The notes below the pieces were generated by a model that was not told the origin of the DNA, ran no database searches, and saw only the letters and a list, made by a program, of their open reading frames with translations. The position numbers were made by a program, and so were the translations under genes. Below, piece after piece: positions 1 through 64,000 of a stretch of DNA of 64,000 nucleotides. The first letter of the stretch is position 1. Each line of letters opens with the position of its first letter. The stretch comes from Novosphingobium resinovorum (GTDB lineage Bacteria; Pseudomonadota; Alphaproteobacteria; Sphingomonadales; Sphingomonadaceae), in NCBI RefSeq assembly GCF_001742225.1, contig NZ_CP017075.1, positions 2,728,001-2,792,000 on the forward strand. Direction: 5' to 3'.

Positions 1-324
1 GCGGCCGAGACCGAGATCGACGCGGCCGGGGAACAGCGCCGCCAGCGTGCCGAACTGCTCGGAGATCACGTAAGGCGTGTGGTTGGGCAGCATGATGCCG
101 CCCGCGCCAATGCGGATCGTGCTGGTCGCATTGCCGAGATGGGCGAGGACCACCGAGGTCGCGCCGCCCGCGATGCCGTCCATGCCGTGATGCTCGGCCA
201 CCCAGTAGCGCCGGTATCCCGCGCGCTCGGCCGCCTGCGCGGTCCGTACGGAGATATCGAGCGCCTCCGCGACAGTGCCGTCTTCGCGGACGGTGACGAG
301 ATCGAGGACGGACATCGGGATCAT
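1..324 (-). CDS. LLM-class flavin-dependent oxidoreductase (partial, N-terminal part)
   Basis: The minus-strand frame reads [12 protein letters not shown] and continues open to the window edge, giving about 108 residues. The stretch [11 protein letters not shown] followed by the acidic/glycine-rich [12 protein letters not shown] and then [11 protein letters not shown] is the N-terminal signature of the bacterial luciferase-like monooxygenase family (MsnO8/YhbW-type). These proteins bind FMN in a TIM barrel and use reduced flavin to oxidise small organic substrates; the substrate here cannot be told. AAGG lies 8 nt before the chosen ATG at 324; a second in-frame ATG at 315 is possible. It follows the TPR gene by 10 nt, so it is probably the last gene of a three-gene unit. 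The remaining two thirds lie outside the window. Confidence 0.85.
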
Positions 325-334
325 GGGAGAAACC

Positions 335-1216
335 TTATTTTGCCGGATCAGGAGAGCCGAGCTGGGATAGGTACTGCTTCGCCGTCACCGCAGCGTCACT
401 GGAAGGCGCGGCCGCAACGACCGATTCCCAGCTGCGCCGCGCGGCGGCATCGTTGTGCGAAAGCATGGCGATGACGCCCGCCTCCAGCCCGATCTCGGGG
501 TCTTGCGGAGCGAGGCTCGCAGCTTTCTCGATCTGGGTCTGCGCCTGTGCCAGCTTGTCCTGACGGCGCGAGAGCGTGGCCGAAAGCAGCCACGCCTGCG
601 CATTGTCCGGCTGCGCGGCGCGGGCTTCGGCAAGGGCGTTGGCGGCCTCGTCGGGCTGCTTCACGGCGACCAGCCCGCGCGCACGGTCGAGCGCTATCGA
701 GGCGGTGAGGTCCGCATCGCCGACGATCTTGGCGTCCGTCGCTGCAGGGGCGAGCAGCGAGAGCGCCTGCCCCGCCTGCCCGGCGGCGAGCGCGGCATTG
801 CCCGCCATCGCCCCCAGACGCGCGCGGCTGGCATGGTCGGCAGGATCCGCGGCATCGCGGGCATTGGTGAAGGCGGTGCGCGCCTCGTCCCAGCGGTCGA
901 GGTCGCTGAGCGCCACGCCGAGGCACAGGCCCGCACGCACCTGCTCGCGCCCGATGGCGTCGGCCACCGCGCTGCGGGCGAGTTCGGCGGATTTCTCCGG
1001 GTTCGCCTCGACCGCGCTCATGCAACCGGCGCTGCTGCGGGCGGCAGGCATCGCGACGTTCTGCGCCTCGCGGGCGCGGCGGTCGCGGTCTTCCTTGTCC
1101 TTCTTCTCGATGATCTCCAGCGGCAGCTGCGAAGCATAGGGCCGTGCCGAACTCGGCAGGCTGGAAGCAGGGCCGACCTGGGCCATCAGCGGAAGGAGGA
1201 GAAGCAGCGAGGACAT
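335..1216 (-). CDS. Tetratricopeptide-repeat protein, probably exported
   Basis: A 293-residue protein whose N-terminus ([19 protein letters not shown]) looks like a short signal peptide. From about residue 60 it is almost entirely helical, with alanine-rich helix pairs of TPR type (for example the consecutive units around [35 protein letters not shown] and [17 protein letters not shown]). TPR proteins act as scaffolds for protein contacts; no catalytic residues are visible. Two cysteines (near residues 65 and 97) could pair in the periplasm. The start is 5 nt after the stop of the upstream alpha/beta hydrolase gene, and the stop is 10 nt before the luciferase-like gene, so the three are likely cotranscribed. 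Function is unknown beyond the fold. Confidence 0.8.
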
Positions 1217-1221
1217 GGGGA

Positions 1222-1998
1222 TCAGGACTCCGGGGTGCCCTCTGCGCGCGGCCCTGCCAACGGAAGCACCAGTTCCGCGACGGTGCGCAGGAGCAGGCGA
1301 ATGTCGGCATCACGCGAGAGGCGATGATCGCCGTCCTTGATCAGCGTGACCTGCACGTCGGCTGAACGCAGTTTCTCCGCCAGCTTCAGGGAGATTTCGA
1401 AAGGCACGTCGGGATCGCGCTGGCCGTGGAGCAGGCGCACCGGGGCGTCGATGGCGATCTCGCCCTCCAGCATAAGGTTGGCCTGTCCGTCTGCCCAGAA
1501 ACCGGGGTGCGTGGGGGTCGGCTCGGGGCCGTAGGGATTGTCCTCGAAGAGGATTTCCCCGTCCGCGAGCAGCGCCTTATCCATCTGGGGGATGCCCCAT
1601 TCGGTGAAGTCCGGCGCCGGTGCGATGCCGACGAGGCCCGCCAGCCGGTCCCCCAGCGCGAGGCCCGCCATCAGCATCAGCCAGCCGCCCATCGAGGAAC
1701 CGACCAGCACGATCTTCTCGTCCGTCTCCAGCGCGGCGACGAGGGCGAGCACTTCCTGTTTCCAGCGCGTGAGAGTGCCGTCGGCAAAGTCGCCCGGCGA
1801 TTCGCCGCAGCCGGAATAGTCGAACAGCAGGCAGGGGAGCCCGCTGGCGCGCGCCATCTCGAACAGGGCGGCGGCCTTGGAACCGGCCATGTCGGACATG
1901 TAGCCGGGGAGGAAGACGATGACCGGGCCAGTGCCGGGAGTGAAACGGTAGGCGATCGAACGCCCGTCGGAGAGATCGAGATAGCTGGTCGAAGTCAT
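1222..1998 (-). CDS. Alpha/beta hydrolase (serine esterase type)
   Basis: A 258-residue alpha/beta hydrolase. The oxyanion region is VFLPGYMSDM. The nucleophile elbow is GSSMGG (Ser near residue 100), and a C-terminal GQRDPDVPF then DGDHRLS supply the expected Asp and His of the catalytic triad. The frame is open further upstream, but that part runs through an intergenic repeat; the ATG at 1998 gives the normal family length and N-terminus (MTSTSYLDLSDGRSIAYRF). Such cytosolic esterases resemble ABHD10/thioesterase-like hydrolases; the substrate cannot be assigned. It is the first gene of a unit with the TPR protein and the luciferase-like oxidoreductase. Confidence 0.85.
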   Translation of the reverse strand: MTSTSYLDLSDGRSIAYRFTPGTGPVIVFLPGYMSDMAGSKAAALFEMARASGLPCLLFDYSGCGESPGDFADGTLTRWKQEVLALVAALETDEKIVLVGSSMGGWLMLMAGLALGDRLAGLVGIAPAPDFTEWGIPQMDKALLADGEILFEDNPYGPEPTPTHPGFWADGQANLMLEGEIAIDAPVRLLHGQRDPDVPFEISLKLAEKLRSADVQVTLIKDGDHRLSRDADIRLLLRTVAELVLPLAGPRAEGTPES

Positions 1999-2057
1999 GG
2001 TGCCCTTAGTGGGAAGTGGTTGGCTGCAGGGCAAGGCGACGGTGTGAATTAAGAGAA

Positions 2058-2168
2058 GGCCCACCCCTAACCCCTCCCGCAAGCGGGAGGGGAGCAGGAC
2101 GTTTCGCCCTCCCGCAAGCGGGAGGGCCGGGAGGCTTGGCCCGCAGGGCCTAGCCGGACGGGGTGGGC
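2058..2168. repeat. Palindromic intergenic repeat, family B copy 1
   Basis: An approximately 111-bp element starting GGCCCACCCC and ending GGGGTGGGCC. Its two internal hairpins are built on CCCTCCCGCAAGCGGGAGGG and it contains the segment GGCCTAGCCGGACGGGG. The same element occurs at 48201-48330 and 61968-62083. It lies between divergent genes and has no coding capacity of its own. Confidence 0.9.
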
Positions 2169-2245
2169 CAGATTGGTATCGAAACCTCTGGACGCCCTCA
2201 CCGTAATGCGATCTTAAGTCCCGACCGCTAACCGTTCGGGCCGAT

Positions 2246-3583
2246 ATGAGCGCCAAGGTCATCCACTTCCCCACCCGCCCGTCCCGGCTTGCGCTGCGGC
2301 TCGAATGGTTCGCCACCGATCGCTCGGTACTGCTCGGTATCTGGGCGCTGTATTTCGCGCTGCGGGTGGCGGTGCTGCTGATCGACGTGGCGCCAACGTC
2401 CGATGCGGAGTGGTATTTCACGCGCGCCGTCAGTCTCGCGGCGGGCCAAGGCTATCTCGACAACCAAGGGGCGCCCACGGCGTTCTGGCCCGCAGGCTGG
2501 CCGATCGCGCTGGGGCTGGTGTTCGCCAAGTTCGGCGCCAGCCAGGTTTCGCTCGGCCTGTTCAACCTCGTGAGCGCAATGCTGATCGGCGCCATGGCGC
2601 TGGCGCTGGGGCGCCGCCTGTTCGGCTCGGAGGGCGCAGCGCGCGCCGGGCTGTTGCTGCTGGCGGTCTACCCCAACGCGATCGGCTACGTCCCGCTGGC
2701 GCTGACCGAGGTGTTCTACACCGCGCTGCTGATGGCGGGATGCTGGGTGATCGTGACGCGCACCAGCCGCTGGCACCTCGTCAGCGCCGGGTTCCTGTTC
2801 GGCGTCGCCACCATGGTCAAGGCACAGACGCTGGTGGTGGTGCCGCTGCTGTTCGCGATCGAGTGGCTGAGGATGGGGCAGGTGTGGAAGCGCTTCCCGC
2901 GCCTTTTCGGTGAAGGATTGCTGGTGCTCGCGCTCGCCGCGCTGACGGTGCTGCCCTGGACGATCCGCAACGAGATCCAGCTGGGCCACTGGGTCGCGGT
3001 CTCGACCAACGGCGGCTATACGCTCCTCACCGGCAACCACGACACCGCGACCGGCGACTACACCCCCGACGCGCCGGTGGTGAAGGAGCTGATGGCCCGC
3101 CCCGGCCTCGACGAAGTGGCGCGCGACGCCGAGGCGCGGCGACTGGGAATGGCGTGGATCACCGCACATCCCGACCGCTTCGCCAAGCTGCTGCCGAAGA
3201 AGTTCCTGCGCCTCTGGCTGCCCGATGGCGAGGCCGAGTGGGCCTATCAGGGCGGCGCGCCGGGCTATGCGCGGTTCGAGATGGTCTATCGCGCGGTGCG
3301 GGTGCTCAATCAGGGGTACTACGTGCTGCTGATGGCGGCTTTTGGCGCCGCGTTCTTCGTGATGATCGCAAGACGTCGGCGCGACGGGCAGCGGTGGATC
3401 GGCTGGTGGCTGCTGCCTTACGGGATCGCGCTCTATCCGACGCTGATCTGCCTCGTGTTCTCGGGCCAGTCGCGGTTTCACTATCCGGTGATGCCGTGGG
3501 TCTGCATGACGGCCGGGTGGCTGGCGATGACGGCGCTGGGCAAGCTGAGCGAACGCGGAACGCACGTGCATACTCTGCACTGA
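2246..3583 (+). CDS. Polytopic membrane glycosyltransferase, ArnT/PMT-like (GT39/GT83 type)
   Basis: A 445-residue integral membrane protein with about ten hydrophobic segments. The first luminal loop carries TSDAEWYF, where the acidic residues match the position of the catalytic Asp in GT-C enzymes of the PMT/ArnT group, followed by PTAFWPAGWP. Other GT-C-like features are the LTEVFYTALLMAG helix and KAQTLVVVPLLF. Family members transfer a sugar from a polyprenyl-phosphate donor to lipid A, protein or another glycan outside the cytoplasmic membrane; donor and acceptor are not known here. The ATG at 2246 is preceded by an upstream gap filled by repeat B. It stands alone and is followed by repeat A1. 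Confidence 0.8.
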   Translation: MSAKVIHFPTRPSRLALRLEWFATDRSVLLGIWALYFALRVAVLLIDVAPTSDAEWYFTRAVSLAAGQGYLDNQGAPTAFWPAGWPIALGLVFAKFGASQVSLGLFNLVSAMLIGAMALALGRRLFGSEGAARAGLLLLAVYPNAIGYVPLALTEVFYTALLMAGCWVIVTRTSRWHLVSAGFLFGVATMVKAQTLVVVPLLFAIEWLRMGQVWKRFPRLFGEGLLVLALAALTVLPWTIRNEIQLGHWVAVSTNGGYTLLTGNHDTATGDYTPDAPVVKELMARPGLDEVARDAEARRLGMAWITAHPDRFAKLLPKKFLRLWLPDGEAEWAYQGGAPGYARFEMVYRAVRVLNQGYYVLLMAAFGAAFFVMIARRRRDGQRWIGWWLLPYGIALYPTLICLVFSGQSRFHYPVMPWVCMTAGWLAMTALGKLSERGTHVHTLH

Positions 3584-3635
3584 AGGGCTCGAGCCCTGGA
3601 CGGGTGGTTGTGAACCGGCAACGTGGCAGCGTGAG

Positions 3636-3722
3636 GCGCAGGGGCTTCGACAAGCTCAGCCTGAGCGGATTTCAGAAATACCCCTATTCCCGCTCAGGCT
3701 GAGCTTGTCGAAGCCCCTGCGC
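3636..3722. repeat. Palindromic intergenic repeat, family A copy 1
   Basis: A perfect 33-bp inverted repeat (3636-3668 and 3690-3722) with a 21-bp loop. Its core is GGCTTCGACAAGCTCAGCC. Other copies lie at 22324-22404, 27904-27980, 30783-30858 and as a half copy at 48253-48279. Placed between convergent genes it could fold into a long hairpin and end transcription from both sides. Confidence 0.92.
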
Positions 3723-3734
3723 AGAAAGCACCGC

Positions 3735-3932
3735 TCAGTACAGGATCGGCGCCACGACCCGCAGGATCACCTTGCCATCGGCACGGATCGTGCCGAAACC
3801 GGTCTCCTCACGCGGCCGGGCAGGTTCGGCGGCGGACTGGAACAGTCCCAGCGACACCGCGACAGCCGCCGCGATCGCTACCGCCACGCCGACCCGTGCC
3901 CCACGCCTTCGCTTCAACGGCCCGCCAGCCAT
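3735..3932 (-). CDS. Small single-pass membrane protein
   Basis: A 65-residue protein with a basic N-terminus (MAGGPLKRRRGAR), one Ala/Val-rich transmembrane helix (about residues 13-33) and a short polar C-terminal part ending in KVILRVVAPILY. Its ATG overlaps the stop of the HTH gene by one base (TGATG), so it is translated as part of that unit. It is not a recognised family. The C-terminal extracytoplasmic tail with ILRVVAP is the only notable feature. The longer open frame upstream overlaps the other two genes and is not used. Confidence 0.65.
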   Translation of the reverse strand: MAGGPLKRRRGARVGVAVAIAAAVAVSLGLFQSAAEPARPREETGFGTIRADGKVILRVVAPILY

Positions 3933-4126
3933 CACTCGCCCCTCTGGAATATCTCTTCGATCGTCATACCAAAGAGGTCGGCGATGCGAAAGGCCAGCGG
4001 CAGCGAGGGATCGTAGCGCCCCGTCTCGATCGCGTTGACGCTCTGGCGCGAGACTTCCAGCCGCTCGGCCAGATCCTGCTGGCTCCAGCCGCGCTCGGCG
4101 CGCAGGACCTTGAGGCGGTTCTTCAC
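3932..4126 (-). CDS. Small XRE-family HTH regulator
   Basis: A 64-residue protein consisting only of a Cro/C1-type helix-turn-helix: LRAERGWSQQDLAERLEVSRQSVNAIETGRYDPSLPLAFRIAD read in two adjacent halves is the standard YozG/PF01381 layout, ending MTIEEIFQRGE. Start is GTG at 4126 inside GTGA, overlapping the stop of the membrane-protein gene by 3 bases, with GGAGG just upstream. Small HTH genes coupled to a membrane protein of this kind are frequent in sphingomonads; autoregulation through the palindrome at 4755-4783 is an inference. Confidence 0.9.
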   Translation of the reverse strand: MKNRLKVLRAERGWSQQDLAERLEVSRQSVNAIETGRYDPSLPLAFRIADLFGMTIEEIFQRGE

Positions 4127-4707
4127 GCCTCCCTCCAGCGATTGACGATAGAGCTGGCGCCCAGTCCCACCGCCCACACCGGCACGGCGGCCCAGCCGGG
4201 AACGTGCGGGACCAGTTCGAACGTCTCGAGGAAGCCCCAGACGGTCGCCACCGCCAGCAGCAGCCCGGTGGCCCAGAGAGCCGCGTTGATGACACGCAGG
4301 CGAAGATACTCGTCGGTCTCCTCCACCAGATAGCGCGCCATCGTCCACAGCATGAAGAAGATCGGCAGCGCCGGCAGCAGCGCCAGCAGCCAGAGCAGAG
4401 GCCCGGATGCGCCGGACTTGGCCCCGAAGACGGCCACGAACAGGAAGATCACATAACCGAACGCCCAGATCAGGCCCCGGCGATTGTAGCGCCGCGTTGC
4501 GGGAGACAGCGCTCCGCACGCTGCCTGTGCCTTCTCGGAAGCGCGGACCAGCGGGATCAGCAGCAGCATCGGTGGGATCATCACCAGCGCTGAGGGAATC
4601 GACCCCAGATCCAGCGCACGCGCGGCGAACCCTGTGCCGAACATGCCTACGAAAAACGCGCCACCCCAGAACCAAGCGGGTCCGCGCGACAGGGTTTGGT
4701 CCGTCAT
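4123..4707 (-). CDS. Four- to five-pass membrane protein of unknown function
   Basis: A 194-residue protein with hydrophobic helices near residues 12-30, 38-54, 78-96, 103-122, 143-161 and 166-180, joined by short charged loops (RASEKAQAACGALSPATRRYNRRG; RYLVEETDEYLRLR). The second loop resembles the charged loop of DUF2178-like proteins that pair with small HTH regulators, but the match is by eye only. It is the first gene of a three-gene unit with overlapping reading frames. AAGGAGG precedes the ATG at 4707 (seen as CCTCCTT on the plus strand). Role unknown; a membrane stress or envelope function is only a guess. Confidence 0.75.
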   Translation of the reverse strand: MTDQTLSRGPAWFWGGAFFVGMFGTGFAARALDLGSIPSALVMIPPMLLLIPLVRASEKAQAACGALSPATRRYNRRGLIWAFGYVIFLFVAVFGAKSGASGPLLWLLALLPALPIFFMLWTMARYLVEETDEYLRLRVINAALWATGLLLAVATVWGFLETFELVPHVPGWAAVPVWAVGLGASSIVNRWREA

Positions 4708-4754
4708 GACAAGCCTCCTTGCTTATGTGTAAAGGGAATTTGTCATTCTAGTCA

Positions 4755-4783
4755 CCATAAGTCAAGCAACATTGACATTATGG
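4755..4783. promoter_or_regulatory. Imperfect palindrome, candidate operator
   Basis: CCATAA-GTCAA-GCAACA-TTGAC-ATTATGG: the two arms are reverse complements except for one inserted base. It lies about 50 bp upstream of the start at 4707 in an unusually AT-rich stretch. The adjacent gene for a small HTH repressor makes it a likely autoregulatory site. It does not match an Fnr box, because the TTGAC arms face outward. Confidence 0.5.
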
Positions 4784-5111
4784 AAAGTAGCCTCGTCGTC
4801 ATCGGGTGATCCCGAGACCACGCTTGGCTTTCCGCGCCCGAATCGCTACATCGCGCTCATGCTGTTAGGCACCGCCAAGACTACGACCCAGACTACTCGG
4901 CTCGTCCGGGCACGGTTGGTCGCAGGCTGAGCACGCGAACCGCCGTCGCCCGGATTTCGGGCGAGATTGGCGTCTCTCGTTTCCGAAATAGAGCCATTTC
5001 AGCCGACGCCGCACCTTCACCCGGAGGCGCGCCTGTGCCATGGCGCCCCCAAAGGTTTTCCGCCCACATGCTCTGGTATGGCATGGGGCAAACGAGAGAA
5101 TGAGTTCGTCC
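4784..5111. other. Leader region of thrS, no gene seen
   Basis: About 330 bp between the palindrome and thrS. I see no T-box (not expected in this group), no clear attenuator hairpin with a T-run, and no open frame with convincing codon use. An ATG at 5040 is in frame with thrS but would add 24 residues not expected in the family. Confidence 0.5.
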
Positions 5112-7106
5112 ATGTCCGAAATGTTCAAGATCAGCCTGCCCGACGGTTCCGTGCGCGAGATGCCGCAAGGCTCGACCCCGGCCGACGTCGCTGCCGCCAT
5201 CGGCCCCGGCCTCGCCAAGGCCGCCCTCGCCGCGAAGATCGACGGTGAGCTGGTCGACCTGTCGCGCCCCTTCACCGGCGACGCCAGCCTTGCGCTCGTG
5301 ACCAGCCGCGACGAGGCCGAAGCGCTGGACCTGGCCCGTCACGACTTCGCGCACGTCCTTGCCGAAGCGGTGCAGGCGCTGTTCCCCGGCACGCAGATCA
5401 CCTTCGGCCCTTCGACGAACGACGGCTTCTACTACGACTTCGCCCCGGCAGAGCGCCCCTTCACCGACGAGGACCTGCCCGCGATCGAGGCGGAGATGCG
5501 CAAGATCATCGCCGCCAACAAGCCGCTGCGCCGCGAGGTATGGGACCGCGAACAGCTCATCAGCCGCTGGAAGCAGCAGGGTGAGAGCTTCAAGGCCGAA
5601 TGGGCCGCCGAACTCCCCGGCGACGAGCCTCTGACGGTCTACTGGTCGGGCGACGACTGGCTCGACATGTGCCGCGGTCCGCACCTGCCCTCGACCGGCA
5701 AGCTGGACCCCGCCGCCTTCAAGCTGACGCGCGTATCGGGCGCCTACTGGCGCGGCGACCAGAACAACGCGATGCTTTCGCGCATCTACGGCACCGGCTG
5801 GCTCAACAAGAAGCAGTTGGCCGAGCACCTGACGCGCCTCGAAGAGGCCGCCAAGCGCGACCACCGCAAGCTCGGTAACGAGATGGACCTGTTCCACCTC
5901 CAGCACGAGGCGCACGGCTCGGTGTTCTGGCACCCCAAGGGCTACGTGATCTATCGCGCGCTCGAAGACTACATGCGCCGCGCCGTCAACGATGCGGGCT
6001 GCAAGGAAGTGAAGACGCCACAGGTCATGGACGCGCGCCAGTGGGAGCAGTCCGGCCACTGGGGCAAGTACCGCGAGAACATGTTCGTCATCCCCGACGA
6101 GGTGCCCAACACCGAGGACGACGGCCCGATCATCTCGGACGACGCGCAGTGGATGGCGCTCAAGCCGATGAACTGCCCGGCGCACGTCCTGATCTTCAAG
6201 CAGGGCATCAAGTCGTACCGCGACCTGCCGCTGCGCATCGTCGAGAACGGCTGCTGCCACCGCAACGAGCCGCACGGCGCGCTCCACGGCCTGATGCGCG
6301 TGCGCCAGTTCACGCAGGACGATGGCCACATCTTCTGCCGCGAAGACCAGATCGTCGGCGAAGTGCAGGCGTTCTGCGAGATGGCGGACCGGGTCTACCG
6401 CGACTTCGGCTTCACTTACGCGATCAAGCTGGCACTGCGCCCGGACAACCGCATCGGCACCGACGAGCAGTGGGACAAGGCCGAGGCCGAACTGCGTGAC
6501 GCCGTGGTGCGCGCAGGGCTCGCCACCGAGGAATACGGCTGGGAAGAACTGCCCGGCGAAGGTGCGTTCTATGCGCCCAAGCTGGAATGGCACCTGACCG
6601 ACGCGATCGGCCGCACCTGGCAGGTCGGCACGATCCAGTCCGACCGCATGCTGCCCGAGCGCCTCGACGCGCACTACATCGGCGAAGACGGCGAGAAACA
6701 CCGCCCGGTCATGCTGCACCGCGCGATCTTCGGTTCGTACGAGCGCTTCATCGGCATCCTGATCGAGCACTTCGCGGGCAAGCTGCCGGTGTGGCTGGCC
6801 CCGGTTCAGGCCGTGGTGACGACGATCGTTTCGGACGCCGACGGCTATGCCGCCGAAGTCGCCGCCAAGCTGAAGGCGGCGGGCGTGCGCGTCGAAACCG
6901 ACGTGCGCAACGAGAAGATCAACTACAAGGTGCGCGAACACTCGCTCAAGAAGGTCCCGCACCTCGTCGTCGTCGGCAAGCGCGAGGCGGAGGAAGGCAC
7001 CGTCGCCCTGCGCACCCTCGGCGCCGAGCACCAGAAGGTGATGCCCCTCGATGAAGCCATCGCCCTGCTGACCGCCGAAGCGACCGCGCCGGACCTGAAG
7101 GCATGA
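5112..7106 (+). CDS. thrS: Threonine--tRNA ligase
   Basis: Charges tRNA-Thr with threonine in the cytoplasm. The 664 residues contain, in order, the TGS domain ([19 protein letters not shown]), the editing domain beginning [17 protein letters not shown] with [11 protein letters not shown] later in it, and the class II catalytic core. The zinc ligands are Cys in KPMNCPAHV, His in DDGHIFC and His in PVMLHRA. Motif 2 is [18 protein letters not shown], and a C-terminal anticodon-binding domain follows (from WLAPVQAVV). Two starts are possible: ATG 5112 ([10 protein letters not shown], the usual family start) or ATG 5100 four codons earlier; GAGAGA at 5095-5100 could serve the first. The stop overlaps the next gene by 4 bases (ATGA). 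Confidence 0.97.
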
Positions 7107-7780
7107 TCCAGCGCGAACTCCTCGACAGTGCATGGATTCCGGACGGCGAAAAGCTGGAGCTTTTCAGACACGACAAGGACTTCATGATCGTCATCGGCCA
7201 CAACGAGCTGATGAGCACGCGCAAGTGGGGCTCGGAAGAGGCCCTTGCGACGATGGCCTACGACCGGATCAAGGGCTCTTCCAAGCGCCCGCACTTCCTG
7301 ATCGGCGGCTACGGCATGGGCTTCACCCTGCGCGCCGCGCTTCGGGTGCTGCCCGCCGATGCGAAGATCACCGTCGTCGAACTGGTGCCCGAGATCATCC
7401 AGTGGGCGCGGGGCCCGATGGCGCACCTGACCGGGGACTGCCTCGAAGACCCGCGCGTCAACCTGGTGATGGGCGACGTCGCGCAGGCCATCGTCGACGG
7501 CCATGGTGACTACGATGCGATCCTGCTCGACGTCGACAACGGCCCCGATGGGCTGGTGCGCGAGGACAACAACGTCATCTATTCCAAGGTCGGCCTGCGC
7601 GAGGCTTACGGGGCGCTGACCCCGGACGGCGTGCTGGCGATCTGGTCGGCCGGTGCCGATCCTTCCTTCACCCGCCGCATCGAGCGGGCGAGGTTCGCGG
7701 TGGACGAAGTGAAGGTCCACGCGCGCAGCAACGGCAAGGGGCCGAAGCACGTGATCTGGTTTGCGTCCAAGAGCGAATAA
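7103..7780 (+). CDS. Spermidine-synthase-like SAM-fold protein
   Basis: A 225-residue Rossmann-fold protein of the polyamine aminopropyltransferase/methyltransferase type. [17 protein letters not shown] is the nucleotide-binding glycine loop, [14 protein letters not shown] carries the acidic residue at the end of beta-2, and [16 protein letters not shown] is the D-x-D-type active-site strand. True spermidine synthases are about 280 residues with an N-terminal beta domain; this one has only a short version ([28 protein letters not shown]). It may therefore be a relative of unknown substrate. Its ATG overlaps the thrS stop (ATGA), so it is translationally coupled to thrS. Confidence 0.75.
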
Positions 7781-7785
7781 GGGAA

Positions 7786-7807
7786 GTCTGGGGCCATTGC
7801 CCCAGAC
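7786..7807 (+). terminator. Perfect stem-loop after the thrS unit
   Basis: GTCTGGGGC-CATT-GCCCCAGAC is a 9-bp perfect stem with a 4-base loop, 6 nt after the stop at 7780. It lacks a T-run, so it is at best a weak or Rho-assisted terminator or a 3'-end stabiliser. Confidence 0.5.
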
Positions 7808-7892
7808 CCCTGAACTGTCGTCGTAGCGCGCGCAGTAGCGTTTCGTATGGACTGCAGCCTTAATAATGGCCTGCGGCGCATCACCTCAAGTT

Positions 7893-7966
7893 CGTCATTG
7901 CGAGCGTAGCGAAGCAATCCAGGGCAGTTTCATACCGCGCTGGATTGCTTCGCTACGCTCGCAATA
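7893..7966. repeat. Palindromic intergenic repeat, family E copy 1
   Basis: CGTCATTGCGAGCGTAGCGAAGCAATCCAG-type arm and its inverse around 7940-7966, separated by about 15 bp. Copies E2 (15881-15961) and E3 (18182-18262) share both arms. The right arm of this copy ends GCAATATCGA instead of GCAATGACGAA, so it has lost its terminal complement. Confidence 0.88.
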
Positions 7967-8012
7967 TCGAGGTGATAGCCTCACAATGAGCGTGCGGCGC
8001 CGCTGCCCGCAA

Positions 8013-8237
8013 TCAGCTCGACGGTAACGGGGGTGCAGGGGGGCCATGCTCCCCTGCTTTCTTCTTCGAACCCTTCGAAACCGCCACGATCACCGCACTG
8101 CCGAGCAATATCCCGGTAACCATGGCCCCAACCGCCAGAAGCCCAACCGGACTGAAATCCGCCCGGGCTTCCGCGCTGAAGACCTTGCCGAAGCGCAGCG
8201 CAGCGCTGGTGACCTGACGATCCTTGTAGAGCTTCAT
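8013..8237 (-). CDS. Small membrane protein downstream of the bestrophin gene
   Basis: A 74-residue protein with one transmembrane helix (VGLLAVGAMVTGILLGSAVIVAV, residues about 28-50) and a basic, Pro-rich tail (KGSKKKAGEHGPPAPP). The ATG at 8237 follows the stop of the bestrophin-like gene by 10 nt, with GGGGG just before it. The longer open frame upstream overlaps the bestrophin gene in another frame and is not real. Family unknown; the operon position suggests a partner of the channel protein, which is inference. Confidence 0.6.
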   Translation of the reverse strand: MKLYKDRQVTSAALRFGKVFSAEARADFSPVGLLAVGAMVTGILLGSAVIVAVSKGSKKKAGEHGPPAPPLPSS

Positions 8238-8247
8238 ACCCCCAGGA

Positions 8248-9135
8248 TTACCACAGCACCCCGTGCTTGTCAGGCTGGACGGGTGCGGGCGCTGGCTCGC
8301 CGATCGCCTGCAGCAGGTCGATCTCGATCGTGCGGCACATGGAATTGAGCGGCAGGTCGTGGACGTCGTTGGCGAAGGGGTCGACGAGATCGTCACCGAT
8401 CGCCAGCACCGCGAGGAACATCAGCCCTGCGATCGTCGAGCCCAGCGGCGTCGCGAACTGCAGCGTCTCGACCAGCCCGATCGGCAGGAGGACGCAGAAC
8501 AGGTGGGTGAACACTTCGGGGATGAAGCGGTACTGGAACGGCAACGGCGTGTTCTTGAGCCGCTCCATGCCGCCCTGAGAGTTGGCAATATCGACGAGGA
8601 CCGCCTCCATCTGCGTCTGCTGGATGGTGTCGATCCAGCCCTTGCGGCGAGCCTGATCGATGCGGCGGCCGGTGCCGTCGAGAATGCCGTTGGCGACGTT
8701 GACGCGGCTGAATGCGGGGTCCTTCTCGTCACCGGGAAATACGCGAAGGACTTCCTCGTCCTGCGGCAGACGGCGGAGCTGGCAGCGCAGCGCGTTGACG
8801 TAGGCGATCTGGCGATAAACGATCTCCCGCTTCAGCTCCGACGCCTCGGGGTCGGGCATGAAGTTGCGAGCCGCACGCGCGATGTTGCGGCTGGCGTTGA
8901 TCATCAGGCCCCACAGCCCGCGCCCTTCCCACCAGCGCTGATAGGCCGAGTTGCTGCGAAAGCCGAGGAACAGCGCCAGCGCCGAGCCGAACAGCGTGAT
9001 CGGCAGCTCCGGCGCCTTGAACGGGAGTATGTAATAGGTGATCGTGACGATCACGTCCCACACGAAGAGCAGCGTCAGCGGCTTCCAGATCTCCTGGATG
9101 ACGCGGGTGGAACTCGGTATCTTGGCGACGATCAT
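8248..9135 (-). CDS. Bestrophin-like chloride channel protein (UPF0187)
   Basis: A 295-residue membrane protein of the bacterial bestrophin family, which forms pentameric anion (or in some bacteria cation) channels in the inner membrane. Matching features are the N-terminal amphipathic start and first helix (LLFVWDVIVTITYYILP) and the family signature FGSALALFLGFRSNSAYQRWWEGR. A long cytosolic helical part follows, then a C-terminal pair of helices, LPIGLVETLQFATPLG and GLMFLAVLAIGDDLVDPF, with the acidic DLVDPF cluster typical of bestrophins (Ca2+-clasp region in animal homologues). Physiological ion and gating in this organism are unknown. A small membrane-protein gene follows directly and another precedes it by 22 bp. 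Confidence 0.92.
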   Translation of the reverse strand: MIVAKIPSSTRVIQEIWKPLTLLFVWDVIVTITYYILPFKAPELPITLFGSALALFLGFRSNSAYQRWWEGRGLWGLMINASRNIARAARNFMPDPEASELKREIVYRQIAYVNALRCQLRRLPQDEEVLRVFPGDEKDPAFSRVNVANGILDGTGRRIDQARRKGWIDTIQQTQMEAVLVDIANSQGGMERLKNTPLPFQYRFIPEVFTHLFCVLLPIGLVETLQFATPLGSTIAGLMFLAVLAIGDDLVDPFANDVHDLPLNSMCRTIEIDLLQAIGEPAPAPVQPDKHGVLW

Positions 9136-9157
9136 TGGGTCCTGGCAGGCTCCGTTG

Positions 9158-9388
9158 TCACGGTTTCGGGCTCACGGGCTCGGCAGCGGCGGGGCCGACC
9201 TTGGGAGCACCCTCGGTCGAACGGGCCATCGCGATCGAAGTTCCGGTAGCGGGCCGGATCGAGAACCAGTCTACACGGTCCACGGCGACCAGAAAGGCCA
9301 GAACGCCGCAACCAAACAGGAAAAGCAGGCCGTTGCCGATGAACGATTCGCGCACGCGGGCGCGGTCGGCGTCAGTCATGTTGCGCAT
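9158..9388 (-). CDS. Small single-pass membrane protein
   Basis: A 76-residue protein with a charged N-terminus (MRNMTDADRARVRESF), one membrane helix (GLLFLFGCGVLAFLVAV) and a Pro/Ala-rich tail. The start ATG at 9388 is chosen because GGAG lies 6 nt upstream; two further in-frame ATGs lie just before it. It precedes the bestrophin-like gene by 22 bp and is probably cotranscribed. Family not recognised. Confidence 0.6.
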   Translation of the reverse strand: MRNMTDADRARVRESFIGNGLLFLFGCGVLAFLVAVDRVDWFSIRPATGTSIAMARSTEGAPKVGPAAAEPVSPKP

Positions 9389-9583
9389 TGTCATCTCCAT
9401 CAAAGGGTCGCCTTAAAGATTGGGGACGCCCGATTTCGATTGCATCATCCCAATGCGACAAAACTTTGCTGCAACGCAATATCTAGGTGTGCAGTGCAAC
9501 AAGCGAGACAAGACGCAGCCACGCTCTGTCACGAAACGTTGAATTTGTTTGAAAAGATTGCCGGCCGATGAACGGCCTGGCGC
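9389..9583. other. Intergenic region with no clear gene
   Basis: An AT-richer stretch (around 9440-9560) that should hold the promoter for the 9388 gene on the minus strand. I see no convincing operator, tRNA or terminator. An 80-codon open frame at 9483-9725 (-) has arginine-rich composition typical of a chance frame. Confidence 0.4.
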
Positions 9584-9709
9584 TCAGAAGGGCAGTGCGT
9601 CGCGCGCGAGGATGAGCGCCAATGCGCAGCCGCCCACGATCAGCGGGCGCAACCATTCGCTCCCGATGACGGGACGATGAACCTGCGCGAGAGCGACGAT
9701 GCGAGCCAT
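9584..9709 (-). CDS. Possible 41-residue membrane peptide
   Basis: A short frame starting MARIVALAQVHRPVIGSEW and ending in a hydrophobic stretch LRPLIVGGCALALILARDALPF. Third positions are G/C-rich, and the peptide would make a single membrane helix. There is no strong ribosome-binding site. It lies 49 bp downstream of nothing else on the strand except the agmatine deiminase unit behind it. Weakly supported; it could be chance. Confidence 0.3.
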   Translation of the reverse strand: MARIVALAQVHRPVIGSEWLRPLIVGGCALALILARDALPF

Positions 9710-9758
9710 GCGCGCGACTATGCACGCGCAGTGGTTTCCAAAGCGTTAAGGCAACGTC

Positions 9759-10751
9759 TCAGACCGACGGCATCTGCTGGCTGGAGCAATGGAACGAACC
9801 GCCGCCCGCCAGCACCGCATCGGCCATGACGCCCAGAGTGTCGCGGTCCGGGAACAGCGCGGCGATGGCGGCAACGCCCTCCTCGTCATGTTCGGTGCCG
9901 TAGATCGGCACGACCACCAGCTTCGAGGTGATCGCGAAGTTCATGTAGCTGGCGGGCTCCACCCGGCCATCGGTCTCGACCCGGCCCGGCGAAGGGACCT
10001 CGGCAACCTTGACGCCCATCGCCTCGGCCCGCGCCTTCGCGTCGGCATAGATCGCGGCGTTGGGATCGTCCTTGCCGGTCGCGCGCGGCACCGCCAGCAG
10101 GTTCGGCGCCACGAACCGGGCGAGGTTGTCGACGTGGCCGTCGGTATGGTCGTTGATGAGGCCGTCGCCCAGCCACAGCACGCGCTCGTAACCGAGATCA
10201 CGCTGCAACCGCATGTCGAGGTCGGCGCGCGTCAGATGCGGGTTCCGGTTGGGGTTGAGGAAGACCTGCTCGGTCACCGCCACCAGCCCGGTGCCGTCAC
10301 CATCGATCGCCCCGCCTTCGAGAATCCAGTCGGCCATCTCGACGTCGAGACCCGCATCGCGCGCCAGTTCCTCGCCGATCTCCTGATCGCCGTCCATCAG
10401 GTACTTGCCGCCCCAGCCGTTGAAGCCGAAGCGCATGCCCTTGCGGTTACCATGCGAGTCCACGGTGACAAGCGGCCCGGTATCCCGCAGCCAGACGTCG
10501 CCGTAGCGGCGGGTTTCAAGCTTCACCTTTTCGGACACCAGCTCCAGCGCGCGGGCGCGATTGACCTCGTCGCGCACGATCAGGCGCACTTCCTGTCCGC
10601 TCTCGGCGACGGCGCTGGCGAAATCCGCCATCTGTTCCTGCGCGCGTTCCAGGAAGCCGGGCCACTCGACCGGATCATGCGGAAAACCGATCCACAGCCA
10701 GTCCTGCGCGGCCCATTCGGGGGGAAGAGTGAAAGTCACTTGGTATTGCAT
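9759..10751 (-). CDS. aguA: Agmatine deiminase
   Basis: Hydrolyses agmatine to N-carbamoylputrescine and ammonia, the first step from agmatine to putrescine. The 330 residues show the guanidino-modifying (PPAD-type) fold: W-x-GFP at WIGFPHDPVEWPG, DTGPLVTVD, the LEGGAIDGDGTG loop and DHTDGHVDNLARF with the catalytic His/Asp. The C-terminal GGGSFHCSSQQMP contains the nucleophilic Cys. The start MQYQVTFTLPPEW at 10751 overlaps the end of the M28 peptidase gene by 16 bp, which points to cotranscription. No N-carbamoylputrescine amidase (aguB) is next to it here. Confidence 0.93.
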   Translation of the reverse strand: MQYQVTFTLPPEWAAQDWLWIGFPHDPVEWPGFLERAQEQMADFASAVAESGQEVRLIVRDEVNRARALELVSEKVKLETRRYGDVWLRDTGPLVTVDSHGNRKGMRFGFNGWGGKYLMDGDQEIGEELARDAGLDVEMADWILEGGAIDGDGTGLVAVTEQVFLNPNRNPHLTRADLDMRLQRDLGYERVLWLGDGLINDHTDGHVDNLARFVAPNLLAVPRATGKDDPNAAIYADAKARAEAMGVKVAEVPSPGRVETDGRVEPASYMNFAITSKLVVVPIYGTEHDEEGVAAIAALFPDRDTLGVMADAVLAGGGSFHCSSQQMPSV

Positions 10752-12463
10752 CCCTTGGTTGCAGCGGCGCAGTCCCGGTCGTGGATGGCCTTGTCGCGGA
10801 TCGCGCGGAATTCGTCGCCTGCGCGCCAGTTCGGCCACATCGTGCCGTCCGCCAGCGTGCGGCCGAGGTCGTAGAACAGTTCGACGTCCTGGGTGATGCC
10901 GCTCCAGTCCCAGTTTTCCGAGTATTCATCGGCCGGGGCGTGGTAGCGGTTGTCGGTATAGTCCTGCGCGGCCTTCTCGCCCGCCGCCGTGCCGCCGTTC
11001 ATGAGGTCGCCGCTGCGCTCGACGTTGAACATCGGCACGCCGCGCTTGGCGAGGCTGAAGTGGTCGGAGCGGTAGTAGCCGCCGCGCTCGGGGTGATCCT
11101 CGGGCACGTCGGTCAGGCCGCGCGCCTTCAGCGCAGCGAGGTAGAGATCGCCCAGCTCCGACTTGTCGCCGCCGGTCTGGGTGTAGGACTTCGCGCGGCC
11201 CGCAGGCAGCAGTGCATCCATGTTCACTCCGCCGACGGTGTGGTCGAGCGGATAGATCGGGTTGGCGCCGTAGAACTCAGAGCCGAGCAGCCCCGATTCC
11301 TCCAGCGTCAGTGCCACGAAGACCTGGCTACGCTCGGCAGGTCCAGTCTCGGCATTCATCTTCGCGATGGCGGTGAGCGCCGCGACGCCGTCGGCATTGT
11401 CGACCGCGCCGTTGCAGATGTCGTCGTTCGGCTTGCCACCCTGCGGCGTGCAGTGGCCGAGGTGGTCCCAGTGCGCCGAATAGAGCACGACCTCGTCCGG
11501 CCGCGACTTGCCCGGCAGCACGCCGACGACGTTGTTGGACGTTGAGCGGCGGATGGCATTGTCGAACCCGAAGCTGACCTTGAGGCCGAGCGGGACCGGC
11601 TTGAAGCCCTTGGTCTGCGCCGCTTTGGTCAGCGCTGCGAGGTCCTTGCCCGAGGCTTTGAGAATCGCCTCGGCCACGGGCTTCTGGATCCAGCCGTTGG
11701 CGACCGTCTGGTCCATCGCGTCGTTCGGGGTCTGCACCGAATACTGCGCGCCGGTCCAGCTGGAGTTGACTACGTTCCACCCGTAGGCCGCCGGGAACGT
11801 GTCATGCACGATCAGCGCGGCGGTCGCGCCCTGCCGCGCGGCTTCCTCGAACTTGTAGGTCCAGCGGCCGTAGTAGGTCATGCGGCGGCCCTTGAAGATG
11901 CCCTGCTCGCCTTCCATCGCATAGTCCGGGTCGTTGACGAGGATCACCGCCGTCTTGCCCTTCATGTCCAGCCCGGCATAGTCGTTCCAGCCGAGTTCGG
12001 GCGCATTGATGCCGTAGCCGACGAAGACCAGTTCGCTGTCCTGCACCTGCGACTTCGGCGTCACCCGGTAGCTCGACGCGACATAGTCGTCGCCCGGCCT
12101 GAACGACAGCGAGGTTGCCGTGCCGGAAACCTTGAGCGGCGTATAGTCGCTCGCGGTGATCTCCACCGTCGGCACCGGCTGGAGCCACTGGCCCTTGTTG
12201 CCCGGCTGCAGGCCCGCCGCCTTGAACTGGGCGACGATGTAGTCGAGCACCTTCGGCTCGATCGCGGTGCTCGGCGCGCGGCCCTCGAAGTCGTCGGCGG
12301 AGAGGCGCTTGGTGACGGCCTTCATCAGGTCCACCGGCACGTCCGGCTGCGCGCCTGCATCGGCGGGCGGCTTCAGCGCGGTGCCTTTGGGCAAGGGTTG
12401 GGCCGAAGCGGCGAGCGAAACGCCAAGCGCGGCCAACGCGACGAGCGGCAGGTAAGGCTTCAT
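10736..12463 (-). CDS. Exported M28-family zinc aminopeptidase
   Basis: A 575-residue peptidase with a signal peptide (MKPYLPLVALAALGVSLAASAQ). A PA-like inserted domain (around LVFVGYGINAPELGWNDY to ATAALIVHD) comes before the catalytic M28 domain. Zinc and catalytic residues can be followed: SAHWDHLGH (His), NGAVDNADGVAAL (bridging Asp), TLEESGLLGSE (catalytic Glu plus Glu ligand), NMDALL (Asp) and the last His in NRYHAPADEYS. It should release N-terminal amino acids from peptides in the periplasm. GGAGG lies upstream of the ATG at 12463. Two pairs of cysteines, one near CTPQGGKPNDDIC and one at the C-terminus (CAAATKGC), could form disulphides, as expected for an exported protein. Confidence 0.93.
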   Translation of the reverse strand: MKPYLPLVALAALGVSLAASAQPLPKGTALKPPADAGAQPDVPVDLMKAVTKRLSADDFEGRAPSTAIEPKVLDYIVAQFKAAGLQPGNKGQWLQPVPTVEITASDYTPLKVSGTATSLSFRPGDDYVASSYRVTPKSQVQDSELVFVGYGINAPELGWNDYAGLDMKGKTAVILVNDPDYAMEGEQGIFKGRRMTYYGRWTYKFEEAARQGATAALIVHDTFPAAYGWNVVNSSWTGAQYSVQTPNDAMDQTVANGWIQKPVAEAILKASGKDLAALTKAAQTKGFKPVPLGLKVSFGFDNAIRRSTSNNVVGVLPGKSRPDEVVLYSAHWDHLGHCTPQGGKPNDDICNGAVDNADGVAALTAIAKMNAETGPAERSQVFVALTLEESGLLGSEFYGANPIYPLDHTVGGVNMDALLPAGRAKSYTQTGGDKSELGDLYLAALKARGLTDVPEDHPERGGYYRSDHFSLAKRGVPMFNVERSGDLMNGGTAAGEKAAQDYTDNRYHAPADEYSENWDWSGITQDVELFYDLGRTLADGTMWPNWRAGDEFRAIRDKAIHDRDCAAATKGCNTK

Positions 12464-12530
12464 GGGGGGACCTCCAGACGAACGGGCGCACAGGTGCCAG
12501 ACGGCGCGGGTGGGGGCAAGTATGCGCCGA

Positions 12531-12650
12531 CGTCGTCCCGGACTTGATCCGGGACCGCTGGCCGTGAGCGGCCCACATCGCGTTCGAACGCCCCGACGCA
12601 AGGCCTCACCTAAAGACAGCCAGCGGTCCCGGATCAAGTCCGGGACGACG
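12531..12650. repeat. Palindromic intergenic repeat, family C copy 1
   Basis: A 120-bp element with terminal inverted arms CGTCGTCCCGGACTTGATCC and its complement, an internal GGGACCGCTGGC and its complement, and a TAAAGACAGCC segment before the right arm. Copies occur at 27839-28038 (enlarged by an inserted A element) and 45604-45724, and a diverged one at 29361-29475. It separates the divergent peptidase and glnE genes. Confidence 0.9.
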
Positions 12651-12691
12651 AAATCTTGCCCAAACCGCAAGCCGAGGGCAGAACGCCGGCC

Positions 12692-15406
12692 ATGAGTGCC
12701 GACTGGACCAGCGCGATCGACCGCGCCCGCGCCCATGCGCCGTTCCTTGCGAACGCGCTCGATCGCCTTCCCGCCGTGACGGAACTGCTGCAGGCCGGCG
12801 ATGGTCAGGCCGCTCTCGCGCTGGCCCGCAAGGCAGGGGAGGGCGTCGCCGACACCGCCTCCGCCCTGCGCCGCGAGAAGCAGGCGCTCGGCCTTGCTCT
12901 CGCCATCGGCGACCTTGCGGGTGCCTTCCCACTGCTGGAGGTGACCGGCGCCCTCTCCGCCTTCGCCGACCGGGCGCTCGACACTGCGATCGTCGCCGGA
13001 ATCCGCCGCCGCGTGCCCGACTACGACCCCGCCGAGCCAAAAGGCTTCTTCGCCCTCGCACTGGGCAAGCACGGCGCCGGGGAGCTGAACTACAGCTCCG
13101 ACATCGACCCGATCCTGCTGTTCGACCCGAAACTCCTGCCCCGCCGCGAGCGCGACGAGCCCGGCGAGGCCGCCCAGCGCATCGCCCGCGCGGTGGTGGA
13201 GATCCTCTCGCACGTCGGGCACGAGGGCTACGTCTTCCGTGTCGACCTGCGCCTGCGCCCGGCCTCCGAAGTCAGCCCGCTGGCGATCCCGGTCGAAGGC
13301 GCGCTGAGCCATTACGAATCCTCCGCCCTGACTTGGGAACGCGCCGCCTTCATCCGTGCCCGGTCCTGCGCCGGGGACGTCGCGGCGGGCGAGGCGTTCC
13401 TTGCCGCGATCCGCCCCTTCGTCTGGCGCCGCAGCCTCGACTTCGGCGCCATCGCCGAGATCGGCCGCCTGACCGCGCAGATTCGCGCCAGCACGCGCGG
13501 CTCCCCGCAAGTCGGCCCCGGCTTCGACCTCAAGAAAGGCCGCGGCGGCATCCGCGAGATCGAGTTCTACGCCCAGACCCATCAGCTGATCCACGGCGGC
13601 CGTCACCCGGCCCTGCGCCTGCGCGGCACCCGCGCGACGCTCGACGCGCTGGCCGAGGCGGGGCTGGTCCCGGCCGAGGAAGCGCGCCTGCTCGGCGAGC
13701 ACTACGACCGCCTGCGCACGATCGAGCATCGCCTGCAGATGCAGCACGACCAGCAGACCCACAGCCTGCCGAAAACCGCCGAGGGCATCGAGGCGGTCGC
13801 CCGGCTCGACGGCATGGCGAGCGGTCAGGCCCTGCTCGACGAACTCACCGCCATCACCGAGGCGGTGGGCGAGCGCTACGACACGCTGATCATGGCGAAT
13901 ACGCCCACCGGCGCGGTCGCGGTGCCCGACCAGTCGACCATGCCCGAGGACCTCGAAGCACTGGGCTTCGCCGATTCCGCAGGCGTCGCCCAGCGCATCG
14001 AGGGCTGGCTCGGCGGCAAGGTCCGCGCCCTGCGTTCCGATGCCGCGCGGGCGGCGTTCGTCGCGATCGCCCCGGACCTCCTCGCCGCGCTTGCCGCCGC
14101 GCCCGAACCCGATCGCGCGCTCGCCCGGTGGGAGCAGTTGCTCGGCAACCTGCCGAGCGCCATCAACCTGTTCAACCTGCTGCAGGCCCGCCCGGCGCTG
14201 ATCGAGATGCTGGCGCGCATTCTCGGCCTTGCCCCGCCGCTGGCCGATGCCCTCGCCCGCCGCGCCGACCTGCTCGACCCGCTGATCGACGCCAGCGCCT
14301 TCGACCTGCCCGGCAGCGTTGCGGAACTGGTCGCCGAACTGACGCGGTTCGAGGCGGGCGACGACTACGAACGCAAGCTCGACGCGGTGCGGCGTAAGGT
14401 CGGCGAGCTGCGCTTCAAGCTGGGCGTCCAGCTGATCGAGGGCGCCAACGATCCCGTCGCGATCGGCCACGCCCTCGCCCGCATCGCCGAGGCCGCACTG
14501 GTCGTCCTTACCGATGCCACCGCCGAGGAATTCGAGGGCACCCACGGGCATATCGCGCAGAGCGAGATGCTGATCCTCGGCCTCGGCCGCATGGGCGGCG
14601 GAGTGCTGACGCACGCCTCGGACCTCGACCTTGTATACTTGTTCAGCGGTGACTTCCGCCGCGAATCGGACGGCCGCCGCCCGCTGGGCGCCACGCATTA
14701 TTACAACCGCCTGTCGCAGCGAGCGATCTCGGCGCTGTCGGTGGCGACCGCGCAAGGCGCATTGTTCGAGGTCGATACCCGCCTGCGGCCATCCGGCGAG
14801 CAGGGGCCACCCGCGGCCAGCCTCGAAAGCTTCGATACCTACCAGCGCGAGCAGGCGTGGACGTGGGAGCACATGGCGCTGTGCCGCGCCCGCCCGCTCT
14901 ACGGCTCGCCCGAAGGCCGCGCGGCGCTGGCCGCAGTCGTGCACGCCGTCCTCACCGCCCCGCGCGAGGCCGAAAAGCTGCGCGCCGACGTGCTGGAAAT
15001 GCGCGAGAAGATGGCCCGCCACAAGCCGCCGGGCGGCCCGCTCGACGTCAAGCTGATGCGCGGCGGGCTGGTCGATCTGGAGTTCATCGTCCACTTCATC
15101 CAGCTGCGCGAACGCGGACCCGGCCTCGATCCCGATCTCGGCGAGGCGGTGCGCGGACTGGCCGCAGCGGGACTCGTCGATGCCCCGCTGGTCGAGGCGC
15201 ACGACGCGCTTACCCGCCTGCTCGTAGCCGGACGGCTGCTGGCGCCCGATGCGCAAGTGCCCGGCCCTGCTGCGCGCTTGGCACTCGTGCGCGCATGCGG
15301 CTATGGGGACTGGGAAGCGCTCGAAACGGGCCTCGCAACGGCGCGCCGCCACATCGCGGACGCCTGGCGCGCGGCCTTCGACGAAACCCTGGAGATAGAC
15401 GCATGA
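12692..15406 (+). CDS. glnE: Bifunctional glutamine synthetase adenylyltransferase/deadenylase
   Basis: Controls nitrogen assimilation by adding or removing AMP on glutamine synthetase in response to PII and glutamine. The 904 residues hold two nucleotidyltransferase domains. The N-terminal deadenylase has ALGKHGAGELNYSSDIDP, and the C-terminal adenylyltransferase has GLGRMGGGVLTHASDLDL; both carry the paired Asp motif (DID and DLD). The RGGIREIEFYAQ and RGGLVDLEFIVHFIQL segments follow each as in other GlnE. At 904 residues it is close to the usual 920-980. The start at 12692 (MSADWTSAIDR) is preferred to one 12 codons earlier that runs into the intergenic region. Its stop overlaps bcp (ATGA). 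Confidence 0.95.
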   Translation: MSADWTSAIDRARAHAPFLANALDRLPAVTELLQAGDGQAALALARKAGEGVADTASALRREKQALGLALAIGDLAGAFPLLEVTGALSAFADRALDTAIVAGIRRRVPDYDPAEPKGFFALALGKHGAGELNYSSDIDPILLFDPKLLPRRERDEPGEAAQRIARAVVEILSHVGHEGYVFRVDLRLRPASEVSPLAIPVEGALSHYESSALTWERAAFIRARSCAGDVAAGEAFLAAIRPFVWRRSLDFGAIAEIGRLTAQIRASTRGSPQVGPGFDLKKGRGGIREIEFYAQTHQLIHGGRHPALRLRGTRATLDALAEAGLVPAEEARLLGEHYDRLRTIEHRLQMQHDQQTHSLPKTAEGIEAVARLDGMASGQALLDELTAITEAVGERYDTLIMANTPTGAVAVPDQSTMPEDLEALGFADSAGVAQRIEGWLGGKVRALRSDAARAAFVAIAPDLLAALAAAPEPDRALARWEQLLGNLPSAINLFNLLQARPALIEMLARILGLAPPLADALARRADLLDPLIDASAFDLPGSVAELVAELTRFEAGDDYERKLDAVRRKVGELRFKLGVQLIEGANDPVAIGHALARIAEAALVVLTDATAEEFEGTHGHIAQSEMLILGLGRMGGGVLTHASDLDLVYLFSGDFRRESDGRRPLGATHYYNRLSQRAISALSVATAQGALFEVDTRLRPSGEQGPPAASLESFDTYQREQAWTWEHMALCRARPLYGSPEGRAALAAVVHAVLTAPREAEKLRADVLEMREKMARHKPPGGPLDVKLMRGGLVDLEFIVHFIQLRERGPGLDPDLGEAVRGLAAAGLVDAPLVEAHDALTRLLVAGRLLAPDAQVPGPAARLALVRACGYGDWEALETGLATARRHIADAWRAAFDETLEIDA

Positions 15407-15873
15407 CCCGCCCGCACATCGGCGACCCGTTCCCCGACATTGCCCTTGAAACGCCGGAAGGCGGCAGCGTGAAGGCCTCCGACTTCACCGGTCGCAAGCT
15501 GGTCGTGTTCTTCTACCCCAAGGACGCGACCCCCGGCTGCACCACCGAAAACATCGAGTTTTCCGCGCTGCAGGGCGAGTTCGAAGCGGCAAACACCGCC
15601 CTGCTCGGCGTCAGCAAGGACTCGGCGAAGAAGCACCAGAACTTCATCGCCAAGCACGACCTCAAGGCCCCGCTCGCGACCGATGCGGAGGAGAACGGTC
15701 TCTCCGACGCGCTCGGCATCTGGACCGAGAAGCAGAACTATGGCCGCACCTACATGGGCATGGTCCGCACCACGTATCTGATCGCAGCGGACGGCAGTAT
15801 CGCACAGGTCTGGGACAGGGTGAAGGTCAAGGACCACGCCGCCAAAGTGCTGGAAGCCGCAAAGGCGCTATAA
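15403..15873 (+). CDS. bcp: Thioredoxin-dependent thiol peroxidase (BCP/PrxQ)
   Basis: A 156-residue peroxiredoxin that reduces hydrogen and alkyl peroxides. The peroxidatic Cys is in PKDATPGCTTEN (near residue 46), and the active-site Arg is in MVRTTYLI. The second Cys present five residues later in the E. coli protein is absent here, so this is a one-Cys-type BCP at that position. The ATG at 15403 overlaps the glnE stop by 4 bases, so the two are translationally coupled. Repeat E2 follows directly. Confidence 0.95.
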   Translation: MTRPHIGDPFPDIALETPEGGSVKASDFTGRKLVVFFYPKDATPGCTTENIEFSALQGEFEAANTALLGVSKDSAKKHQNFIAKHDLKAPLATDAEENGLSDALGIWTEKQNYGRTYMGMVRTTYLIAADGSIAQVWDRVKVKDHAAKVLEAAKAL

Positions 15874-15880
15874 CTCACTC

Positions 15881-15961
15881 TTCGTCATTGCGAGCGCAGC
15901 GAAGCAATCCAGAGCAGCCTCAAGCCGCCCTGGATTGCTTCGCTGCGCTCGCAATGACGAA
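15881..15961. repeat. Palindromic intergenic repeat, family E copy 2
   Basis: Arms TTCGTCATTGCGAGCGCAGC and the exact inverse ending CTGCGCTCGCAATGACGAA enclose a 20-bp loop. It lies 8 bp after bcp and 16 bp before the DUF455 gene, so a transcript through both would carry a long hairpin here. Confidence 0.92.
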
Positions 15962-15977
15962 ACTTGGGAGAACTGCA

Positions 15978-16766
15978 ATGCAGACCACCATCGCCGCCGC
16001 CATCCGCGCCGCCCTGCTCGAGTGCGATCCGCACGCCAAGGTGATGGCCGCCCGCAAGGTCGCGCGCGACTGGCGGCTCGGGCGGCTCGCCTTCGCGTTC
16101 GACGCCGCGATGCCCGAGACCCCCGGCCGTCCGGACGCGCCCGAACTGCTGCCGCCCGGCAAGATGCCCCGGCGCAAGGGAGGGGGCGAACGGGGCCGCA
16201 TCGCCCTGTGGCACGCGCTCGCGCATATCGAGTTCGTGGCGATCGATCTCGCGCTCGACATGGCCGGGCGGTTCGGGGAATCGATGGGGCGGCAGTTCGT
16301 GTCCGACTTTCTCAAGGTCGCGGCGGACGAGGCCATGCACTTTTCCCTGATCGACAGGCATTTGCGCACGCAAGGCAGCCACTATGGCGCCCTGCCCGCC
16401 CATGACGGACTGTGGAGCGCCGCGCACGAGACTCGGGGTGATGTCGGCGGCCGCCTCGCCGTCGTGCCGATGGTGCTGGAAGCCAGGGCGCTGGACGTCA
16501 CCCCAGCGGCGATCGAGCGGGTCCGCACGATGGGCGACGAGCGCGGCGCACGCATCCTTGAACGCATCCTTGACGACGAAATCGCCCACGTTCGATTCGG
16601 CGCAAATCATTTCGCCGACCACGCCGAACGGTTGGGCGACGAGCCCGGAGAGCTGTGGAAATCCTTGGTTTTTCGTTACTTTCACGGCTCCGTTAAACCG
16701 CCGTTCAACGACTCAGCGCGCCTCGCTGCCGGTTTGTCGCGCGATCTGTATACCGCGCTTGCCTGA
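15978..16766 (+). CDS. Ferritin-like DUF455 domain protein
   Basis: A 262-residue all-helical protein of the DUF455 ferritin-like group. The helices carry the paired acidic/His motifs expected for a di-metal site: HALAHIEFVAIDLALD, FLKVAADEAMHFSLIDRHL and LERILDDEIAHVRFG, each with E-x-x-H or an equivalent. Family members are thought to be diiron proteins, but their reaction is not established in general. The ATG at 15978 follows GGGAGAA by 4 nt; the longer frame upstream is translation of repeat E2 and is rejected. It may be read through from glnE-bcp. Confidence 0.85.
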   Translation: MQTTIAAAIRAALLECDPHAKVMAARKVARDWRLGRLAFAFDAAMPETPGRPDAPELLPPGKMPRRKGGGERGRIALWHALAHIEFVAIDLALDMAGRFGESMGRQFVSDFLKVAADEAMHFSLIDRHLRTQGSHYGALPAHDGLWSAAHETRGDVGGRLAVVPMVLEARALDVTPAAIERVRTMGDERGARILERILDDEIAHVRFGANHFADHAERLGDEPGELWKSLVFRYFHGSVKPPFNDSARLAAGLSRDLYTALA

Positions 16767-16908
16767 GTCAAAACTAACGGCATAAGTCACACTCACGAGA
16801 CGGCGGGGGGTTCCGACGATCTCCATACTCCTTGGCGCGACCGGTTTCGGCGTGCTCAAAATATCGCCGCTTTCCTCGGAATGACGGCGGATAAGCAAGG
16901 TATTGCGA

Positions 16909-17598
16909 GTGGTCGTAACGAAATTTTTCGCCAAGTTCCGCGCAGTGACCGGCGTTTTCGTCGCAGCGGGACTGTCCATTGCAGCGCAACCTGCAATGGC
17001 CAACAGCAGCGCTGCCGCTGCCGACATTTCCTCCACCCTGCGCACCAGCCAGGCCGCGAACCAGTCGGTCACCGGCGGTGAGGACGAGCAGTTCAGCCAG
17101 CTGTTCAGCTCCTGGCAGAACTATGAGGAAACCGGCCTTGCCGCCGCCAAGCCCAAGGCAGCCGTCGGCGGCATCGCCACCGTCGCCATCCCCTCGCGCA
17201 ACCCCCTCGCTCAAGAGCGCATGACCAGCACCTTCGGCATGCGCGAACATCCCATTCTCGGCGGCCGCCGCGCCCACAAGGGCGTCGATCTCGCCGCCCC
17301 CACCGGCACCCCGGTCTACGCCACCGCAGACGGCACCGTCAGCCGCGCCTCATGGTTCAGCGGCTACGGCCTGTTCGTCAGCCTCGAGCACGGCGGCGAC
17401 ATGCAGACCCGCTACGGCCACATGTCGCGCCTCAACGTCGCCGACGGCCAGCGCGTCCACAAGGGTGACATCATCGGCTACGTCGGTTCCACCGGCAACT
17501 CGACCGGCCCGCACCTCCACTACGAAGTGCGCGTCGACGGCGAGGCCGTGAACCCGGTTCCCTACATGCAGCAGCCGAGCCTCGCTTCGGCCAACTGA
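16909..17598 (+). CDS. M23-family peptidoglycan endopeptidase, exported
   Basis: A 229-residue LytM-type metallopeptidase. The N-terminal signal peptide ends near IAAQPAMANSS, a low-complexity linker follows, and the catalytic domain begins at MTSTFGMREHPILGG. Zinc ligands are in HKGVDLAAPTG (H-x3-D) and GPHLHYEVR (H-x-H); TRYGHMS carries the catalytic His. It should cut peptide cross-links in peptidoglycan during growth or division. GTG at 16909 is chosen because AAGG lies 8 nt upstream; TTG at 16903 is the other option. A strong terminator follows at 17628. Confidence 0.9.
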   Translation: MVVTKFFAKFRAVTGVFVAAGLSIAAQPAMANSSAAAADISSTLRTSQAANQSVTGGEDEQFSQLFSSWQNYEETGLAAAKPKAAVGGIATVAIPSRNPLAQERMTSTFGMREHPILGGRRAHKGVDLAAPTGTPVYATADGTVSRASWFSGYGLFVSLEHGGDMQTRYGHMSRLNVADGQRVHKGDIIGYVGSTGNSTGPHLHYEVRVDGEAVNPVPYMQQPSLASAN

Positions 17599-17627
17599 CC
17601 AGAGTTTTCCTGTTGAGAGGAGGAAGA

Positions 17628-17655
17628 GGCGGCTCGCAAGGCCGCCTTTTCTTTT
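17628..17655 (+). terminator. Rho-independent terminator after the M23 gene
   Basis: GGCGGC-TCGCAAG-GCCGCC followed by TTTTCTTTT, 29 bp after the stop at 17598. Confidence 0.88.
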
Positions 17656-17688
17656 GCCTGTGTTCCGCGATGCGCCAAAAAAGGGGCC

Positions 17689-17727
17689 AAAAAAATGGGG
17701 CGGTCCGTCACGAGGGTGGGCCGCCCC
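17689..17727 (-). terminator. Rho-independent terminator, minus strand
   Basis: On the minus strand GGGGCGG (17727-17721) pairs with CCGCCCC (17703-17697) and is followed by A and seven T (17695-17689). No protein gene ends here on the minus strand: hemN stops at 18275, beyond a repeat and the opposite-strand PilZ gene. The terminator therefore probably belongs to a non-coding transcript. Confidence 0.75.
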
Positions 17728-17800
17728 TTGAAGTTGGGGAGAAGCGGTTACCGCACCGGGGCTCCGCCGGAGCGGAAGGGGTTGGTGCGGTGGACCGGCA
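17689..17800 (-). ncRNA. Candidate small RNA, possibly Fnr-controlled
   Basis: An approximately 110-nt minus-strand unit between the M23 gene and the PilZ gene. It starts (inferred) near 17800 and has a first hairpin with outer stem ACCGCACC/GGTGCGGT (17791-17784 with 17757-17750) and inner stem GCTCC/GGAGC (17761-17773). A single-stranded linker with CTTCTCCCCAAC follows, then the terminator hairpin with seven T. C-rich loops (AACCCCTTCC, TCTCCCC) could pair with Shine-Dalgarno regions. The Fnr-type palindrome at 17834-17847 is centred about 41 bp upstream of the inferred 5' end, the spacing of Fnr class II activation. The -10 region is weak. Existence and regulation are inference; the structure is seen. 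Confidence 0.5.
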
Positions 17801-17833
17801 AGACGGTCTTCGCACTGGCGGCCGCGTCTCACA

Positions 17834-17847
17834 TTGATCGCGGTCAA
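17834..17847. promoter_or_regulatory. Fnr/FixK-type box between sRNA candidate and PilZ gene
   Basis: TTGATCGCGGTCAA, a 14-bp match to TTGAT-N4-ATCAA with one arm variant (GTCAA). It is 53 bp upstream of the PilZ ATG on one side and about 41 bp from the inferred sRNA start on the other, so it could act on either or both. Confidence 0.6.
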
Positions 17848-17899
17848 TTCCGCGCAAACCCGCTGAATTTCTGCTGCGCGCCGCCGTTCTTGGCCTGAA

Positions 17900-18172
17900 A
17901 TGGACACGTCCCGCTTCCGGCCCACCCCGATCCTGCGCGAGCGCCGCCGCCGGCGCTGCACGCGCTTTGCGCTGATGGATTCACGCGGGGTAGAGATCGC
18001 GGTGATCGTGCGCGACATATCCTCGCGCGGGCTCAGTGCCGCTGCGGCGGGGGAGCCGCCCAGCCTCAATGAAGTGGTGCGCGCCACGCTGGAGGACGGC
18101 CGCGAGGTCTGGGGCCTCGTGCGCTGGCGCGAGGGCAACCTGTTCGGGGTGGAGTTCGATACGCGGGGGTGA
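17900..18172 (+). CDS. PilZ-domain protein
   Basis: A 90-residue single PilZ domain, the usual c-di-GMP-binding module. RERRRRRCTRFALMD has the basic R-rich start (R-x3-R type) and VIVRDISSRGLSAAA gives the D-x-S-x-x-G motif, with the final strand WREGNLFGVEFD. c-di-GMP binding is expected but the arginine spacing is not canonical. It is a stand-alone gene; repeat E3 follows. An Fnr-type box lies upstream, so oxygen control of the gene is possible. Confidence 0.85.
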   Translation: MDTSRFRPTPILRERRRRRCTRFALMDSRGVEIAVIVRDISSRGLSAAAAGEPPSLNEVVRATLEDGREVWGLVRWREGNLFGVEFDTRG

Positions 18173-18181
18173 AACCTTCCG

Positions 18182-18262
18182 TTCGTCATTGCGAGCGTAA
18201 CGAAGCAATCCAGGGCAGTTTGGCGCCGCCCTGGATTGCTTCGCTACGCTCGCAATGACGAA
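18182..18262. repeat. Palindromic intergenic repeat, family E copy 3
   Basis: Arms TTCGTCATTGCGAGCGTAAC and the inverse ending CGCTCGCAATGACGAA around a short loop. It sits between the convergent PilZ gene and hemN. Confidence 0.92.
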
Positions 18263-18274
18263 ATTAGAGCAAGT

Positions 18275-19588
18275 TCACACCGCCGAACTGAAGCGCCGCA
18301 GCGAATCCTTGCGATACGGGTCGAACCGCGCCGCGATCGAGCGCGCGTAAGGCAGTCCGCCCGGCAGCACGACGAGGTCGCCGCCATCGGTCTCGCACAA
18401 TCCGGCATCGAGGTAGGGGCGCAGCAGCGGCCCGGCCTCCTGCCACAAGTCCGCCGCCACAGGCGCGCGGCCCTGGCACAGCAGCGCCTCTATCACCGCG
18501 CCGCGCCGCTGGTCCTCGGCGCTCCGAACGATCCCGCGCGTCGCGGTCAGGCGGTCCTGCGAGAGCATCATGCGATAACGCCCGGTGTTCTTCTCGTTCT
18601 GGACGAGCAGGTCCGGAAAGCCGCCGATCGCCGAGGCCCCCAGCCCCAGCAGGACCGGCGCCTGATCGTCCGTGAAGCCCTGGAAGTTGCGACGAAGGTG
18701 TCCGGTCAGCGTCGCCTGCGCCAGCGGATCGCCGGGCAGGGCGAAATGGTCGAAGCCCACCGCGACATAGCCCCGGTCCAGCAGGAAGGCGTGCCCGTAA
18801 GCCGCCATGGCGAAGCGCGCCTCGGCACCGGGCAGTTCGCTCGCATCGATCTTGCGCTGGCGGGGGATCAGGTGCGGAACGTGGGCATAGCCGAACAGCG
18901 CGATGCGATCGGCGCCGAGCGCGACGGCGCGCTCCAGCGAATCCTTCAGGTGCGCCATGGTCTGGCCGGGCAGCCCGTACATGAGATCGAAGTTCAGCGA
19001 ACCCACGCCCGCGCCGCGCAGCATGGCGACGGCCTGCTCGATCATCGCGGTGGGCTGCACGCGGCCGATCGCCCGCTGCAACGGCTCCGCAAAGGTCTGC
19101 ACGCCGAGGCTGGCACGCGCGATTCCGACCGAGGCGATCACCCCCGCCCACCCGGGGCCAAGGGTGCGCGGGTCCAGTTCGATCGAGATGACCGGGTGCG
19201 AGGTCTCGAACTGCAGCGTCAGCGCATCGACCAGCCGCACGAAATCGATCGGCGAAATGCCGTTGGGACTGCCGCCGCCAAAAGCGATGCGCGTCACCCG
19301 CGCCCCTGCGGGAAGGCGTTCGGCGACGAGATCGATCTCGCGGTGAAGCGCGTCGAGGTAACTCGCTACCCTGTCCCGCCGGTTGGCGACGCTGGTGTTG
19401 CAGCCGCAATACCAGCAGATCTTCTCGCAGAACGGGATGTGGACATAGAGCGATACCTCGCCCTGCGTGCGCTCCAGCGCCTCCTCGTATTGGCCCGCGC
19501 CTATCCCGCCAGCGAACTCGGCGGCGGTGGGGAAGCTGGTGTAGCGCGGCACGGGAATCGCCAGCAGTTCGGGGTGATAGGTCCACAT
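18275..19588 (-). CDS. hemN: Oxygen-independent coproporphyrinogen III oxidase
   Basis: Radical-SAM enzyme that makes protoporphyrinogen IX from coproporphyrinogen III without oxygen, in the cytoplasm. The 437 residues start MWTYHPELLAIPVPRYTSFP. The cluster motif is C-EKI-C-WY-C-GC (CX3CX2C plus an extra Cys), and IAFGGGSPNG is the SAM-binding glycine-rich segment. The C-terminal HemN domain has the expected length. It lies at the end of the cco maturation genes. A good Fnr box (19623-19636) is 35 bp upstream of the start, fitting use under low oxygen when the oxygen-dependent enzyme fails. Confidence 0.96.
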   Translation of the reverse strand: MWTYHPELLAIPVPRYTSFPTAAEFAGGIGAGQYEEALERTQGEVSLYVHIPFCEKICWYCGCNTSVANRRDRVASYLDALHREIDLVAERLPAGARVTRIAFGGGSPNGISPIDFVRLVDALTLQFETSHPVISIELDPRTLGPGWAGVIASVGIARASLGVQTFAEPLQRAIGRVQPTAMIEQAVAMLRGAGVGSLNFDLMYGLPGQTMAHLKDSLERAVALGADRIALFGYAHVPHLIPRQRKIDASELPGAEARFAMAAYGHAFLLDRGYVAVGFDHFALPGDPLAQATLTGHLRRNFQGFTDDQAPVLLGLGASAIGGFPDLLVQNEKNTGRYRMMLSQDRLTATRGIVRSAEDQRRGAVIEALLCQGRAPVAADLWQEAGPLLRPYLDAGLCETDGGDLVVLPGGLPYARSIAARFDPYRKDSLRRFSSAV

Positions 19589-19619
19589 GGCCGCAACTTT
19601 GCCTTATCCCTCCGCGCCG

Positions 19620-19838
19620 TCATTGCGATCGATCAAGCCGCTTGCGTTTGGAATCGGAATGGCAGCCCTTGGCGCAACATGGCCCCTGCGGCGGTCCCGG
19701 AGGTGCGGGGACCGGCACACTCAGCACGCCGCCGCCGCAGGTCATCGCGACGAAGTCACGCGCCTCGACCTGCAGCGGGCCCACCATCGCCGGGACCAGC
19801 GCCAGCGTGCCGAACAGCGCGAGCAGGCGCCGTGTCAT
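19620..19838 (-). CDS. Small Cys-rich exported protein in the cbb3 maturation cluster
   Basis: A 72-residue protein with an N-terminal hydrophobic signal (MTRRLLALFGTLALVPAMVGP), then a short mature part with MTCGGGVLSVPVPAPPGPP and a Cys cluster CCAKGCHSDSKRKR. The CC-x2-GCH arrangement with a Lys/Arg tail could bind a metal such as copper, but no family is recognised. Its ATG overlaps the ccoS stop (ATGA), so it is translated with the cbb3 assembly genes. The Fnr box of hemN lies inside its last codons. A role in copper or haem handling for the oxidase is inference from context. Confidence 0.7.
   Translation of the reverse strand: MTRRLLALFGTLALVPAMVGPLQVEARDFVAMTCGGGVLSVPVPAPPGPPQGPCCAKGCHSDSKRKRLDRSQ
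19623..19636. promoter_or_regulatory. Fnr/FixK-type box upstream of hemN
   Basis: TTGCGATCGATCAA on the plus strand (TTGATCGATCGCAA toward hemN). It is centred about 41 bp from the hemN ATG, so if the site works at the usual -41.5 position the hemN mRNA would be nearly leaderless; another spacing is possible. Confidence 0.65.
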
Positions 19839-19981
19839 GGCGCGTCCTCGTCGATCAGGATGCGGTTGGCGGCGCCGTCCATATCCTCGTACTGGCCCGA
19901 GCGCATCGTCCAGAAGAACGTGCCCAGCGCGCAGAGCCCCATCGCCAGCGAGAGCGGGATCATGAAGCCGAGAATCGTCAT
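19835..19981 (-). CDS. ccoS: cbb3-type oxidase assembly protein CcoS
   Basis: A 48-residue protein MTILGFMIPLSLAMGLCALG... with one membrane helix, then FFWTMRSGQYEDMDGAANRIL. The W-x(n)-GQYEDMDG-x-A-x-RIL motif is diagnostic of CcoS/FixS, needed to insert haem and copper into CcoN. Start at 19981 overlaps the ccoI stop (ATGA), and its own stop overlaps the next small gene the same way. Confidence 0.96.
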   Translation of the reverse strand: MTILGFMIPLSLAMGLCALGTFFWTMRSGQYEDMDGAANRILIDEDAP

Positions 19982-22134
19982 TGCGCTTCCTTCCCTGCCG
20001 CGCGCGCCAGCCGCAGCGAATTGCCGACCACCAGCAGCGAAGAGCCCGACATCGCCAGCGCCGCCACCAGCGGGGTGACGTGGCCGAGGATCGCCAGCGG
20101 CACCGCCAGCACGTTGTAGCCCACCGCCATCGCGAAGTTCTGCCGCACCACCCGCATCGTGGCGCGCGCCACCTTCACCGCCGTCGCCACCGGCATCAGC
20201 CGCTCGCCGACGAAGACGCCGTCGGCCGCCTGCTGCGAGACGTCGCTCGCCCCGCCGGGCGCGAGGCTGACGTGGGCGCCTGCCAGCGCCGGGCCGTCAT
20301 TGAGCCCGTCGCCGACCATCAGCACCTTGTGCCCAAGCCCCGCGCGGCGTTCGAGCAGCGCCAGCTTGTCCGCCGGGCGCATCGCCGCCGTGGCGAACAG
20401 GCCCAGTTTCCGCGCGACGCCGCCGACCGCCTCCACCCGGTCGCCCGAGGCGATCGCGGCGATGAGGCCTTGCGCCTTCAGCGCCGCCAATGTCTCAGTC
20501 ACGTCAGGGCGCAGGCTGTCGGCGAAGGTTATGCGGGTCCGGGTGCCATCGACCAGAAGATCGACGGCGAGAGTGTCCGTCTCCACCTCGGGCCGCAGCA
20601 GCGCGACTCCGGCGCCGTCGCATCGCCCGATCATGCCGGAGCCGGGAGCCTCGCGCACCAGTTCGACGGCTGCGGGCTCCGCGCCTTCGCCGCGCAGCGC
20701 ATGGGCGAGCCCACGGCTCAGCGGATGGCGGCTCGCCTGCGCCAGACCCAGCGCGATGGCGCGGCTGCGCGGGCCGAGCATGGCCAGCGTGACCGGGCGC
20801 GGTTCGCCCAGCGTCAGGGTGCCGGTCTTGTCGAGCAACACTTCGTCCGCCTCGGCCAGCCGCTCCAGCGCCGAGCCGTCCTTGATGAGCAGGCCCCGCC
20901 GCATCAGCGCCCCCGCCGCGACGACTTGCGCCGCCGGAACCGCAAGGCCGAGCGCGCAAGGGCAGGTGATGATGAGGACGGCGGTGGCGATCGTCAGCGC
21001 CTTGTAGACGCTCGCCCCTGCGATCAGCCAACTGCAGAAGCTGAGGAACGCGAGGGTGTGGACGGCGGGCGCATAGAGCCGCGCCGCGCGGTCCGCCACG
21101 CGCACGTAGCGCGAGCGGGACTGGCCCGCCTCGTCCATCAGCCGCGCGATGTCGGCGATGGCGGTGTCCTGCGCGGCGGCGGTGACGCGCACCCGCACCG
21201 GGTTGCCGAGGTTGATCGTGCCCGCGTGGACGAGGTCGCCGGGCACGGCGGGGCGCGGGGCGCTCTCGCCGGTCAGCATCGCGGTGTCGATGGTGGTGCG
21301 GCCTTCGACGACCTCGCCGTCGGCGGCGAGCGATTCGCCTGCCGCCACCAGCATCGTCATGCCGGGGCGCAGCTTGTCGGCCTCGACATAGCGGGCAGTG
21401 CCGTCCTCGTCGATCACTTGCGCGCCCCGCCCCATGCGGCTGAGCAGGGCGGCGATGCCGGAGCGGGCGCGGCCGCGCATCATCGCGTCGAGCGTGCGGC
21501 CCGCGAGCAGGAAGAACAGCAGCATCACCGCGCCGTCGAAGTAGGCGTGCTCGCCCCCGGTCAGCGTTTCGTAGAGGCTCATGCCCGTCGCCAGGATCAC
21601 GCCGATGGAGATCGGCACGTCCATGTTGGTTCGCCGGTACTTCAGCGCCATCCACGCCGAGGCGAAGAACGGGCGGCCCGAATAGACCACCACCGGGATG
21701 CCGATCAGGGCGCTGATCCAGTGGAACATGCCGCGCGTCACCGCGTCGGTGCCCGACCAGACCGAGACCGAGAACAGCATGATGTTCATCATGCCGAAGC
21801 CTGCCACCGCCAGCGCACGGATCAGGCGTTTCGTCTCCACATCGTCGCGGGCGAGCGGGTTGCCGGCGGCGCGTTCGGCCTCGAAGCCGAGTTTGCGCAG
21901 CTCCTCGATCAGCGTCTCGGCATCGAGCGTCCCGGCATGGCTGACGGCGACGCGCTTGGCGGATAGATTCACACGCGCCGAAGCCACGCCGGGGACGAGA
22001 GCGAGGCCGCGCTCGATCTTGCCGATGCAGCCGGCGCAGCGGATGCCGGGGACGGTGAAGCGGCTGTCGATGCTGGGCGCGGTATCGAGTGCGGTTTCGG
22101 CAGGGACCGACGGCGGGGGTGTTATGGCGTTCAT
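19978..22134 (-). CDS. ccoI: Copper-transporting P1B-type ATPase for cbb3 oxidase
   Basis: FixI/CcoI moves copper across the inner membrane for CcoN assembly. The 718 residues contain an N-terminal HMA domain with GIRCAGCIGKIE, eight membrane segments, the TGES phosphatase motif (MLTGESAPRP) and the ion-binding CPC in IITCPCALGLAVP. The phosphorylation site is DKTGTLTLG, and GDGLNDGPAL is the hinge. The ATG at 22134 overlaps the fixH stop (ATGA) and is preferred over one 9 codons upstream. It is in the order ccoG-fixH-ccoI-ccoS typical for cbb3 maturation. Confidence 0.96.
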   Translation of the reverse strand: MNAITPPPSVPAETALDTAPSIDSRFTVPGIRCAGCIGKIERGLALVPGVASARVNLSAKRVAVSHAGTLDAETLIEELRKLGFEAERAAGNPLARDDVETKRLIRALAVAGFGMMNIMLFSVSVWSGTDAVTRGMFHWISALIGIPVVVYSGRPFFASAWMALKYRRTNMDVPISIGVILATGMSLYETLTGGEHAYFDGAVMLLFFLLAGRTLDAMMRGRARSGIAALLSRMGRGAQVIDEDGTARYVEADKLRPGMTMLVAAGESLAADGEVVEGRTTIDTAMLTGESAPRPAVPGDLVHAGTINLGNPVRVRVTAAAQDTAIADIARLMDEAGQSRSRYVRVADRAARLYAPAVHTLAFLSFCSWLIAGASVYKALTIATAVLIITCPCALGLAVPAAQVVAAGALMRRGLLIKDGSALERLAEADEVLLDKTGTLTLGEPRPVTLAMLGPRSRAIALGLAQASRHPLSRGLAHALRGEGAEPAAVELVREAPGSGMIGRCDGAGVALLRPEVETDTLAVDLLVDGTRTRITFADSLRPDVTETLAALKAQGLIAAIASGDRVEAVGGVARKLGLFATAAMRPADKLALLERRAGLGHKVLMVGDGLNDGPALAGAHVSLAPGGASDVSQQAADGVFVGERLMPVATAVKVARATMRVVRQNFAMAVGYNVLAVPLAILGHVTPLVAALAMSGSSLLVVGNSLRLARAAGKEAQ

Positions 22135-22679
22135 GCACCGATCTCCTGTTCGGTGCGCCATTGGCGGCCCTCGGTTTCGACATCGAAGCGCAGGGTCCAG
22201 CGGCCTGCGGGCAGCGGCCGGGTGCTGATCCAGTGCCCGCCCTCGCGGCGGAAGGTGAGTGCGGTGTCGGGGAGGCGGCCGAGGGGGTGGCGGGCGATGG
22301 CGGTGAGCTTGGTGTGGACGGCGGGGGCTTCGACAAGCTCAGCCTGAGCGGGATTTATAGCAGGGCTATTAACCCCACCCCGCTCATCCTGAGCTTGTCG
22401 AAGGATGGATGGCGCGACCTCCAGATCAACCACCACCCTGCCCTCCGCCCCCCGCCGCGCTTCCAGTCGCCACCCGAGCGCCTTCTCCTTCGCCGCCTCA
22501 TCCAGCCAGCGGTTGAAGTCCTGGCTGGCGACGTAGGAGTTCTCCACCACGATCCCGCCGAAGGTGGTGCTGGCGAGCGTCGCCATCGTCACGTTGACTG
22601 CCAGCACCACGCCGAACCCGGCGACGAGGATCGCGGTCATATGCTTTCCGTTGAAAGGCTTGCGGGTCTGCACGGTCAT
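22131..22679 (-). CDS. ccoH: FixH/CcoH family protein with an in-frame repeat insertion
   Basis: FixH is a membrane protein that works with CcoI in copper insertion into cbb3 oxidase. This copy has 182 residues, more than the usual 150 or so. It has an N-terminal membrane helix (HMTAILVAGFGVVLAVNVTM) and GGIVVENSYVASQDFNRWLD, the family signature. The C-terminal half ends HPLGRLPDTALTF ... GRWTLRFDVETEGRQW. Residues about 92-119 (SILRQAQDER ... AELVEAP) are the translation of palindromic repeat A2, 81 bp long, so the frame is kept. The insertion lies in a loop between beta strands. Start 22679 overlaps the ccoG stop (ATGA). Confidence 0.92.
   Translation of the reverse strand: MTVQTRKPFNGKHMTAILVAGFGVVLAVNVTMATLASTTFGGIVVENSYVASQDFNRWLDEAAKEKALGWRLEARRGAEGRVVVDLEVAPSILRQAQDERGGVNSPAINPAQAELVEAPAVHTKLTAIARHPLGRLPDTALTFRREGGHWISTRPLPAGRWTLRFDVETEGRQWRTEQEIGA
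22324..22404. repeat. Family A repeat inserted in the fixH coding region
   Basis: An 81-bp copy with arms GGCTTCGACAAGCTCAGCC and a slightly diverged right arm (CTCATCCTGAGCTTGTCGAAGG). Its length is a multiple of three, it has no stop in the fixH frame, and it adds 27 codons. Confidence 0.9.
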
Positions 22680-24127
22680 GGGTTCGCCTCCTGCGGGGTG
22701 TCGAAGGTCACTTCGGATAGGGCGGTCTCGCGCGCCTCGCCCTCGGCGGTGACGCGGAAGGTGAAGTCCTGCGCGGCGGTTGTCGGCGGGGCGACGACGT
22801 AGACGCGCAGAGGCAGCGTAGCGTCGGCGGGGATCGTGCGGGTGAGGGTACGGGCGGCATCGGCGCGGGCGCTGTCGTCGGTCCACATCACCGCGCCGGG
22901 GAGACCGACGATGGCGATCTCCATCCTGCGCGGGCGGCCCTCCATGTTGCGCAGGCGCAAGGTGTAGGCGCCCCGCACAGAGCCGTCGCTCAGAAGGATG
23001 TACGGCGGGTTGCGATCCTTGGCGACGGTCAGCCCGGTGTGGACGCGGGTGCCCAGCGCGAACAGCAGGGCAAGGCCGATGCCCGCCCAGACCGCGAGGT
23101 ACGCCAGCGTGCGCGGGCGCCAGATCAGCTTCAGGTGGCGCGTCGGCGGCTGTCCCGCCTTCTCGCGCTCGGCATCGTCCAGCGTGGCGTAGTCGATCAA
23201 CCCGCGCGGGCGGCCGATGTCGTGCATCACCCGGTCGCAGGCGTCGATGCACAGGGCGCAGGTGATGCAGCCGACCTGCGGGCCCTGGCGGATGTCGATG
23301 CCGGTGGGGCAGACGGCGACGCACTGGTTGCAATCGATGCAGTCGCCGAACACGTCGGGCGCTTTCTGCGATTTCTTGAGGCTGGCGCGCGGTTCGCCGC
23401 GGAAGTCCTTGTAGGTGACGGTCAGCGATTTCTCGTCGGTCATCGCGGTCTGGATGCGCGGCCAGGGGCACATGTAGATGCACACCTGTTCGCGCATGAA
23501 GCCGCCGAGCACGAAGGTGGTCGCGGTCAGCGTCGCTACGGTGGCATAGGCGACGGGATCGGCGGTGCCGCTCCAGAATTCGGTCCAAAGCGTGGGCGCG
23601 TCGGCGAAGTAATAGATCCACGCGCCGCCGGTGGCGAGGCTGATGGCGAGATAGATCGCCCACTTCACCAGCCGCCGGGCGATCTTGGCCGGTCCCCACG
23701 GGGCTTTGTAGAGCCGCATTCGCGCATTGCGGTCGCCGTCGATCAGGCGGTCGACGTGCTGGAACAGGTCGGTCCAGACGGTCTGCGGGCAGGCATAGCC
23801 GCACCATGCCCGCCCCACCGCGCTGGTGACGAGGAACAGACCGATCCCCGCCATGATGAGCAGGCCGGCGACGAAGTAGAACTCGTGCGGCCAGATCTCG
23901 ATGCCGAACATGTAGAAGCGGCGGTGGGCGAGGTCGATCAGCACCGCCTGGGTTGGCGCATAAGGGCCGCGATCCCAGCGCAGCCACGGGGTGACCCAGT
24001 AGACCGCGAGGCACAGCGCCATGATCGCCCACTTGATGCGGCGGAACTTGCCGTCGATGCGGCGATTGAAGACCGGTTCGCGCTTTGCGTAGAGCGAGAG
24101 CTGGGTCATGTCGGGGGGCTTGTTCAT
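22676..24127 (-). CDS. ccoG: Cytochrome c oxidase accessory protein CcoG
   Basis: CcoG (RdxA/FixG) is a membrane iron-sulphur protein that reduces Cu(II) to Cu(I) during cbb3 assembly. The 483 residues have five membrane helices. Ferredoxin-like cluster motifs are CIDCNQCVAVCPTGIDIR and CITCALCIDACDRVM, and the NapH-like segments CGYACPQTVW and CIYMCPW are present. The C-terminal domain is periplasmic, immunoglobulin-like. The start MNKPPDMTQLSLYAKREPVF at 24127 fits the family; upstream frame belongs to repeat D. A 125-bp gap with that repeat separates it from ccoP. Confidence 0.95.
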   Translation of the reverse strand: MNKPPDMTQLSLYAKREPVFNRRIDGKFRRIKWAIMALCLAVYWVTPWLRWDRGPYAPTQAVLIDLAHRRFYMFGIEIWPHEFYFVAGLLIMAGIGLFLVTSAVGRAWCGYACPQTVWTDLFQHVDRLIDGDRNARMRLYKAPWGPAKIARRLVKWAIYLAISLATGGAWIYYFADAPTLWTEFWSGTADPVAYATVATLTATTFVLGGFMREQVCIYMCPWPRIQTAMTDEKSLTVTYKDFRGEPRASLKKSQKAPDVFGDCIDCNQCVAVCPTGIDIRQGPQVGCITCALCIDACDRVMHDIGRPRGLIDYATLDDAEREKAGQPPTRHLKLIWRPRTLAYLAVWAGIGLALLFALGTRVHTGLTVAKDRNPPYILLSDGSVRGAYTLRLRNMEGRPRRMEIAIVGLPGAVMWTDDSARADAARTLTRTIPADATLPLRVYVVAPPTTAAQDFTFRVTAEGEARETALSEVTFDTPQEANP

Positions 24128-24163
24128 GGTACTTGTCCCGCCTGGGAGTGCTTCCTTTTTCTC

Positions 24164-24250
24164 CGTCATCCCCGCGAAGGCGGGGACCCATCTCCTGAAC
24201 TGGCATGTTGCACGGTCATCAGATGGGTTCCCGCCTTCGCGGGAATGACG
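24164..24250. repeat. Palindromic intergenic repeat, family D
   Basis: An 87-bp inverted repeat with CCCGCGAAGGCGGG near the left end and its complement CCCGCCTTCGCGGG near the right, flanked by CGTCAT/ATGACG. It lies between ccoP and ccoG; only one copy is in the window. It may reduce read-through from ccoNOQP into the maturation genes. Confidence 0.88.
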
Positions 24251-24252
24251 GG

Positions 24253-25164
24253 TCAGGGGGTGGCGGCAGCTTCGGGCTCGGGCGCAGGCGTCTGTTCCCC
24301 CCCGCCGAGCGAGTGGACGTAGGCCGCCAGCATCTTGATCGTCACCGGATCGAGACGGCCAGTCCATGCGGGCATCACCCCCATGTGCGGCTTGCCGATC
24401 TGCGCGACGACATCGTCCTTCGTGCCGCCGTCGAGCCAGATCGCGTCGGTCAGGTTCGGCGCGCCGAACTGGCGGCTGCCCTTGCCTGCCGGGCCGTGGC
24501 AGACGGCGCAGTTGTCGGCGAAGAGCTTCGCGCCCTCCGCGTTGCCCCGCGCCTTGCCCGAAAGCGAGAGGACGTGCCCGGCCACCGCATCGATCTGCGC
24601 CGCCGTCAGCAGGCCGTCGCTGCCGAAGTTGGGCATGATCGACATGCGCGTGGCGTCATCGCCCGGCTGGCGGATGCCGTGGAGCAACGTCGTCTCGATG
24701 GTTTTCAGATCGCCGCCCCAGAGCCAGTCGTCGTCGTTGAGGTTGGGGAAGCCCTTCGACCCCGCCGCGCCGGCGCCGTGGCACTGGACGCAGTTGATCC
24801 TGAACGCCGCCGCGCCGCCCGCCACCGCCGCGCGCATCAGTTCGGGGTGCTTCGGCAGCTCCTCGATTCTCATGTCCGCCAGCGCCGCCACGGTCTTCGC
24901 GCGGGTGGCGGCGGCGGCCTTCATGTCCTTGTCCAGCTCGCCCCGGCTGGTCCAGCCGAGCGTGCCTTGCGTCGCGCTCGAAAGCATCGGCCACGCCGGG
25001 TAGACCACGCTGTAGCCCAGCGCGAAGACGATGCAGGCGTAGAAGGTCCAGAGCCACCAGCGCGGCAGCGGGGTGTTGAGTTCCTCGATCCCGTCCCACT
25101 CGTGGCCGACGGTTTCCGTGTTCGTGGCTTCGTCGAGGCGTCCTTTTGGATGATGCTCAGCCAT
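24253..25164 (-). CDS. ccoP: cbb3 oxidase dihaem subunit CcoP
   Basis: Membrane-anchored subunit passing electrons from cytochrome c to CcoO. The 303 residues begin with the CcoP signature TVGHEWDGIEELNTPLPRWW, then a helix (FYACIVFALGYSVVYPAWP). Two c-type haem sites follow, CVQCH and CAVCH, with Met ligands downstream (MPNFGSDG; MPAWTGRL). A Pro/Ala-rich tail closes the protein. The ATG overlaps the ccoQ stop by 8 bp. Confidence 0.97.
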   Translation of the reverse strand: MAEHHPKGRLDEATNTETVGHEWDGIEELNTPLPRWWLWTFYACIVFALGYSVVYPAWPMLSSATQGTLGWTSRGELDKDMKAAAATRAKTVAALADMRIEELPKHPELMRAAVAGGAAAFRINCVQCHGAGAAGSKGFPNLNDDDWLWGGDLKTIETTLLHGIRQPGDDATRMSIMPNFGSDGLLTAAQIDAVAGHVLSLSGKARGNAEGAKLFADNCAVCHGPAGKGSRQFGAPNLTDAIWLDGGTKDDVVAQIGKPHMGVMPAWTGRLDPVTIKMLAAYVHSLGGGEQTPAPEPEAAATP

Positions 25165-25339
25165 CGTTCTCGTCCTTGAAGATCATCGTAGCGGCGGCGT
25201 CGTTCTTCGCGCGGTGGCCGGGCCGGAAGGGCCAGGCGATCAGCACGACGAACACCACCAGCATCGCCAGCAGGCCCCAGCTGTCGGCCAGATGCCGCAG
25301 CATGTCGTACGTGGAGTGGGTGCTGAGGGAGAAGGTCAT
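25157..25339 (-). CDS. ccoQ: cbb3 oxidase small subunit CcoQ
   Basis: A 60-residue single-helix protein ([21 protein letters not shown]), of the CcoQ type that stabilises the complex. ATG at 25339 overlaps the ccoO stop (ATGA). Confidence 0.93.
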
Positions 25340-26085
25340 CGCCCCTTCTCCTTGGCCAACTGCTCCTGCGCGGCGGCGGCGTTGACATCGACCATGGTGC
25401 CCAGCACCTGCAGATAGGCGACGAGCGCATCCATCTCGGTCACGCGGCTGGGGTCGCCGTCGAAGTCGCGGATCTGCGCCTTGGGGTAGCGCTTGAGCAG
25501 GTCGCCGGGATCGGCTTCCGGGTCGGCCTGCGCGTTGAGGTCGGCCAGCGCGCTGGTGATGTCGCGGTCGGTGTAGGGCACGCCCACGCGGCGCAGCGCG
25601 GTGAGGTTCGCGGCGGGGTCGGCGACTTGCAGGTCACGCTCGGCGAGGAAGCCGTACTTCGGCATCACCGATTCGGGCACGACGCCCTCGGGGTTCGTCA
25701 GGTGCTGGACGTGCCAGCTGTCCGAATACTTGCCGCCCACGCGCGCAAGGTCCGGCCCGGTGCGCTTGGAGCCCCACTGGAACGGATGGTCGTACATCGA
25801 TTCCGCCGCGAGGCTGTAGTGGCCGTAGCGCTCCACTTCGTCGCGGAAGGGGCGGATCATCTGGCTGTGGCAGACGTAGCACCCCTCGCGCACGTAGATG
25901 TCGCGGCCCGCCTGCTCCAGCGGGGTATAGGGGCGCACGCCCTGAACTTTCTCGATGGTGTTGTCGATCCAGAACAGCGGCGCGATCTCGACGATGCCGC
26001 CGATGGCGACGACGACCAGCGCGCAGATGCCCAGCAGGGTGATGTTCTTCTCGAGCGTCTTGTGGCGTTCGACGATGGTGGTCAT
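25336..26085 (-). CDS. ccoO: cbb3 oxidase monohaem subunit CcoO
   Basis: A 249-residue cytochrome c subunit with one N-terminal helix ([23 protein letters not shown]), the haem motif [12 protein letters not shown] and a Met ligand in [25 protein letters not shown] before the haem and the [21 protein letters not shown] segment ([18 protein letters not shown]) are family signatures. It lies 21 bp after ccoN. Confidence 0.97.
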
Positions 26086-26106
26086 GGTTCTTGTCCCTGT
26101 TCGTCG

Positions 26107-27750
26107 TCAGTTCGCGAGGATCGGGCGGTCGGCGGCGGGATCGTAGGCGGCATCGCGCAGGGGCTTTTCCTCGCGCAGCTTGCCGAGGATCGTGGCCCAG
26201 ACGTTGACCGTCATGATGACCCCGCCCGCGAGGTAGAGCGCGCCGCCGAAGGCGCGCAGCGCGTACATCGGATGGAGCGCCGCCACGGAGTCTGCGAAGG
26301 AGTTCACGAGGTAGCCGTCGGCCCCGTATTCGCGCCACATCAGGCCTTGGGTGATGCCCGCCACCCACATGCTGGCGGCGTAGAACACGATCCCCAGCGT
26401 CGCGAGCCAGAAGTGCCAGTTCACCATGCGCAGCGAGTAGAGCCGCTCCCGGCCCCACAGGCGCGGCACGAGGTAGTAGATCGCGCCGAAGGTGATCATC
26501 CCGTTCCAGCCCAGCGCGCCGGAGTGGACGTGGCCGATGGTCCAGTCGGTATAGTGCGAGAGCGAGTTGACGCTCTTGATGCTCATCACCGGGCCTTCGA
26601 AGGTGCTCATGCCGTAGAAGGCGAGCGCCATCACCATCATGCGGATGATCGGATCGGTGCGGACCTTGTCCCAGGCGCCGTTGAGCGTCATCAGGCCGTT
26701 GATCATGCCGCCCCAGCTCGGCATCCACAGCATGATCGAGAACACCATGCCCAGCGTCTGCGCCCAGTCGGGCAGCGCGGTGTAGTGCAGGTGATGCGGC
26801 CCCGCCCAGATGTAGAGGAAGATCAGCGACCAGAAGTGGATGATCGACAGTCGGTAGGAATAGACCGGTCGCTCGGCCTGCTTGGGCACGAAGTAGTACA
26901 TCATGGCCAGGAAGCCGGCGGTCAGGAAGAAGCCCACCGCGTTGTGGCCGTACCACCACTGCACCAGCGCCCCCTGCACGCCCGCGAACAGCGGGTAGCT
27001 CTTGGAGCCCAGCAGGCTGACCGGCAGGTCGAGGTTGTTGACCACGTGCAGCATCGCCACGGTGACGATGAATGCGAGGTAGAACCAGTTGGCGACGTAG
27101 ATGTGCGGCTCGCTGCGCCTGACGATCGTGCCGACGAAGACCGCGAGGTAGCAGACCCACACGATGGTCAGCCACCAGTCGACGTACCATTCGGGCTCGG
27201 CGTATTCCTTGCCCTCGCTGATGCCGAGGAGGTAGCCGGTGGCGGCCAGCACGATGAACAGCTGGTAGCCCCAGAACACGAAGCGGGCGAGACCGGGAAA
27301 GGCCAGCCGCGCGCGGCAGGTGCGCTGGACGACGTAGAAGCTCGTCGCGATCAGGGCATTGCCGCCGAACGCGAAGATCACCGCCGAGGTGTGCAGCGGG
27401 CGGACCCGGCCGAAGTTGAGGTAGGGCTCCAGATTGAGCCAGGGCCAGGTCAGCTGCGCGGCGATGAACACGCCCGCGAGGAAGCCCGCCATGCCCCAGA
27501 ACACCGTGGCGATCATGCCCCAGCGGATCGGGTCGTCGTCATAGCGCCCCTGATCGGGAAACCGCAGGACGCCGCGGGCGATGCCGTCGTAGTCGGCGCC
27601 GCGCAAGGTGAACCACAAGGCGGTCATCGCCGCGATGGCGACGATCCCCATGTGGATGGCGAAGCCCTGATCCACCGCCAGCGCGGAGGCCATCACGGCA
27701 AGGAAGAGCACGGCAAGCCACACGCCTGCCCGCGCCAGCACCGAAACCAT
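26107..27750 (-). CDS. ccoN: cbb3 oxidase catalytic subunit CcoN
   Basis: Catalytic subunit of the high-affinity terminal oxidase; reduces oxygen to water and pumps protons. The 547 residues form 12 or more helices. Haem ligands are [17 protein letters not shown] and [11 protein letters not shown]; the CuB ligands are WYGHNAVGF and [14 protein letters not shown]. It heads the ccoNOQP operon. A perfect Fnr-type box (27818-27831) is centred 74 bp upstream of the ATG, so induction at low oxygen by the Fnr protein at 30018-30719 is likely. Confidence 0.97.
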
Positions 27751-27817
27751 AAGCTGTCTCTTTTCGAGATGAGTTGCTGATCAGGGTCCGCCTTGGGCGC
27801 TGGAGCCGGGAGTCGCA

Positions 27818-27831
27818 TTGACGGGGATCAA
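27818..27831. promoter_or_regulatory. Fnr/FixK-type box upstream of ccoN
   Basis: TTGACGGGGATCAA. Fits TTGAC-N4-ATCAA, the FixK/FnrL consensus, 68 bp before the ccoN start. The 420-bp gap to ompW (27751-28171) otherwise holds repeat C2 and a second box near ompW. Confidence 0.75.
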
Positions 27832-27838
27832 AAACCCT

Positions 27839-28038
27839 CGTCGTTCCGGACCTGATCCGGGACCGCTGGCCGTGAACGGCCCGCCTCGCGGTGCGCGCCG
27901 CAGGGGCTTCGACAAGCTCAGCCTGAGCGGTGTTGAGAGGAAGTTATCAGTCCCGCTCAGGCTGAGCTTGTCGAAGCCCCCGCCGCGCAGCACGCGCCTA
28001 AAGACAGCCACCGGTCCCGGATCAAGTCCGGGACGACG
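27839..28038. repeat. Composite repeat: family C element (C2) carrying a family A element (A3)
   Basis: Outer arms CGTCGTTCCGGACCTGATCC and GGATCAAGTCCGGGACGACG are family C. In place of the normal short centre there is a full A palindrome at 27904-27980 (GGCTTCGACAAGCTCAGCC and its inverse). The element is 200 bp against 120 bp for plain C copies. Confidence 0.9.
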
Positions 28039-28063
28039 GGGCGAAAGCAAAATTCTCCCCGAC

Positions 28064-28077
28064 TTGCGCCCGATCAA
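28064..28077. promoter_or_regulatory. Fnr/FixK-type box upstream of ompW
   Basis: TTGCGCCCGATCAA, centred about 101 bp upstream of the ompW ATG at 28172; a start of transcription near 28112 would give a 60-nt leader. OmpW genes are oxygen-regulated by Fnr in enterobacteria, which makes the site credible. Confidence 0.65.
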
Positions 28078-28171
28078 TTCATCCCGGTTGCATGAAGCGC
28101 AAACCGCAAGGGCCGCTCAAGAGGGGGGACATGCATGGTGCAGCCCCGGCGGTCATTCGAAAGACACGGAT

Positions 28172-28870
28172 ATGCGCAAGATCACCCTGCTCGCCGCCGC
28201 GCTTGCGGCCACTGCCTTCACCACGCCCGCGATGGCCGGAAGCCCGGACGGCAGGTTTCAGGTCAAGGTGCTGGGCACGGCAGTGCTGCCGGACGGCGGG
28301 ATCGACAAGGTCAAGTCGATCGATTCGGGCCTTGCCACCACGCTCACCGGCATGGGCGTCACCGATGTGGACGCCCGGGCGAACGACAACGTCGTGCCCA
28401 CCCTCGCGGTCGAGTATTTCTTCACCAAGGCCGTCTCGGTCGAGACGATCTGCTGCTTCACCCAACATCACGTGGGCGGTGCGGCGGACCTTGCGGGCAC
28501 GCGGCTTGTCGATCACGTGCTGATCCTGCCCGCGACCGTGACCGCCAAGTACCACCTCGACACCGGCACCCCGATCAAGCCTTATGTCGGCGCCGGCCCC
28601 GCGCTGTTCTTCGTGTTCGACGAAAAGCCCGGCGCCACCGCACAGGCGCTCGGCGTGGACAAGGTGAAGATGTCGAACTCCTTTGGCGCGGTGCTGCAGG
28701 CGGGCGTGGACATCGCGCTCGGCCAGAGCGGCTACGGCGTGACGCTCGATGCCAAGAAGTACTTCATCAAGCCGACCGCCAGCTTCTATGCCGATGGGGC
28801 GAAGGTGCTGGAAACGAAGCACGACCTCGACCCGTGGGTGCTGAGCGCGGGCCTGTCGTACCGGTTCTGA
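28172..28870 (+). CDS. ompW: OmpW-family outer membrane protein
   Basis: A 232-residue outer membrane barrel. Signal peptide MRKITLLAAALAATAFTTPAMA, then about eight amphipathic strands: FQVKVLGTAVLPDGG, TLAVEYFFTKAVSVE, PATVTAKYHLDT, KPYVGAGPALFFVF, LQAGVDIALGQSG, a strand around LDAKKYF, and the C-terminal WVLSAGLSYRF with terminal Phe. OmpW forms a narrow channel for small hydrophobic molecules. The start at 28172 is chosen from the signal peptide. It is monocistronic, divergent from ccoN, with an Fnr-type box upstream. Confidence 0.92.
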   Translation: MRKITLLAAALAATAFTTPAMAGSPDGRFQVKVLGTAVLPDGGIDKVKSIDSGLATTLTGMGVTDVDARANDNVVPTLAVEYFFTKAVSVETICCFTQHHVGGAADLAGTRLVDHVLILPATVTAKYHLDTGTPIKPYVGAGPALFFVFDEKPGATAQALGVDKVKMSNSFGAVLQAGVDIALGQSGYGVTLDAKKYFIKPTASFYADGAKVLETKHDLDPWVLSAGLSYRF

Positions 28871-28882
28871 GCGCGCTTGCCC

Positions 28883-28911
28883 TTGACAAACATAACCACA
28901 TAGGTTATATG
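28883..28911 (+). promoter_or_regulatory. Strong sigma70-like promoter with an embedded operator dyad
   Basis: TTGACA (28883-28888), 17-bp spacer, TATATG (28906-28911). Inside the spacer lies the perfect dyad ATAACC-ACATA-GGTTAT (28892-28908). A 17-bp dyad between -35 and -10 is a typical repressor site of MarR/TetR-like proteins, but no such regulator gene is adjacent. Confidence 0.6.
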
Positions 28912-29138
28912 GCCCGACATCCGGAGCGGCGAATGATCACGTCGCTCCGGTGTATCGGGTCGGCGTCGTGGGCCGGGATGCGGTTTCAAGCCGCAGCTGT
29001 GCAAACCACGCGCCCATCGAAGACCCGGACTGTCTCTGCGCTACCGGAAACGCCGTCCATACGTTCCTGCGACACACGGCAGGGCATGGGAGGGCCATCC
29101 CGGATAGCCTTCGGCCGATAACGCTGCGAACCCTAACG

Positions 29139-29306
29139 ATGGCCACATGGGACAAGTCCGATGGAATACAGGTCGAACCGGGCTGCACCGTGAGTTACCC
29201 GGCCGCTCGCCAGAGCTTCACGGAAAACAAAACCCCGCGTCCCGGTGAGGACGCTCCCGACGCCGACCCGATGTTACCTTCGGATGCGTTGATTTCCCCG
29301 GCGTAA
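29139..29306 (+). CDS. Possible 55-residue acidic protein
   Basis: A small frame MATWDKSDGIQVEPGCTVSY... ending PSDALISPA, acidic and proline-rich, 230 bp downstream of the promoter at 28883 and directly before a terminator. The frame is open further back (to GTG 28950), but that part is basic with odd composition. There is no clear ribosome-binding site, and third-position G+C is lower than in neighbours. It is possible that the transcript is non-coding. The rest of the 28871-29509 gap holds the promoter, this unit and repeat C4. Confidence 0.3.
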   Translation: MATWDKSDGIQVEPGCTVSYPAARQSFTENKTPRPGEDAPDADPMLPSDALISPA

Positions 29307-29307
29307 T

Positions 29308-29334
29308 GGCCCGCACTCGCCAGCGGGTATTTTT
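29308..29334 (+). terminator. Terminator-like hairpin with T-run
   Basis: CCCGC-ACTCGCCA-GCGGG followed by TATTTTT. The stem is short (5 bp, perhaps one more pair), but the T-run is good; it closes the transcript from the promoter at 28883. Confidence 0.55.
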
Positions 29335-29360
29335 GCGTGACCCCGCTGCACGAACGACAT

Positions 29361-29475
29361 CGTCATCCCAGCGAAAGCTGGGACCGCTGGCCTGTTACGG
29401 CCAACTATCGTTCAAACGCCCTGCCGAGGGTTGGGCTTTACTCGGCCAGCGGTCCCAGCCTTCGCTGGGATGACG
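29361..29475. repeat. Palindromic intergenic repeat, family C, diverged copy
   Basis: Outer arms CGTCATCCCAGCGAAAGCTG and the inverse CAGCCTTCGCTGGGATGACG. The interior keeps GGGACCGCTGGCC, a GTTCAAACGCC like the GTTCGAACGCC of C1, and the inverse GGCCAGCGGTCCC, so it is a relative of C with different ends. Confidence 0.8.
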
Positions 29476-29509
29476 GTGTTGGGTGACGGCGTTCCCGCAT
29501 CCTACCCAT

Positions 29510-29956
29510 TCACACTTCGTGGAAGTTCAGCGTCGCGTTCAGGATGAACACCAGCGTGCCCGAACACAGCGAGACGATCACCCGCGCGAGCAGATAATGC
29601 GCGTCGAACACCGTGGTCAGCAGCGCGAAACCGCCGAGGATCACCGCCAGCCCCACCAGCGCGTTGGTGAGGTAATAGACATAGCCGGTGAAGATCCCGC
29701 GATCGCTCTCCCGAAACACCCAGACCCGTGCAAGGCCGTAATTCAGCGAGTTGGCGAAGAGGAACCCCACCGTCACCGCCACGAACTTGTCGATGCCAAG
29801 CTGCGAGACCATCAGCCAGATCAGCGCCATGTCGATCGCGAAGCACAGGCACGAGGCCACGGCATTGCGCACGAACAGCACGGCCGTGTGCCGACTGAAC
29901 AGGCCGTAGTGCGGGTGAGCGCCAAGGGAGCCCGGCACGATGGGCGAATGAAACAT
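29510..29956 (-). CDS. GtrA-family membrane protein
   Basis: A 148-residue protein with four membrane helices. It has the GtrA pattern: FVRNAVASCLCFAIDMALIW, FVAVTVGFLFANSLNYGLARVWVF (the N-x-x-x-N-Y-x-x-x-R-x-W-V-F family signature), YLTNALVGLAVILGGF and IVSLCSGTLVFILNATLNF. GtrA-like proteins are thought to flip or move lipid-linked sugars. It lies 61 bp downstream of fnr on the same strand. A start further in is possible; ATG 29956 is the first. Confidence 0.88.
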   Translation of the reverse strand: MFHSPIVPGSLGAHPHYGLFSRHTAVLFVRNAVASCLCFAIDMALIWLMVSQLGIDKFVAVTVGFLFANSLNYGLARVWVFRESDRGIFTGYVYYLTNALVGLAVILGGFALLTTVFDAHYLLARVIVSLCSGTLVFILNATLNFHEV

Positions 29957-30017
29957 GCCAGTGGCAACGCCGCCGCCTCGCCATGGTTTCCCGCGAGCCG
30001 GTTACAGGGACGAACCG

Positions 30018-30719
30018 TTACCCTGCCTCGGCGACCAGCGTGTCGAAATCGAGGATCGTCACTTCGCGGCGCGAGGGCAGGTCGATCACGCCCTCGTTCT
30101 TGAGCCGGGTGAACTGGCGGCTGACGGTCTCGATCGTCAGGCCCAGCACGTCGGCGATCTGCTGGCGCGAGAACGGCAGGGTCAGGATTCGCCGCCCCGG
30201 ATGCTCGAAATCGATCCGGCAGCCGGCGCCGCCGAGCCGTTCGGTCATCTCGACGAGGAAGCTCGCCATCTTCTCCGCCGCCGACTTGCGGCCGAGCAGC
30301 AACATCCAGCGGCGCGTGCGGTCCAGTTCGCCCAGCGTGCGTTCGAGCAGCTTGTGCTCCAGCGCCGGATGCTCGCGCGCGAAGGCGTCGAAGTCGCGGC
30401 GGGAGAACACGCAGACGCTGGCGTCGGTCAGCGCGGTGACGCCGTGCCCGGTGGTGCCGCCGAACGGGCGTCCGATGAAGTCGGAAGGATAGACCACGCC
30501 GACGATCTGCTCGCGCCCGTCCTCGGTGTTGGTGGAGAGCTTGAGGACGCCGTCGATGACATTGGCGACGAGGACCGAATCCTCGCCCTCCCAGATGATC
30601 GATTCCCCGGCGGTCAGCTTGCGCGTGCGCCCAATGGCGTTGAGCGCGTTCAGTTCGCCGGCGTCGAGCGCGGCACAGATCGCCCGGTTGCGGACGACGC
30701 AAAGATCACAGCTGGACAT
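30018..30719 (-). CDS. fnr: Fnr-type oxygen-sensing transcription regulator
   Basis: A 233-residue Crp/Fnr protein. It has the four cysteines expected for an oxygen-labile [4Fe-4S] cluster: Cys4, Cys7 and Cys15 in MSSCDLCVVRNRAIC, and Cys103 in DASVCVFSRRDF. The cNMP-like beta barrel (GESIIWEGEDSVLVANVIDG) is followed by the HTH around SRQQIADVLGLTIETVSRQF. The recognition helix E-x-x-S-R is the one that reads TTGAT-type sites. When the cluster is intact under low oxygen the dimer binds DNA. Likely targets in this window are the boxes before ccoN, hemN, ompW and at 17834. Called fnrL or fixK in relatives. Confidence 0.95.
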   Translation of the reverse strand: MSSCDLCVVRNRAICAALDAGELNALNAIGRTRKLTAGESIIWEGEDSVLVANVIDGVLKLSTNTEDGREQIVGVVYPSDFIGRPFGGTTGHGVTALTDASVCVFSRRDFDAFAREHPALEHKLLERTLGELDRTRRWMLLLGRKSAAEKMASFLVEMTERLGGAGCRIDFEHPGRRILTLPFSRQQIADVLGLTIETVSRQFTRLKNEGVIDLPSRREVTILDFDTLVAEAG

Positions 30720-30782
30720 GGTTTCCGATCACCGGGGGCTTCTCGTGGGTTGTATAGCGTATTGGCGGCTCGCGGGAAACTG

Positions 30783-30858
30783 CAGGGGCTTCGACAGGCT
30801 CAGCCTGAGCGGGGTTGGAGGTTTACGCTACCTCCGCTCACCCTGAGCTTGTCGAAGG
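30783..30858. repeat. Palindromic intergenic repeat, family A copy 4
   Basis: Arms GGGGCTTCGACAGGCTCAGC and CTCACCCTGAGCTTGTCGAAGG, one substitution each from A1, between regA and fnr. It ends 3 bp before the regA stop and may terminate the regBA transcript. Confidence 0.9.
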
Positions 30859-30860
30859 TG

Positions 30861-31415
30861 TCAAACCTGCCGCTTCTCGAGCTTGCGCGCCAGCGTGCGG
30901 CGGTGGAGGCCGAGGCGGCGCGCGGTTTCGGAGATGTTGAATTCGCACTCCACCAGCGTCTGGTGGATGTACTCCCACTCCAGCGTCTTGATCGAGGTCT
31001 TGCGGCCCTCCACCGGCACGCTGGCATCGCCGCGCAGCGACGCGAAGGCCGCCTCGATGTCGTCGGTGTTGGAGGGTTTGGCGAGGTAGTGCGAGGCGCC
31101 CAGTTTGATCGCTTCGACGGCGGTGGCGATGCTGGCGTAGCCGGTCAGCACAACGATGCGCGTCTGCGGCGCATGGGCATGAAGCGCCTCGACCACGGTG
31201 AGGCCGGAACCCGCGCCGAGTTTCAGGTCGACCACCGCGAACTCGAAGCTGTCCGCCAGGAACAGCGCCTCGGCCTCTTCGGGGCTTGCAGCGGAGGCGA
31301 CGCGGTAGCCGCGCCGTTCGAAGGAGCGGCGCAGGGTTCGCGCGAACGTGGGGTCGTCCTCGACGATGAGCAGGCTGGCGCCCGTCGCGCCGATGGCGGA
31401 GGGAGTGTCGGTCAT
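30861..31415 (-). CDS. regA: Redox response regulator RegA/PrrA
   Basis: A 184-residue global regulator. Receiver domain: LLIVEDDPTF acidic pocket, Asp63 as phosphoacceptor in VVDLKLG, TGYASI and KP in YLAKPS. After a Pro-containing hinge a Fis-type HTH follows (CEFNISETARRLGLHRRTLARKLEKR). RegA controls respiratory and other energy genes by redox state. Its ATG overlaps the regB stop (ATGA). Confidence 0.96.
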   Translation of the reverse strand: MTDTPSAIGATGASLLIVEDDPTFARTLRRSFERRGYRVASAASPEEAEALFLADSFEFAVVDLKLGAGSGLTVVEALHAHAPQTRIVVLTGYASIATAVEAIKLGASHYLAKPSNTDDIEAAFASLRGDASVPVEGRKTSIKTLEWEYIHQTLVECEFNISETARRLGLHRRTLARKLEKRQV

Positions 31416-32761
31416 TGCTTCTCCTGCCGTTGTTCTTGTTCTTCGAGCGCCAGTGTAGCGAGGGGGATCGCCAGTTGCACGCTCGCACCGCCGGTTTCAC
31501 GGTTCTCCACCGAGACCGCCCCGCCCAGCTTGCGGATCACGTTGACGACGAGGAACAGGCCGAGCCCGCCCCCGTCGCGCCCCTTGGTCGAGATATAGGG
31601 CTGGCCGATGCGGCGCAGCACTTCGGGCGCGAAGCCGGGGCCGCGGTCGCTTACGGTCAGCATGACCTGCCGTGCGGCGCCCTCCCCTTCCAGCCAGACC
31701 TCGATCAGGACGAGGTCGGGCGAGACCTCGATGGCGTTGTCGATGACGTTGCCAACGATCTGGCGCAGGCCCGGATCGGCGATGATCTCGACGTCATGGT
31801 CCATGCGGTCGATCACCCGCAGTTCGCCGGGGATGCGGGTGCGCCATTCCTCGGCGAGATCATCGATGAAGCCGCGCACGGTGGTCACCGCCGGATCGAC
31901 GCCGCGCACTTCACCCGCCGACATCAGGATACCCGATACGATCGTCTTGCAGCGCTCCAGCTCGCGGCGCACGTCAGCAAGGTCAGCGGCCATGTCGGGA
32001 TCGTCCCTGATCGTCGGCTCGTGGCTCCAGTCGCCCAGGATCACCGAGATCGACGAGAGCGGCGTGCCCAGTTCATGCGCCGCGCCCGAGGCGAGCAGGC
32101 CCATGCGGATGATATGGTCCTCCTCCGCAGCCTGCTGGTAGTAGGCGGCGAGGCGCGCATCGCTTTCGCGCCGGTTGCGATCGAGCCGCACGACGAAGAC
32201 GATCAGCAGCACCGCGGCCAGCACGAAGCAGAACAGGCTGCCGTAGATGTAGAGGTGGAAGTGATCGCCCGCCAAGCGATCGGGCAGCTGCAGCGGCTCG
32301 TAGAAGAAGGTCAGCAACGCCATGCACAGGCAGGCGTTGAGCGCGACGAGCCAGCTCCAGCGCGCCTCCAGGATGATCGCGCCGATGACGATCTGGAGGA
32401 GGAACAGGAAGGTGAACGGGTTTGTCGCCCCGCCCGAGTAGTAAAGCTGCCAGCACAGCGCGACGACGTCGATCATCAGCGCCGAGAACATCTCGCGCTG
32501 GGTGAACGATTCGCGCTGCAGCACGACCCGCGCGATGGTCAGGTTGATGACGATCAGCAGCAGCGGCGCCAGCAGCAGCGGCGCCAGCGGCAGGCGGACC
32601 TTGAGCACGGCAGAGACCACGACGATGGTGGCCAGCTGCCCGAACACCGCCGTCCAGCGCAGTTGGGTGAGCAGGACGACGCTGGAACGGCTCGGCGTAC
32701 TGCCCGGCACCTCCGGCGGCGCGAACAGCGCCGCCAGGCGCTCGATCACGCCCGGCGCCAT
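31412..32761 (-). CDS. regB: Redox sensor histidine kinase RegB/PrrB
   Basis: A 449-residue membrane kinase with six helices. The quinone-binding motif of the family, GGATNPF, is present at residues 110-116. The H-box is GAAHELGTPL (His229), and a Cys at about residue 271 in ERCKTIVSG matches the redox-active Cys of RegB. N-box IVGNVIDNAIEVSP and G boxes SDRGPGFAPE and GGGLGLFLV follow. It senses the ubiquinone pool and phosphorylates RegA. The ATG at 32761 overlaps the 3' end of surf1 by 16 bp. The longer frame upstream overlaps surf1 in another frame and is not used. Confidence 0.95.
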   Translation of the reverse strand: MAPGVIERLAALFAPPEVPGSTPSRSSVVLLTQLRWTAVFGQLATIVVVSAVLKVRLPLAPLLLAPLLLIVINLTIARVVLQRESFTQREMFSALMIDVVALCWQLYYSGGATNPFTFLFLLQIVIGAIILEARWSWLVALNACLCMALLTFFYEPLQLPDRLAGDHFHLYIYGSLFCFVLAAVLLIVFVVRLDRNRRESDARLAAYYQQAAEEDHIIRMGLLASGAAHELGTPLSSISVILGDWSHEPTIRDDPDMAADLADVRRELERCKTIVSGILMSAGEVRGVDPAVTTVRGFIDDLAEEWRTRIPGELRVIDRMDHDVEIIADPGLRQIVGNVIDNAIEVSPDLVLIEVWLEGEGAARQVMLTVSDRGPGFAPEVLRRIGQPYISTKGRDGGGLGLFLVVNVIRKLGGAVSVENRETGGASVQLAIPLATLALEEQEQRQEKQ

Positions 32762-33468
32762 GTATAGGCGAGCGCGACCAGCGACAGCGCCGCCATCGCG
32801 AACCAGGTCAGGGCATAGCTGAGATGGCTGTCGGGGAACGTGATCTGGGTGAGGCCGGGTACGGGCTTGAGGGCGGGCGCGGTGCTCGCCTGCTCCACTT
32901 GCACATCGACGAAGGCGGGGGAGACGGCGCCCACCTTGCGCGCCTGCGCCAGTGCGGCGGTATCGCGCGAGTACCAGCGATCGTCCTGCGGGGCATTGGA
33001 CTGCAGGATGCTGCCCTTGGGCTCGGGCAGGCGCAGCAGGCCGACGATCGACACCTTGCCCGCAGGCGCCGAGGCTCCGGCGGCGGCGCGGGTGGTCCCG
33101 GCGGGCACGAAGCCGCGGTTGACCCACAGGAGCCTGCCGTCTTCGAGGCGCAGCGGCGTCATCGTCCAGTAGCCCGTTCCGCGTTCCGTGGCGGCCCGCA
33201 CCAGCGCGGTCGCAGGCCCGTCATAGACTCCCGAGACGCGGACGCGAAGATATTCGAGATCGGGGCCGAGGCTGCCGTCCTGCGGCAGCGCCTGTGGAGC
33301 GGCATGGACGCGCGCATCGACGCGGGCGATCAGCGCATGCTTCCAGTGCATCCGCTGGATCTGCCAGATGCCCAGGCCCACGAATATCGCGAAGGCCACT
33401 AGCAGAAGCGCGGCAAGCCCGATGGGCCGCCGCGCTCCTTTTGCCGCCGTTGTGCGGTCCTCGGTCAG
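32746..33468 (-). CDS. SURF1 family cytochrome oxidase assembly protein
   Basis: A protein with two membrane helices, N-terminal GLAALLLVAFAIFVGLGIWQI and C-terminal YALTWFAMAALSLVALAYTW, around a periplasmic domain with VSGVYDG, GYWTMTPLRLEDGR, LLWVNRGFVP and the final HLSYALTWF. SURF1 helps haem insertion in haem-copper oxidases. The start is uncertain: the only ATG upstream (33534) would overlap cyoD by 70 bp and add 22 residues. A CTG at 33468 overlaps the cyoD stop as CTGA, in the same way as the other gene joints here, giving 240 residues. The CTG choice is inference. Confidence 0.88.
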   Translation of the reverse strand: MTEDRTTAAKGARRPIGLAALLLVAFAIFVGLGIWQIQRMHWKHALIARVDARVHAAPQALPQDGSLGPDLEYLRVRVSGVYDGPATALVRAATERGTGYWTMTPLRLEDGRLLWVNRGFVPAGTTRAAAGASAPAGKVSIVGLLRLPEPKGSILQSNAPQDDRWYSRDTAALAQARKVGAVSPAFVDVQVEQASTAPALKPVPGLTQITFPDSHLSYALTWFAMAALSLVALAYTWRRA

Positions 33469-33857
33469 GGCAGCTGGCCCATGTCGTGGACGCTCATCGG
33501 CATCATGTTGGTGTTGAGGTGGAACATGACCCACAGCGAACCGGACAGCGTGATGATGACCAGAACGATCGTGAAGATCAGCGCCATGACCGTCCAGCCG
33601 TTCTCCGACTTGGTGTTCATGTGCAGGAAGTAGATCATGTGGACCACGATCTGCACCACGGCGAAAGCCATGATGACCAGCGCGGTGGTCTGCTTGTCGG
33701 GGATCGCGCCCGTCATCACCAGCCAGAACGGGATCGCGGTGAGCACGACCGACAGCAGGAAGCCGACGACGTACTCGCGCATCGAGCCATGGCTCGCGCC
33801 GTGCTCGTCGTGGTGATCGTGCGCGGCGGGGTTGGGGTGGGCGTGTTCGTTCGCCAT
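33465..33857 (-). CDS. cyoD: Cytochrome bo3 ubiquinol oxidase subunit IV
   Basis: A 130-residue protein with a His-rich N-terminus ([20 protein letters not shown]) and three helices (YVVGFLLSVVLTAIPFWLV, ALVIMAFAVVQIVVHMIYFLHM, WTVMALIFTIVLVIITLSGSLWVMFHL), the CyoD fold. Its ATG overlaps the cyoC stop (TGATG). Confidence 0.95.
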   Translation of the reverse strand: MANEHAHPNPAAHDHHDEHGASHGSMREYVVGFLLSVVLTAIPFWLVMTGAIPDKQTTALVIMAFAVVQIVVHMIYFLHMNTKSENGWTVMALIFTIVLVIITLSGSLWVMFHLNTNMMPMSVHDMGQLP

Positions 33858-34498
33858 CACAGCATTCCCATCAGGTAGACGAAGGTGAAGACGCCGATCC
33901 AGATGACGTCGAGGAAGTGCCAGAACAGCGACAGGCACATGAGGCGGCGCTTGTTGGCCGGGATCAGGCCCTTCTTGCCGACCTGCACCACCAGCGTGAA
34001 CAGCCAGATCAGGCCGAAGGTGACGTGCAGACCGTGCGTGCCTACCAGCGAGAAGAACGCGGTGAGGAAGCCCGAGCGCATCGGCGTCGCACCCTCGTGG
34101 ATGAGGTTGCTGAACTCGTAGAGTTCGATGCCGAGGAAGCATGCGCCGAACACGGCGGTGACCAGCAGCCAGGCTTGCGTCGCGCCCTTGTTGTTCTTCT
34201 CCATGGCCAGCATGGCGAAGCCGTAAGTGATCGACGAGAACAGCAGCATGGCGGTGTTGAGCGCCACCAGCGGCAGCTCGAACAGGTCCTTCGGCCCCGG
34301 CCCGGCGGCCAGGCTGCCGCCCAGCACGCCGTATGCCGCAAAGAGCATGGCGAAGATGAGACAGTCGCTCATCAGGTAGACCCAGAAGCCCAGCATGGTG
34401 CTGCCGCCTTCGGGGTGGTCATGCTCGTTCAGGTCGTAGAACGCGGCCTGAAGCTGCGCCTGATCGAGATCGTGGGTCGGTGCGGTCGTAGCGGTCAT
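33857..34498 (-). CDS. cyoC: Cytochrome bo3 ubiquinol oxidase subunit III
   Basis: A 213-residue protein with five helices, typical CyoC length. [21 protein letters not shown] has the subunit III start, with the W-x-F-L-x-S-x-C/E-like motif, and the end is [21 protein letters not shown]. The start is 3 bp after the cyoB stop. Confidence 0.95.
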
Positions 34499-34501
34499 GT
34501 C

Positions 34502-36514
34502 TCAGGCTCCCGCGGCGGCGAGCTGGCGGGTGCGTTCCGCCTCGGTCGCTTCGACCGTCTCGACGGGGATGTGGTAGTCCCGCTTGTAGTTGAACGTATG
34601 GAAGATCGCATAGCCGATGATCCCGGCGAACGAGACCGCCGCAAGCCACCAGATGTACCAGATCATCGCGAAGCCGAGCGCCGTCGACAGACCCGCCAGG
34701 ATCAGGCCGGTCCCCGTGCCGCTGGGCATGTGGATCGGACGGAAGCCGGAGGTCGGGCGCTGGACGCCGCAGCGCTTCATGTCGTCCCAGGCGTCGAGGT
34801 CGTGGACCAGCGGCGTGAAGGCGAAGTTGTACTCCGGCGGCGGCGACGAGGTCGACCACTCCAGCGTACGGCCGTTCCACGGATCGCCCGTCTCGTCCTT
34901 CAGTTCCTCGCGCTTCCAGATGGAGACGGCGAACTGGACCAGCATGGCGCCGATGCCACCGGCGATCATCACGGCGCCGAAGGCGGCGATGACGAACCAG
35001 ATCTGGATCGACGGATCGTCGAACACGCGCATGCGGCGGGTCACGCCCATCAGGCCGAGGATGTAGAGCGGCATGAAGGCGAACCAGAAGCCCGGAACCC
35101 ACAGCCAGAAGCTGACCTTGCCCCAGAACTGGTTGAGCTTGAAGCCGAAGGCCTTGGGCCACCAGAAGTTGATCGCCGCGAAGATGCCGAACAGCACGCC
35201 GCCGATGATCACGTTATGGAAGTGCGCGATCAGGAACAGCGAGTTGTGCAGCACGAAGTCCGCAGGCGGCACCGCGAGCAGCACGCCGGTCATGCCGCCG
35301 ACCGTGAAGGTCAGCATGAACGCGACGGTCCACATCATCGGCAGCTCGTAGCGGATGCGGCCGCGGTACATCGTGAACAGCCAGTTGAACAGCTTCGCGC
35401 CGGTCGGGATCGAGATCACCATGGTGGTGATGCCGAAGAACGAGTTGACGCTCGCGCCCGAACCCATCGTGAAGAAGTGGTGCAGCCACACGAGGTACGA
35501 CAGGATGGTGATGACCAGCGTGGCGTAGACCATCGACGAGTAGCCGAACAGGCGCTTGCCCGAGAAGGTCGAGACGACTTCCGAGAATACGCCGAACAGC
35601 GGCAGGATGAGGATGTAGACCTCGGGGTGACCCCAGATCCAGATCAGGTTCACGTACATCATCGGCGAGCCGCCGAAGTCGTTCGAGAAGAAGTTGAAGC
35701 CGAGGTAGCGGTCGACGGTCAGCATCGTCATCACCGCCGTCAGCACCGGGAAGGCGGCGACGATCAGGATGTTGGTGCAAAGCGAGGTCCAGGTGAACAC
35801 CGGCATGCGCATCATGGTCATGCCGGGCGCGCGCATCTTGACGATGGTGCACACCAGGTTGACGCCCGAAAGCAGCGTGCCGACACCCGCGATCTGCAGG
35901 GACCAGATGTAATAGTCGACGCCGACCCACGGGCTGTACGCCAGGTTCGACAGCGGCGGATAAGCCAGCCAGCCGGTCTGCGCGAACTCACCCACGAACA
36001 GCGACATCATGGTGAGCACCGCACCGGCGGTGGTCATCCAGAAGCTGAAGTTGTTCAGGAACGGGAAGCTGACGTCACGCGCACCGATCTGCAGCGGCAC
36101 GATGTAGTTCATGAGGCCCGTGACGAAAGGCATCGCCACGAAGAAGATCATGATCACACCGTGCGCGGTGAAGACCTGGTCGTAGTGGTGGGCGTTGAGG
36201 TAACCGTCGTTGCCGTTGAACGCCATCGCCTGCTGGGCGCGCATCATGATCGCGTCGGCGAAGCCGCGCAGGAACATGACCAGACCCAGGATCATGTACA
36301 TGATGCCGATCTTCTTGTGATCGACGCTGGTGAACCACTCCTTCCAGAGATAGCCCCAGAGCGTGAAGTAGGTCAGGCCCGCGACGAGCGCGGCGCCGCC
36401 GAGCATCACGACCACGAAGGTCGCGAGCACGATCGGCTCCTGCGGGATGGCATCCAGCCACAGGCGCCCGAGTAGCGGGCTCCAGTGGTTATGGGCTTCG
36501 GCTTCGATGGCCAT
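34502..36514 (-). CDS. cyoB: Cytochrome bo3 ubiquinol oxidase subunit I
   Basis: Catalytic subunit; oxidises ubiquinol and reduces oxygen with proton pumping. The 670 residues include the low-spin haem ligands ([19 protein letters not shown]), the CuB/Tyr cross-link region [15 protein letters not shown] and the His pair WLHHFFTMG. The K- and D-channel residues are in the usual places. Long N- and C-terminal extensions give the size of CyoB rather than cytochrome c oxidase subunit I. It starts 5 bp after cyoA. Confidence 0.97.
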
Positions 36515-36519
36515 GAGTG

Positions 36520-37854
36520 TCAGTTCCGCGAATTCAGGGAAATGTGAGCGGGCTTCGGCGAAGACGCGGCGGGCGCGTCCTCACCACCGAAGCCGATCGA
36601 CTGCGGCGCGGGGATCCCGGCGCCGTTCAGCGAGCGAAGGTCGGAAGGCGCCTTGACGGAACCGTCGCGCACCTGACCGGGCATCTGCTCGCACAGCGCA
36701 CGGACCCAGGCCAGCTCGCGCTTGACCGCGTCGCTGGGGTTCGCGCTCTCGGCAACCGCGCTGTCGCGGCCGTCCTTGTCGTACGACAGCATCTGCACGT
36801 TGCGGATGCCCGCCTTGCCCAGACCACCGCGCGCGTCGAGAGCCATCATCTCGCTCATGCACATCTTGCCCGGCTGGACGCACATGTTGACGACGGCGTC
36901 ATAGAGCTTGGGATCGACGTTGGCGAAACGGATCGCCGGAACCTTCTGCGTCGGCTTCTCGAGTTCGAGGTAGGCCGCACGGTCAAGGGTGCCGCCCATC
37001 TGCTTGGCGGGAACGCCGGTGAACGATTCGGCGGCGATCACGTCGCCCGCAGGCTGCGGCCTGGTGCCGGTGGTCTTCACGTCACCGACCCACTTGGCGA
37101 AGTCCGCGTCCGAAACCGAACGCATCTTGAAGCGCATATGGGTGAAGCCCGCGCCCGAGTAGTTGGCCGAGAAGCCGACCGACTCGACGTTCGAGTTCAT
37201 CACCGCGTGCAGGCGCGTTTCCATGCCCGGCATCGCGTAGATCTGGCCCGCCATCGCCGGAACGTAGAACGAGTTCATGACGTTCGCGGAAGTGATCTTG
37301 AAGTTCAGCGGGCGGCCGCTCGGCACGACCAGTTCGTTGACCGTGGCAACGCCCTGCTCGGGGTAGATGAACAGCCACTTCCAGTCGAGCGCGACGACTT
37401 CGACCTCGAGAGGCTTCGCATCCTGCGAAACCTGGGTCTGGGCGTCGATGCGGCCGATGGTGCGGTAGGGATCGAGAAGGTGGGTGCTGGTCCAGGTCAC
37501 GGCGCCAAGGCAGATGATGATGAGCAGCGGCGCGGCCCAGATCATCAGTTCGAGCTGGGTCGAGTGATCCCAGTCCGGCTCGTACTTCGCGTCCTTGTTG
37601 TTGGCACGGTAGCGCCACGCGAAGATCACCACCGCCAGCATCACCGGCACGACGATGAGCAGCATCAGCAGCGTCGCGACGACCACGAGGTCGCCCTGCT
37701 GCTGTGCAACATCGCCCGACGGCTTGAGCACGAGGGTGTTGCACGCCGACAGCGCAGCGGTCAGCCCGAGGGCGCCCACGACGCGCATCGCGCGGTTACG
37801 GAACGGGCCGAAACGACGGCCGGGCGGGTTCAGACGTGACTCGGGCGGTTGCAT
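36520..37854 (-). CDS. cyoA: Cytochrome bo3 ubiquinol oxidase subunit II
   Basis: A lipoprotein: signal [16 protein letters not shown] with Cys about residue 38, then two membrane helices and the periplasmic cupredoxin domain. The CuA ligands of cytochrome c oxidases are absent, as expected for a quinol oxidase. The C-terminal extension ([15 protein letters not shown] onwards) is longer than in E. coli. The ATG at 37854 is used; 37788 (MRVVGALG) would also give a good lipoprotein signal. First gene of the cyoABCD-surf1-regBA run; cyoE (haem O synthase) is not in the window. Confidence 0.93.
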
Positions 37855-37894
37855 GGCGCGTCGCCTAGGCCCGTGCTGCGGATGCGAACATAGG

Positions 37895-37907
37895 ACATTT
37901 TGTCCAA
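37895..37907. promoter_or_regulatory. Short dyad upstream of cyoA
   Basis: GGACA-TTT-TGTCC, a perfect 5-bp inverted repeat, about 40 bp upstream of the cyoA start and between divergent genes. It could be an operator; no regulator is assigned and it is not an Fnr box. Confidence 0.3.
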
Positions 37908-38042
37908 TCCCCTTACGGCGTTTCAGATACAATAGGGCGGCCAATTGTGAAGCCGCGCGTCCGTCGCGCCGGTGCGATTCGCGGACGGGCGGGACTCTCG
38001 CTTATTCCCGTGTTATACCAGACGAAGGCCGAGATACGCCAG

Positions 38043-39356
38043 ATGAGCACAACCACGACCCCGACCCGCGAGGAACTCGGCCTGCCGACGTTCAAGCCGC
38101 ACCACGCGATTTCGCCCGGCGAGATCGCGATCGGCGTGATCATCGGCCGTACCTCGGAATTCTTCGACTTCTTCGTCTACGCCATCGCCTCGGTGCTGGT
38201 GTTCCCGAAGCTGTTCTTCCCCTTCGTCGATCCGCTGACCGGCACGCTCTACAGCTTCGCGATCTTCGCGCTGGCCTTCATCGCGCGCCCGTTCGGTTCG
38301 CTGTTCTTCATGGCGCTCGACCGTGCCTACGGCCGCGGCGTCAAGCTGACGATCGCGCTGTTCGGTCTCGGCGGCTCCACTGCCGCGATCGCCTTCCTGC
38401 CGACCTATGAGACCATGGGCGCCACCGCGATCTGGCTGCTGGCGATCTTCCGCATCGCGCAGGGCTTCGCGCTCGGCGGCACCTGGGACGGCCTGGCTTC
38501 GCTGCTCGCGCTCAACGCCCCGGAAAACCGCCGTGGCTGGTGGGCGATGGTGCCGCAGCTCGGTGCGCCGTTCGGCCTCATCGTCGCCAGCGCGCTGTTC
38601 GCCTACATGATCGCCGTGCTGCCCGCCGCCGACTTCCTGGAGTGGGGCTGGCGCTATCCGTTCTTCGTGGCGCTCGCGATCAACGTCGTCGCGCTCTTCG
38701 CGCGCCTGCGCATCGTCGTCACCGAGGAATTCCAGACCCTGTTCGAAAGCCGCGACTTGCAGCCCGTCAGCGTCATGGGCACCGTGAGCAAGGAAGGCCG
38801 CACCGTCCTGATCGGCGCCTTCGCCCCGCTCGCCAGCTTCGCGATGTTCCACATGGTCACCGTGTTCCCGCTCTCGTGGGTGTTCCTCTTCACCAAGGAA
38901 GCGCCGACCCGCTTCCTGCTGATCGAAGTGCTGGCCGCCGTCTTCGGCCTCGTCGCCGTGCTGTTCTCGGGCCGCCTCGCCGACCGTTACGGCCGCCGCA
39001 CCCTGCTCGGCACTTGCGCCGTCGGCATCGCGGTATTCAGCGGCTTCGCGCCGCAGCTGCTCGACGGAGGTACGGCCGGTGAGCTGGTCTTCATGATCGG
39101 CGGCTTCATCCTGCTGGGCCTGTCGTTCGGCCAGTCCTCGGGCGTCGTCGCCTCGGCTTTCCCGACCGACCACCGCTACACCGGCTCGGCGCTCACCAGC
39201 GACCTTGCCTGGCTGTTCGGCGCCGGCTTCGCCCCGCTGGCGGCGCTGCTGCTCTCCACCCACTTCGGCCTGATCGCCTCGGGCGGCTACCTGCTCTCGG
39301 GCGCGCTGGCGACCCTGCTGGCCCTGTGGCTGAACAAGGAACTCGCCAGCCGCTAA
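38043..39356 (+). CDS. MFS transporter, metabolite:H+ symporter (MHS) type
   Basis: A 437-residue protein with 12 predicted helices. GRTSEFFDFFVYAIASVLVFPKLFF is the characteristic first helix, RAYGRGVKL the A-loop and GLALGGTWDG-like RIAQGFALGGTWDG the fourth-helix motif of MHS carriers (KgtP/ProP/ShiA-like). These move organic acids or osmolytes with protons. The start MSTTTTPTREELGLP at 38043 is preferred over one 32 codons earlier. It is transcribed away from cyoA; a strong terminator follows. Confidence 0.9.
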   Translation: MSTTTTPTREELGLPTFKPHHAISPGEIAIGVIIGRTSEFFDFFVYAIASVLVFPKLFFPFVDPLTGTLYSFAIFALAFIARPFGSLFFMALDRAYGRGVKLTIALFGLGGSTAAIAFLPTYETMGATAIWLLAIFRIAQGFALGGTWDGLASLLALNAPENRRGWWAMVPQLGAPFGLIVASALFAYMIAVLPAADFLEWGWRYPFFVALAINVVALFARLRIVVTEEFQTLFESRDLQPVSVMGTVSKEGRTVLIGAFAPLASFAMFHMVTVFPLSWVFLFTKEAPTRFLLIEVLAAVFGLVAVLFSGRLADRYGRRTLLGTCAVGIAVFSGFAPQLLDGGTAGELVFMIGGFILLGLSFGQSSGVVASAFPTDHRYTGSALTSDLAWLFGAGFAPLAALLLSTHFGLIASGGYLLSGALATLLALWLNKELASR

Positions 39357-39380
39357 CTCCGGCGCGAGGATCGATACCGG

Positions 39381-39420
39381 AAAGGGCCGCCATCCACCGG
39401 GATGGCGGCCCTTCTCTTTT
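39381..39420 (+). terminator. Rho-independent terminator after the MHS transporter gene
   Basis: GGGCCGCCATC-CACC-GGGATGGCGGCCC followed by TTCTCTTTT, an 11-bp stem with one unpaired G. Confidence 0.93.
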
Positions 39421-39487
39421 GTTGAACGGCCCCTAACACGGCCCTGTGTCGCACAGCCGTCATGATCCGCCGCTAGCGGCCGGTTCC

Positions 39488-40981
39488 ATGCCCAACCCAG
39501 GCCACACTCTGGCCGTCATCGCGCGTGAGGCGCGGCTGTTCGCCTATTCCTCGGGGAATTTCGGCAAGGCGCTGGTCTTTGCCGGGGCGGACATGACGAT
39601 CCTGTTCCTGCTGACCGACCTGCTCGGCCTGAGCGCGACGGCGGCCGGGTCGCTGATGCTGGTCGCGCTGGCGGGCGACCTCGTGTTCGATCTGGTCGCG
39701 GCCGCGCTGGTGATCCGGCTGCGACGCAAGGGACGCGGCTATCGCTGGCTGGTCGCGACCGGCACGGTGCCCTGCGGCATGGCCTTCGCGATGCTCTACG
39801 CCATGCCCGCCTCCGGTCTCCATCAGGGCTGGCTGCTGGCGGCGGCGATGCTGGTGTTTCGCGGCGCCTACGCGGTGATCGACGTGCCGCACAACGCGCT
39901 TATGGCGCAGATGACCAGCGACAGCCGGGCGCGCGGGCGCGTATCCGGCTATCGGCTGTTGTTCAGCACCGCCAGTTCGCTTTGCGTGGCGATGGTGCTG
40001 ACCCCGCTCGTGCAGCATGCCGCGCGCAGCCGCGCCTTCGATGCGCTGGCGGTGACCGGAGCATTCGCTGCAGGGCTTTTCGCGCTGACCATGATCCTGT
40101 GCGTCGCGACCTCGGGGCGCCAGGCCGGGACGTCAGCGGATGCCGCCGGACAGGACGCCATCCGCGTGCCGCTGCGCGATCCGCTGGTGCTGGGCATGGG
40201 CCTTCTGGCGCTTGTCACCGGCTTCGCGATGCCGACGTTCGGGCGGATGATCCTGTTCATCGGCACATACGTGGTCGAGCGGCCCGATCTGGTCGCCACG
40301 CTGCTGCTGGCGATGACCTGCGGGCAGTTTGCCGGGGTGCTGTTCTGGACCGCCCTGACGGCGCGGATGGATCAGGCGCGGGTTCTGGCCATGGGCCACG
40401 GCGTCAGCGCAGTGGGCTTCGTGCTGTTCGCCCTGTGCCTGGATCGCCCCGACGCCCTGCTAGCCTGTGTGGCGGTGATCGGCTTCGGCCTCGCCTCGGT
40501 GTTCATGCTGCCCTGGGGACTGCTGGCCAACGCGGTGGACTTCGTGGCGCTGCGCCATGGGCGGCGACTGGAGACGGGTCTCTTCGCCTTCTACCTCGTC
40601 GCGGTGAAGGCCAGCGGCGCGGCGGCGACGGCGTTGATCGGGTGGTCGCTGGGTTGGCTGGGCTACGTGCCCGGAGAGCACCAAGGCACTTCGGTCGAAA
40701 CCGGCATGCTGGCGCTGGGACTGGGCCTGCCGCTGATGGGAGCCCTGTCCGCCATCGTCCTGCTACGCCGCTTCGACATCGGCCACGCGCGGCACGCCCG
40801 GGTACGCGCCGCGCTGGATCGGAAAGTTCAATCGGGCGCCGAGCCGGTTTCCGGGTTGAACTTCGGGTTGGCAAAGTCGATCGGCGAAGGTTCGACCTTG
40901 GCCGGAGGCGCGGCGCTCTCGGCCCAGGCGCGGCAGAGCATGTCGCGCAGCATCGTCGCCCCCGCAGCCGTGCGTTCATAG
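39488..40981 (+). CDS. MFS transporter of the GPH (glycoside/pentoside) type
   Basis: A 497-residue carrier with 12 helices. The N-terminus YSSGNFGKALVFAGADMTILFLLTD and the FRGAYAVIDVPHNALMAQMTSD segment match the MelB/GPH family; the latter carries the characteristic Asp/Asn helix motif. Such carriers bring in sugars or glycosides with Na+ or H+. The last part, after the 12th helix (about DIGHARHARV), runs 154 bp through the opposite-strand nuclease gene, so the C-terminal tail may be a fortuitous extension. Start 39488 chosen over 39446. Confidence 0.85.
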   Translation: MPNPGHTLAVIAREARLFAYSSGNFGKALVFAGADMTILFLLTDLLGLSATAAGSLMLVALAGDLVFDLVAAALVIRLRRKGRGYRWLVATGTVPCGMAFAMLYAMPASGLHQGWLLAAAMLVFRGAYAVIDVPHNALMAQMTSDSRARGRVSGYRLLFSTASSLCVAMVLTPLVQHAARSRAFDALAVTGAFAAGLFALTMILCVATSGRQAGTSADAAGQDAIRVPLRDPLVLGMGLLALVTGFAMPTFGRMILFIGTYVVERPDLVATLLLAMTCGQFAGVLFWTALTARMDQARVLAMGHGVSAVGFVLFALCLDRPDALLACVAVIGFGLASVFMLPWGLLANAVDFVALRHGRRLETGLFAFYLVAVKASGAAATALIGWSLGWLGYVPGEHQGTSVETGMLALGLGLPLMGALSAIVLLRRFDIGHARHARVRAALDRKVQSGAEPVSGLNFGLAKSIGEGSTLAGGAALSAQARQSMSRSIVAPAAVRS

Positions 40982-41811
40982 ACCATCTCGCGCACGCGCT
41001 TGTCGGTGAAGTCGGCGAACTGAGCGCGCTTCTCCAGCGCGAAGACCTCGCCCACCTTGTCGCCCGAGTGGTCGAGATAGGCCAGCACCGCGTCGAACAT
41101 GTCGCCCGAGGTCCGGCCGGGCTTGCCGATACGCGGGGCGATGTCGGCCACCGTCAGCTTCATGCCGTCGACGAACTGGCTCTCGAAGCGGCCGTGGACG
41201 GTGCGGTCGGTCGTGTAGCCATGCGGGTTCGGCCCACGCCAGCCATCGCTGCTGACCGAATCGTGCATCGGGTTGGCCCCGTCGCCGATGTAATGGCCGA
41301 GGCGGATGACGTCGAAAGCGCAGTTCTGCTCGGCCACGGAGGCGTCCTTGCCTTCCGCGTTCGCCGCGCGGATGCGGCGCATGCACACGACGATGCGGTC
41401 ATAGGCCTCGATCGCGGCATAAGGCAGCGTGCCGGTCCAGCGCACATTGGTGCGCGCGGCGGTTTCGGGATCGCTGTCCTTGATCTTCTCGTACTGCTTG
41501 TAGAGCGCGATCACGAACTCGTAGCGCGAGCGGGGGATGGGTTTGAGGAACGTGAATTGCTCGCGGAACCAGCCGTGGTTGGGGTCTTCCTCGATCTTGG
41601 AGAAGTTCTCGGAGTTGCCCCGCCAGCTGTCGGGGAGCAGCGAGGAGGCGCCGATATAGTCCTCGTACTTGCGCAGGAACACCGGGCCGTCCTCGGGGAT
41701 GGCCTCGATCGCGGCGCGGTCGATGACGGTGTGGGCAGTGCCGCCCCAGGCCAGTGCGGCAGTGGGACTGAGGCCGAGTGCGGCGATGGTGGCGAGGAGG
41801 ATGTTACGCAT
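40828..41811 (-). CDS. Exported S1/P1-type nuclease (zinc-dependent)
   Basis: A 327-residue protein with signal MRNILLATIAALGLSPTAALA, mature start WGGTAHTVIDRAA. In this family the amino group and side chain of the N-terminal Trp help bind zinc. Further metal ligands are in LGHYIGDGANPMHDSVSS (H-x-x-x-D and the final His/Asp pair). Members cut single-stranded nucleic acids or, in the related phospholipase C group, phospholipids; the former is more likely but not certain. It lies 15 bp downstream of the YdcF-like gene and overlaps the opposite-strand MFS gene by 154 bp. Confidence 0.85.
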   Translation of the reverse strand: MRNILLATIAALGLSPTAALAWGGTAHTVIDRAAIEAIPEDGPVFLRKYEDYIGASSLLPDSWRGNSENFSKIEEDPNHGWFREQFTFLKPIPRSRYEFVIALYKQYEKIKDSDPETAARTNVRWTGTLPYAAIEAYDRIVVCMRRIRAANAEGKDASVAEQNCAFDVIRLGHYIGDGANPMHDSVSSDGWRGPNPHGYTTDRTVHGRFESQFVDGMKLTVADIAPRIGKPGRTSGDMFDAVLAYLDHSGDKVGEVFALEKRAQFADFTDKRVREMVYERTAAGATMLRDMLCRAWAESAAPPAKVEPSPIDFANPKFNPETGSAPD

Positions 41812-41826
41812 GGGGAACGGCTCCGA

Positions 41827-43005
41827 TCAGGGATCCAGCGGATCGCGCGGGTCCACGCGCGCAGAAAGGGCGGATGGGCGAAATTCCAGATCGGTCGGTG
41901 AGACGCGCGCACCGATGGTGCCGGGCTGATAGCCCAGTTCGCGGTTATTGCGCGCCGCGAACTCGGGGTTCTCGATCATCGCGCTCTGGTCCGGGTTGCA
42001 GACGATCAGCGTGTCCTTGTCCAGCGGGGCGCCCATGGCCATCAGCAGGCGCGAGGCATTGCGCAAGTTGGTGGTGGTGTGGCGCGCGTGCGGTTCGATG
42101 ACGATGGCCTCGGCGGGGACGCCGTAGCGCTCGATCAGGGCGCGGCGCATTTCCTCGGCTTCGGCGAAGGCGGTGGCGCGCGGGTGGGCATGGCCACCGG
42201 TGAGGATCAGGAACGGCGCGTCCCCCGCCGCGAAACGCTGGGCGGCAAGGCGCACGTGGTACTTGCCGTAAGGGCTGAGCGGCATGCCATCGACCTCAGG
42301 CCCGACGCCGGTGACGATCAGCGCGCTATAGCGGTAGCGCTTCCAGTCGAGGCCCTTAGCGCGCCTGAAGGCGGGGGCGTTGAGGCCGCCGGTGAGCGGC
42401 TCATAACTGATGGCATCGCGGCGGTCGGCGGCATCGAGCAGCGCCAGCGCATAGTCCAGGCTGGGATCGAGCGCCTGCAGCGAATTCGCGCGCACCGTCT
42501 GCGACAGCCATGTGGCCGCCTGCAGACGCGAGCGGGCCTCCTGCGGGTCGACCATGCCGGCACCGTCGATGCCGGGATACGGCGGCACCTGACCCAGACC
42601 ATACGTGCGCACGATCGTGTTGATGCCTGCGATCTCGCGCCCGGCCTGCGCGGCGGGGCCGTCGTCCGCGGCCTTCCCCGAGGCAGCAGCGGCGAGGACT
42701 TGCGCCTCGCCGTCAGTCCAGACCATCGCCTGCGCCACGCAGCCGAGGTCGGTGCCGCAGGCCGCCCGCCGGTCGAACCGGGCGCGCAGCATGGCGGCGA
42801 CCTCGGGGCGAGCCTGCAGCGCATTGAGCGCCGCAGGATCGCGGCCCAGCGCGTCGAACAACGGGAACAACCGCTGCGACAGGCTCTCCGTCACCGTGTC
42901 CCTGACGGCCTGCGCCCTGACATCCTGTGCCGACGCGCAGACCGTCGTGAGCGAGAGTGCCGCAGCAACGGCAACCGCTGCCATGCGCGCCGAACCTTTC
43001 CGCAT
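41827..43005 (-). CDS. YdcF/SanA-like DUF218 protein, exported
   Basis: A 392-residue protein. N-terminal signal RMAAVAVAAALSLTTVCASAQ, a helical middle part (residues 25-200), and a C-terminal DUF218 Rossmann-like domain: ALIVTGVGPEVDGMPLSPYG, FLILTGGHAHP, EAEEMRRALIERYGVP, and EPHARHTTTNLRNASRLL (the DUF218 signature for binding a phospho-ligand). The domain is found in ElyC/SanA envelope proteins of unknown biochemical action. A long N-terminal helical part is unusual. It follows the TonB receptor by 11 bp. Confidence 0.8.
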   Translation of the reverse strand: MRKGSARMAAVAVAAALSLTTVCASAQDVRAQAVRDTVTESLSQRLFPLFDALGRDPAALNALQARPEVAAMLRARFDRRAACGTDLGCVAQAMVWTDGEAQVLAAAASGKAADDGPAAQAGREIAGINTIVRTYGLGQVPPYPGIDGAGMVDPQEARSRLQAATWLSQTVRANSLQALDPSLDYALALLDAADRRDAISYEPLTGGLNAPAFRRAKGLDWKRYRYSALIVTGVGPEVDGMPLSPYGKYHVRLAAQRFAAGDAPFLILTGGHAHPRATAFAEAEEMRRALIERYGVPAEAIVIEPHARHTTTNLRNASRLLMAMGAPLDKDTLIVCNPDQSAMIENPEFAARNNRELGYQPGTIGARVSPTDLEFRPSALSARVDPRDPLDP

Positions 43006-43016
43006 TGCCGCCGTCC

Positions 43017-45497
43017 TTACCAGGACTTGCCGACGACGAGGCGGAAGTTGCGGCCGAAGATCGGACGCCCGTAGATCGCCTCGGCGCTGCCTTGCCCTGC
43101 CAGCGAGTCGGTGCGGGTATTGCCTTCGGTCAGGCCGTGGGCATTGAACAGGTTGTCGCCGACGACCTGCAGCTGCCATGTGCCGTGCTTCACCGTCACG
43201 CCCGCGCCCACGGTGCCGTAAGCGGGCAGCGCGGTGTTGTTGTAGAGATCGACGAAGCGCTTGCCCATGTAGGTGTAGCGGCCATAGATCGACACGTCGG
43301 TGTCGCCCGTGGTGAAGTCGAAGCTCGGACGGATGTTGCCGTAGACCTTCGGCTGGCGGACGATCTGGTTGCCCTCGGCCTGCTCCGGGTCGGCGCCGGT
43401 GCTGCTCTGGAAGTTCTTGTACTTCGGATCGCTGACGGTCAGCGCACCATTGAGGGTGAACCACGGGGTCACGCTCCAGGCGCCGTCGAACTCGATGCCC
43501 TTGACCTGCGCTTCGCCGATGAAGGGCACGTTCACGTCATTGCGGCCCGTGGTCGGATCGTAGGCCAGGAACGAGGCATTGAGCGGGTCGAAGTTAGTGT
43601 AGAAGCCCGTCACATAGAGGTACGAGCGGCCCATCGACAGCTTGAGGCCCGCCTCGAACTGGTCGGCGACGGTGGTGATGATCGTCGGGTTGATGCTCAT
43701 CACGGTCTGGACGTTGGGCGGCGTCTCGAGGTGCGAGGCGCGGCCGTAGACGCCGATGTGGCTGGAGAAGTCGTAGTTCGCGCCGATCGTCCAGTTGGTG
43801 ACGCTGGGCTTGAGCTTCTGGTTCAGGATCACGCCGGTGAAGGCGCGGGTGCTGTCGTCGGCCAGCGTGGTCGTGTCGCCAAGGTTAGCGGCTTCGGTCA
43901 GCGCGGCCCAGCCCTTGTAGCTGTAGCGTTCGTGGCGAATGCCGCCGTCGATGCGCAGCCCGGGCACGATTTCCCAGGTGTCGTTGGCGTAGAGCGCGAA
44001 CATCTTGGCGTCGCTGTCGCCCTGGTTGAGCGTCGCGGCGTAGTTCAGCACGCCGTTGTCGGTGACGCGGCCCAGTTCGGAGCCGGCGGCGTTGTACGCG
44101 ACGAGGTCGAGCGTGCGGGGCTTGCCGGACACTTCGATCAGGTAGTTCTGGTAGAGGGTGCGGCTGTCCTCGCCATAGAGGCTGCCGTAGACGCCAAGCT
44201 TGATGTCGTGGGTGCCGATGCCGGTGTCGAACTTGCGTGCGACCGAGAGGTTGGCCTGACCCGAATAGAACTTCGAGTGGATGTCGCGGTACTGGCCCTG
44301 CATGACGAGGCCGGAAGCGGCATAGGGATCATAGACGGTGTTGGTCCCCGCCAGCGTGTAGCCGAAGTGGTCGACCGCGCCGAACGCCGTGGTGGCGCGG
44401 GCGAGGTAGCCTGCCGCGAAGGCGTTGCCGTCGGCCGGGTTGGTGGTCGAGTAGAATGCGGTGAAGTCGTTCTTGCCCTGCGTGTAACCGGCAGCGGCGG
44501 TCACAAGCCACCCGTCGAAGTCGCCTTCGTAATGCGCGCCGAAGTTCACCATCTGCATGTGGCGGCCGTCCGAAAGATCGGAATTGCGGCTCTGCACCAC
44601 GCCGTTGCCGTCACGGTACTTGAGGTTGACGTTGCGGAAGGCCGGCGAGTTCATCGTCCCGTCGAAGTAGTCGATGTACTGGTTCAGCGACGCGCCGGTC
44701 AGCGGATTGTTGGTCGGGATCGGCAGATAGAACGTGTTGTGATCGTTGACGTAGTTGAAGTTCAGCTTGATGAACCCGTTGTCGGTCACATGCTTGATGT
44801 TGGCGCGGATCTGGCCGCCCTTGTCATTGGGGAAGCCGTTGTCGCGGTAGCCGTCGTGGTAGCGCATGAAGCCGCCGACCGCGTAGTAGGTGTCCTTGGC
44901 CAGCTTGCCCGCCTGATAGGCGTCGAGGCGGTAGAGGCCGGTATCGCCCAGCGTGACCTGCGCCTTGCCGCGCGCTTCCTCGCCGCCGGTGACGGTGATC
45001 GCGTTGATGATCGCGCCCGAGTAGCTGGCGTAGACCGGGGCCGGACCGCCGCGCACGACTTCGACGTGGTCGGTCATCAGGTCCTGCTTGAGGATGGCGT
45101 CGCCGCGGAAAAACACGCCGTCGTTCTCGTGGAACAGCGGCAGGCCGTCCTGCTGGAAGCTCACGAAGCCGCCATCGTTGGGCAGGCCGCGGATGCGGTA
45201 GATGTTCTGCACTTCGCCGCCGGTGATCTCGGTCTGGAAGCCGGGAAGCTGGCCGATCAGGTCCGCGAAGTTGACCGGGGCGATCTTCTCGAAATCTTCC
45301 TGCGAGATCGTGTTGACCGCATAGGACACGTCGAAGCGGCGCTCGGCGCGGGTCGAGCCGGTGACGATGATGTCATCGCCGGTCGATTCGTTCGAAGCGG
45401 TGGGCGCACCAGCGGGCGCCTCGTCGGCGTAGGCGGGCGTGAAGGCGGTGGCGAGCGCGGCAAACGCCGCGCCAGTGGCGAGAACGGACTTGAGCAT
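43017..45497 (-). CDS. TonB-dependent outer membrane receptor
   Basis: An 826-residue receptor. Signal MLKSVLATGAAFAALATAFTPAYA, TonB box-like DIIVTGSTRAERR, plug domain with FADLIGQLPGFQTEI, IRGLPNDGGFVSFQQDG and VEVVRGGPAPVYASYSGAIINAIT. A 22-strand barrel follows, ending RPIFGRNFRLVVGKSW with a terminal aromatic residue. It imports a siderophore, cofactor or oligosaccharide; the ligand is not evident. The genes for the YdcF-like protein and the S1/P1 nuclease follow at short spacing. A ROK regulator is divergent, which favours a sugar-type ligand (inference). Confidence 0.93.
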   Translation of the reverse strand: MLKSVLATGAAFAALATAFTPAYADEAPAGAPTASNESTGDDIIVTGSTRAERRFDVSYAVNTISQEDFEKIAPVNFADLIGQLPGFQTEITGGEVQNIYRIRGLPNDGGFVSFQQDGLPLFHENDGVFFRGDAILKQDLMTDHVEVVRGGPAPVYASYSGAIINAITVTGGEEARGKAQVTLGDTGLYRLDAYQAGKLAKDTYYAVGGFMRYHDGYRDNGFPNDKGGQIRANIKHVTDNGFIKLNFNYVNDHNTFYLPIPTNNPLTGASLNQYIDYFDGTMNSPAFRNVNLKYRDGNGVVQSRNSDLSDGRHMQMVNFGAHYEGDFDGWLVTAAAGYTQGKNDFTAFYSTTNPADGNAFAAGYLARATTAFGAVDHFGYTLAGTNTVYDPYAASGLVMQGQYRDIHSKFYSGQANLSVARKFDTGIGTHDIKLGVYGSLYGEDSRTLYQNYLIEVSGKPRTLDLVAYNAAGSELGRVTDNGVLNYAATLNQGDSDAKMFALYANDTWEIVPGLRIDGGIRHERYSYKGWAALTEAANLGDTTTLADDSTRAFTGVILNQKLKPSVTNWTIGANYDFSSHIGVYGRASHLETPPNVQTVMSINPTIITTVADQFEAGLKLSMGRSYLYVTGFYTNFDPLNASFLAYDPTTGRNDVNVPFIGEAQVKGIEFDGAWSVTPWFTLNGALTVSDPKYKNFQSSTGADPEQAEGNQIVRQPKVYGNIRPSFDFTTGDTDVSIYGRYTYMGKRFVDLYNNTALPAYGTVGAGVTVKHGTWQLQVVGDNLFNAHGLTEGNTRTDSLAGQGSAEAIYGRPIFGRNFRLVVGKSW

Positions 45498-45573
45498 GAC
45501 GGCCCCTCATGAATCTGGATCGCCGGGGAGGCGGCGACGGGGGCGCTCTGGACGCGCTGTGTGACGTTTTTAA

Positions 45574-45591
45574 TTATTGTTGTGAAAATAA
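45574..45591. promoter_or_regulatory. AT-rich dyad, candidate ROK operator
   Basis: TTATT-GTTGTGAA-AATAA in the AT-rich gap, 77 bp upstream of the TonB receptor start and 143 bp upstream of the ROK gene. It resembles the TTATTT...AAATAA-type sites of NagC/Mlc, the characterised ROK regulators. Confidence 0.45.
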
Positions 45592-45603
45592 ATAAAGCGA
45601 GTA

Positions 45604-45724
45604 CGTCGTCCCGGACTTGATCTGGGACCGCTGGCGGTGAACCGCCCACGTCGCGTGCAAGCGTCTTGCCGAAACTCCTTCTCCTAAAGACAGGCACCGG
45701 TCCCGGATCAAGTCCGGGACGACG
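45604..45724. repeat. Palindromic intergenic repeat, family C copy 3
   Basis: A 121-bp copy with arms CGTCGTCCCGGACTTGATCT and AGTCCGGGACGACG plus the TAAAGACAGGC segment of C1. It lies directly upstream of the ROK gene start (9 bp), so it forms part of the ROK leader or promoter region. Confidence 0.9.
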
Positions 45725-45733
45725 AGGATCCCC

Positions 45734-46846
45734 ATGGCCACTCCCGCATTCGATATCGACCAGCGGCGCATAATTCATGAGCTGCGCAAGGCGGGCGCGC
45801 TGTCGCGCTCGGCGCTGGCGGAGCGGCTGGAGATCAGCCACACAGCCCTCACCCGCATCTCCCGCGAACTGCTGACGCTCGGCCTCATCGAGGAAGTGAC
45901 CGAAGGCGGCGCGCAAGGGCGCGGACGCCCTGCGATCCCGCTGCGGCTGGCGTCGAAGGGCGGCTATGCGGTGGGCGCCACGGCGCACAAGGGCCTGCTC
46001 GACATCGCCATCGTCGATTTCGCGGGCCGGACCATCGCCACCCACCGCGAAGACAGCGATCCCATTGACCCTCGCCAGTTCGCGCAGCGCGTCCGCCGCG
46101 TGACGCACGACCTTGTCGACCGGCACGGCCTGCTCGGCCAGCGCATGCTCGGCATCGGCGTGGCGGTGCCCGGCCCGGCGCTCTCGCTGGAAGGCGAGCG
46201 GTGGAGCGTGGTCGAGGACATGCCCGGCTGGCGCGGCACACCCTTGCGCGAGATCCTGAGCGCCGAACTGGGCTGGCCGCTGTGGCTGGAGAACGACGCC
46301 AACGTCGCCGCCATCGCCGAGTTCTACATGGGCGGCCTGCTGCGCGAATTCTCGACCGTGGTGGTGCTGCTGCTCGGCTACGGGATCGGCGCCGGGGTCA
46401 TCGTCGACGGGCGGCTGGTACGCGGCCAGTTCGGCGTGGCCGGGGAAGTCGGCTGCCTGTTCCCCGGCGACCGTCCGCGGCCGAGCCCGCTCGACCTGCT
46501 CTCCACCTTGCGCGCCAGCGGCTGCGACCTGACCTCGGTGAGCGAGATCGACCTTGCCTCCGAAGCCCAGCGCCCCGCGATAGAACAATGGATGGACCGC
46601 GCCGCGCGGCAGTTGGAGGTCGTCGCCGACACCGCCTTCGCCTGGCTCGATCCCGGCGCCATCGTGCTGGCGGGTGCGGTGCCCGGCGACGTGCTGGAGG
46701 GTCTCGCCTCGCGCCTGCGCGCGGCCTCGCTGGTGACGACGGTGGACGGGCGCGGCCCGCCGGTGCGCGTGTCCGGGCTGCGCGGGTCTCCGGTTACGCT
46801 GGGCGCGGCGCTGCTGCCGATCCACGCGATCTCCGCGCAGAACTGA
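45734..46846 (+). CDS. ROK-family transcription regulator (NagC/Mlc-like)
   Basis: A 370-residue regulator. The N-terminal winged HTH is ELRKAGALSRSALAERLEIS, followed by the ROK sugar-kinase-like domain: MLGIGVAVPGPAL, ENDANVAAIAEFY, GYGIGAGVIVDGRLVRGQFGVAGEVG. The zinc-binding GC-x-CxxC of most ROK proteins is missing: only VGCLFPGD has a Cys. It may be a sugar-responsive repressor of the TonB receptor and the MHS transporter downstream. Its start is 9 bp after repeat C3. Confidence 0.88.
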   Translation: MATPAFDIDQRRIIHELRKAGALSRSALAERLEISHTALTRISRELLTLGLIEEVTEGGAQGRGRPAIPLRLASKGGYAVGATAHKGLLDIAIVDFAGRTIATHREDSDPIDPRQFAQRVRRVTHDLVDRHGLLGQRMLGIGVAVPGPALSLEGERWSVVEDMPGWRGTPLREILSAELGWPLWLENDANVAAIAEFYMGGLLREFSTVVVLLLGYGIGAGVIVDGRLVRGQFGVAGEVGCLFPGDRPRPSPLDLLSTLRASGCDLTSVSEIDLASEAQRPAIEQWMDRAARQLEVVADTAFAWLDPGAIVLAGAVPGDVLEGLASRLRAASLVTTVDGRGPPVRVSGLRGSPVTLGAALLPIHAISAQN

Positions 46847-46931
46847 GCGCAAGCCGGAACGACGGACCCTCTCGTCATGAGCGTTCCGGCCCGCTAGAGG
46901 ATACCGCCGAGCGAGGGGAGCACCACGAAGC

Positions 46932-48185
46932 ATGAACGTCTACCGCCAGAACGCCCGCGTCCTGACCGCGAGCCTCGTGGGCACCGCCGTCGAGTTCTAC
47001 GACTTCTACATCTATGCGACCGCCGCCGCGCTCGTCTTCGGGCCGCTGTTCTTCCCGGCCGAGTCCGCGACCGTCCAGCACCTTGCCGCTTATGCCAGCT
47101 TCGCCATCGCCTTCATCGCGCGGCCGGTGGGGGCGACGCTGTTCGGCCATTTCGGCGACCGCGTGGGGCGCAAGTCCACGCTCGTCGCCTCGCTGCTGCT
47201 GATGGGCGGGGCGACGGTACTGATCGGCGTGCTGCCGACGTATGAGAGCGCGGGCTGGATCGCCCCTGCCCTGCTGTGCCTGATGCGCTTCTGTCAGGGC
47301 CTGGGCCTTGGCGGCGAGTGGGGCGGCGCGGCGCTGCTGGCGGTGGAGAGCGCGCCCAAGGGCTACGAGGCGCGCTTCGGCATGTTCCCGCAGCTGGGCG
47401 CTCCGGTTGGGTTCTTCGCGGCCAACGGGCTGTTCCTCGTCATCAGTTCGGTGCTGAGCGACGCGGAGTTCGCCGCCTGGGGCTGGCGCATCCCCTTTCT
47501 GCTGAGCGCGGTACTCGTCGGCCTCGGCCTGTGGATCCGCTTTCGCCTTTCCGAAAGCCCGGTCTTCGCGAAGGAAGACGACCACCACCGCGCCATCCCC
47601 GTGGTCGAGCTGTTCCGCACCCACATGCGCGAGACGGTGGCGGGCACTTTCGCGGTGATCGCCTGCTTCGCGCTCTACTATCTCGCGACCACCTTCGCAC
47701 TGGGCTACGGCACTGCGACGCTGGGCTTCGGCCGTCAGCAATTCCTTGGCGTACAGTTGTTCGCGATCCTGTTCATGGCGGTAGGTATCGTCGTTGCGGG
47801 CTATGCGGCCGACAGGCGCTCCTCGCGTTCAGTGTTGATGTTCGGATGCTTCTGCGCGGTGCTGCTGGGCACGGTGATGGGCCTGATGTTCTCGACCGGA
47901 TCGCTGTTCGTGATCGGCGTGTTCCTGTGCGTCGCGCTGTTCACCATGGGCCTCGTCTACGGCCCGATCGCCGAACTGCTGCCCAGGCTGTTCAAGGCGC
48001 GGGTACGCTACACCGGCGCCTCGATCGCGTTCAACGTGGGCGGCATCGTCGGCGGCGGCTTCGCGCCCGCCGTGGCGCAGGGGCTGGCCGACAGCGGCGG
48101 CGTGCTGTTCGTGGGCCTCTACATTTCCGGCGCGGCGCTCCTCAGCCTGTTCGGGCTGATGGCGGTGCGGGCCGAGCGGGTTTGA
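46932..48185 (+). CDS. MFS transporter, MHS type
   Basis: A 417-residue carrier with 12 helices. MHS marks: GTAVEFYDFYIYATAAALVFGPLFF, FGHFGDRVGRKSTL and MRFCQGLGLGGEWGGAALLAVE. It moves a small organic acid or osmolyte with protons. It lies 85 bp after the ROK gene on the same strand, likely in its unit, and ends at repeat B2. Confidence 0.9.
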   Translation: MNVYRQNARVLTASLVGTAVEFYDFYIYATAAALVFGPLFFPAESATVQHLAAYASFAIAFIARPVGATLFGHFGDRVGRKSTLVASLLLMGGATVLIGVLPTYESAGWIAPALLCLMRFCQGLGLGGEWGGAALLAVESAPKGYEARFGMFPQLGAPVGFFAANGLFLVISSVLSDAEFAAWGWRIPFLLSAVLVGLGLWIRFRLSESPVFAKEDDHHRAIPVVELFRTHMRETVAGTFAVIACFALYYLATTFALGYGTATLGFGRQQFLGVQLFAILFMAVGIVVAGYAADRRSSRSVLMFGCFCAVLLGTVMGLMFSTGSLFVIGVFLCVALFTMGLVYGPIAELLPRLFKARVRYTGASIAFNVGGIVGGGFAPAVAQGLADSGGVLFVGLYISGAALLSLFGLMAVRAERV

Positions 48186-48200
48186 GCGAAGGCAGGAAAA

Positions 48201-48330
48201 CCCACCCCCGGCCCCTCCCGCAAGCGGGAGGGGAGAAAGTGTAGTTCAGCCCTCCCGCTCATCCTGAGCTTGTCGAAGGAGGGAGGGCCGGGAGGCTTGG
48301 CCCGAAGGGCCTAGCCGGACGGGGTGGGCC
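48201..48330. repeat. Family B repeat copy 2 carrying half a family A element
   Basis: Outer ends and the CCTCCCGCAAGCGGGAGG hairpin are as in B1. The second hairpin is replaced by CCCGCTCATCCTGAGCTTGTCGAAGGA (48253-48279), the right arm of family A. The element ends at the last base before the bcsZ stop. Confidence 0.9.
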
Positions 48331-49362
48331 TCAGAGCCGTGCCAGCATCTGCAACGATGCGCTGAAGTAATCGCTGTCCAGCGCCACCGGCGGAGTCGAT
48401 CCGATCAGCCGCGCCGCGATTGCCGCGCCGCCGCTGGAGAGCGCATAGTTCGCCTCCTCGCCGGTCACCACATCCACCCACGCCGGGATCGAGCGGTGCT
48501 GCGCGATCCGCGAGCGCCACCAGTCGGCCACCGGCTGCACCAGAGTGGAACGCCCCCCGACCGCAGCGTAAAGCGGAATACGGATCGCGTCGTAGCCAAA
48601 GCGCGGCGGCTTGCCGACCGCAGGGGCGACGGCATTGTAGCCGCTCACCGCCACCCAGTCGCTCGGCAGGGAATGCATGCCGAAGCGCGCCAGCGTCGTG
48701 ATCGCCTCGCAGTCGCGGACCACACCGCCCCATGTCGCAGCGCCGTCCGCCTTGGCGAACTGGTCGAGCGCGGGCCACACGAAGTACGAGGGGTTGAGCA
48801 TGACTTGCGCCCCTTCCGCGAACCCGACGACACCGGGCAGCAGCAATTCGCGCCCGAACCGCGAGATCACGCAGTGCTCGCGGATCGCCTTGCGGACTTC
48901 GCGCGCGCGGTCGCTCCACTCGGAGCGCTTCCACCGCTGACCGGCAAGCGCCAGAGCCCAGGCGATGACGAGATCACCATCCGTCGCATTGTTGGGATCG
49001 GAGACGGGCACCGCCGCCGTCGGATCGTACTTCCACGAATGGAGCGCCATGTCCTCACGCCCGAGCGTGTCCTGCGTCCACTTGGCGATGCGCTCGAAAG
49101 CCTCGCGGTCCCCGGCGCGCAGGGCAAGGATCATGCCGTAGCTCTGGCCCTCGGAGTGGCTGATGCGGCCGTTTCCGGTGTCGACCACGCGGCCCTCGGG
49201 CGCGACGAAGCGGTCGCGCCACTGGGTCCATAGCGGGTCGTTGACCTGCTGGGCCCGGCCCTGGCTGGGCGCGGTATTGCATGCGGCAGTGAAGGCCATC
49301 AGCGCCCCCAGCGAAAACGTGCGACGATCGACCTTCGGCCGGAAAATGGAGTCAGCGGCCAT
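48331..49362 (-). CDS. bcsZ: Cellulase of glycoside hydrolase family 8 in the cellulose operon
   Basis: A 343-residue endo-1,4-beta-glucanase. N-terminal Tat/lipoprotein-like signal (RRTFSLGALMAFTAACN). GH8 motifs: ISHSEGQSYGMILAL with the general acid Glu, YDPTAAVPVSDPNNATDGDL with the catalytic Asp, and YDAIRIPLYAAVGG. It trims cellulose during export. The start overlaps bcsD by 11 bp and is the last gene of the operon. Confidence 0.93.
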   Translation of the reverse strand: MAADSIFRPKVDRRTFSLGALMAFTAACNTAPSQGRAQQVNDPLWTQWRDRFVAPEGRVVDTGNGRISHSEGQSYGMILALRAGDREAFERIAKWTQDTLGREDMALHSWKYDPTAAVPVSDPNNATDGDLVIAWALALAGQRWKRSEWSDRAREVRKAIREHCVISRFGRELLLPGVVGFAEGAQVMLNPSYFVWPALDQFAKADGAATWGGVVRDCEAITTLARFGMHSLPSDWVAVSGYNAVAPAVGKPPRFGYDAIRIPLYAAVGGRSTLVQPVADWWRSRIAQHRSIPAWVDVVTGEEANYALSSGGAAIAARLIGSTPPVALDSDYFSASLQMLARL

Positions 49363-49813
49363 GACGAAGCTCGAGCGTCTCCCCCTTCCATTCCGCAGTG
49401 GTGCGCAGCGCCGGTCCGCTGCCGAGGACCCGGAACCAGCTGTCATAAGCCCCTTCCAGGACGCCGAGCAGCATGCGTGCCCAGTGGCCCGCACGGTCGG
49501 GCGCGATCTCGGTCGGCAGGTCGCGGTGGCGCACGATGATGGCCTCGCGGCCGACCGCCAGTTCGATCTCGCCCCAGTCCAGCGCCTGCCAGAACGCGTT
49601 GATCCGCGCGCAGAGCACCGATGCGTCGTTCACGCCGTCAAGCGGTTCCAGCGCGGCCATGCGGCGGCCGATGGCGAGGAAGAAGCCGTGCGCCTGTTCC
49701 TCGGGGATACCCTCGGACACTTCCGAGGCGGTGGCGATCGCCAGCAGCGCGAGGCCGCCAACGGCATTGTCCGAAGGCCCGCTGCGGGGCTGGGGAAAGG
49801 CCTGCATCTTCAT
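49352..49813 (-). CDS. bcsD: Cellulose synthase subunit BcsD
   Basis: A 153-residue protein with the size of BcsD/AcsD, which forms an octameric periplasmic channel for crystalline cellulose in Komagataeibacter. The order next to bcsC and bcsZ supports it; the family is poorly conserved, and the match rests on length, position and segments such as RINAFWQALDWGEIEL and GHWARMLLGVLEGAYDSWF. It overlaps bcsC by 4 bp (ATGA). Confidence 0.8.
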   Translation of the reverse strand: MKMQAFPQPRSGPSDNAVGGLALLAIATASEVSEGIPEEQAHGFFLAIGRRMAALEPLDGVNDASVLCARINAFWQALDWGEIELAVGREAIIVRHRDLPTEIAPDRAGHWARMLLGVLEGAYDSWFRVLGSGPALRTTAEWKGETLELRHGR

Positions 49814-52800
49814 TTACCAGTGCTCCCGAAGCTCTGCCGCACCCCGAGGATGGAGCGGAACTCGTCATAACTGCCGAACGTGTTGTACCCCAGTTCGCCG
49901 CCGATGCGGGTATTGGGCGTGATCTTGTAATAGAGCGACCCTTGCGCCGAAAGCGCGAAGCCGGTCTTGCTCAGGCTGTCGAAGTAGGAGCGCACGTCCG
50001 AATTCTCGGCCTTGAGCGCGTTGAGTTCGGCCTGCGCGGTATCGTCAGTCGGGTAGATCGCCGTCTGGTCTTCCTTGTAGCTCTGGAAGCCCGGGGTAAA
50101 CGAGGCGGCCACATCCCAGCGCGCGTCCTGCATGGTGTAGTTCACCGGGAAGCCGACCGAGATGAAGTTCTGCGGGCTGAAGTAGCCGCCGTTGCCGAAC
50201 GTGAAGTAGTTCTGGCTCTTGTCGTAGGCCTGATAGTTCACGTTGAGGCCCACGGTGACGCGTGAATTGCGGCCCTTGTAGGCTTCCAGATAGCCGCCGA
50301 CGTTGGCCTCGATACCATCGTTGTTCGCCACGTTCTCGCCGCGCAGGCGGTAGTAGCGTGCCTCGGCATAGACGCCCGAGCCGTTTTCGTCGTAGCTCAG
50401 ACCGAGGCCGCCCGCCGTGCGCATCACCTGCCCCCAGCGCTCACCGGTGACGGGGTCGCGAGTGCCCGCGTAGGAGACGATGGAGTCGGTGACCGGCTTC
50501 TGCTCGACGAAGGCGGTGGCGCGCACGTTCGGGCCCAGCTTGGGGGTGACGGCGGCGCGGCCTGCGAACTTGGTCTTGCCCATGCCGATTGGGGTAGTGC
50601 CGCCCTCGATCTGGACCCAGTCGTTCTCGTAGCCCGCCGACAGCGCGACGCCCGAACCGTTCTGGGTATCCGCATTGACCAGCGCGGACGGCTGCGCCGC
50701 AACGATGCCCTGCGCCTCCGGCGTGGCGTTGCGGCCGAAACGCGCAAGGCCCGAACCGGTCGGGCGGCCCGCGTCGATCACCACGGCCTCGGCCTTGGCG
50801 AAGACGCGGCCACCAGCGGCGCCGGTCGAGAACTTGGCCGAGCCCTTGATCTCGTCGAGCTTGGAGAGGCCGGTCTCGCCCGAGCGGCCGCGATAGCCGG
50901 TCTGGACGTCGACGCGCGGGCCGGTGTCCTGCGCCAGTTGATCGATCTGCGACTGGATCTGCGTCATCACCGGATCGCCTGCGTAGGCGACCGGGACTTG
51001 CGGGCCGTCATAGCCCGGCGCGCTGGCCGGGGCGGCCCATGCCGCTGCCGGAGCGGTGCTGCCGCTGGGCGAGGCGTAGCGATCCGGGGCGGAGTAGTTT
51101 GCCTGCGGCGCCGCGTAGGCCTGCGGCGCTTGTGCTCCGGCGAACCCGCCGAAGCCGCTCTGGCCCGTTCCAAGCCCGACCGGCGCGGCGCCGAAAGCGC
51201 TTGCCTGCTGGGGAGCCGCGTAGCCGAACCCGCTCTGCGGGGCCTGCTGCGGATAGGCGGCCGGAAGGCGCGTCCCGCCGCCGAGCGCGAAGGGGTTCAC
51301 CTGCTGCGGTGCTGCCTGCATCTGGTTCCGGAACGGGTTCGCGCCGCCTGCGGTGCTCATGCCTGCGAAGGGGTTGCCGCCCATCGCCACGCCGCCGCTC
51401 TGGCGCGCGTAGAGGGCACGGGCGTCCTTGAGCAGCGCCACCGCCGCACGGTCGTTGCCGCGTGCGCGCTCGACGTTGGCGAGGCCCATGCGGACCTGAT
51501 AGTCCTGCCCGTAGAGCCGCAGCACCTGCTTCTGGGCCTGTTCCGACAAGTCGCGGTCACCCGCACCCTGTGCGGTGTCGGCAAGGCCGAGCAGCGCGTC
51601 CTTGTCGTTGGGCTTGCGCGCCAGCACCAGCTGGTAGGTCTGCGCCGCCTTCGCAGGCATCCCGCCGGTCTGGTAGAGTCGGGCAAGGCCGGACATAATC
51701 TCGGTATTGTCCGGCGCGGCGGCATAGGCCTGCTGGAGAATGTCGAAGCTCTCGGCATAGCGGCCGCCCATGCGGGCCTCGTCGGCCTGCCCGACCATCA
51801 TGCCCGCACTGATGCGAGCATAGGCCTTCTGTCCTTCGGCGCTGGAACCTGCCAGTTGCGAGGCGCGCTGGAGCGCCTGCTGGGCAAGGTCGCTGCGGCC
51901 AGTGCGGGTGAGGACGCCGATCAGGCCCTCGTAATCGGCGATGTTGTCGATGCGGCCGGTCGCGGCGTTGGCGGCGACTTCGGCCGCACCCTGCGTGTCG
52001 CCGAGGTCGAACAGCGCGTTGGCGACGGCGGCCTGCTTGCCCGCGGGGATCGAGGCCATCGCGCCGAGCTGGCGCAAACCGCCCACTGCCTGCGCGCCCT
52101 GCCCGCTGGCGGCCATGGCCTTGGCGCGGGCGATGGCGGCGTCGGTCTTCACGCTGAGCGCAAGATTGCGCATCGGCGCGGTGCGCTGCGTTTCGGGGAT
52201 CATGGTGATGAGGCGGTCGGCCTCGCTCGCCCGGCCGAGGTCGTTGTTGAGCAGCGCGGCGGCATAGAGCGAGTCGGCATTGCCGCTGGTCGCCAGTGAA
52301 CGGATCAGCGATTCCGCTTCGGGCACGCGGCCGCGCTCGATCTGGAACTGGGCGAATTCGTAGCGAATCCACGGATCGCTGGGGTCGATGACGAGGCCCT
52401 GCTGGAATTCGCGCACGGCGCCGAAGTCGTCACCGCGCTCGGCGGCGGCGAGCGCCCGCCCGCGCGCGGCGCGCAGCTGCAGGCGCTTGTCGTCGGCAGC
52501 CGTACCGCCCTGCGCGGCCTGACGATAGAGGTCGGCAGCGTCGGCATAGCGACTCTGGCGCTCGTATACGTCGGCCAGCAGTTCGAGCGCCGGGCCGGGT
52601 TCCTTGTAGCCTGAGCGCGCCAGCTGCTCGGCACGGCTCTGCGCTTCGGCGAGGCGGTTCTGGGCGATCAGGCCCTTGGTTTCGTCCACCCCCGCGAAGA
52701 AGCGCGCAGCGGACAGGCCCTCGGCCCACTGGCTTGCCTTGCCATTCGCCGAAGCCTGTTCGAGCAGGCTGGCCGCTTCGGCGAACTGCCCCTCGCGCAG

Positions 52801-53334
52801 CCGCACGAGACCGAGACCGCCGAGCGCATCGGGATCGCGGCGGTTGACGCCAAGCGCCCGCTGGAACTGCGAGGCCGCCGAACCGAGATTGCCGTCATTC
52901 AGCGCATCGAAGCCTGAGACACGGGCACGCCCCGCGCGGTCGGCGGCCGAGACGGGAGCGGGCGTCGGGGTCGGCGCAGGCGTCGGCTTGGGCGCAGCGG
53001 CGCGCGCAGGAGCCGGGGCGGCCTTGGGCGCGGGTGCAGGCTTCGCCGCAGCGGGTTTGGCCACAGGTTTCGGCGCGGGCTTGGGAGCGGCCGGCTTGGG
53101 CGCCTGTGCTGGAGCCTTGAGCGCCGGGTTGTTCGGATCGAGCGCGCGGGCGCGCTTCATCGCCTGCTGGGCGAGATCCTCACGCCCCTTCGAGCGCCAG
53201 TACTGGGCCTGCTTCACCAGCGCCTCGACGCCCGCGCTCTGCGCCTCGGCCACCGCGGGCAGCGCCCCAAGAGTCAAAGGCGCGGTCGAGAGCAGCAGGG
53301 CGACACCGAACTTGGAGGTACGCGAAATCGTCAT
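49810..53334 (-). CDS. bcsC: Cellulose export protein BcsC (TPR plus outer membrane porin)
   Basis: A 1174-residue protein. Signal peptide (about 1-30), an Ala/Pro/Lys-rich linker (residues about 75-125), about 17 TPR-type repeats to residue 660, a second Gln/Pro/Ala-rich linker and a C-terminal porin domain (from about residue 820, TGPRVDVQTGYRGRSGE) with the BCSC_C signature strands (TTPIGMGKTKFAGRAAV; RWGQVMRTAGGLGLSYDENG). It carries cellulose through the periplasm and outer membrane. The stop and start overlap their neighbours by 4 bp. Confidence 0.96.
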   Translation of the reverse strand: MTISRTSKFGVALLLSTAPLTLGALPAVAEAQSAGVEALVKQAQYWRSKGREDLAQQAMKRARALDPNNPALKAPAQAPKPAAPKPAPKPVAKPAAAKPAPAPKAAPAPARAAAPKPTPAPTPTPAPVSAADRAGRARVSGFDALNDGNLGSAASQFQRALGVNRRDPDALGGLGLVRLREGQFAEAASLLEQASANGKASQWAEGLSAARFFAGVDETKGLIAQNRLAEAQSRAEQLARSGYKEPGPALELLADVYERQSRYADAADLYRQAAQGGTAADDKRLQLRAARGRALAAAERGDDFGAVREFQQGLVIDPSDPWIRYEFAQFQIERGRVPEAESLIRSLATSGNADSLYAAALLNNDLGRASEADRLITMIPETQRTAPMRNLALSVKTDAAIARAKAMAASGQGAQAVGGLRQLGAMASIPAGKQAAVANALFDLGDTQGAAEVAANAATGRIDNIADYEGLIGVLTRTGRSDLAQQALQRASQLAGSSAEGQKAYARISAGMMVGQADEARMGGRYAESFDILQQAYAAAPDNTEIMSGLARLYQTGGMPAKAAQTYQLVLARKPNDKDALLGLADTAQGAGDRDLSEQAQKQVLRLYGQDYQVRMGLANVERARGNDRAAVALLKDARALYARQSGGVAMGGNPFAGMSTAGGANPFRNQMQAAPQQVNPFALGGGTRLPAAYPQQAPQSGFGYAAPQQASAFGAAPVGLGTGQSGFGGFAGAQAPQAYAAPQANYSAPDRYASPSGSTAPAAAWAAPASAPGYDGPQVPVAYAGDPVMTQIQSQIDQLAQDTGPRVDVQTGYRGRSGETGLSKLDEIKGSAKFSTGAAGGRVFAKAEAVVIDAGRPTGSGLARFGRNATPEAQGIVAAQPSALVNADTQNGSGVALSAGYENDWVQIEGGTTPIGMGKTKFAGRAAVTPKLGPNVRATAFVEQKPVTDSIVSYAGTRDPVTGERWGQVMRTAGGLGLSYDENGSGVYAEARYYRLRGENVANNDGIEANVGGYLEAYKGRNSRVTVGLNVNYQAYDKSQNYFTFGNGGYFSPQNFISVGFPVNYTMQDARWDVAASFTPGFQSYKEDQTAIYPTDDTAQAELNALKAENSDVRSYFDSLSKTGFALSAQGSLYYKITPNTRIGGELGYNTFGSYDEFRSILGVRQSFGSTGK

Positions 53335-56300
53335 GCGTGATCGTCCTGGCGCGCGAGGCGCTTCTGGGCCTGTCGGCGGAAGAAGATGTAGGCAGGTCCG
53401 GCAAGGGCCAGCGCCAGCAGCAGCGTGAACACACCCAGCATCATCGGGCGCTGGCTGACATAGTAGGCAAGCTTCATCCAGATCGGCAGCGAGCCGACCC
53501 AGTAGCGGTTCGAGAGCGCAAAGCTGGTCATGCCGTCGCCGCGCGTAACGGCAAGGTCGCCCTGGATCGCAGCGTTGATCTTCACGTCGGCCATGCCGTC
53601 CACCAGTGCGGGCAGCGCGGCGCCATCGTCCGACAGCAGCGCGACGACCGTGCGGTCCGAGGCATAGGGCGACTGGAAGCTGACGATGCCGGAGAACCCT
53701 TGCGCGTTGTAGACCACCGGCGCGGCGGCCATCGGGTCGTTCTCCTGCGAACCGCCGAACAGCGCCGTCACGTACTGCAACGGGGAGCGTTCGGACACGC
53801 GCAGGCGGCCGTTCTCGTAGCGGACGGGCGCTTCGGCGAACATGTCCGCCTCGGCCAGAGCGGTGCCGCCGATGACCAGCACGTCCTGGCTGGCGAGTGC
53901 ATCACCGTCGATCGAGGAGGTCACCGTCACCGCCGTCACCGGAACGCCCGTCGAATCGCCGAAGCGGCCCATCAAGGTCAGGAACGCCTGCACCGAGGCC
54001 ATCGACGGGTTCGGCGCGACGACCACGGTGGTCTGCGCCAGGTCGGGGCTGGCGGTGAAGGGGAAGCCGGCGCCCGCGAACGTCGCGAGGTCAGGCATCA
54101 TGATCGCGTGATAGGCGCTGGTGAGGTCGATGGTGCTCTTCGGGTCGACCGAGACGCGCACGTTGTCCGGCAGGGTGCCGGTGCACTTCTTCTTGTCGGC
54201 GATGAGCAGGTTGTAGTCGTAAGTCAGCTCGTTCTGGCCGAACAGGTTGTAGCGCGGCAGCGTGACGGTGGCGTTGGAATCCGCGCTCTTGGCGCCGGCC
54301 GGGCCGAACAGCTGGCTCCACCAGGCGGCGCCGAGCGGCAGCGTCTTGAGGTACTGGCCGTTGATCGAGACGTCGAGGCGCGAGGCACGCTTGTCCAGCC
54401 ACTGCGCAACCGGATAGCGGTAGCCGAGGTTCAGCTTGCCGCCTTCGCGCGGCCAGAAGAACAGGTCGGGCGCGACGCGGAAGCGGGTGGTCAGCGGGCC
54501 GGGCGGGATGCCCATGCCCTGCAGCGCGTAAGGCTCCATGATCGAGCCAAGCTCGACCGGTTTGTCGGTGGTCAGCCAGCGTACCGCGCCGTAGCGTGGC
54601 CATGCCGGGATGCGCACGCCGTCGAAGCTCATGCGCTGGCCGCCGAACACGCCGCGACCGAGCGCGACGGCAGCGGCGGCGAGGCGCAGGTCCTCGTCGT
54701 TGCGGCCCATGATGACCAGCAGCGTGCCGTTGGGATCGTTGGGATTGCGTAACGCGGCAGCGACGGGGCCACCGGCGGGCGCGATGTCGAGGCCGGGGAT
54801 GCCCTGCGTGCCCTTGAGGAACACGATGGCATTGCCGCGCGGGATCGAGCCGACGACCGGCTGGAAGCTGAAACCGCGATAGCTGGCCAGCGAGCCGAGC
54901 CAGCTGGCGGTCGCGGCAGCGGCCTGCAGTTCACCGGCGCGCGGCTGCGTGGCGAAGACGAAGGGCATGCGCAGCGGCACGTTCTGGCCCTTGTCGAAGA
55001 ACGGCAGCGGCAGGCGCGACAGATCCGGGCCGAAGGTCAGCGGCTGGTAGCTGAAATCGAACCACGAACGGGTGTTCGAGATGTTGGCCCACAGCGAGGA
55101 ATGGAACGGGTCCTCGCAATCGCGCGCATAGTGGCCGATGAGACGCAGGTTGAGCTGGTTGTCACCCGGCAGCAGCAGCGCAGGGTTTACCGGGACCTCC
55201 AGCACCTGCCCGGCGGCATTGGCGCGGGTCAGCGGCACCGTCTGCGCGACTTCGCCGTTGACGATGACCACCAGCTGGCTGAGGTCATCGAGCATCGAGG
55301 GCGACCAGGCCATCTGCAGGCGCAGCACGGCGCCGGTGGCGATGCGGTCCTGCCGCATGCCGAAGGGGATGCCCATTTCGCCCTGCGTTCCGCGCAGGCG
55401 GATCGGCTGGGAGACGCGCAGGTCCTTGAGGGTCAGGCGCTCGCTCATGCCGCTGGTGTTGGCAACGCCCGGATTGGCGGCGGAAGCTGCGGTTTCGGGC
55501 GCCTTGGCGGTCGGCTGGGCGTGGACTTCGGAAGTGCCGAACAGCAGCCCGGCAGCCCCCAGGGCGACGGCACCGGCCAGCATCGCCGCCTTGGCGAGCG
55601 GCAGGCCGCCCTTGCCCTTGGCGCTCTTGGGGTCGTTCTTCTCGGCTTCCTTCGCCGCCTTGGCCATCGCTGCGCGCTTGGCGGCGTTGGCGGCCTTCAT
55701 TTGGCGGCGTTCGGCGAAATTCAGACGCAGCATGCGCTTCAACGTTACCATATCCACCCTGAGAATGTCGCCGAACGAACGGGCCGTGCCGACCATGGCC
55801 GGCGGTCCCCACGGCTGCCACGCATCGGCGCGGCCCATCACCGCGCGCACCAGATGGCGGCCGGCGAGAATGTCGAGCTTTTCGAAGCGCACGTAGGAAT
55901 TGCGCTGGTTCGTACGCATCGTCGTGACCGGGATCGAGAGCACCTCGTCGCCCATGGCCATGGTGATGTGGCTGACGGTGCGATCCTTGGTCGGCAGCTC
56001 TTCCGGCAGACACAGCGCCGCGCCGCCCATCGAGATGTCGATGGTTTCGGCCGGGACGGTATGGCCCGAGGCGAGGTAGGCGGTGACCGGCAACTGCACC
56101 GGGATGCGGATGTCCACGCGCTCCTGCCGGGTCTCGCGCGCCACCGAGACGGCAGCGAGCAGGATCGCGAGGGAGAACAGCGCCCAGGCCACGTTCAGCA
56201 CCAGCGTATCGGTCTGGATGTTGAACATGTACGGGAAGAACGCCCATTTCACGACCGCCATGGTGATCCCCAGGATCACGAAGCCGATGCAGATGAGGTG

Positions 56301-57809
56301 CGGCTTGACGATCGCCCAGTCGAAGTACGTCTGGTCGAGCAGCGAGCCCTTGTCGGTCACGTTGAACTTGCCCTTGCGCGGCTGGAACCACGTCATGACC
56401 GTGGGCTTGACGAGGTGGAAGGCCAGGATCGTCTCGTAGACTTCGCCCCAGTACGGACGGCGCCAGCCGCCCTGCGTCTTTTCGTTGGCGACCGACGAGC
56501 AGAACAGGTGCGGCAGCGCATAGGCGAAGATCAGCCCGGCGGACGCCTGGATGATGTTCTGGCCGAAGATCAGGTAGGCGAGCGGGCTGGTCAGGAACAC
56601 GATGCGCGGCACCGGATACTGGAAGTGCATCATCGCGTTGAGGTAGCAGAGGCGCTGCTGCCAGGTGAGGCCGCGGCCGAGCAGCGGATTGTCGATGCGC
56701 AGGATCTGCGTCATGCCGCGCGCCCAGCGGATGCGCTGGCCGACGTGGAGCACGAGGCGCTCTGTCGCGAGACCCGCGGACAGGCGCGCCGAGATATACG
56801 CGGTGTTCCAGCCGGTGCGCTGCAGCTTGAGCGCGGTGTGCGCGTCCTCGGTTACGGTCTCGCCCGCGAAGCCGTTGGTCTCCATCAGCGCCTCGCGGCG
56901 GATGATCGCGCACGAACCGCAGAAGAAGGTGGCGTTCCACAGGTCGTTGCCGCCCTGCACCGGGCCGTAGAACAAGTCGCCCTCGCCCGGCATGTCGCCC
57001 ATCGTCTGCGCCAGGTTGCGCTGGACCGGATCGGGCGAATACATGTGGTGCGGGGTCTGGATCAGCGCCAGGCGCGGGTCCTGCTGGAACCAGCCCACGG
57101 TCAGCTGCAGGAAGGCGCGGGTCGGCACGTGGTCGCAGTCGAAGATCGCGATCAGTTCGCCGTCGGTCTTCTTCATCGCCGCGTTCAGATTGCCCGCCTT
57201 GGCGTGCAGGTTGTTGTCGCGGGTGATGTAGCCGCAGCCCGCTTCCTTGGCGAAGGCGCGGAATTCGGGACGCTTGCCGTCGTCGAGGATGAAGACGCGG
57301 TAGCGGTCGACCGGATAGTCGAGGTCCATCGCCGCGAAGACCGTGTTGCGCACGATCTCCAGGCTCTCGTTATAAGTCGGGATGTAGATGTCGACGGTCG
57401 GCCAGGTGTCGGGCTCGCCCTCGGGTTCGATCACCGGGCGGTCGAGCGGCCAGGTAGTCTGCAGGAAGCCCAGCAGCAGGATGACCCAGGCATACAGCTC
57501 GGCGAGGTAGAGCACGCCGCCGAACAGGAATTCGAGCGGGGTGTTGAACGCGATCGTCTGCGTCGTGCGCCAGAACAGGTAGCGGGTCGAGACCAGCACC
57601 GCCAGAATGCCGAGCGCGACCGCGCCCATGCGGCCCTTGATCCGGCGCATGACGAGCGCGCCCGCCATCGTGACACCGGCGCAGACCCACTGCGCAGTGC
57701 CGTCCAGCGGCACGCCGATAACGACTGCGGCGATCCCGATGATCACGGCAACGGAGGCATAGCGGGCGAGCCGGTTATCCAGCACGCGGGCGGCCAGTTT
57801 CTCGATCAT
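53331..57809 (-). CDS. bcsAB: Cellulose synthase BcsA-BcsB fusion
   Basis: A 1492-residue fusion. The BcsA part has membrane helices, then the GT2 catalytic motifs: PTYNESLEIV, ILDDGKRPEF, IFDCDHVPTRAF, VTEDAHTAL and QRIRWARGM (Q-x-x-R-W). The PilZ domain near residues 553-610 (RQERVDIRIPVQLPV, DISMGG) binds c-di-GMP. At about residue 735-760 a lone membrane-like segment (AAMLAGAVALGAAGLLFG) links to BcsB (ERLTLKDLRVSQPIRLRG and its carbohydrate-binding/flavodoxin-like repeats), ending in a C-terminal anchor. The fused form is known from Komagataeibacter AcsAB. The ATG 57809 overlaps the bcsQ stop. Confidence 0.97.
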   Translation of the reverse strand: MIEKLAARVLDNRLARYASVAVIIGIAAVVIGVPLDGTAQWVCAGVTMAGALVMRRIKGRMGAVALGILAVLVSTRYLFWRTTQTIAFNTPLEFLFGGVLYLAELYAWVILLLGFLQTTWPLDRPVIEPEGEPDTWPTVDIYIPTYNESLEIVRNTVFAAMDLDYPVDRYRVFILDDGKRPEFRAFAKEAGCGYITRDNNLHAKAGNLNAAMKKTDGELIAIFDCDHVPTRAFLQLTVGWFQQDPRLALIQTPHHMYSPDPVQRNLAQTMGDMPGEGDLFYGPVQGGNDLWNATFFCGSCAIIRREALMETNGFAGETVTEDAHTALKLQRTGWNTAYISARLSAGLATERLVLHVGQRIRWARGMTQILRIDNPLLGRGLTWQQRLCYLNAMMHFQYPVPRIVFLTSPLAYLIFGQNIIQASAGLIFAYALPHLFCSSVANEKTQGGWRRPYWGEVYETILAFHLVKPTVMTWFQPRKGKFNVTDKGSLLDQTYFDWAIVKPHLICIGFVILGITMAVVKWAFFPYMFNIQTDTLVLNVAWALFSLAILLAAVSVARETRQERVDIRIPVQLPVTAYLASGHTVPAETIDISMGGAALCLPEELPTKDRTVSHITMAMGDEVLSIPVTTMRTNQRNSYVRFEKLDILAGRHLVRAVMGRADAWQPWGPPAMVGTARSFGDILRVDMVTLKRMLRLNFAERRQMKAANAAKRAAMAKAAKEAEKNDPKSAKGKGGLPLAKAAMLAGAVALGAAGLLFGTSEVHAQPTAKAPETAASAANPGVANTSGMSERLTLKDLRVSQPIRLRGTQGEMGIPFGMRQDRIATGAVLRLQMAWSPSMLDDLSQLVVIVNGEVAQTVPLTRANAAGQVLEVPVNPALLLPGDNQLNLRLIGHYARDCEDPFHSSLWANISNTRSWFDFSYQPLTFGPDLSRLPLPFFDKGQNVPLRMPFVFATQPRAGELQAAAATASWLGSLASYRGFSFQPVVGSIPRGNAIVFLKGTQGIPGLDIAPAGGPVAAALRNPNDPNGTLLVIMGRNDEDLRLAAAAVALGRGVFGGQRMSFDGVRIPAWPRYGAVRWLTTDKPVELGSIMEPYALQGMGIPPGPLTTRFRVAPDLFFWPREGGKLNLGYRYPVAQWLDKRASRLDVSINGQYLKTLPLGAAWWSQLFGPAGAKSADSNATVTLPRYNLFGQNELTYDYNLLIADKKKCTGTLPDNVRVSVDPKSTIDLTSAYHAIMMPDLATFAGAGFPFTASPDLAQTTVVVAPNPSMASVQAFLTLMGRFGDSTGVPVTAVTVTSSIDGDALASQDVLVIGGTALAEADMFAEAPVRYENGRLRVSERSPLQYVTALFGGSQENDPMAAAPVVYNAQGFSGIVSFQSPYASDRTVVALLSDDGAALPALVDGMADVKINAAIQGDLAVTRGDGMTSFALSNRYWVGSLPIWMKLAYYVSQRPMMLGVFTLLLALALAGPAYIFFRRQAQKRLARQDDHA

Positions 57810-58576
57810 GCGGCGCGGCTCGGAGATGACGAGGAATGGGACGAAGCGGCGGGATTGGAACCCCGCGCCACCCACGGGCGGCCGGGCGTCTCAAGCGCCG
57901 GAACCAGCGCGGCGCCGATCATCTTCACGTCGGCGAGTGCCGCGCTGGAGGGCGCATACTTGCCGAGCGGCTGAAGCATCGCGATCGCCTCGGGCACCGA
58001 TTCGTCGAGGCGCACGCGGCCGAGCAGGCGCGCGCCCACCAGTTCGCGGATGAACGCCGAGGAATGGCGCGAAAGGCGGCGCGTCTCGTCCAAAGCGTTG
58101 ATCACGAAGCTGGTCGAAGCGATGTTCTCGGGGCTCGCCTCGTCCAGCACCTGCGGCATCAGCGCAAGGGTATCGGGCGCGGCGTTGATCACGCAGACGT
58201 TGGCGCTGGCGTGCGGCACGACGCGGCGCGCGAAAGCGAACTCGCTGGCGGGCACGTCGATGACCATCACCTTGTCCTGCCCGGTTTCGAGGAAGCCGAG
58301 GTCGCGCAGGGCGGGGACAAAGTCGTTGTCCTCGGGCGCGGTGGTCAGGCTGCGCAGGTCGATACCTGCGGCGAGCACGGCGTCCTCTGCCGGCGCGAAC
58401 AGCGAGGGCAGCGACATCGCGGGCTGGAGGCCGAAGTGCAGCGGCATGGTGTCACGCTGGGTGGTCGTCAGCACGGTGACGTCGGCGCCCGCTTCGGACA
58501 GCGCCATCGCGATATGCGCGGCGATGAAGGTGGTTCCGGCACCGCCCTTGAGGCCGTGGGTTACGATGACGGGCAT
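57806..58576 (-). CDS. bcsQ: Cellulose biosynthesis MinD-like protein BcsQ
   Basis: A 256-residue P-loop NTPase of the BcsQ (YhjQ) type, which places or assembles the cellulose machine. The Walker A is HGLKGGAGTTFIAA: the Lys normally before the last Thr in MinD/ParA is replaced, as in other BcsQ. KVMVIDVPASEFAFARRVV is Walker B, and SFVINALDETRRLS the switch. Start 58576 overlaps the stop of the upstream gene by one base. Confidence 0.9.
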   Translation of the reverse strand: MPVIVTHGLKGGAGTTFIAAHIAMALSEAGADVTVLTTTQRDTMPLHFGLQPAMSLPSLFAPAEDAVLAAGIDLRSLTTAPEDNDFVPALRDLGFLETGQDKVMVIDVPASEFAFARRVVPHASANVCVINAAPDTLALMPQVLDEASPENIASTSFVINALDETRRLSRHSSAFIRELVGARLLGRVRLDESVPEAIAMLQPLGKYAPSSAALADVKMIGAALVPALETPGRPWVARGSNPAASSHSSSSPSRAA

Positions 58577-58932
58577 CAGATCTTCCCCTGCGAGCCGAGA
58601 TCGGACAAGTGGCGGAGCATGGCGCGTACGTCCTGCTGCTGCGCACCCCCGCGCCGATCGGCGGGGATGCTCGCGGCGGGGCCGTTGCCATAGCGGCTGA
58701 ACAGGGAACTCAGACTTTCGCCGGAATAAGTCTCGACCACTTCGGCGGGAGCGGGTTCGGGCTTTGCCGCCACCGTCGCCTCGGACTGATCGATCGCCTG
58801 CAGGCGCGGATCGCGCAGCAGTGCTTCGAGGATCGGCCACAGTTCCAGTTCGCTGAAACGATCTTCGAATTCCTTGTAGGCGAAGTCGTTCTTGCCAAGC
58901 CGGTCGAGCAGATTTCTGGCATCGATGCGCAT
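58576..58932 (-). CDS. Small first gene of the cellulose operon (BcsR/BcsP-like)
   Basis: A 118-residue protein: MRIDARNLLDRLGKNDFAYKEF then ELWPILEALLRDPRLQ, an acidic linker, and SLSSLFSRYGNGP with a Gly/Gln-rich end. The N-terminal D-x-x-x-L-x-x-x-L-x-x-x-x-F-x-Y pattern resembles BcsR; the middle is reminiscent of BcsP. Both accompany BcsQ in other operons. AGGGG lies 5 nt before ATG 58932; an upstream GTG at 58965 is less likely. Confidence 0.65.
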   Translation of the reverse strand: MRIDARNLLDRLGKNDFAYKEFEDRFSELELWPILEALLRDPRLQAIDQSEATVAAKPEPAPAEVVETYSGESLSSLFSRYGNGPAASIPADRRGGAQQQDVRAMLRHLSDLGSQGKI

Positions 58933-59267
58933 AAGAACCCCTGTATGAACACGTAAATTCTGCACAAAGAATGGTTAAGAAACCGTATGTCGCAGCTAAC
59001 GGATCATCGATTCCCCCCCCGGTAAGGAGGGGAAAGGTGCCATTCCGGCAACAGTGTTGCGCAAAACAGGCAAAACAGGGGCTCAGTCGTGCAATCCTTT
59101 GCAAATTAACCATGTCTTATAGCCGCTGAATTCCCCGCGCCAACACATGATTCGGGGAAAGTACGCATTGCTCTGAAGGGCACAGCCGCAAGGATTCCAG
59201 GACTATAGCAATAGCCTCATGGCCGGGCCGCTGCTCCGGTTAACTATCGTGGAAGGATCACGCGACA
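58933..59267. other. Divergent promoter region between the cellulose operon and the PilZ gene
   Basis: 335 bp with no convincing gene. It holds the inverted repeat TTCCCCG (59131-59137) / CGGGGAA (59153-59159) with a 15-bp spacer, upstream of the PilZ gene, and a GGAAGGA ribosome site before its ATG. I see no Fnr-type box. Confidence 0.5.
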
Positions 59268-59657
59268 ATGCCGGAGCCAAGTCTCCCGACCGATGCCCCG
59301 GCACCCGCGATCATGGGTGTTGAGGCCGTGCCCATTCCCGAATCGCTCGACGGTGACCGCCGCCACGCCCGCGAGCGGGTTGAAATGCTCGCTCGTTTCC
59401 GCCGCGACCTTGCCAGCCATACCGTCGTCCTCAAGGACCTGACCCCGCTCGGCGCGCGAATCGAGAGCGTCGGGCCGCTGGAAATGGACGAGGTCATCGC
59501 CCTCACCCTGCCCGAATGCCGGCCGATGATCGCCTTCGTCGCCTGGACGAACGGCAATGGCGCCGGGCTGGAATTCGTCCACCCACTGCCCGACGACCTT
59601 TTCGCCGAACTGGTCTCGCAATACGGTCTCACCAGCGAAGACCCCGCGCGGGCCTGA
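59268..59657 (+). CDS. PilZ-domain protein next to the cellulose operon
   Basis: A 129-residue PilZ protein. RRHARERVEMLARFRRDL gives the R-rich start, VVLKDLTPLGARIE the D-x-(S/T)-x-x-G motif, AFVAWTNGNGAGLEF the later strands. c-di-GMP binding is expected from the family, although the RxxxR spacing is altered. Divergent from the bcs operon, it could be a c-di-GMP receptor acting on cellulose or motility. Its stop directly abuts that of the convergent carboxypeptidase gene. Confidence 0.85.
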   Translation: MPEPSLPTDAPAPAIMGVEAVPIPESLDGDRRHARERVEMLARFRRDLASHTVVLKDLTPLGARIESVGPLEMDEVIALTLPECRPMIAFVAWTNGNGAGLEFVHPLPDDLFAELVSQYGLTSEDPARA

Positions 59658-60716
59658 TCAGCTGACCGCCGGCTCCAGCAGCCGCAGGGTTCCCGCATCG
59701 GCGTCGATCTCGGCCATGGCGCCTTCGGGCACGCTGATCTGGCCGCCGACGTGACCGATCATCAGCCCCTGAAACGCGGGTACGCCGAGCGACGCGAATC
59801 GCTGGTCGAGCACTTCGTAGACGGTGAAGTTGGAGAACCCGCCGTCAGGGTTCTCGCAATGGGTGCATTGTCCGAAGACCACGCCTGCCAGCCGCTCCAG
59901 CAGCCCGGCCAGCGCCAGTTGGGTCAGCATCCGGTCGATGCGATACTCCGCCTCGTTGGTCTCTTCCAGAAACAGGATCGCGCCGTCAAAGTCAGGTAGA
60001 TAGGCCGTCCCCACCAGAGCGCTGAGTACCGCGAGATTGCCGCCGATCAGCCTCCCCCGCGCCTTGCCGCCCCGGAAGGTCCTAACCGCCGGTCCCCGTC
60101 CGCCGAGGTTCGGCCCGGCGTAGCTTGGCACCGCATAAGTCGGCATCGCCCCCTCGAAAGCCAGTTGGCGGAACGACTCCCAAGACGCGGGCGGCCACGA
60201 AGTCGCGGCGGTGGGGCCATGGATCGAGACCACTCCGGCCCGCGCCAGAGCGAGGCACAGCGCGGTATTGTCGCTGAAACCGGTGAACAGCTTGGGGCTC
60301 TTGCGGATCGCCGCGAAGTCCAGCAGCGGCAGCAGCCGCGCCGAGCCCCAACCGCCGCGCACCGCCATGATCGCGCGCACGCCCTCGTCCGCGAACATCA
60401 CCTTGAGATCGCCCGCGCGCGCCGCGTCGGACCCCGCAAGATAACCGTCGCGCGCGGTCAGGTGCGGGGCGAAGCGCGGCTCCAGCCCCATCGCCCGCAC
60501 CGTCGCACCGATCTCGTCGAGGCCGAAGCGGTCGGCCACGAACCCTGCCGGAGCGACCAGCCCGAGCACGTCGCCGTTGCGCAGGCGCGGCGGGCGCACC
60601 ATATCACGGGCCTGAGCAGGTGGAGCCGCCAGCGCCCGTAATGCAGGAAGAGCGAGAGCCCCGCCTCCGATTCCCATGAGGGCTGCGCGCCGCGTGAAGG
60701 CCGATCCGTTCATCAT
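59658..60716 (-). CDS. LD-carboxypeptidase (S66), murein tetrapeptide type
   Basis: A 352-residue exported hydrolase with a Tat-like signal (TRRAALMGIGGGALALPALRALA). S66 triad: nucleophile in FTGFSDNTALCLA (Ser), Glu in FLEETNEAEYR, His in MIGHVGGQISVPEG. GVRAIMAVRGGWGSARLLP is the S66 signature before them. It removes the terminal D-Ala from murein tetrapeptides in recycling or remodelling; other S66 members act on microcin or peptide toxins. Confidence 0.92.
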   Translation of the reverse strand: MMNGSAFTRRAALMGIGGGALALPALRALAAPPAQARDMVRPPRLRNGDVLGLVAPAGFVADRFGLDEIGATVRAMGLEPRFAPHLTARDGYLAGSDAARAGDLKVMFADEGVRAIMAVRGGWGSARLLPLLDFAAIRKSPKLFTGFSDNTALCLALARAGVVSIHGPTAATSWPPASWESFRQLAFEGAMPTYAVPSYAGPNLGGRGPAVRTFRGGKARGRLIGGNLAVLSALVGTAYLPDFDGAILFLEETNEAEYRIDRMLTQLALAGLLERLAGVVFGQCTHCENPDGGFSNFTVYEVLDQRFASLGVPAFQGLMIGHVGGQISVPEGAMAEIDADAGTLRLLEPAVS

Positions 60717-60808
60717 GCCCGCAGCCTAGTTCCTGTACGAATGCGTGCAACAGTGCGCACACATATCCGTTCTCGACGCGCGCCCCGCGTCATGCCTAAG
60801 ATGAGCCA

Positions 60809-61684
60809 ATGACTGAAAAAGAAGACAAAGACCTCACCGAACGCCGTTTCTACAAGGCCGAGCAGGAAGCCGGTTTCGCCGAGCAGCAGGCCGACACCAT
60901 TCAGACCGGCCACCCCGCATATCAGCTGGCCTTCCGCGACACCGACTTCCTTTTGCGCGACGAACTGCGCCCGGTGCGCTTCCAGCTCGAACTGCTCAAG
61001 CCCGAGATGCTGCTTGAGGAAGCCAACATCGGTTCGACGCTGGTGATGTACGGCTCCGCCCGCATCCCCTCGCCCGACAAGGCCGATGCGGTGCGCACCG
61101 CTGCCGTCACCGACGAGCAGAAGAAGGTCGCCGACCGCCTTGCCGATAAGGCCAAGTATTACGAGGAAGCCCGCAAGCTCGCCCGCCTCGCCAGCCAGTG
61201 CGCCATCGTCGAGAAGGGCATGCGCCAGTTCGTGGTCTGCTCGGGCGGCGGTCCCTCGATCATGGAAGCGGCCAATCGCGGCGCGGCGGAAGTGGGCGCG
61301 GAATCGCTGGGCCTCAACATCGTGCTGCCGCACGAGCAGGCGCCCAACCGCTACGTGACCCCGCGCCTCTCGTTCCAGTTCCACTACTTCGCGCTGCGCA
61401 AGATGCACTTCCTGCTGCGTGCTCGCGCAGTGGCCGTGTTCCCCGGCGGTTTTGGCACTTTCGACGAGTTCTTCGAACTGCTGACGCTGATCCAGACCGG
61501 CAAGATGAAGCCGATCCCGATCCTGCTCTACGGCCGCGAATTCTGGGAACGGGTCGTCAACTTCGAGGCGTTGGCCGAGGAGGGAGTCATCAACGCCAAG
61601 GATCTCTCGCTGTTCCGCTGGTGCGAGACCGCCGAGGAAGGCTGGGGCCACGTCCAGCAGTTCTACGATCTCGACTGCGGATGA
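60809..61684 (+). CDS. LOG-family protein (TIGR00730-like)
   Basis: A 291-residue Rossmann protein with an N-terminal extension (about 80 residues) followed by STLVMYGSARIPSPDKAD, FVVCSGGGPSIMEAANRGAAEVG and AVAVFPGGFGTFDEFFELLTLIQTGK, the PGGxGTxxE active site of LOG cytokinin nucleoside 5'-monophosphate phosphoribohydrolases. It is longer than plant LOG and YgdH-like in part. Enzyme activity on AMP is probable. It is a single gene, 92 bp from the divergent carboxypeptidase. Confidence 0.9.
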   Translation: MTEKEDKDLTERRFYKAEQEAGFAEQQADTIQTGHPAYQLAFRDTDFLLRDELRPVRFQLELLKPEMLLEEANIGSTLVMYGSARIPSPDKADAVRTAAVTDEQKKVADRLADKAKYYEEARKLARLASQCAIVEKGMRQFVVCSGGGPSIMEAANRGAAEVGAESLGLNIVLPHEQAPNRYVTPRLSFQFHYFALRKMHFLLRARAVAVFPGGFGTFDEFFELLTLIQTGKMKPIPILLYGREFWERVVNFEALAEEGVINAKDLSLFRWCETAEEGWGHVQQFYDLDCG

Positions 61685-61792
61685 TGGTCGTTCGAAAAAT
61701 CCGAACACAATAAGCGAACTTATCCGAGTGCCTTGAACGGGCGATTCGGTGCATCTGCGTGTTCACACCGAGCCCCCCGCAGGACACGCACC

Positions 61793-61957
61793 ATGAGCCA
61801 GATCATCGAACCCCTGAACGACCGCGCCCGTGCTTTCGCGGACTATGCCCAGCCCGTGATCGTGGCGCTCAGCACCGCCGGTCTTACCGGCGGTGCGATG
61901 GCGGCGGTTGGCCTGCTGGCGGATACCGCGCTGCGCCGCCGTTCGCGGCTGAATTGA
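61793..61957 (+). CDS. Small hypothetical protein
   Basis: A 54-residue protein, MSQIIEPLNDRARAFADYAQPVIVALSTAGLTGGAMAAVG... with one hydrophobic helix. Codon use is typical of the window. It starts 108 bp after the LOG-family gene, and a family B repeat follows. Unknown family. Confidence 0.5.
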   Translation: MSQIIEPLNDRARAFADYAQPVIVALSTAGLTGGAMAAVGLLADTALRRRSRLN

Positions 61958-61967
61958 AGAAGAAGGA

Positions 61968-62083
61968 CCCACCCCCGGCCCCTCCGCGCAAGCGGGAGGG
62001 GAGAAGGAGATGCCATCACCCTCCCGCTTGCGGGAGGGCCGGAAGGCTTGAGAGCGCAGCGAACTAGCCGGACGGGGTGGGCC
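61968..62083. repeat. Palindromic intergenic repeat, family B copy 3
   Basis: A 116-bp copy with both CCCTCCCGC...GCGGGAGGG type hairpins. The stretch GGCTTGAGAGCGCAGCGAACTAGCCGGACGGGG replaces the GGCTTGGCCCGCAGGGCCTAGCC of B1, keeping CTAGCCGGACGGGGTGGGCC at the end. Confidence 0.88.
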
Positions 62084-62102
62084 TTGCCCCCCCAAGCCAA
62101 GA

Positions 62103-62852
62103 TCACCGAACCGCGTGGTGCCCCATCGGCCCGTGCCCCTCACCGAAGCCCGGCGCCGCCAGCAGCGCCGCGCGCACGAAGTCCCGTGCATCCTCGATCG
62201 CCTCGACCAGCGGAGCGCCCTGCCCCAGGAACGTCGCGATGGCACTCGACAGAGTGCAGCCGGTACCGTGGGTATGGCGGGTATCGACGCGCGGCGCGGT
62301 CCAGACCACCGGCTCCTGGCCCGGCAGGACCAGCCGATCCTCCACCACCTCGCCCGGCGCGTCGCCGCCCTTGGCGATATAGGCGATGCCCTTTGCCGCG
62401 AGAGCCGCGTCACCGCCCAGCGCGGCGAGTTCGTCGAAGTTGGGCGTGGTCAGGCAGGCGAGCCCCATGAGCCGCTCGAACGCCGCGATCGTCGCCGCAT
62501 CCGCCAGCACCGAACCGGCGGTCGAGACCATGACCGGATCGAAGATCACCGGCACGCCCAGCCCGTCCAGCCGGTCGGCGACGACACCGGCGATCTCGGC
62601 GCTACCGAGCATACCGATCTTCACCGCATCGACGCCGATGTCGCTGACGCAGGCATCGATCTGCGCGGCGACCATCTGCGCCGACAGAGTCGTAACATCG
62701 GTGACGCCCTTGGTGTTCTGCGCGGTGATCGCGGTGATCGCGGTCATGGCATAGCCGCCGAGCAGGGTGATCGTCTTGATGTCGGCCTGGATGCCGGCAC
62801 CGCCGGAACTGTCCGACCCGGCGATGGAAAGAATGCGAGGAGCCTGGTTCAT
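62103..62852 (-). CDS. thiD: Hydroxymethylpyrimidine/phosphomethylpyrimidine kinase
   Basis: A 249-residue ribokinase-fold enzyme that phosphorylates HMP and HMP-P for thiamine synthesis. ILSIAGSDSSGGAGIQADIKTI is the family N-terminal motif, VIFDPVMVST the substrate loop, and DTRHTHGTGCTLSSAIA the C-terminal catalytic loop (the GTGC anion hole with Asp ahead). Starts at 62852, 41 bp after the DUF1272 gene. Confidence 0.96.
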   Translation of the reverse strand: MNQAPRILSIAGSDSSGGAGIQADIKTITLLGGYAMTAITAITAQNTKGVTDVTTLSAQMVAAQIDACVSDIGVDAVKIGMLGSAEIAGVVADRLDGLGVPVIFDPVMVSTAGSVLADAATIAAFERLMGLACLTTPNFDELAALGGDAALAAKGIAYIAKGGDAPGEVVEDRLVLPGQEPVVWTAPRVDTRHTHGTGCTLSSAIATFLGQGAPLVEAIEDARDFVRAALLAAPGFGEGHGPMGHHAVR

Positions 62853-62893
62853 GGCCGCGTTCCTTACCCGCTCAACGCACCCCGAGTCGAGTA

Positions 62894-63121
62894 TCAGCCC
62901 TGATAGTGCCGCACTTTCGACGGCGGCGCGGAATCGTGGTGTCGCTTCGCCCGCGTCGGTCGGTCGACGATTTCGCCGCCGCAGTTGGGGCACATGTCGT
63001 CCAGCGCATCGGCACATTCGGCGCAATAGGTGCACTCGAACGAGCAGATGAACGCGCCGGGGGCCTCGGCGGGGAGGTCGGTGCCGCAGCGTTCGCAATC
63101 AGGGCGCATTTCCAGGGGCAT
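62894..63121 (-). CDS. DUF1272 zinc-ribbon-like protein
   Basis: A 75-residue protein with three pairs of Cys (CERCGTDL, CSFECTYCAECADAL, CPNCGGEI) making a double zinc ribbon, typical of DUF1272 (start MRPDCERCGTDLPAEA). A longer start at 63121 (MPLEMRPD) is used because it overlaps the glmM stop (TGATG). Role unknown. Confidence 0.85.
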   Translation of the reverse strand: MPLEMRPDCERCGTDLPAEAPGAFICSFECTYCAECADALDDMCPNCGGEIVDRPTRAKRHHDSAPPSKVRHYQG

Positions 63122-64000
63122 CAGGCGGCGGCCTTTTCAACGGCATGGCAGATCGAGGCGACGGCGGCCTCCACTTCGCCCGCGTCGTCGCCTTCGGCCA
63201 TGACGCGGATCACCGGCTCAGTGCCGGAAGGACGGATCACGAGGCGGCCGCGCCCGTCGAGCGAGGCCTCGGCATCGGCGATGGCCGCCTTGACGCTGGC
63301 GGCCTCCAGCGGCTTGCCGCCGCCGAAGCGCACGTTGCGCAGCAGTTGCGGGACGGGATCGAATAGATGCAGCAGTTCGCTCGCGCGCTTGCCCGACTGG
63401 ACGAGCGCCGAGAGCACCTGCAGCGCCGCGACGGTGCCATCGCCGGTAGTGGCATGGTCGAGCAGGATCATGTGACCCGACTGTTCACCCCCGACATTGA
63501 ACCCGCCTGTGCGCATGCGCTCCAGCACATGGCGGTCGCCGACAGCAGTACGCTCCAGCGACAGGCCCCGCCCGCCAAGATAGCGCTCAAGCCCAAGGTT
63601 CGACATGACCGTCGCCACCACGCCGCCGCCGCGCAGTTCCCCGCGCGCGGCCAGCTGGCTGCCGATCAGCGCCATGATCTGATCGCCGTCTACCGTCTGG
63701 CCCTTCTCGTCCACGACGATCAGCCGGTCCGCATCACCGTCCAGCGCAATGCCGATGTCGGCGCCGGAGGACACCACCGTTTCCTGCAGCAGTTCGACAT
63801 GGGTAGAACCGCAGCGCTCGTTGATGTTCTTGCCATTGGGGGTGACGCCAACCGCGACGATCTCGGCGCCCAGTTCCCAGAAGGCGGATGGAGCGACCTG
63901 ATAGGCCGCGCCATTGGCGCAATCGACCGCGATCTTGAGCCCGTCGAGCCGGACAGTGCTGGGCAGCGAGGCCTTCACCGCGTGGATATAACGCCCGCGC
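63121..64000 (-). CDS. glmM: Phosphoglucosamine mutase (partial, C-terminal part)
   Basis: Makes glucosamine-1-phosphate for peptidoglycan and lipopolysaccharide. The window holds 292 residues of the 3' part. It begins [14 protein letters not shown], then the metal loop [17 protein letters not shown], the sugar-binding [19 protein letters not shown] and the C-terminal phosphate-binding [12 protein letters not shown]. The catalytic Ser is beyond the window edge. The stop overlaps the DUF1272 gene by one base, so glmM, DUF1272 and thiD look like an operon. Confidence 0.95.

Follow-up and report, generated by a model that had tools for sequence, protein, structure and literature searches.

On the minus strand of a 64,000-nucleotide stretch of the genome of Novosphingobium resinovorum, a soil bacterium, lies a predicted small RNA (sRNA) gene, placed between an M23 peptidase gene and a PilZ gene and near genes of low-oxygen respiration (Table 1). 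The whole stretch (positions 2728001-2792000 of contig C1) is called the window here, and positions refer to it unless another genome is named. An Fnr box, a two-level hairpin, a C-rich single strand and a terminator follow one another in the direction of the minus strand, and every part that a first-pass annotation of this DNA had named was found on that strand where the annotation had put it. The M23 peptidase of the window is 99% identical to its counterpart in N. resinovorum VKM B-1172 (L033). Only two zero-mismatch TTGATNNNNRTCAA sites occur in the 64 kb, the box of the sRNA and the one before ccoN. The FnrL-like regulator scores 242.9 bits with the FnrL model NF045989, below the cut-off of 300; among proteins of known structure, FixK2 and FNR are the closest to it in sequence. 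Separately, a long, near-perfect and REP-like inverted repeat (CGTCATTGCGAGCG...CGCTCGCAATGACG) lies between PilZ and hemN (18186-18260).

Table 1. Features of the predicted sRNA locus and of its surroundings in the window.
Feature	Position	Strand	Remarks
M23 peptidase gene	16903-17598	+	next gene behind the terminator, convergent with the sRNA
Predicted sRNA, about 111 nt	17689..17799	-	start predicted from Fnr box and conserved -11 A
Intrinsic terminator	17689..17727	-	7-bp outer stem 17727-17721 / 17703-17697; seven T 17695-17689
Linker UUCUCCCCAACUUCAA	17743-17728	-	C-rich
Single-stranded seed UUCUCCCCAACU	17732..17743	-	anti-Shine-Dalgarno-like; P(unpaired) 0.98-1.0 in the window RNA
5' stem-loop, covarying helix	17744..17799	-	contains the two-level hairpin 17750-17791
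Two-level hairpin	outer arms 17791-17784 / 17757-17750; inner arms 17777-17772 / 17767-17762	-	
Weak -10 element GAAGAC	17806..17811	-	second base A (17810, -11) kept in 83/87 loci
Conserved G, box position 16	17832	-	87/87 loci, outside the search pattern
Fnr box TTGACCGCGATCAA	17834..17847	-	centre at -41.5 from the predicted start
PilZ gene	17900-18172	+	divergent from the sRNA
hemN, O2-independent coproporphyrinogen III oxidase	18275..19588	-	TIGR00538, 337.7 bits, above cut-off
Heavy-metal P-type ATPase	19978-22161	-	
ccoN	within 26110-27750	-	TIGR00780 match
Second Fnr box of the window	27818..27831	-	upstream of ccoN
FnrL/FixK-type regulator	30018..30719	-	N-terminal CxxC...C motif, ETVSR helix

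The 118 nt of the minus strand from 17806 to 17689 fold at -49.3 kcal/mol, compared with a mean of -36.4 for shuffled sequences (z = -4.2; 0 of 200 shuffles equally good), and the fold contains the two-level hairpin, the unpaired C-rich linker and the terminator. The plus strand folds too, less exceptionally (z = -2.5; 4 of 200 shuffles equally good). The sRNA terminator is absent from the output of an automatic terminator scan of 16000-20000, probably because its loop exceeds the 8-nt limit of the tool.

We searched 195 Novosphingobium genomes with a strict pattern, TTGAYNNNNRTCAA-N65-95-TTCTCCCC, that is, an Fnr box, 65-95 nt and the linker motif, with the reversed pattern as control. The strict pattern is found in 121 of the 195 genomes (99 of the 149 that are of good quality) and the reversed control in none (0/195), which makes a chance origin of the arrangement very unlikely. 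In 120 of the 121 matching genomes it is present as a single copy, and the exact pattern is absent from the other 74 genomes of the genus. The first relatives had come from synteny with the M23 gene, with the element in 7 of the 54 loci scanned (L033-L086 of 80 kept); in each of the seven (L033, L036, L037, L039, L042, L048 and L069) the box is followed, roughly 100 nt further along, by CTTCTCCC and then a terminator, and there is one mismatch in the L069 box. In one genus genome (L004) the element lies at a different place with other neighbour genes.

The family-wide set comprised 298 genomes, six of the genus and 292 others. A first pattern matched five of the six genus members and two of the 292 others (control, 1), while a second one, with A at position 38, TCTCCCNNNCT and a spacing range that excludes our own genome, matched three of the six and one of the 292 (control, 0). 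Judged by these patterns, the predicted element is rare outside Novosphingobium. The sixth genus member (G172) has the element with a shorter spacing (L128). By eye, the outsiders G271 and G008 have no terminator and look coding. In a third outsider (G065, locus L358), possibly a variant family member from another genus, the box and the A at position 38 are joined by CUUCUCCC and by a terminator; L149 (G189), again from another genus, looks similar with a longer spacing, has the box, the A at position 38, a UCUCCC motif and a terminator, and is a possible member. A whole-sequence DNA search of the 298 genomes found one good relative (G288) besides our own genome; the remaining 34 matching genomes had E >= 8e-5, the two inspected showing terminators behind other genes. 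A covariance model, R1, matched 119 of the 298 genomes at E <= 0.1, with scores above 100 bits only for our own genome and G288 (next best, 42.0); the 109.6 bits at the window arise by construction, the window sequence being part of the model. Only five of 30 R1 loci (L126, L127, L128, L143 and L149) have an Fnr box near the match, and hence R1 is of little use beyond the genus. A second type of locus, with UUCUCCCCAACU and a terminator, no visible Fnr box and a position behind another gene, was seen in two genomes (L333 in G339, L347 in G445).

For the comparison of promoters and RNAs, 94 of the 121 matching loci were read, of which 90 pass a terminator script, 87 remain after removal of near-duplicates and 86 remain without the window. 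A terminator directly behind the motif is thus recorded by script in 90 of 94 loci, compared with 2 of 8 occurrences of TTCTCCCC without a box in the same loci. By eye, two of the four failures (L177 and L215) show a hairpin whose T tract is short. In the other two (L159 and L219) the Fnr box stands, by eye, before the coding start of a small gene that resembles feoA and apparently is feoA.

In the 87 compared loci the box and TTCTCCCC are present by selection. Outside the search pattern, and counted gap-free from the box, a G at box position 16 is kept in 87 of 87 loci and an A at position 38 in 83; A-leaning positions follow position 38, and most of the stretch from the box to this A varies freely. 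The distance from the box centre to the A is 30.5 bp in 83 of the 87. If position 38 is taken as -11, transcription would start at position 49, which places the centre of the box at -41.5, where the Fnr box of a class II promoter is centred (about -41.5). The first-pass annotation had centred the box about 41 bp from its predicted 5' end and called the -10 weak; the centre predicted from the conserved -11 A agrees with the former, and the latter fits an element in which strong conservation is limited to the -11 A (83/87). Its proposal of control by Fnr is likewise supported by the comparison, with an Fnr-type activator at a class II site (121/195 genomes, box centre at -41.5). The sRNA box matches the Sphingopyxis Fnr consensus TTGAc/t-N4-g/aTCAA, and a study of Sphingopyxis granuli reports the same box consensus and the -41.5 spacing in most Fnr targets (PMC7713065).

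Across the 87 loci the predicted RNA has a length of 77-110 nt (median 95). The four unsearched bases after TTCTCCCC are A or G (69/17), A or C (58/29), C (84) and T (85), so that the motif has a conserved extension, [A/G][A/C]CU, that is gap-free from the motif and outside the search pattern. The motif and these four bases have a median P(unpaired) of 0.96, compared with 0.36 for the rest of the RNA, and exceed 0.8 in 71 of the 87 loci; some members are largely paired there (lowest, 0.18). The sequence of the 5' stem-loop differs strongly between species (about 42 of the 87 inspected). Comparative folding, which the first-pass annotation had proposed for the interval, was run, and the 5' helix shows compensatory changes in both subtypes. 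In an alignment of nine sequences of the window type, 8 of 20 pairs have changed on both sides, and there are 24 compensatory cells compared with 9.7 after shuffling and 0-4 in slid controls, a result favoured by the derivation of the structure from the same nine-sequence alignment. A second subtype (36 sequences) has 65 two-sided cells compared with 28.6 after shuffling and 7-39 in slid controls; pairs with a two-sided change number 7 there, which does not exceed the controls (5.4 shuffled, with 74 of 500 shuffles as high, and 11 at slide -3). RNAalifold, given a MAFFT alignment of 26 sequences of the window type, recovered the 5' helix only in part, apparently owing to misalignment of its arms. 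Overall, the comparative data strongly support the predicted gene: the layout of its promoter, the helix and the exposed motif, and the terminator. A stand-alone RNA gene, as first proposed from the window, is supported by the recurrence in 121 of 195 genomes and by the terminator in 90 of 94 loci.

The surroundings of the element were surveyed in 86 related loci, mostly of 3-5 kb (shortest, 1.7 kb). An fnr relative or hemN is near the sRNA in 75 of them (fnr in 41, hemN in 34), and the two occur together in none of the fetched loci; 2 of the 86 have ccoN and ompW without fnr or hemN, and 9 have none of the four. Comparison of these loci at the sequence level shows a link of the predicted gene to Fnr and cbb3 genes. 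It also bears on whether the region is a leader or attenuator whose terminator acts as the switch for a neighbouring gene (in many relatives, fnr). In 40 of the 86 loci the sRNA is followed on its own strand by fnr; the distance between the terminator region and fnr has a median of 38 nt (range 20-1793), and Fnr autoregulation with attenuation would be conceivable there. We nevertheless regard a leader as unlikely. In the 14 fnr-adjacent loci inspected, fnr starts, by eye, at its own ATG past the terminator, which gives the RNA the appearance of a unit of its own, and several have a TGATAA-like sequence before fnr that resembles a separate promoter. The sRNA converges on hemN in 18 of the 86 loci. 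In the window, the next gene (M23 peptidase) is convergent and there is no close same-strand gene downstream, which makes a leader role unlikely there.

The orientation of the box raises a different point. The box is almost a palindrome, its end lies 52 nt from the PilZ start, and the plus strand folds well too, so the box might serve the divergent PilZ gene, with the hairpins merely a bidirectional terminator region. In the plus direction, however, both conserved bases are missing, with T in place of G16 and C in place of A38. The UUCUCCCC motif belongs to the minus strand, as does the T tract that follows the stem, and just 14 of the 86 related loci (3-5 kb) contain PilZ while the element is retained. 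This makes a PilZ promoter very improbable.

Here, we propose that the locus is likely to be an oxygen-controlled, Fnr-activated gene whose product, an sRNA of about 110 nt, carries an anti-Shine-Dalgarno seed and acts in trans. At low oxygen, an Fnr-type [4Fe-4S] regulator would bind the box at -41.5 and switch on a class II promoter whose -10 is weak; the probable activator is the FnrL-like protein, the gene of which lies at a distance of 12 kb (30018-30719). RNA polymerase would then make an RNA of about 110 nt ending at the terminator, in which the 5' stem-loop and the terminator would keep the linker UUCUCCCCAACU single-stranded. The linker would pair, probably with Hfq, with G-rich, GGGGAGAA-like Shine-Dalgarno regions, and mRNAs unwanted at low oxygen would lose translation, as reported for the alpha-r8 sRNAs SisA and SuhB. 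Transcription, Fnr dependence in vivo, the use of Hfq, repression and the targets are thus what we infer for this gene. An Hfq gene is present in our own genome, as a single 226-aa frame (L374, positions 936138-936566 of contig C1) that has two Hfq domains in tandem.

The first-pass annotation had suggested target prediction against such leaders, and Shine-Dalgarno-type sites were sought; no recurrent target emerged and TonB receptors were not enriched. Among 12-nt complements before ATG in the 195 genus genomes, no annotated target gene recurs. Full complements (AGKTGGGGAGAA-N1-14-ATG) occur in 22 of the 195 genomes (reversed control, 1). Of 26 such places, 7 were flagged as antisense of the sRNA itself, a site common to three genomes (L336, L339 and L342) precedes only a 29-codon frame, and a site in two genomes (L333 and L347) is the antisense of the other sRNA-like locus. 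In our own genome, GGGGAGAA before RTG gives 55 matches compared with 14 for the reversed control, and 53 of the 55 were inspected in fetched loci. The frames behind these sites include three TonB receptors, which coincide with plug-domain matches; two short-chain dehydrogenases (SDR) and hslU were recognised among them by eye only. Plug-domain matches of TonB receptors number 144 in this genome. By duplex energy, the start regions of 30 of the 144 receptors were no better complements than those of 36 window ORFs (p = 0.61), a weak control set that includes doubtful ORFs; the 5-mer GGGAG is present in 8 of the 30 receptor start regions compared with 2 of the 36 control ORFs. The starts of fnr, hemN, ccoN, PilZ and M23 pair poorly with the sRNA (-4.8 to -8.9 kcal/mol).

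Sphingomonads degrade many pollutants, and many of them live where oxygen fluctuates. A single-copy, Fnr-box-driven RNA with a 12-nt exposed motif would offer an entry to oxygen-dependent post-transcriptional control in these bacteria. By sequence comparison it is a conserved, Fnr-box-driven sRNA gene for which we found no existing name. No description of this RNA was found in the literature searched, which excludes most subscription papers and preprints, and the main text of the study of Fnr in sphingomonads (PMC7713065) has 0 matches for 'sRNA' and 'small RNA' and 2 for suhB.

Among known RNAs, the alpha-r8 family (Rfam RF00519, suhB) comes nearest. It comprises MmgR of Sinorhizobium, SisA-D of Caulobacter and SuhB of Sphingopyxis, the last placed here by its name. 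A scan of 4,227 Rfam families gave no match at gathering thresholds across the window. Up to E = 10 there are 13 matches at the sRNA stretch, the best-scoring being RF00519 with 18.9 bits (E = 0.082), below its gathering score of 41; the other twelve belong to unrelated families. Eight of 20 relatives have an RF00519 match, each overlapping the sRNA, with 22.5-34.7 bits (E 0.002-2.6), so that the best also falls short of 41 bits. The other twelve have no match up to E = 5, and none was found elsewhere in the 20 loci. RF00519 also scores 24.5-25.9 bits at the pattern-match places in G300, G302 and G312, and weak matches (E <= 10) are found in 13 of 14 control genomes as well. Above the cut-off, our own genome has four RF00519 matches, all at other places, and such matches are present in 39 of the 41 genomes searched. 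As a separate observation on a relative, its sRNA (L168, 1460-1553, minus strand) scores 36.9 bits with the model of the Xanthomonadaceae sRNA Xoo2 (cut-off 45).

In layout the sRNA resembles alpha-r8 RNAs: it is short, with a 5' hairpin, a single-stranded, anti-Shine-Dalgarno-like CUCCC...ACU linker and an intrinsic terminator. It differs in the linker, which is UUCUCCCC[A/G][A/C]CU as opposed to a core CCUCUCCC followed by an A-rich ACU in our own canonical suhB copies, in its other 5' hairpins (the suhB copies have GCCUUUCAGGC) and in its class II Fnr promoter, no Fnr box being found in the 130 nt inspected upstream of those copies. Canonical suhB copies in our own genome (L121, L122 and L123) and elsewhere (L116, L120 and L130) have by eye an upstream motif like TTTCGCACTTGCACAA, perhaps the site of a common regulator.

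The shared layout and the sub-threshold RF00519 matches at the sRNA (in the window, in 8 of 20 relatives and in G300, G302 and G312) would also suit an ordinary alpha-r8 (suhB/MmgR) member that has a chance Fnr box in its promoter and no special job. We consider this possible but the less favoured reading: no scored locus reached 41 bits, 12 of the 20 relatives gave nothing up to E = 5, weak matches also occur in 13 of 14 control genomes, and the four above-cut-off copies of the genome differ in the 5' hairpin and lack an Fnr box within 130 nt. With Fnr-activated control as the preferred reading, the sRNA would, by inference, work like an alpha-r8 RNA while not being a member by curated score. 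The alpha-r8 group is a nearer relative than FnrS, though below its cut-off, and the evidence is compatible both with distant homology and with convergence of the seed. Caulobacter SisA is reported to repress targets including TonB receptors through an anti-Shine-Dalgarno 10-mer, with compensatory mutations, and SisA-D are reported to be without a common promoter motif (PMC12559287); mmgR is reported to be under NtrC and AniA (PMC8401924). A tentative scenario, which we would put at somewhat less than an even chance, is that an Fnr-controlled alpha-r8 branch evolved in Novosphingobium. This sibling with a similar seed would be tied to fnr-cco-hemN and would compete with suhB copies under other signals for overlapping mRNAs, joining oxygen and carbon signals at translation. 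Whatever its origin, the predicted sRNA offers a natural experiment on how a given type of sRNA seed comes under a new signal next to its likely paralogs.

The first-pass annotation had instead likened the RNA to FnrS, a kinship that the Rfam scan does not bear out. FnrS, which we take to have a model among the families scanned, is not among the 13 matches up to E = 10, and nothing in the window matches any family at gathering. FnrS also differs from the sRNA in layout. What the two would have in common is that FnrS of E. coli and relatives is an Fnr-activated sRNA of 100-120 nt, and that both would act in trans at low oxygen. The similar Fnr control and size (for FnrS, PMC8139620) would fit a true homolog, but the other lineage, the difference in layout and the lack of an Rfam match make one exceedingly improbable. 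By its description, PcrZ of Rhodobacter sphaeroides is a further parallel, an alphaproteobacterial sRNA linked to oxygen and FnrL, which PMC8139620 lists under PrrA and FnrL, with FnrL marked '(indirect?)'.
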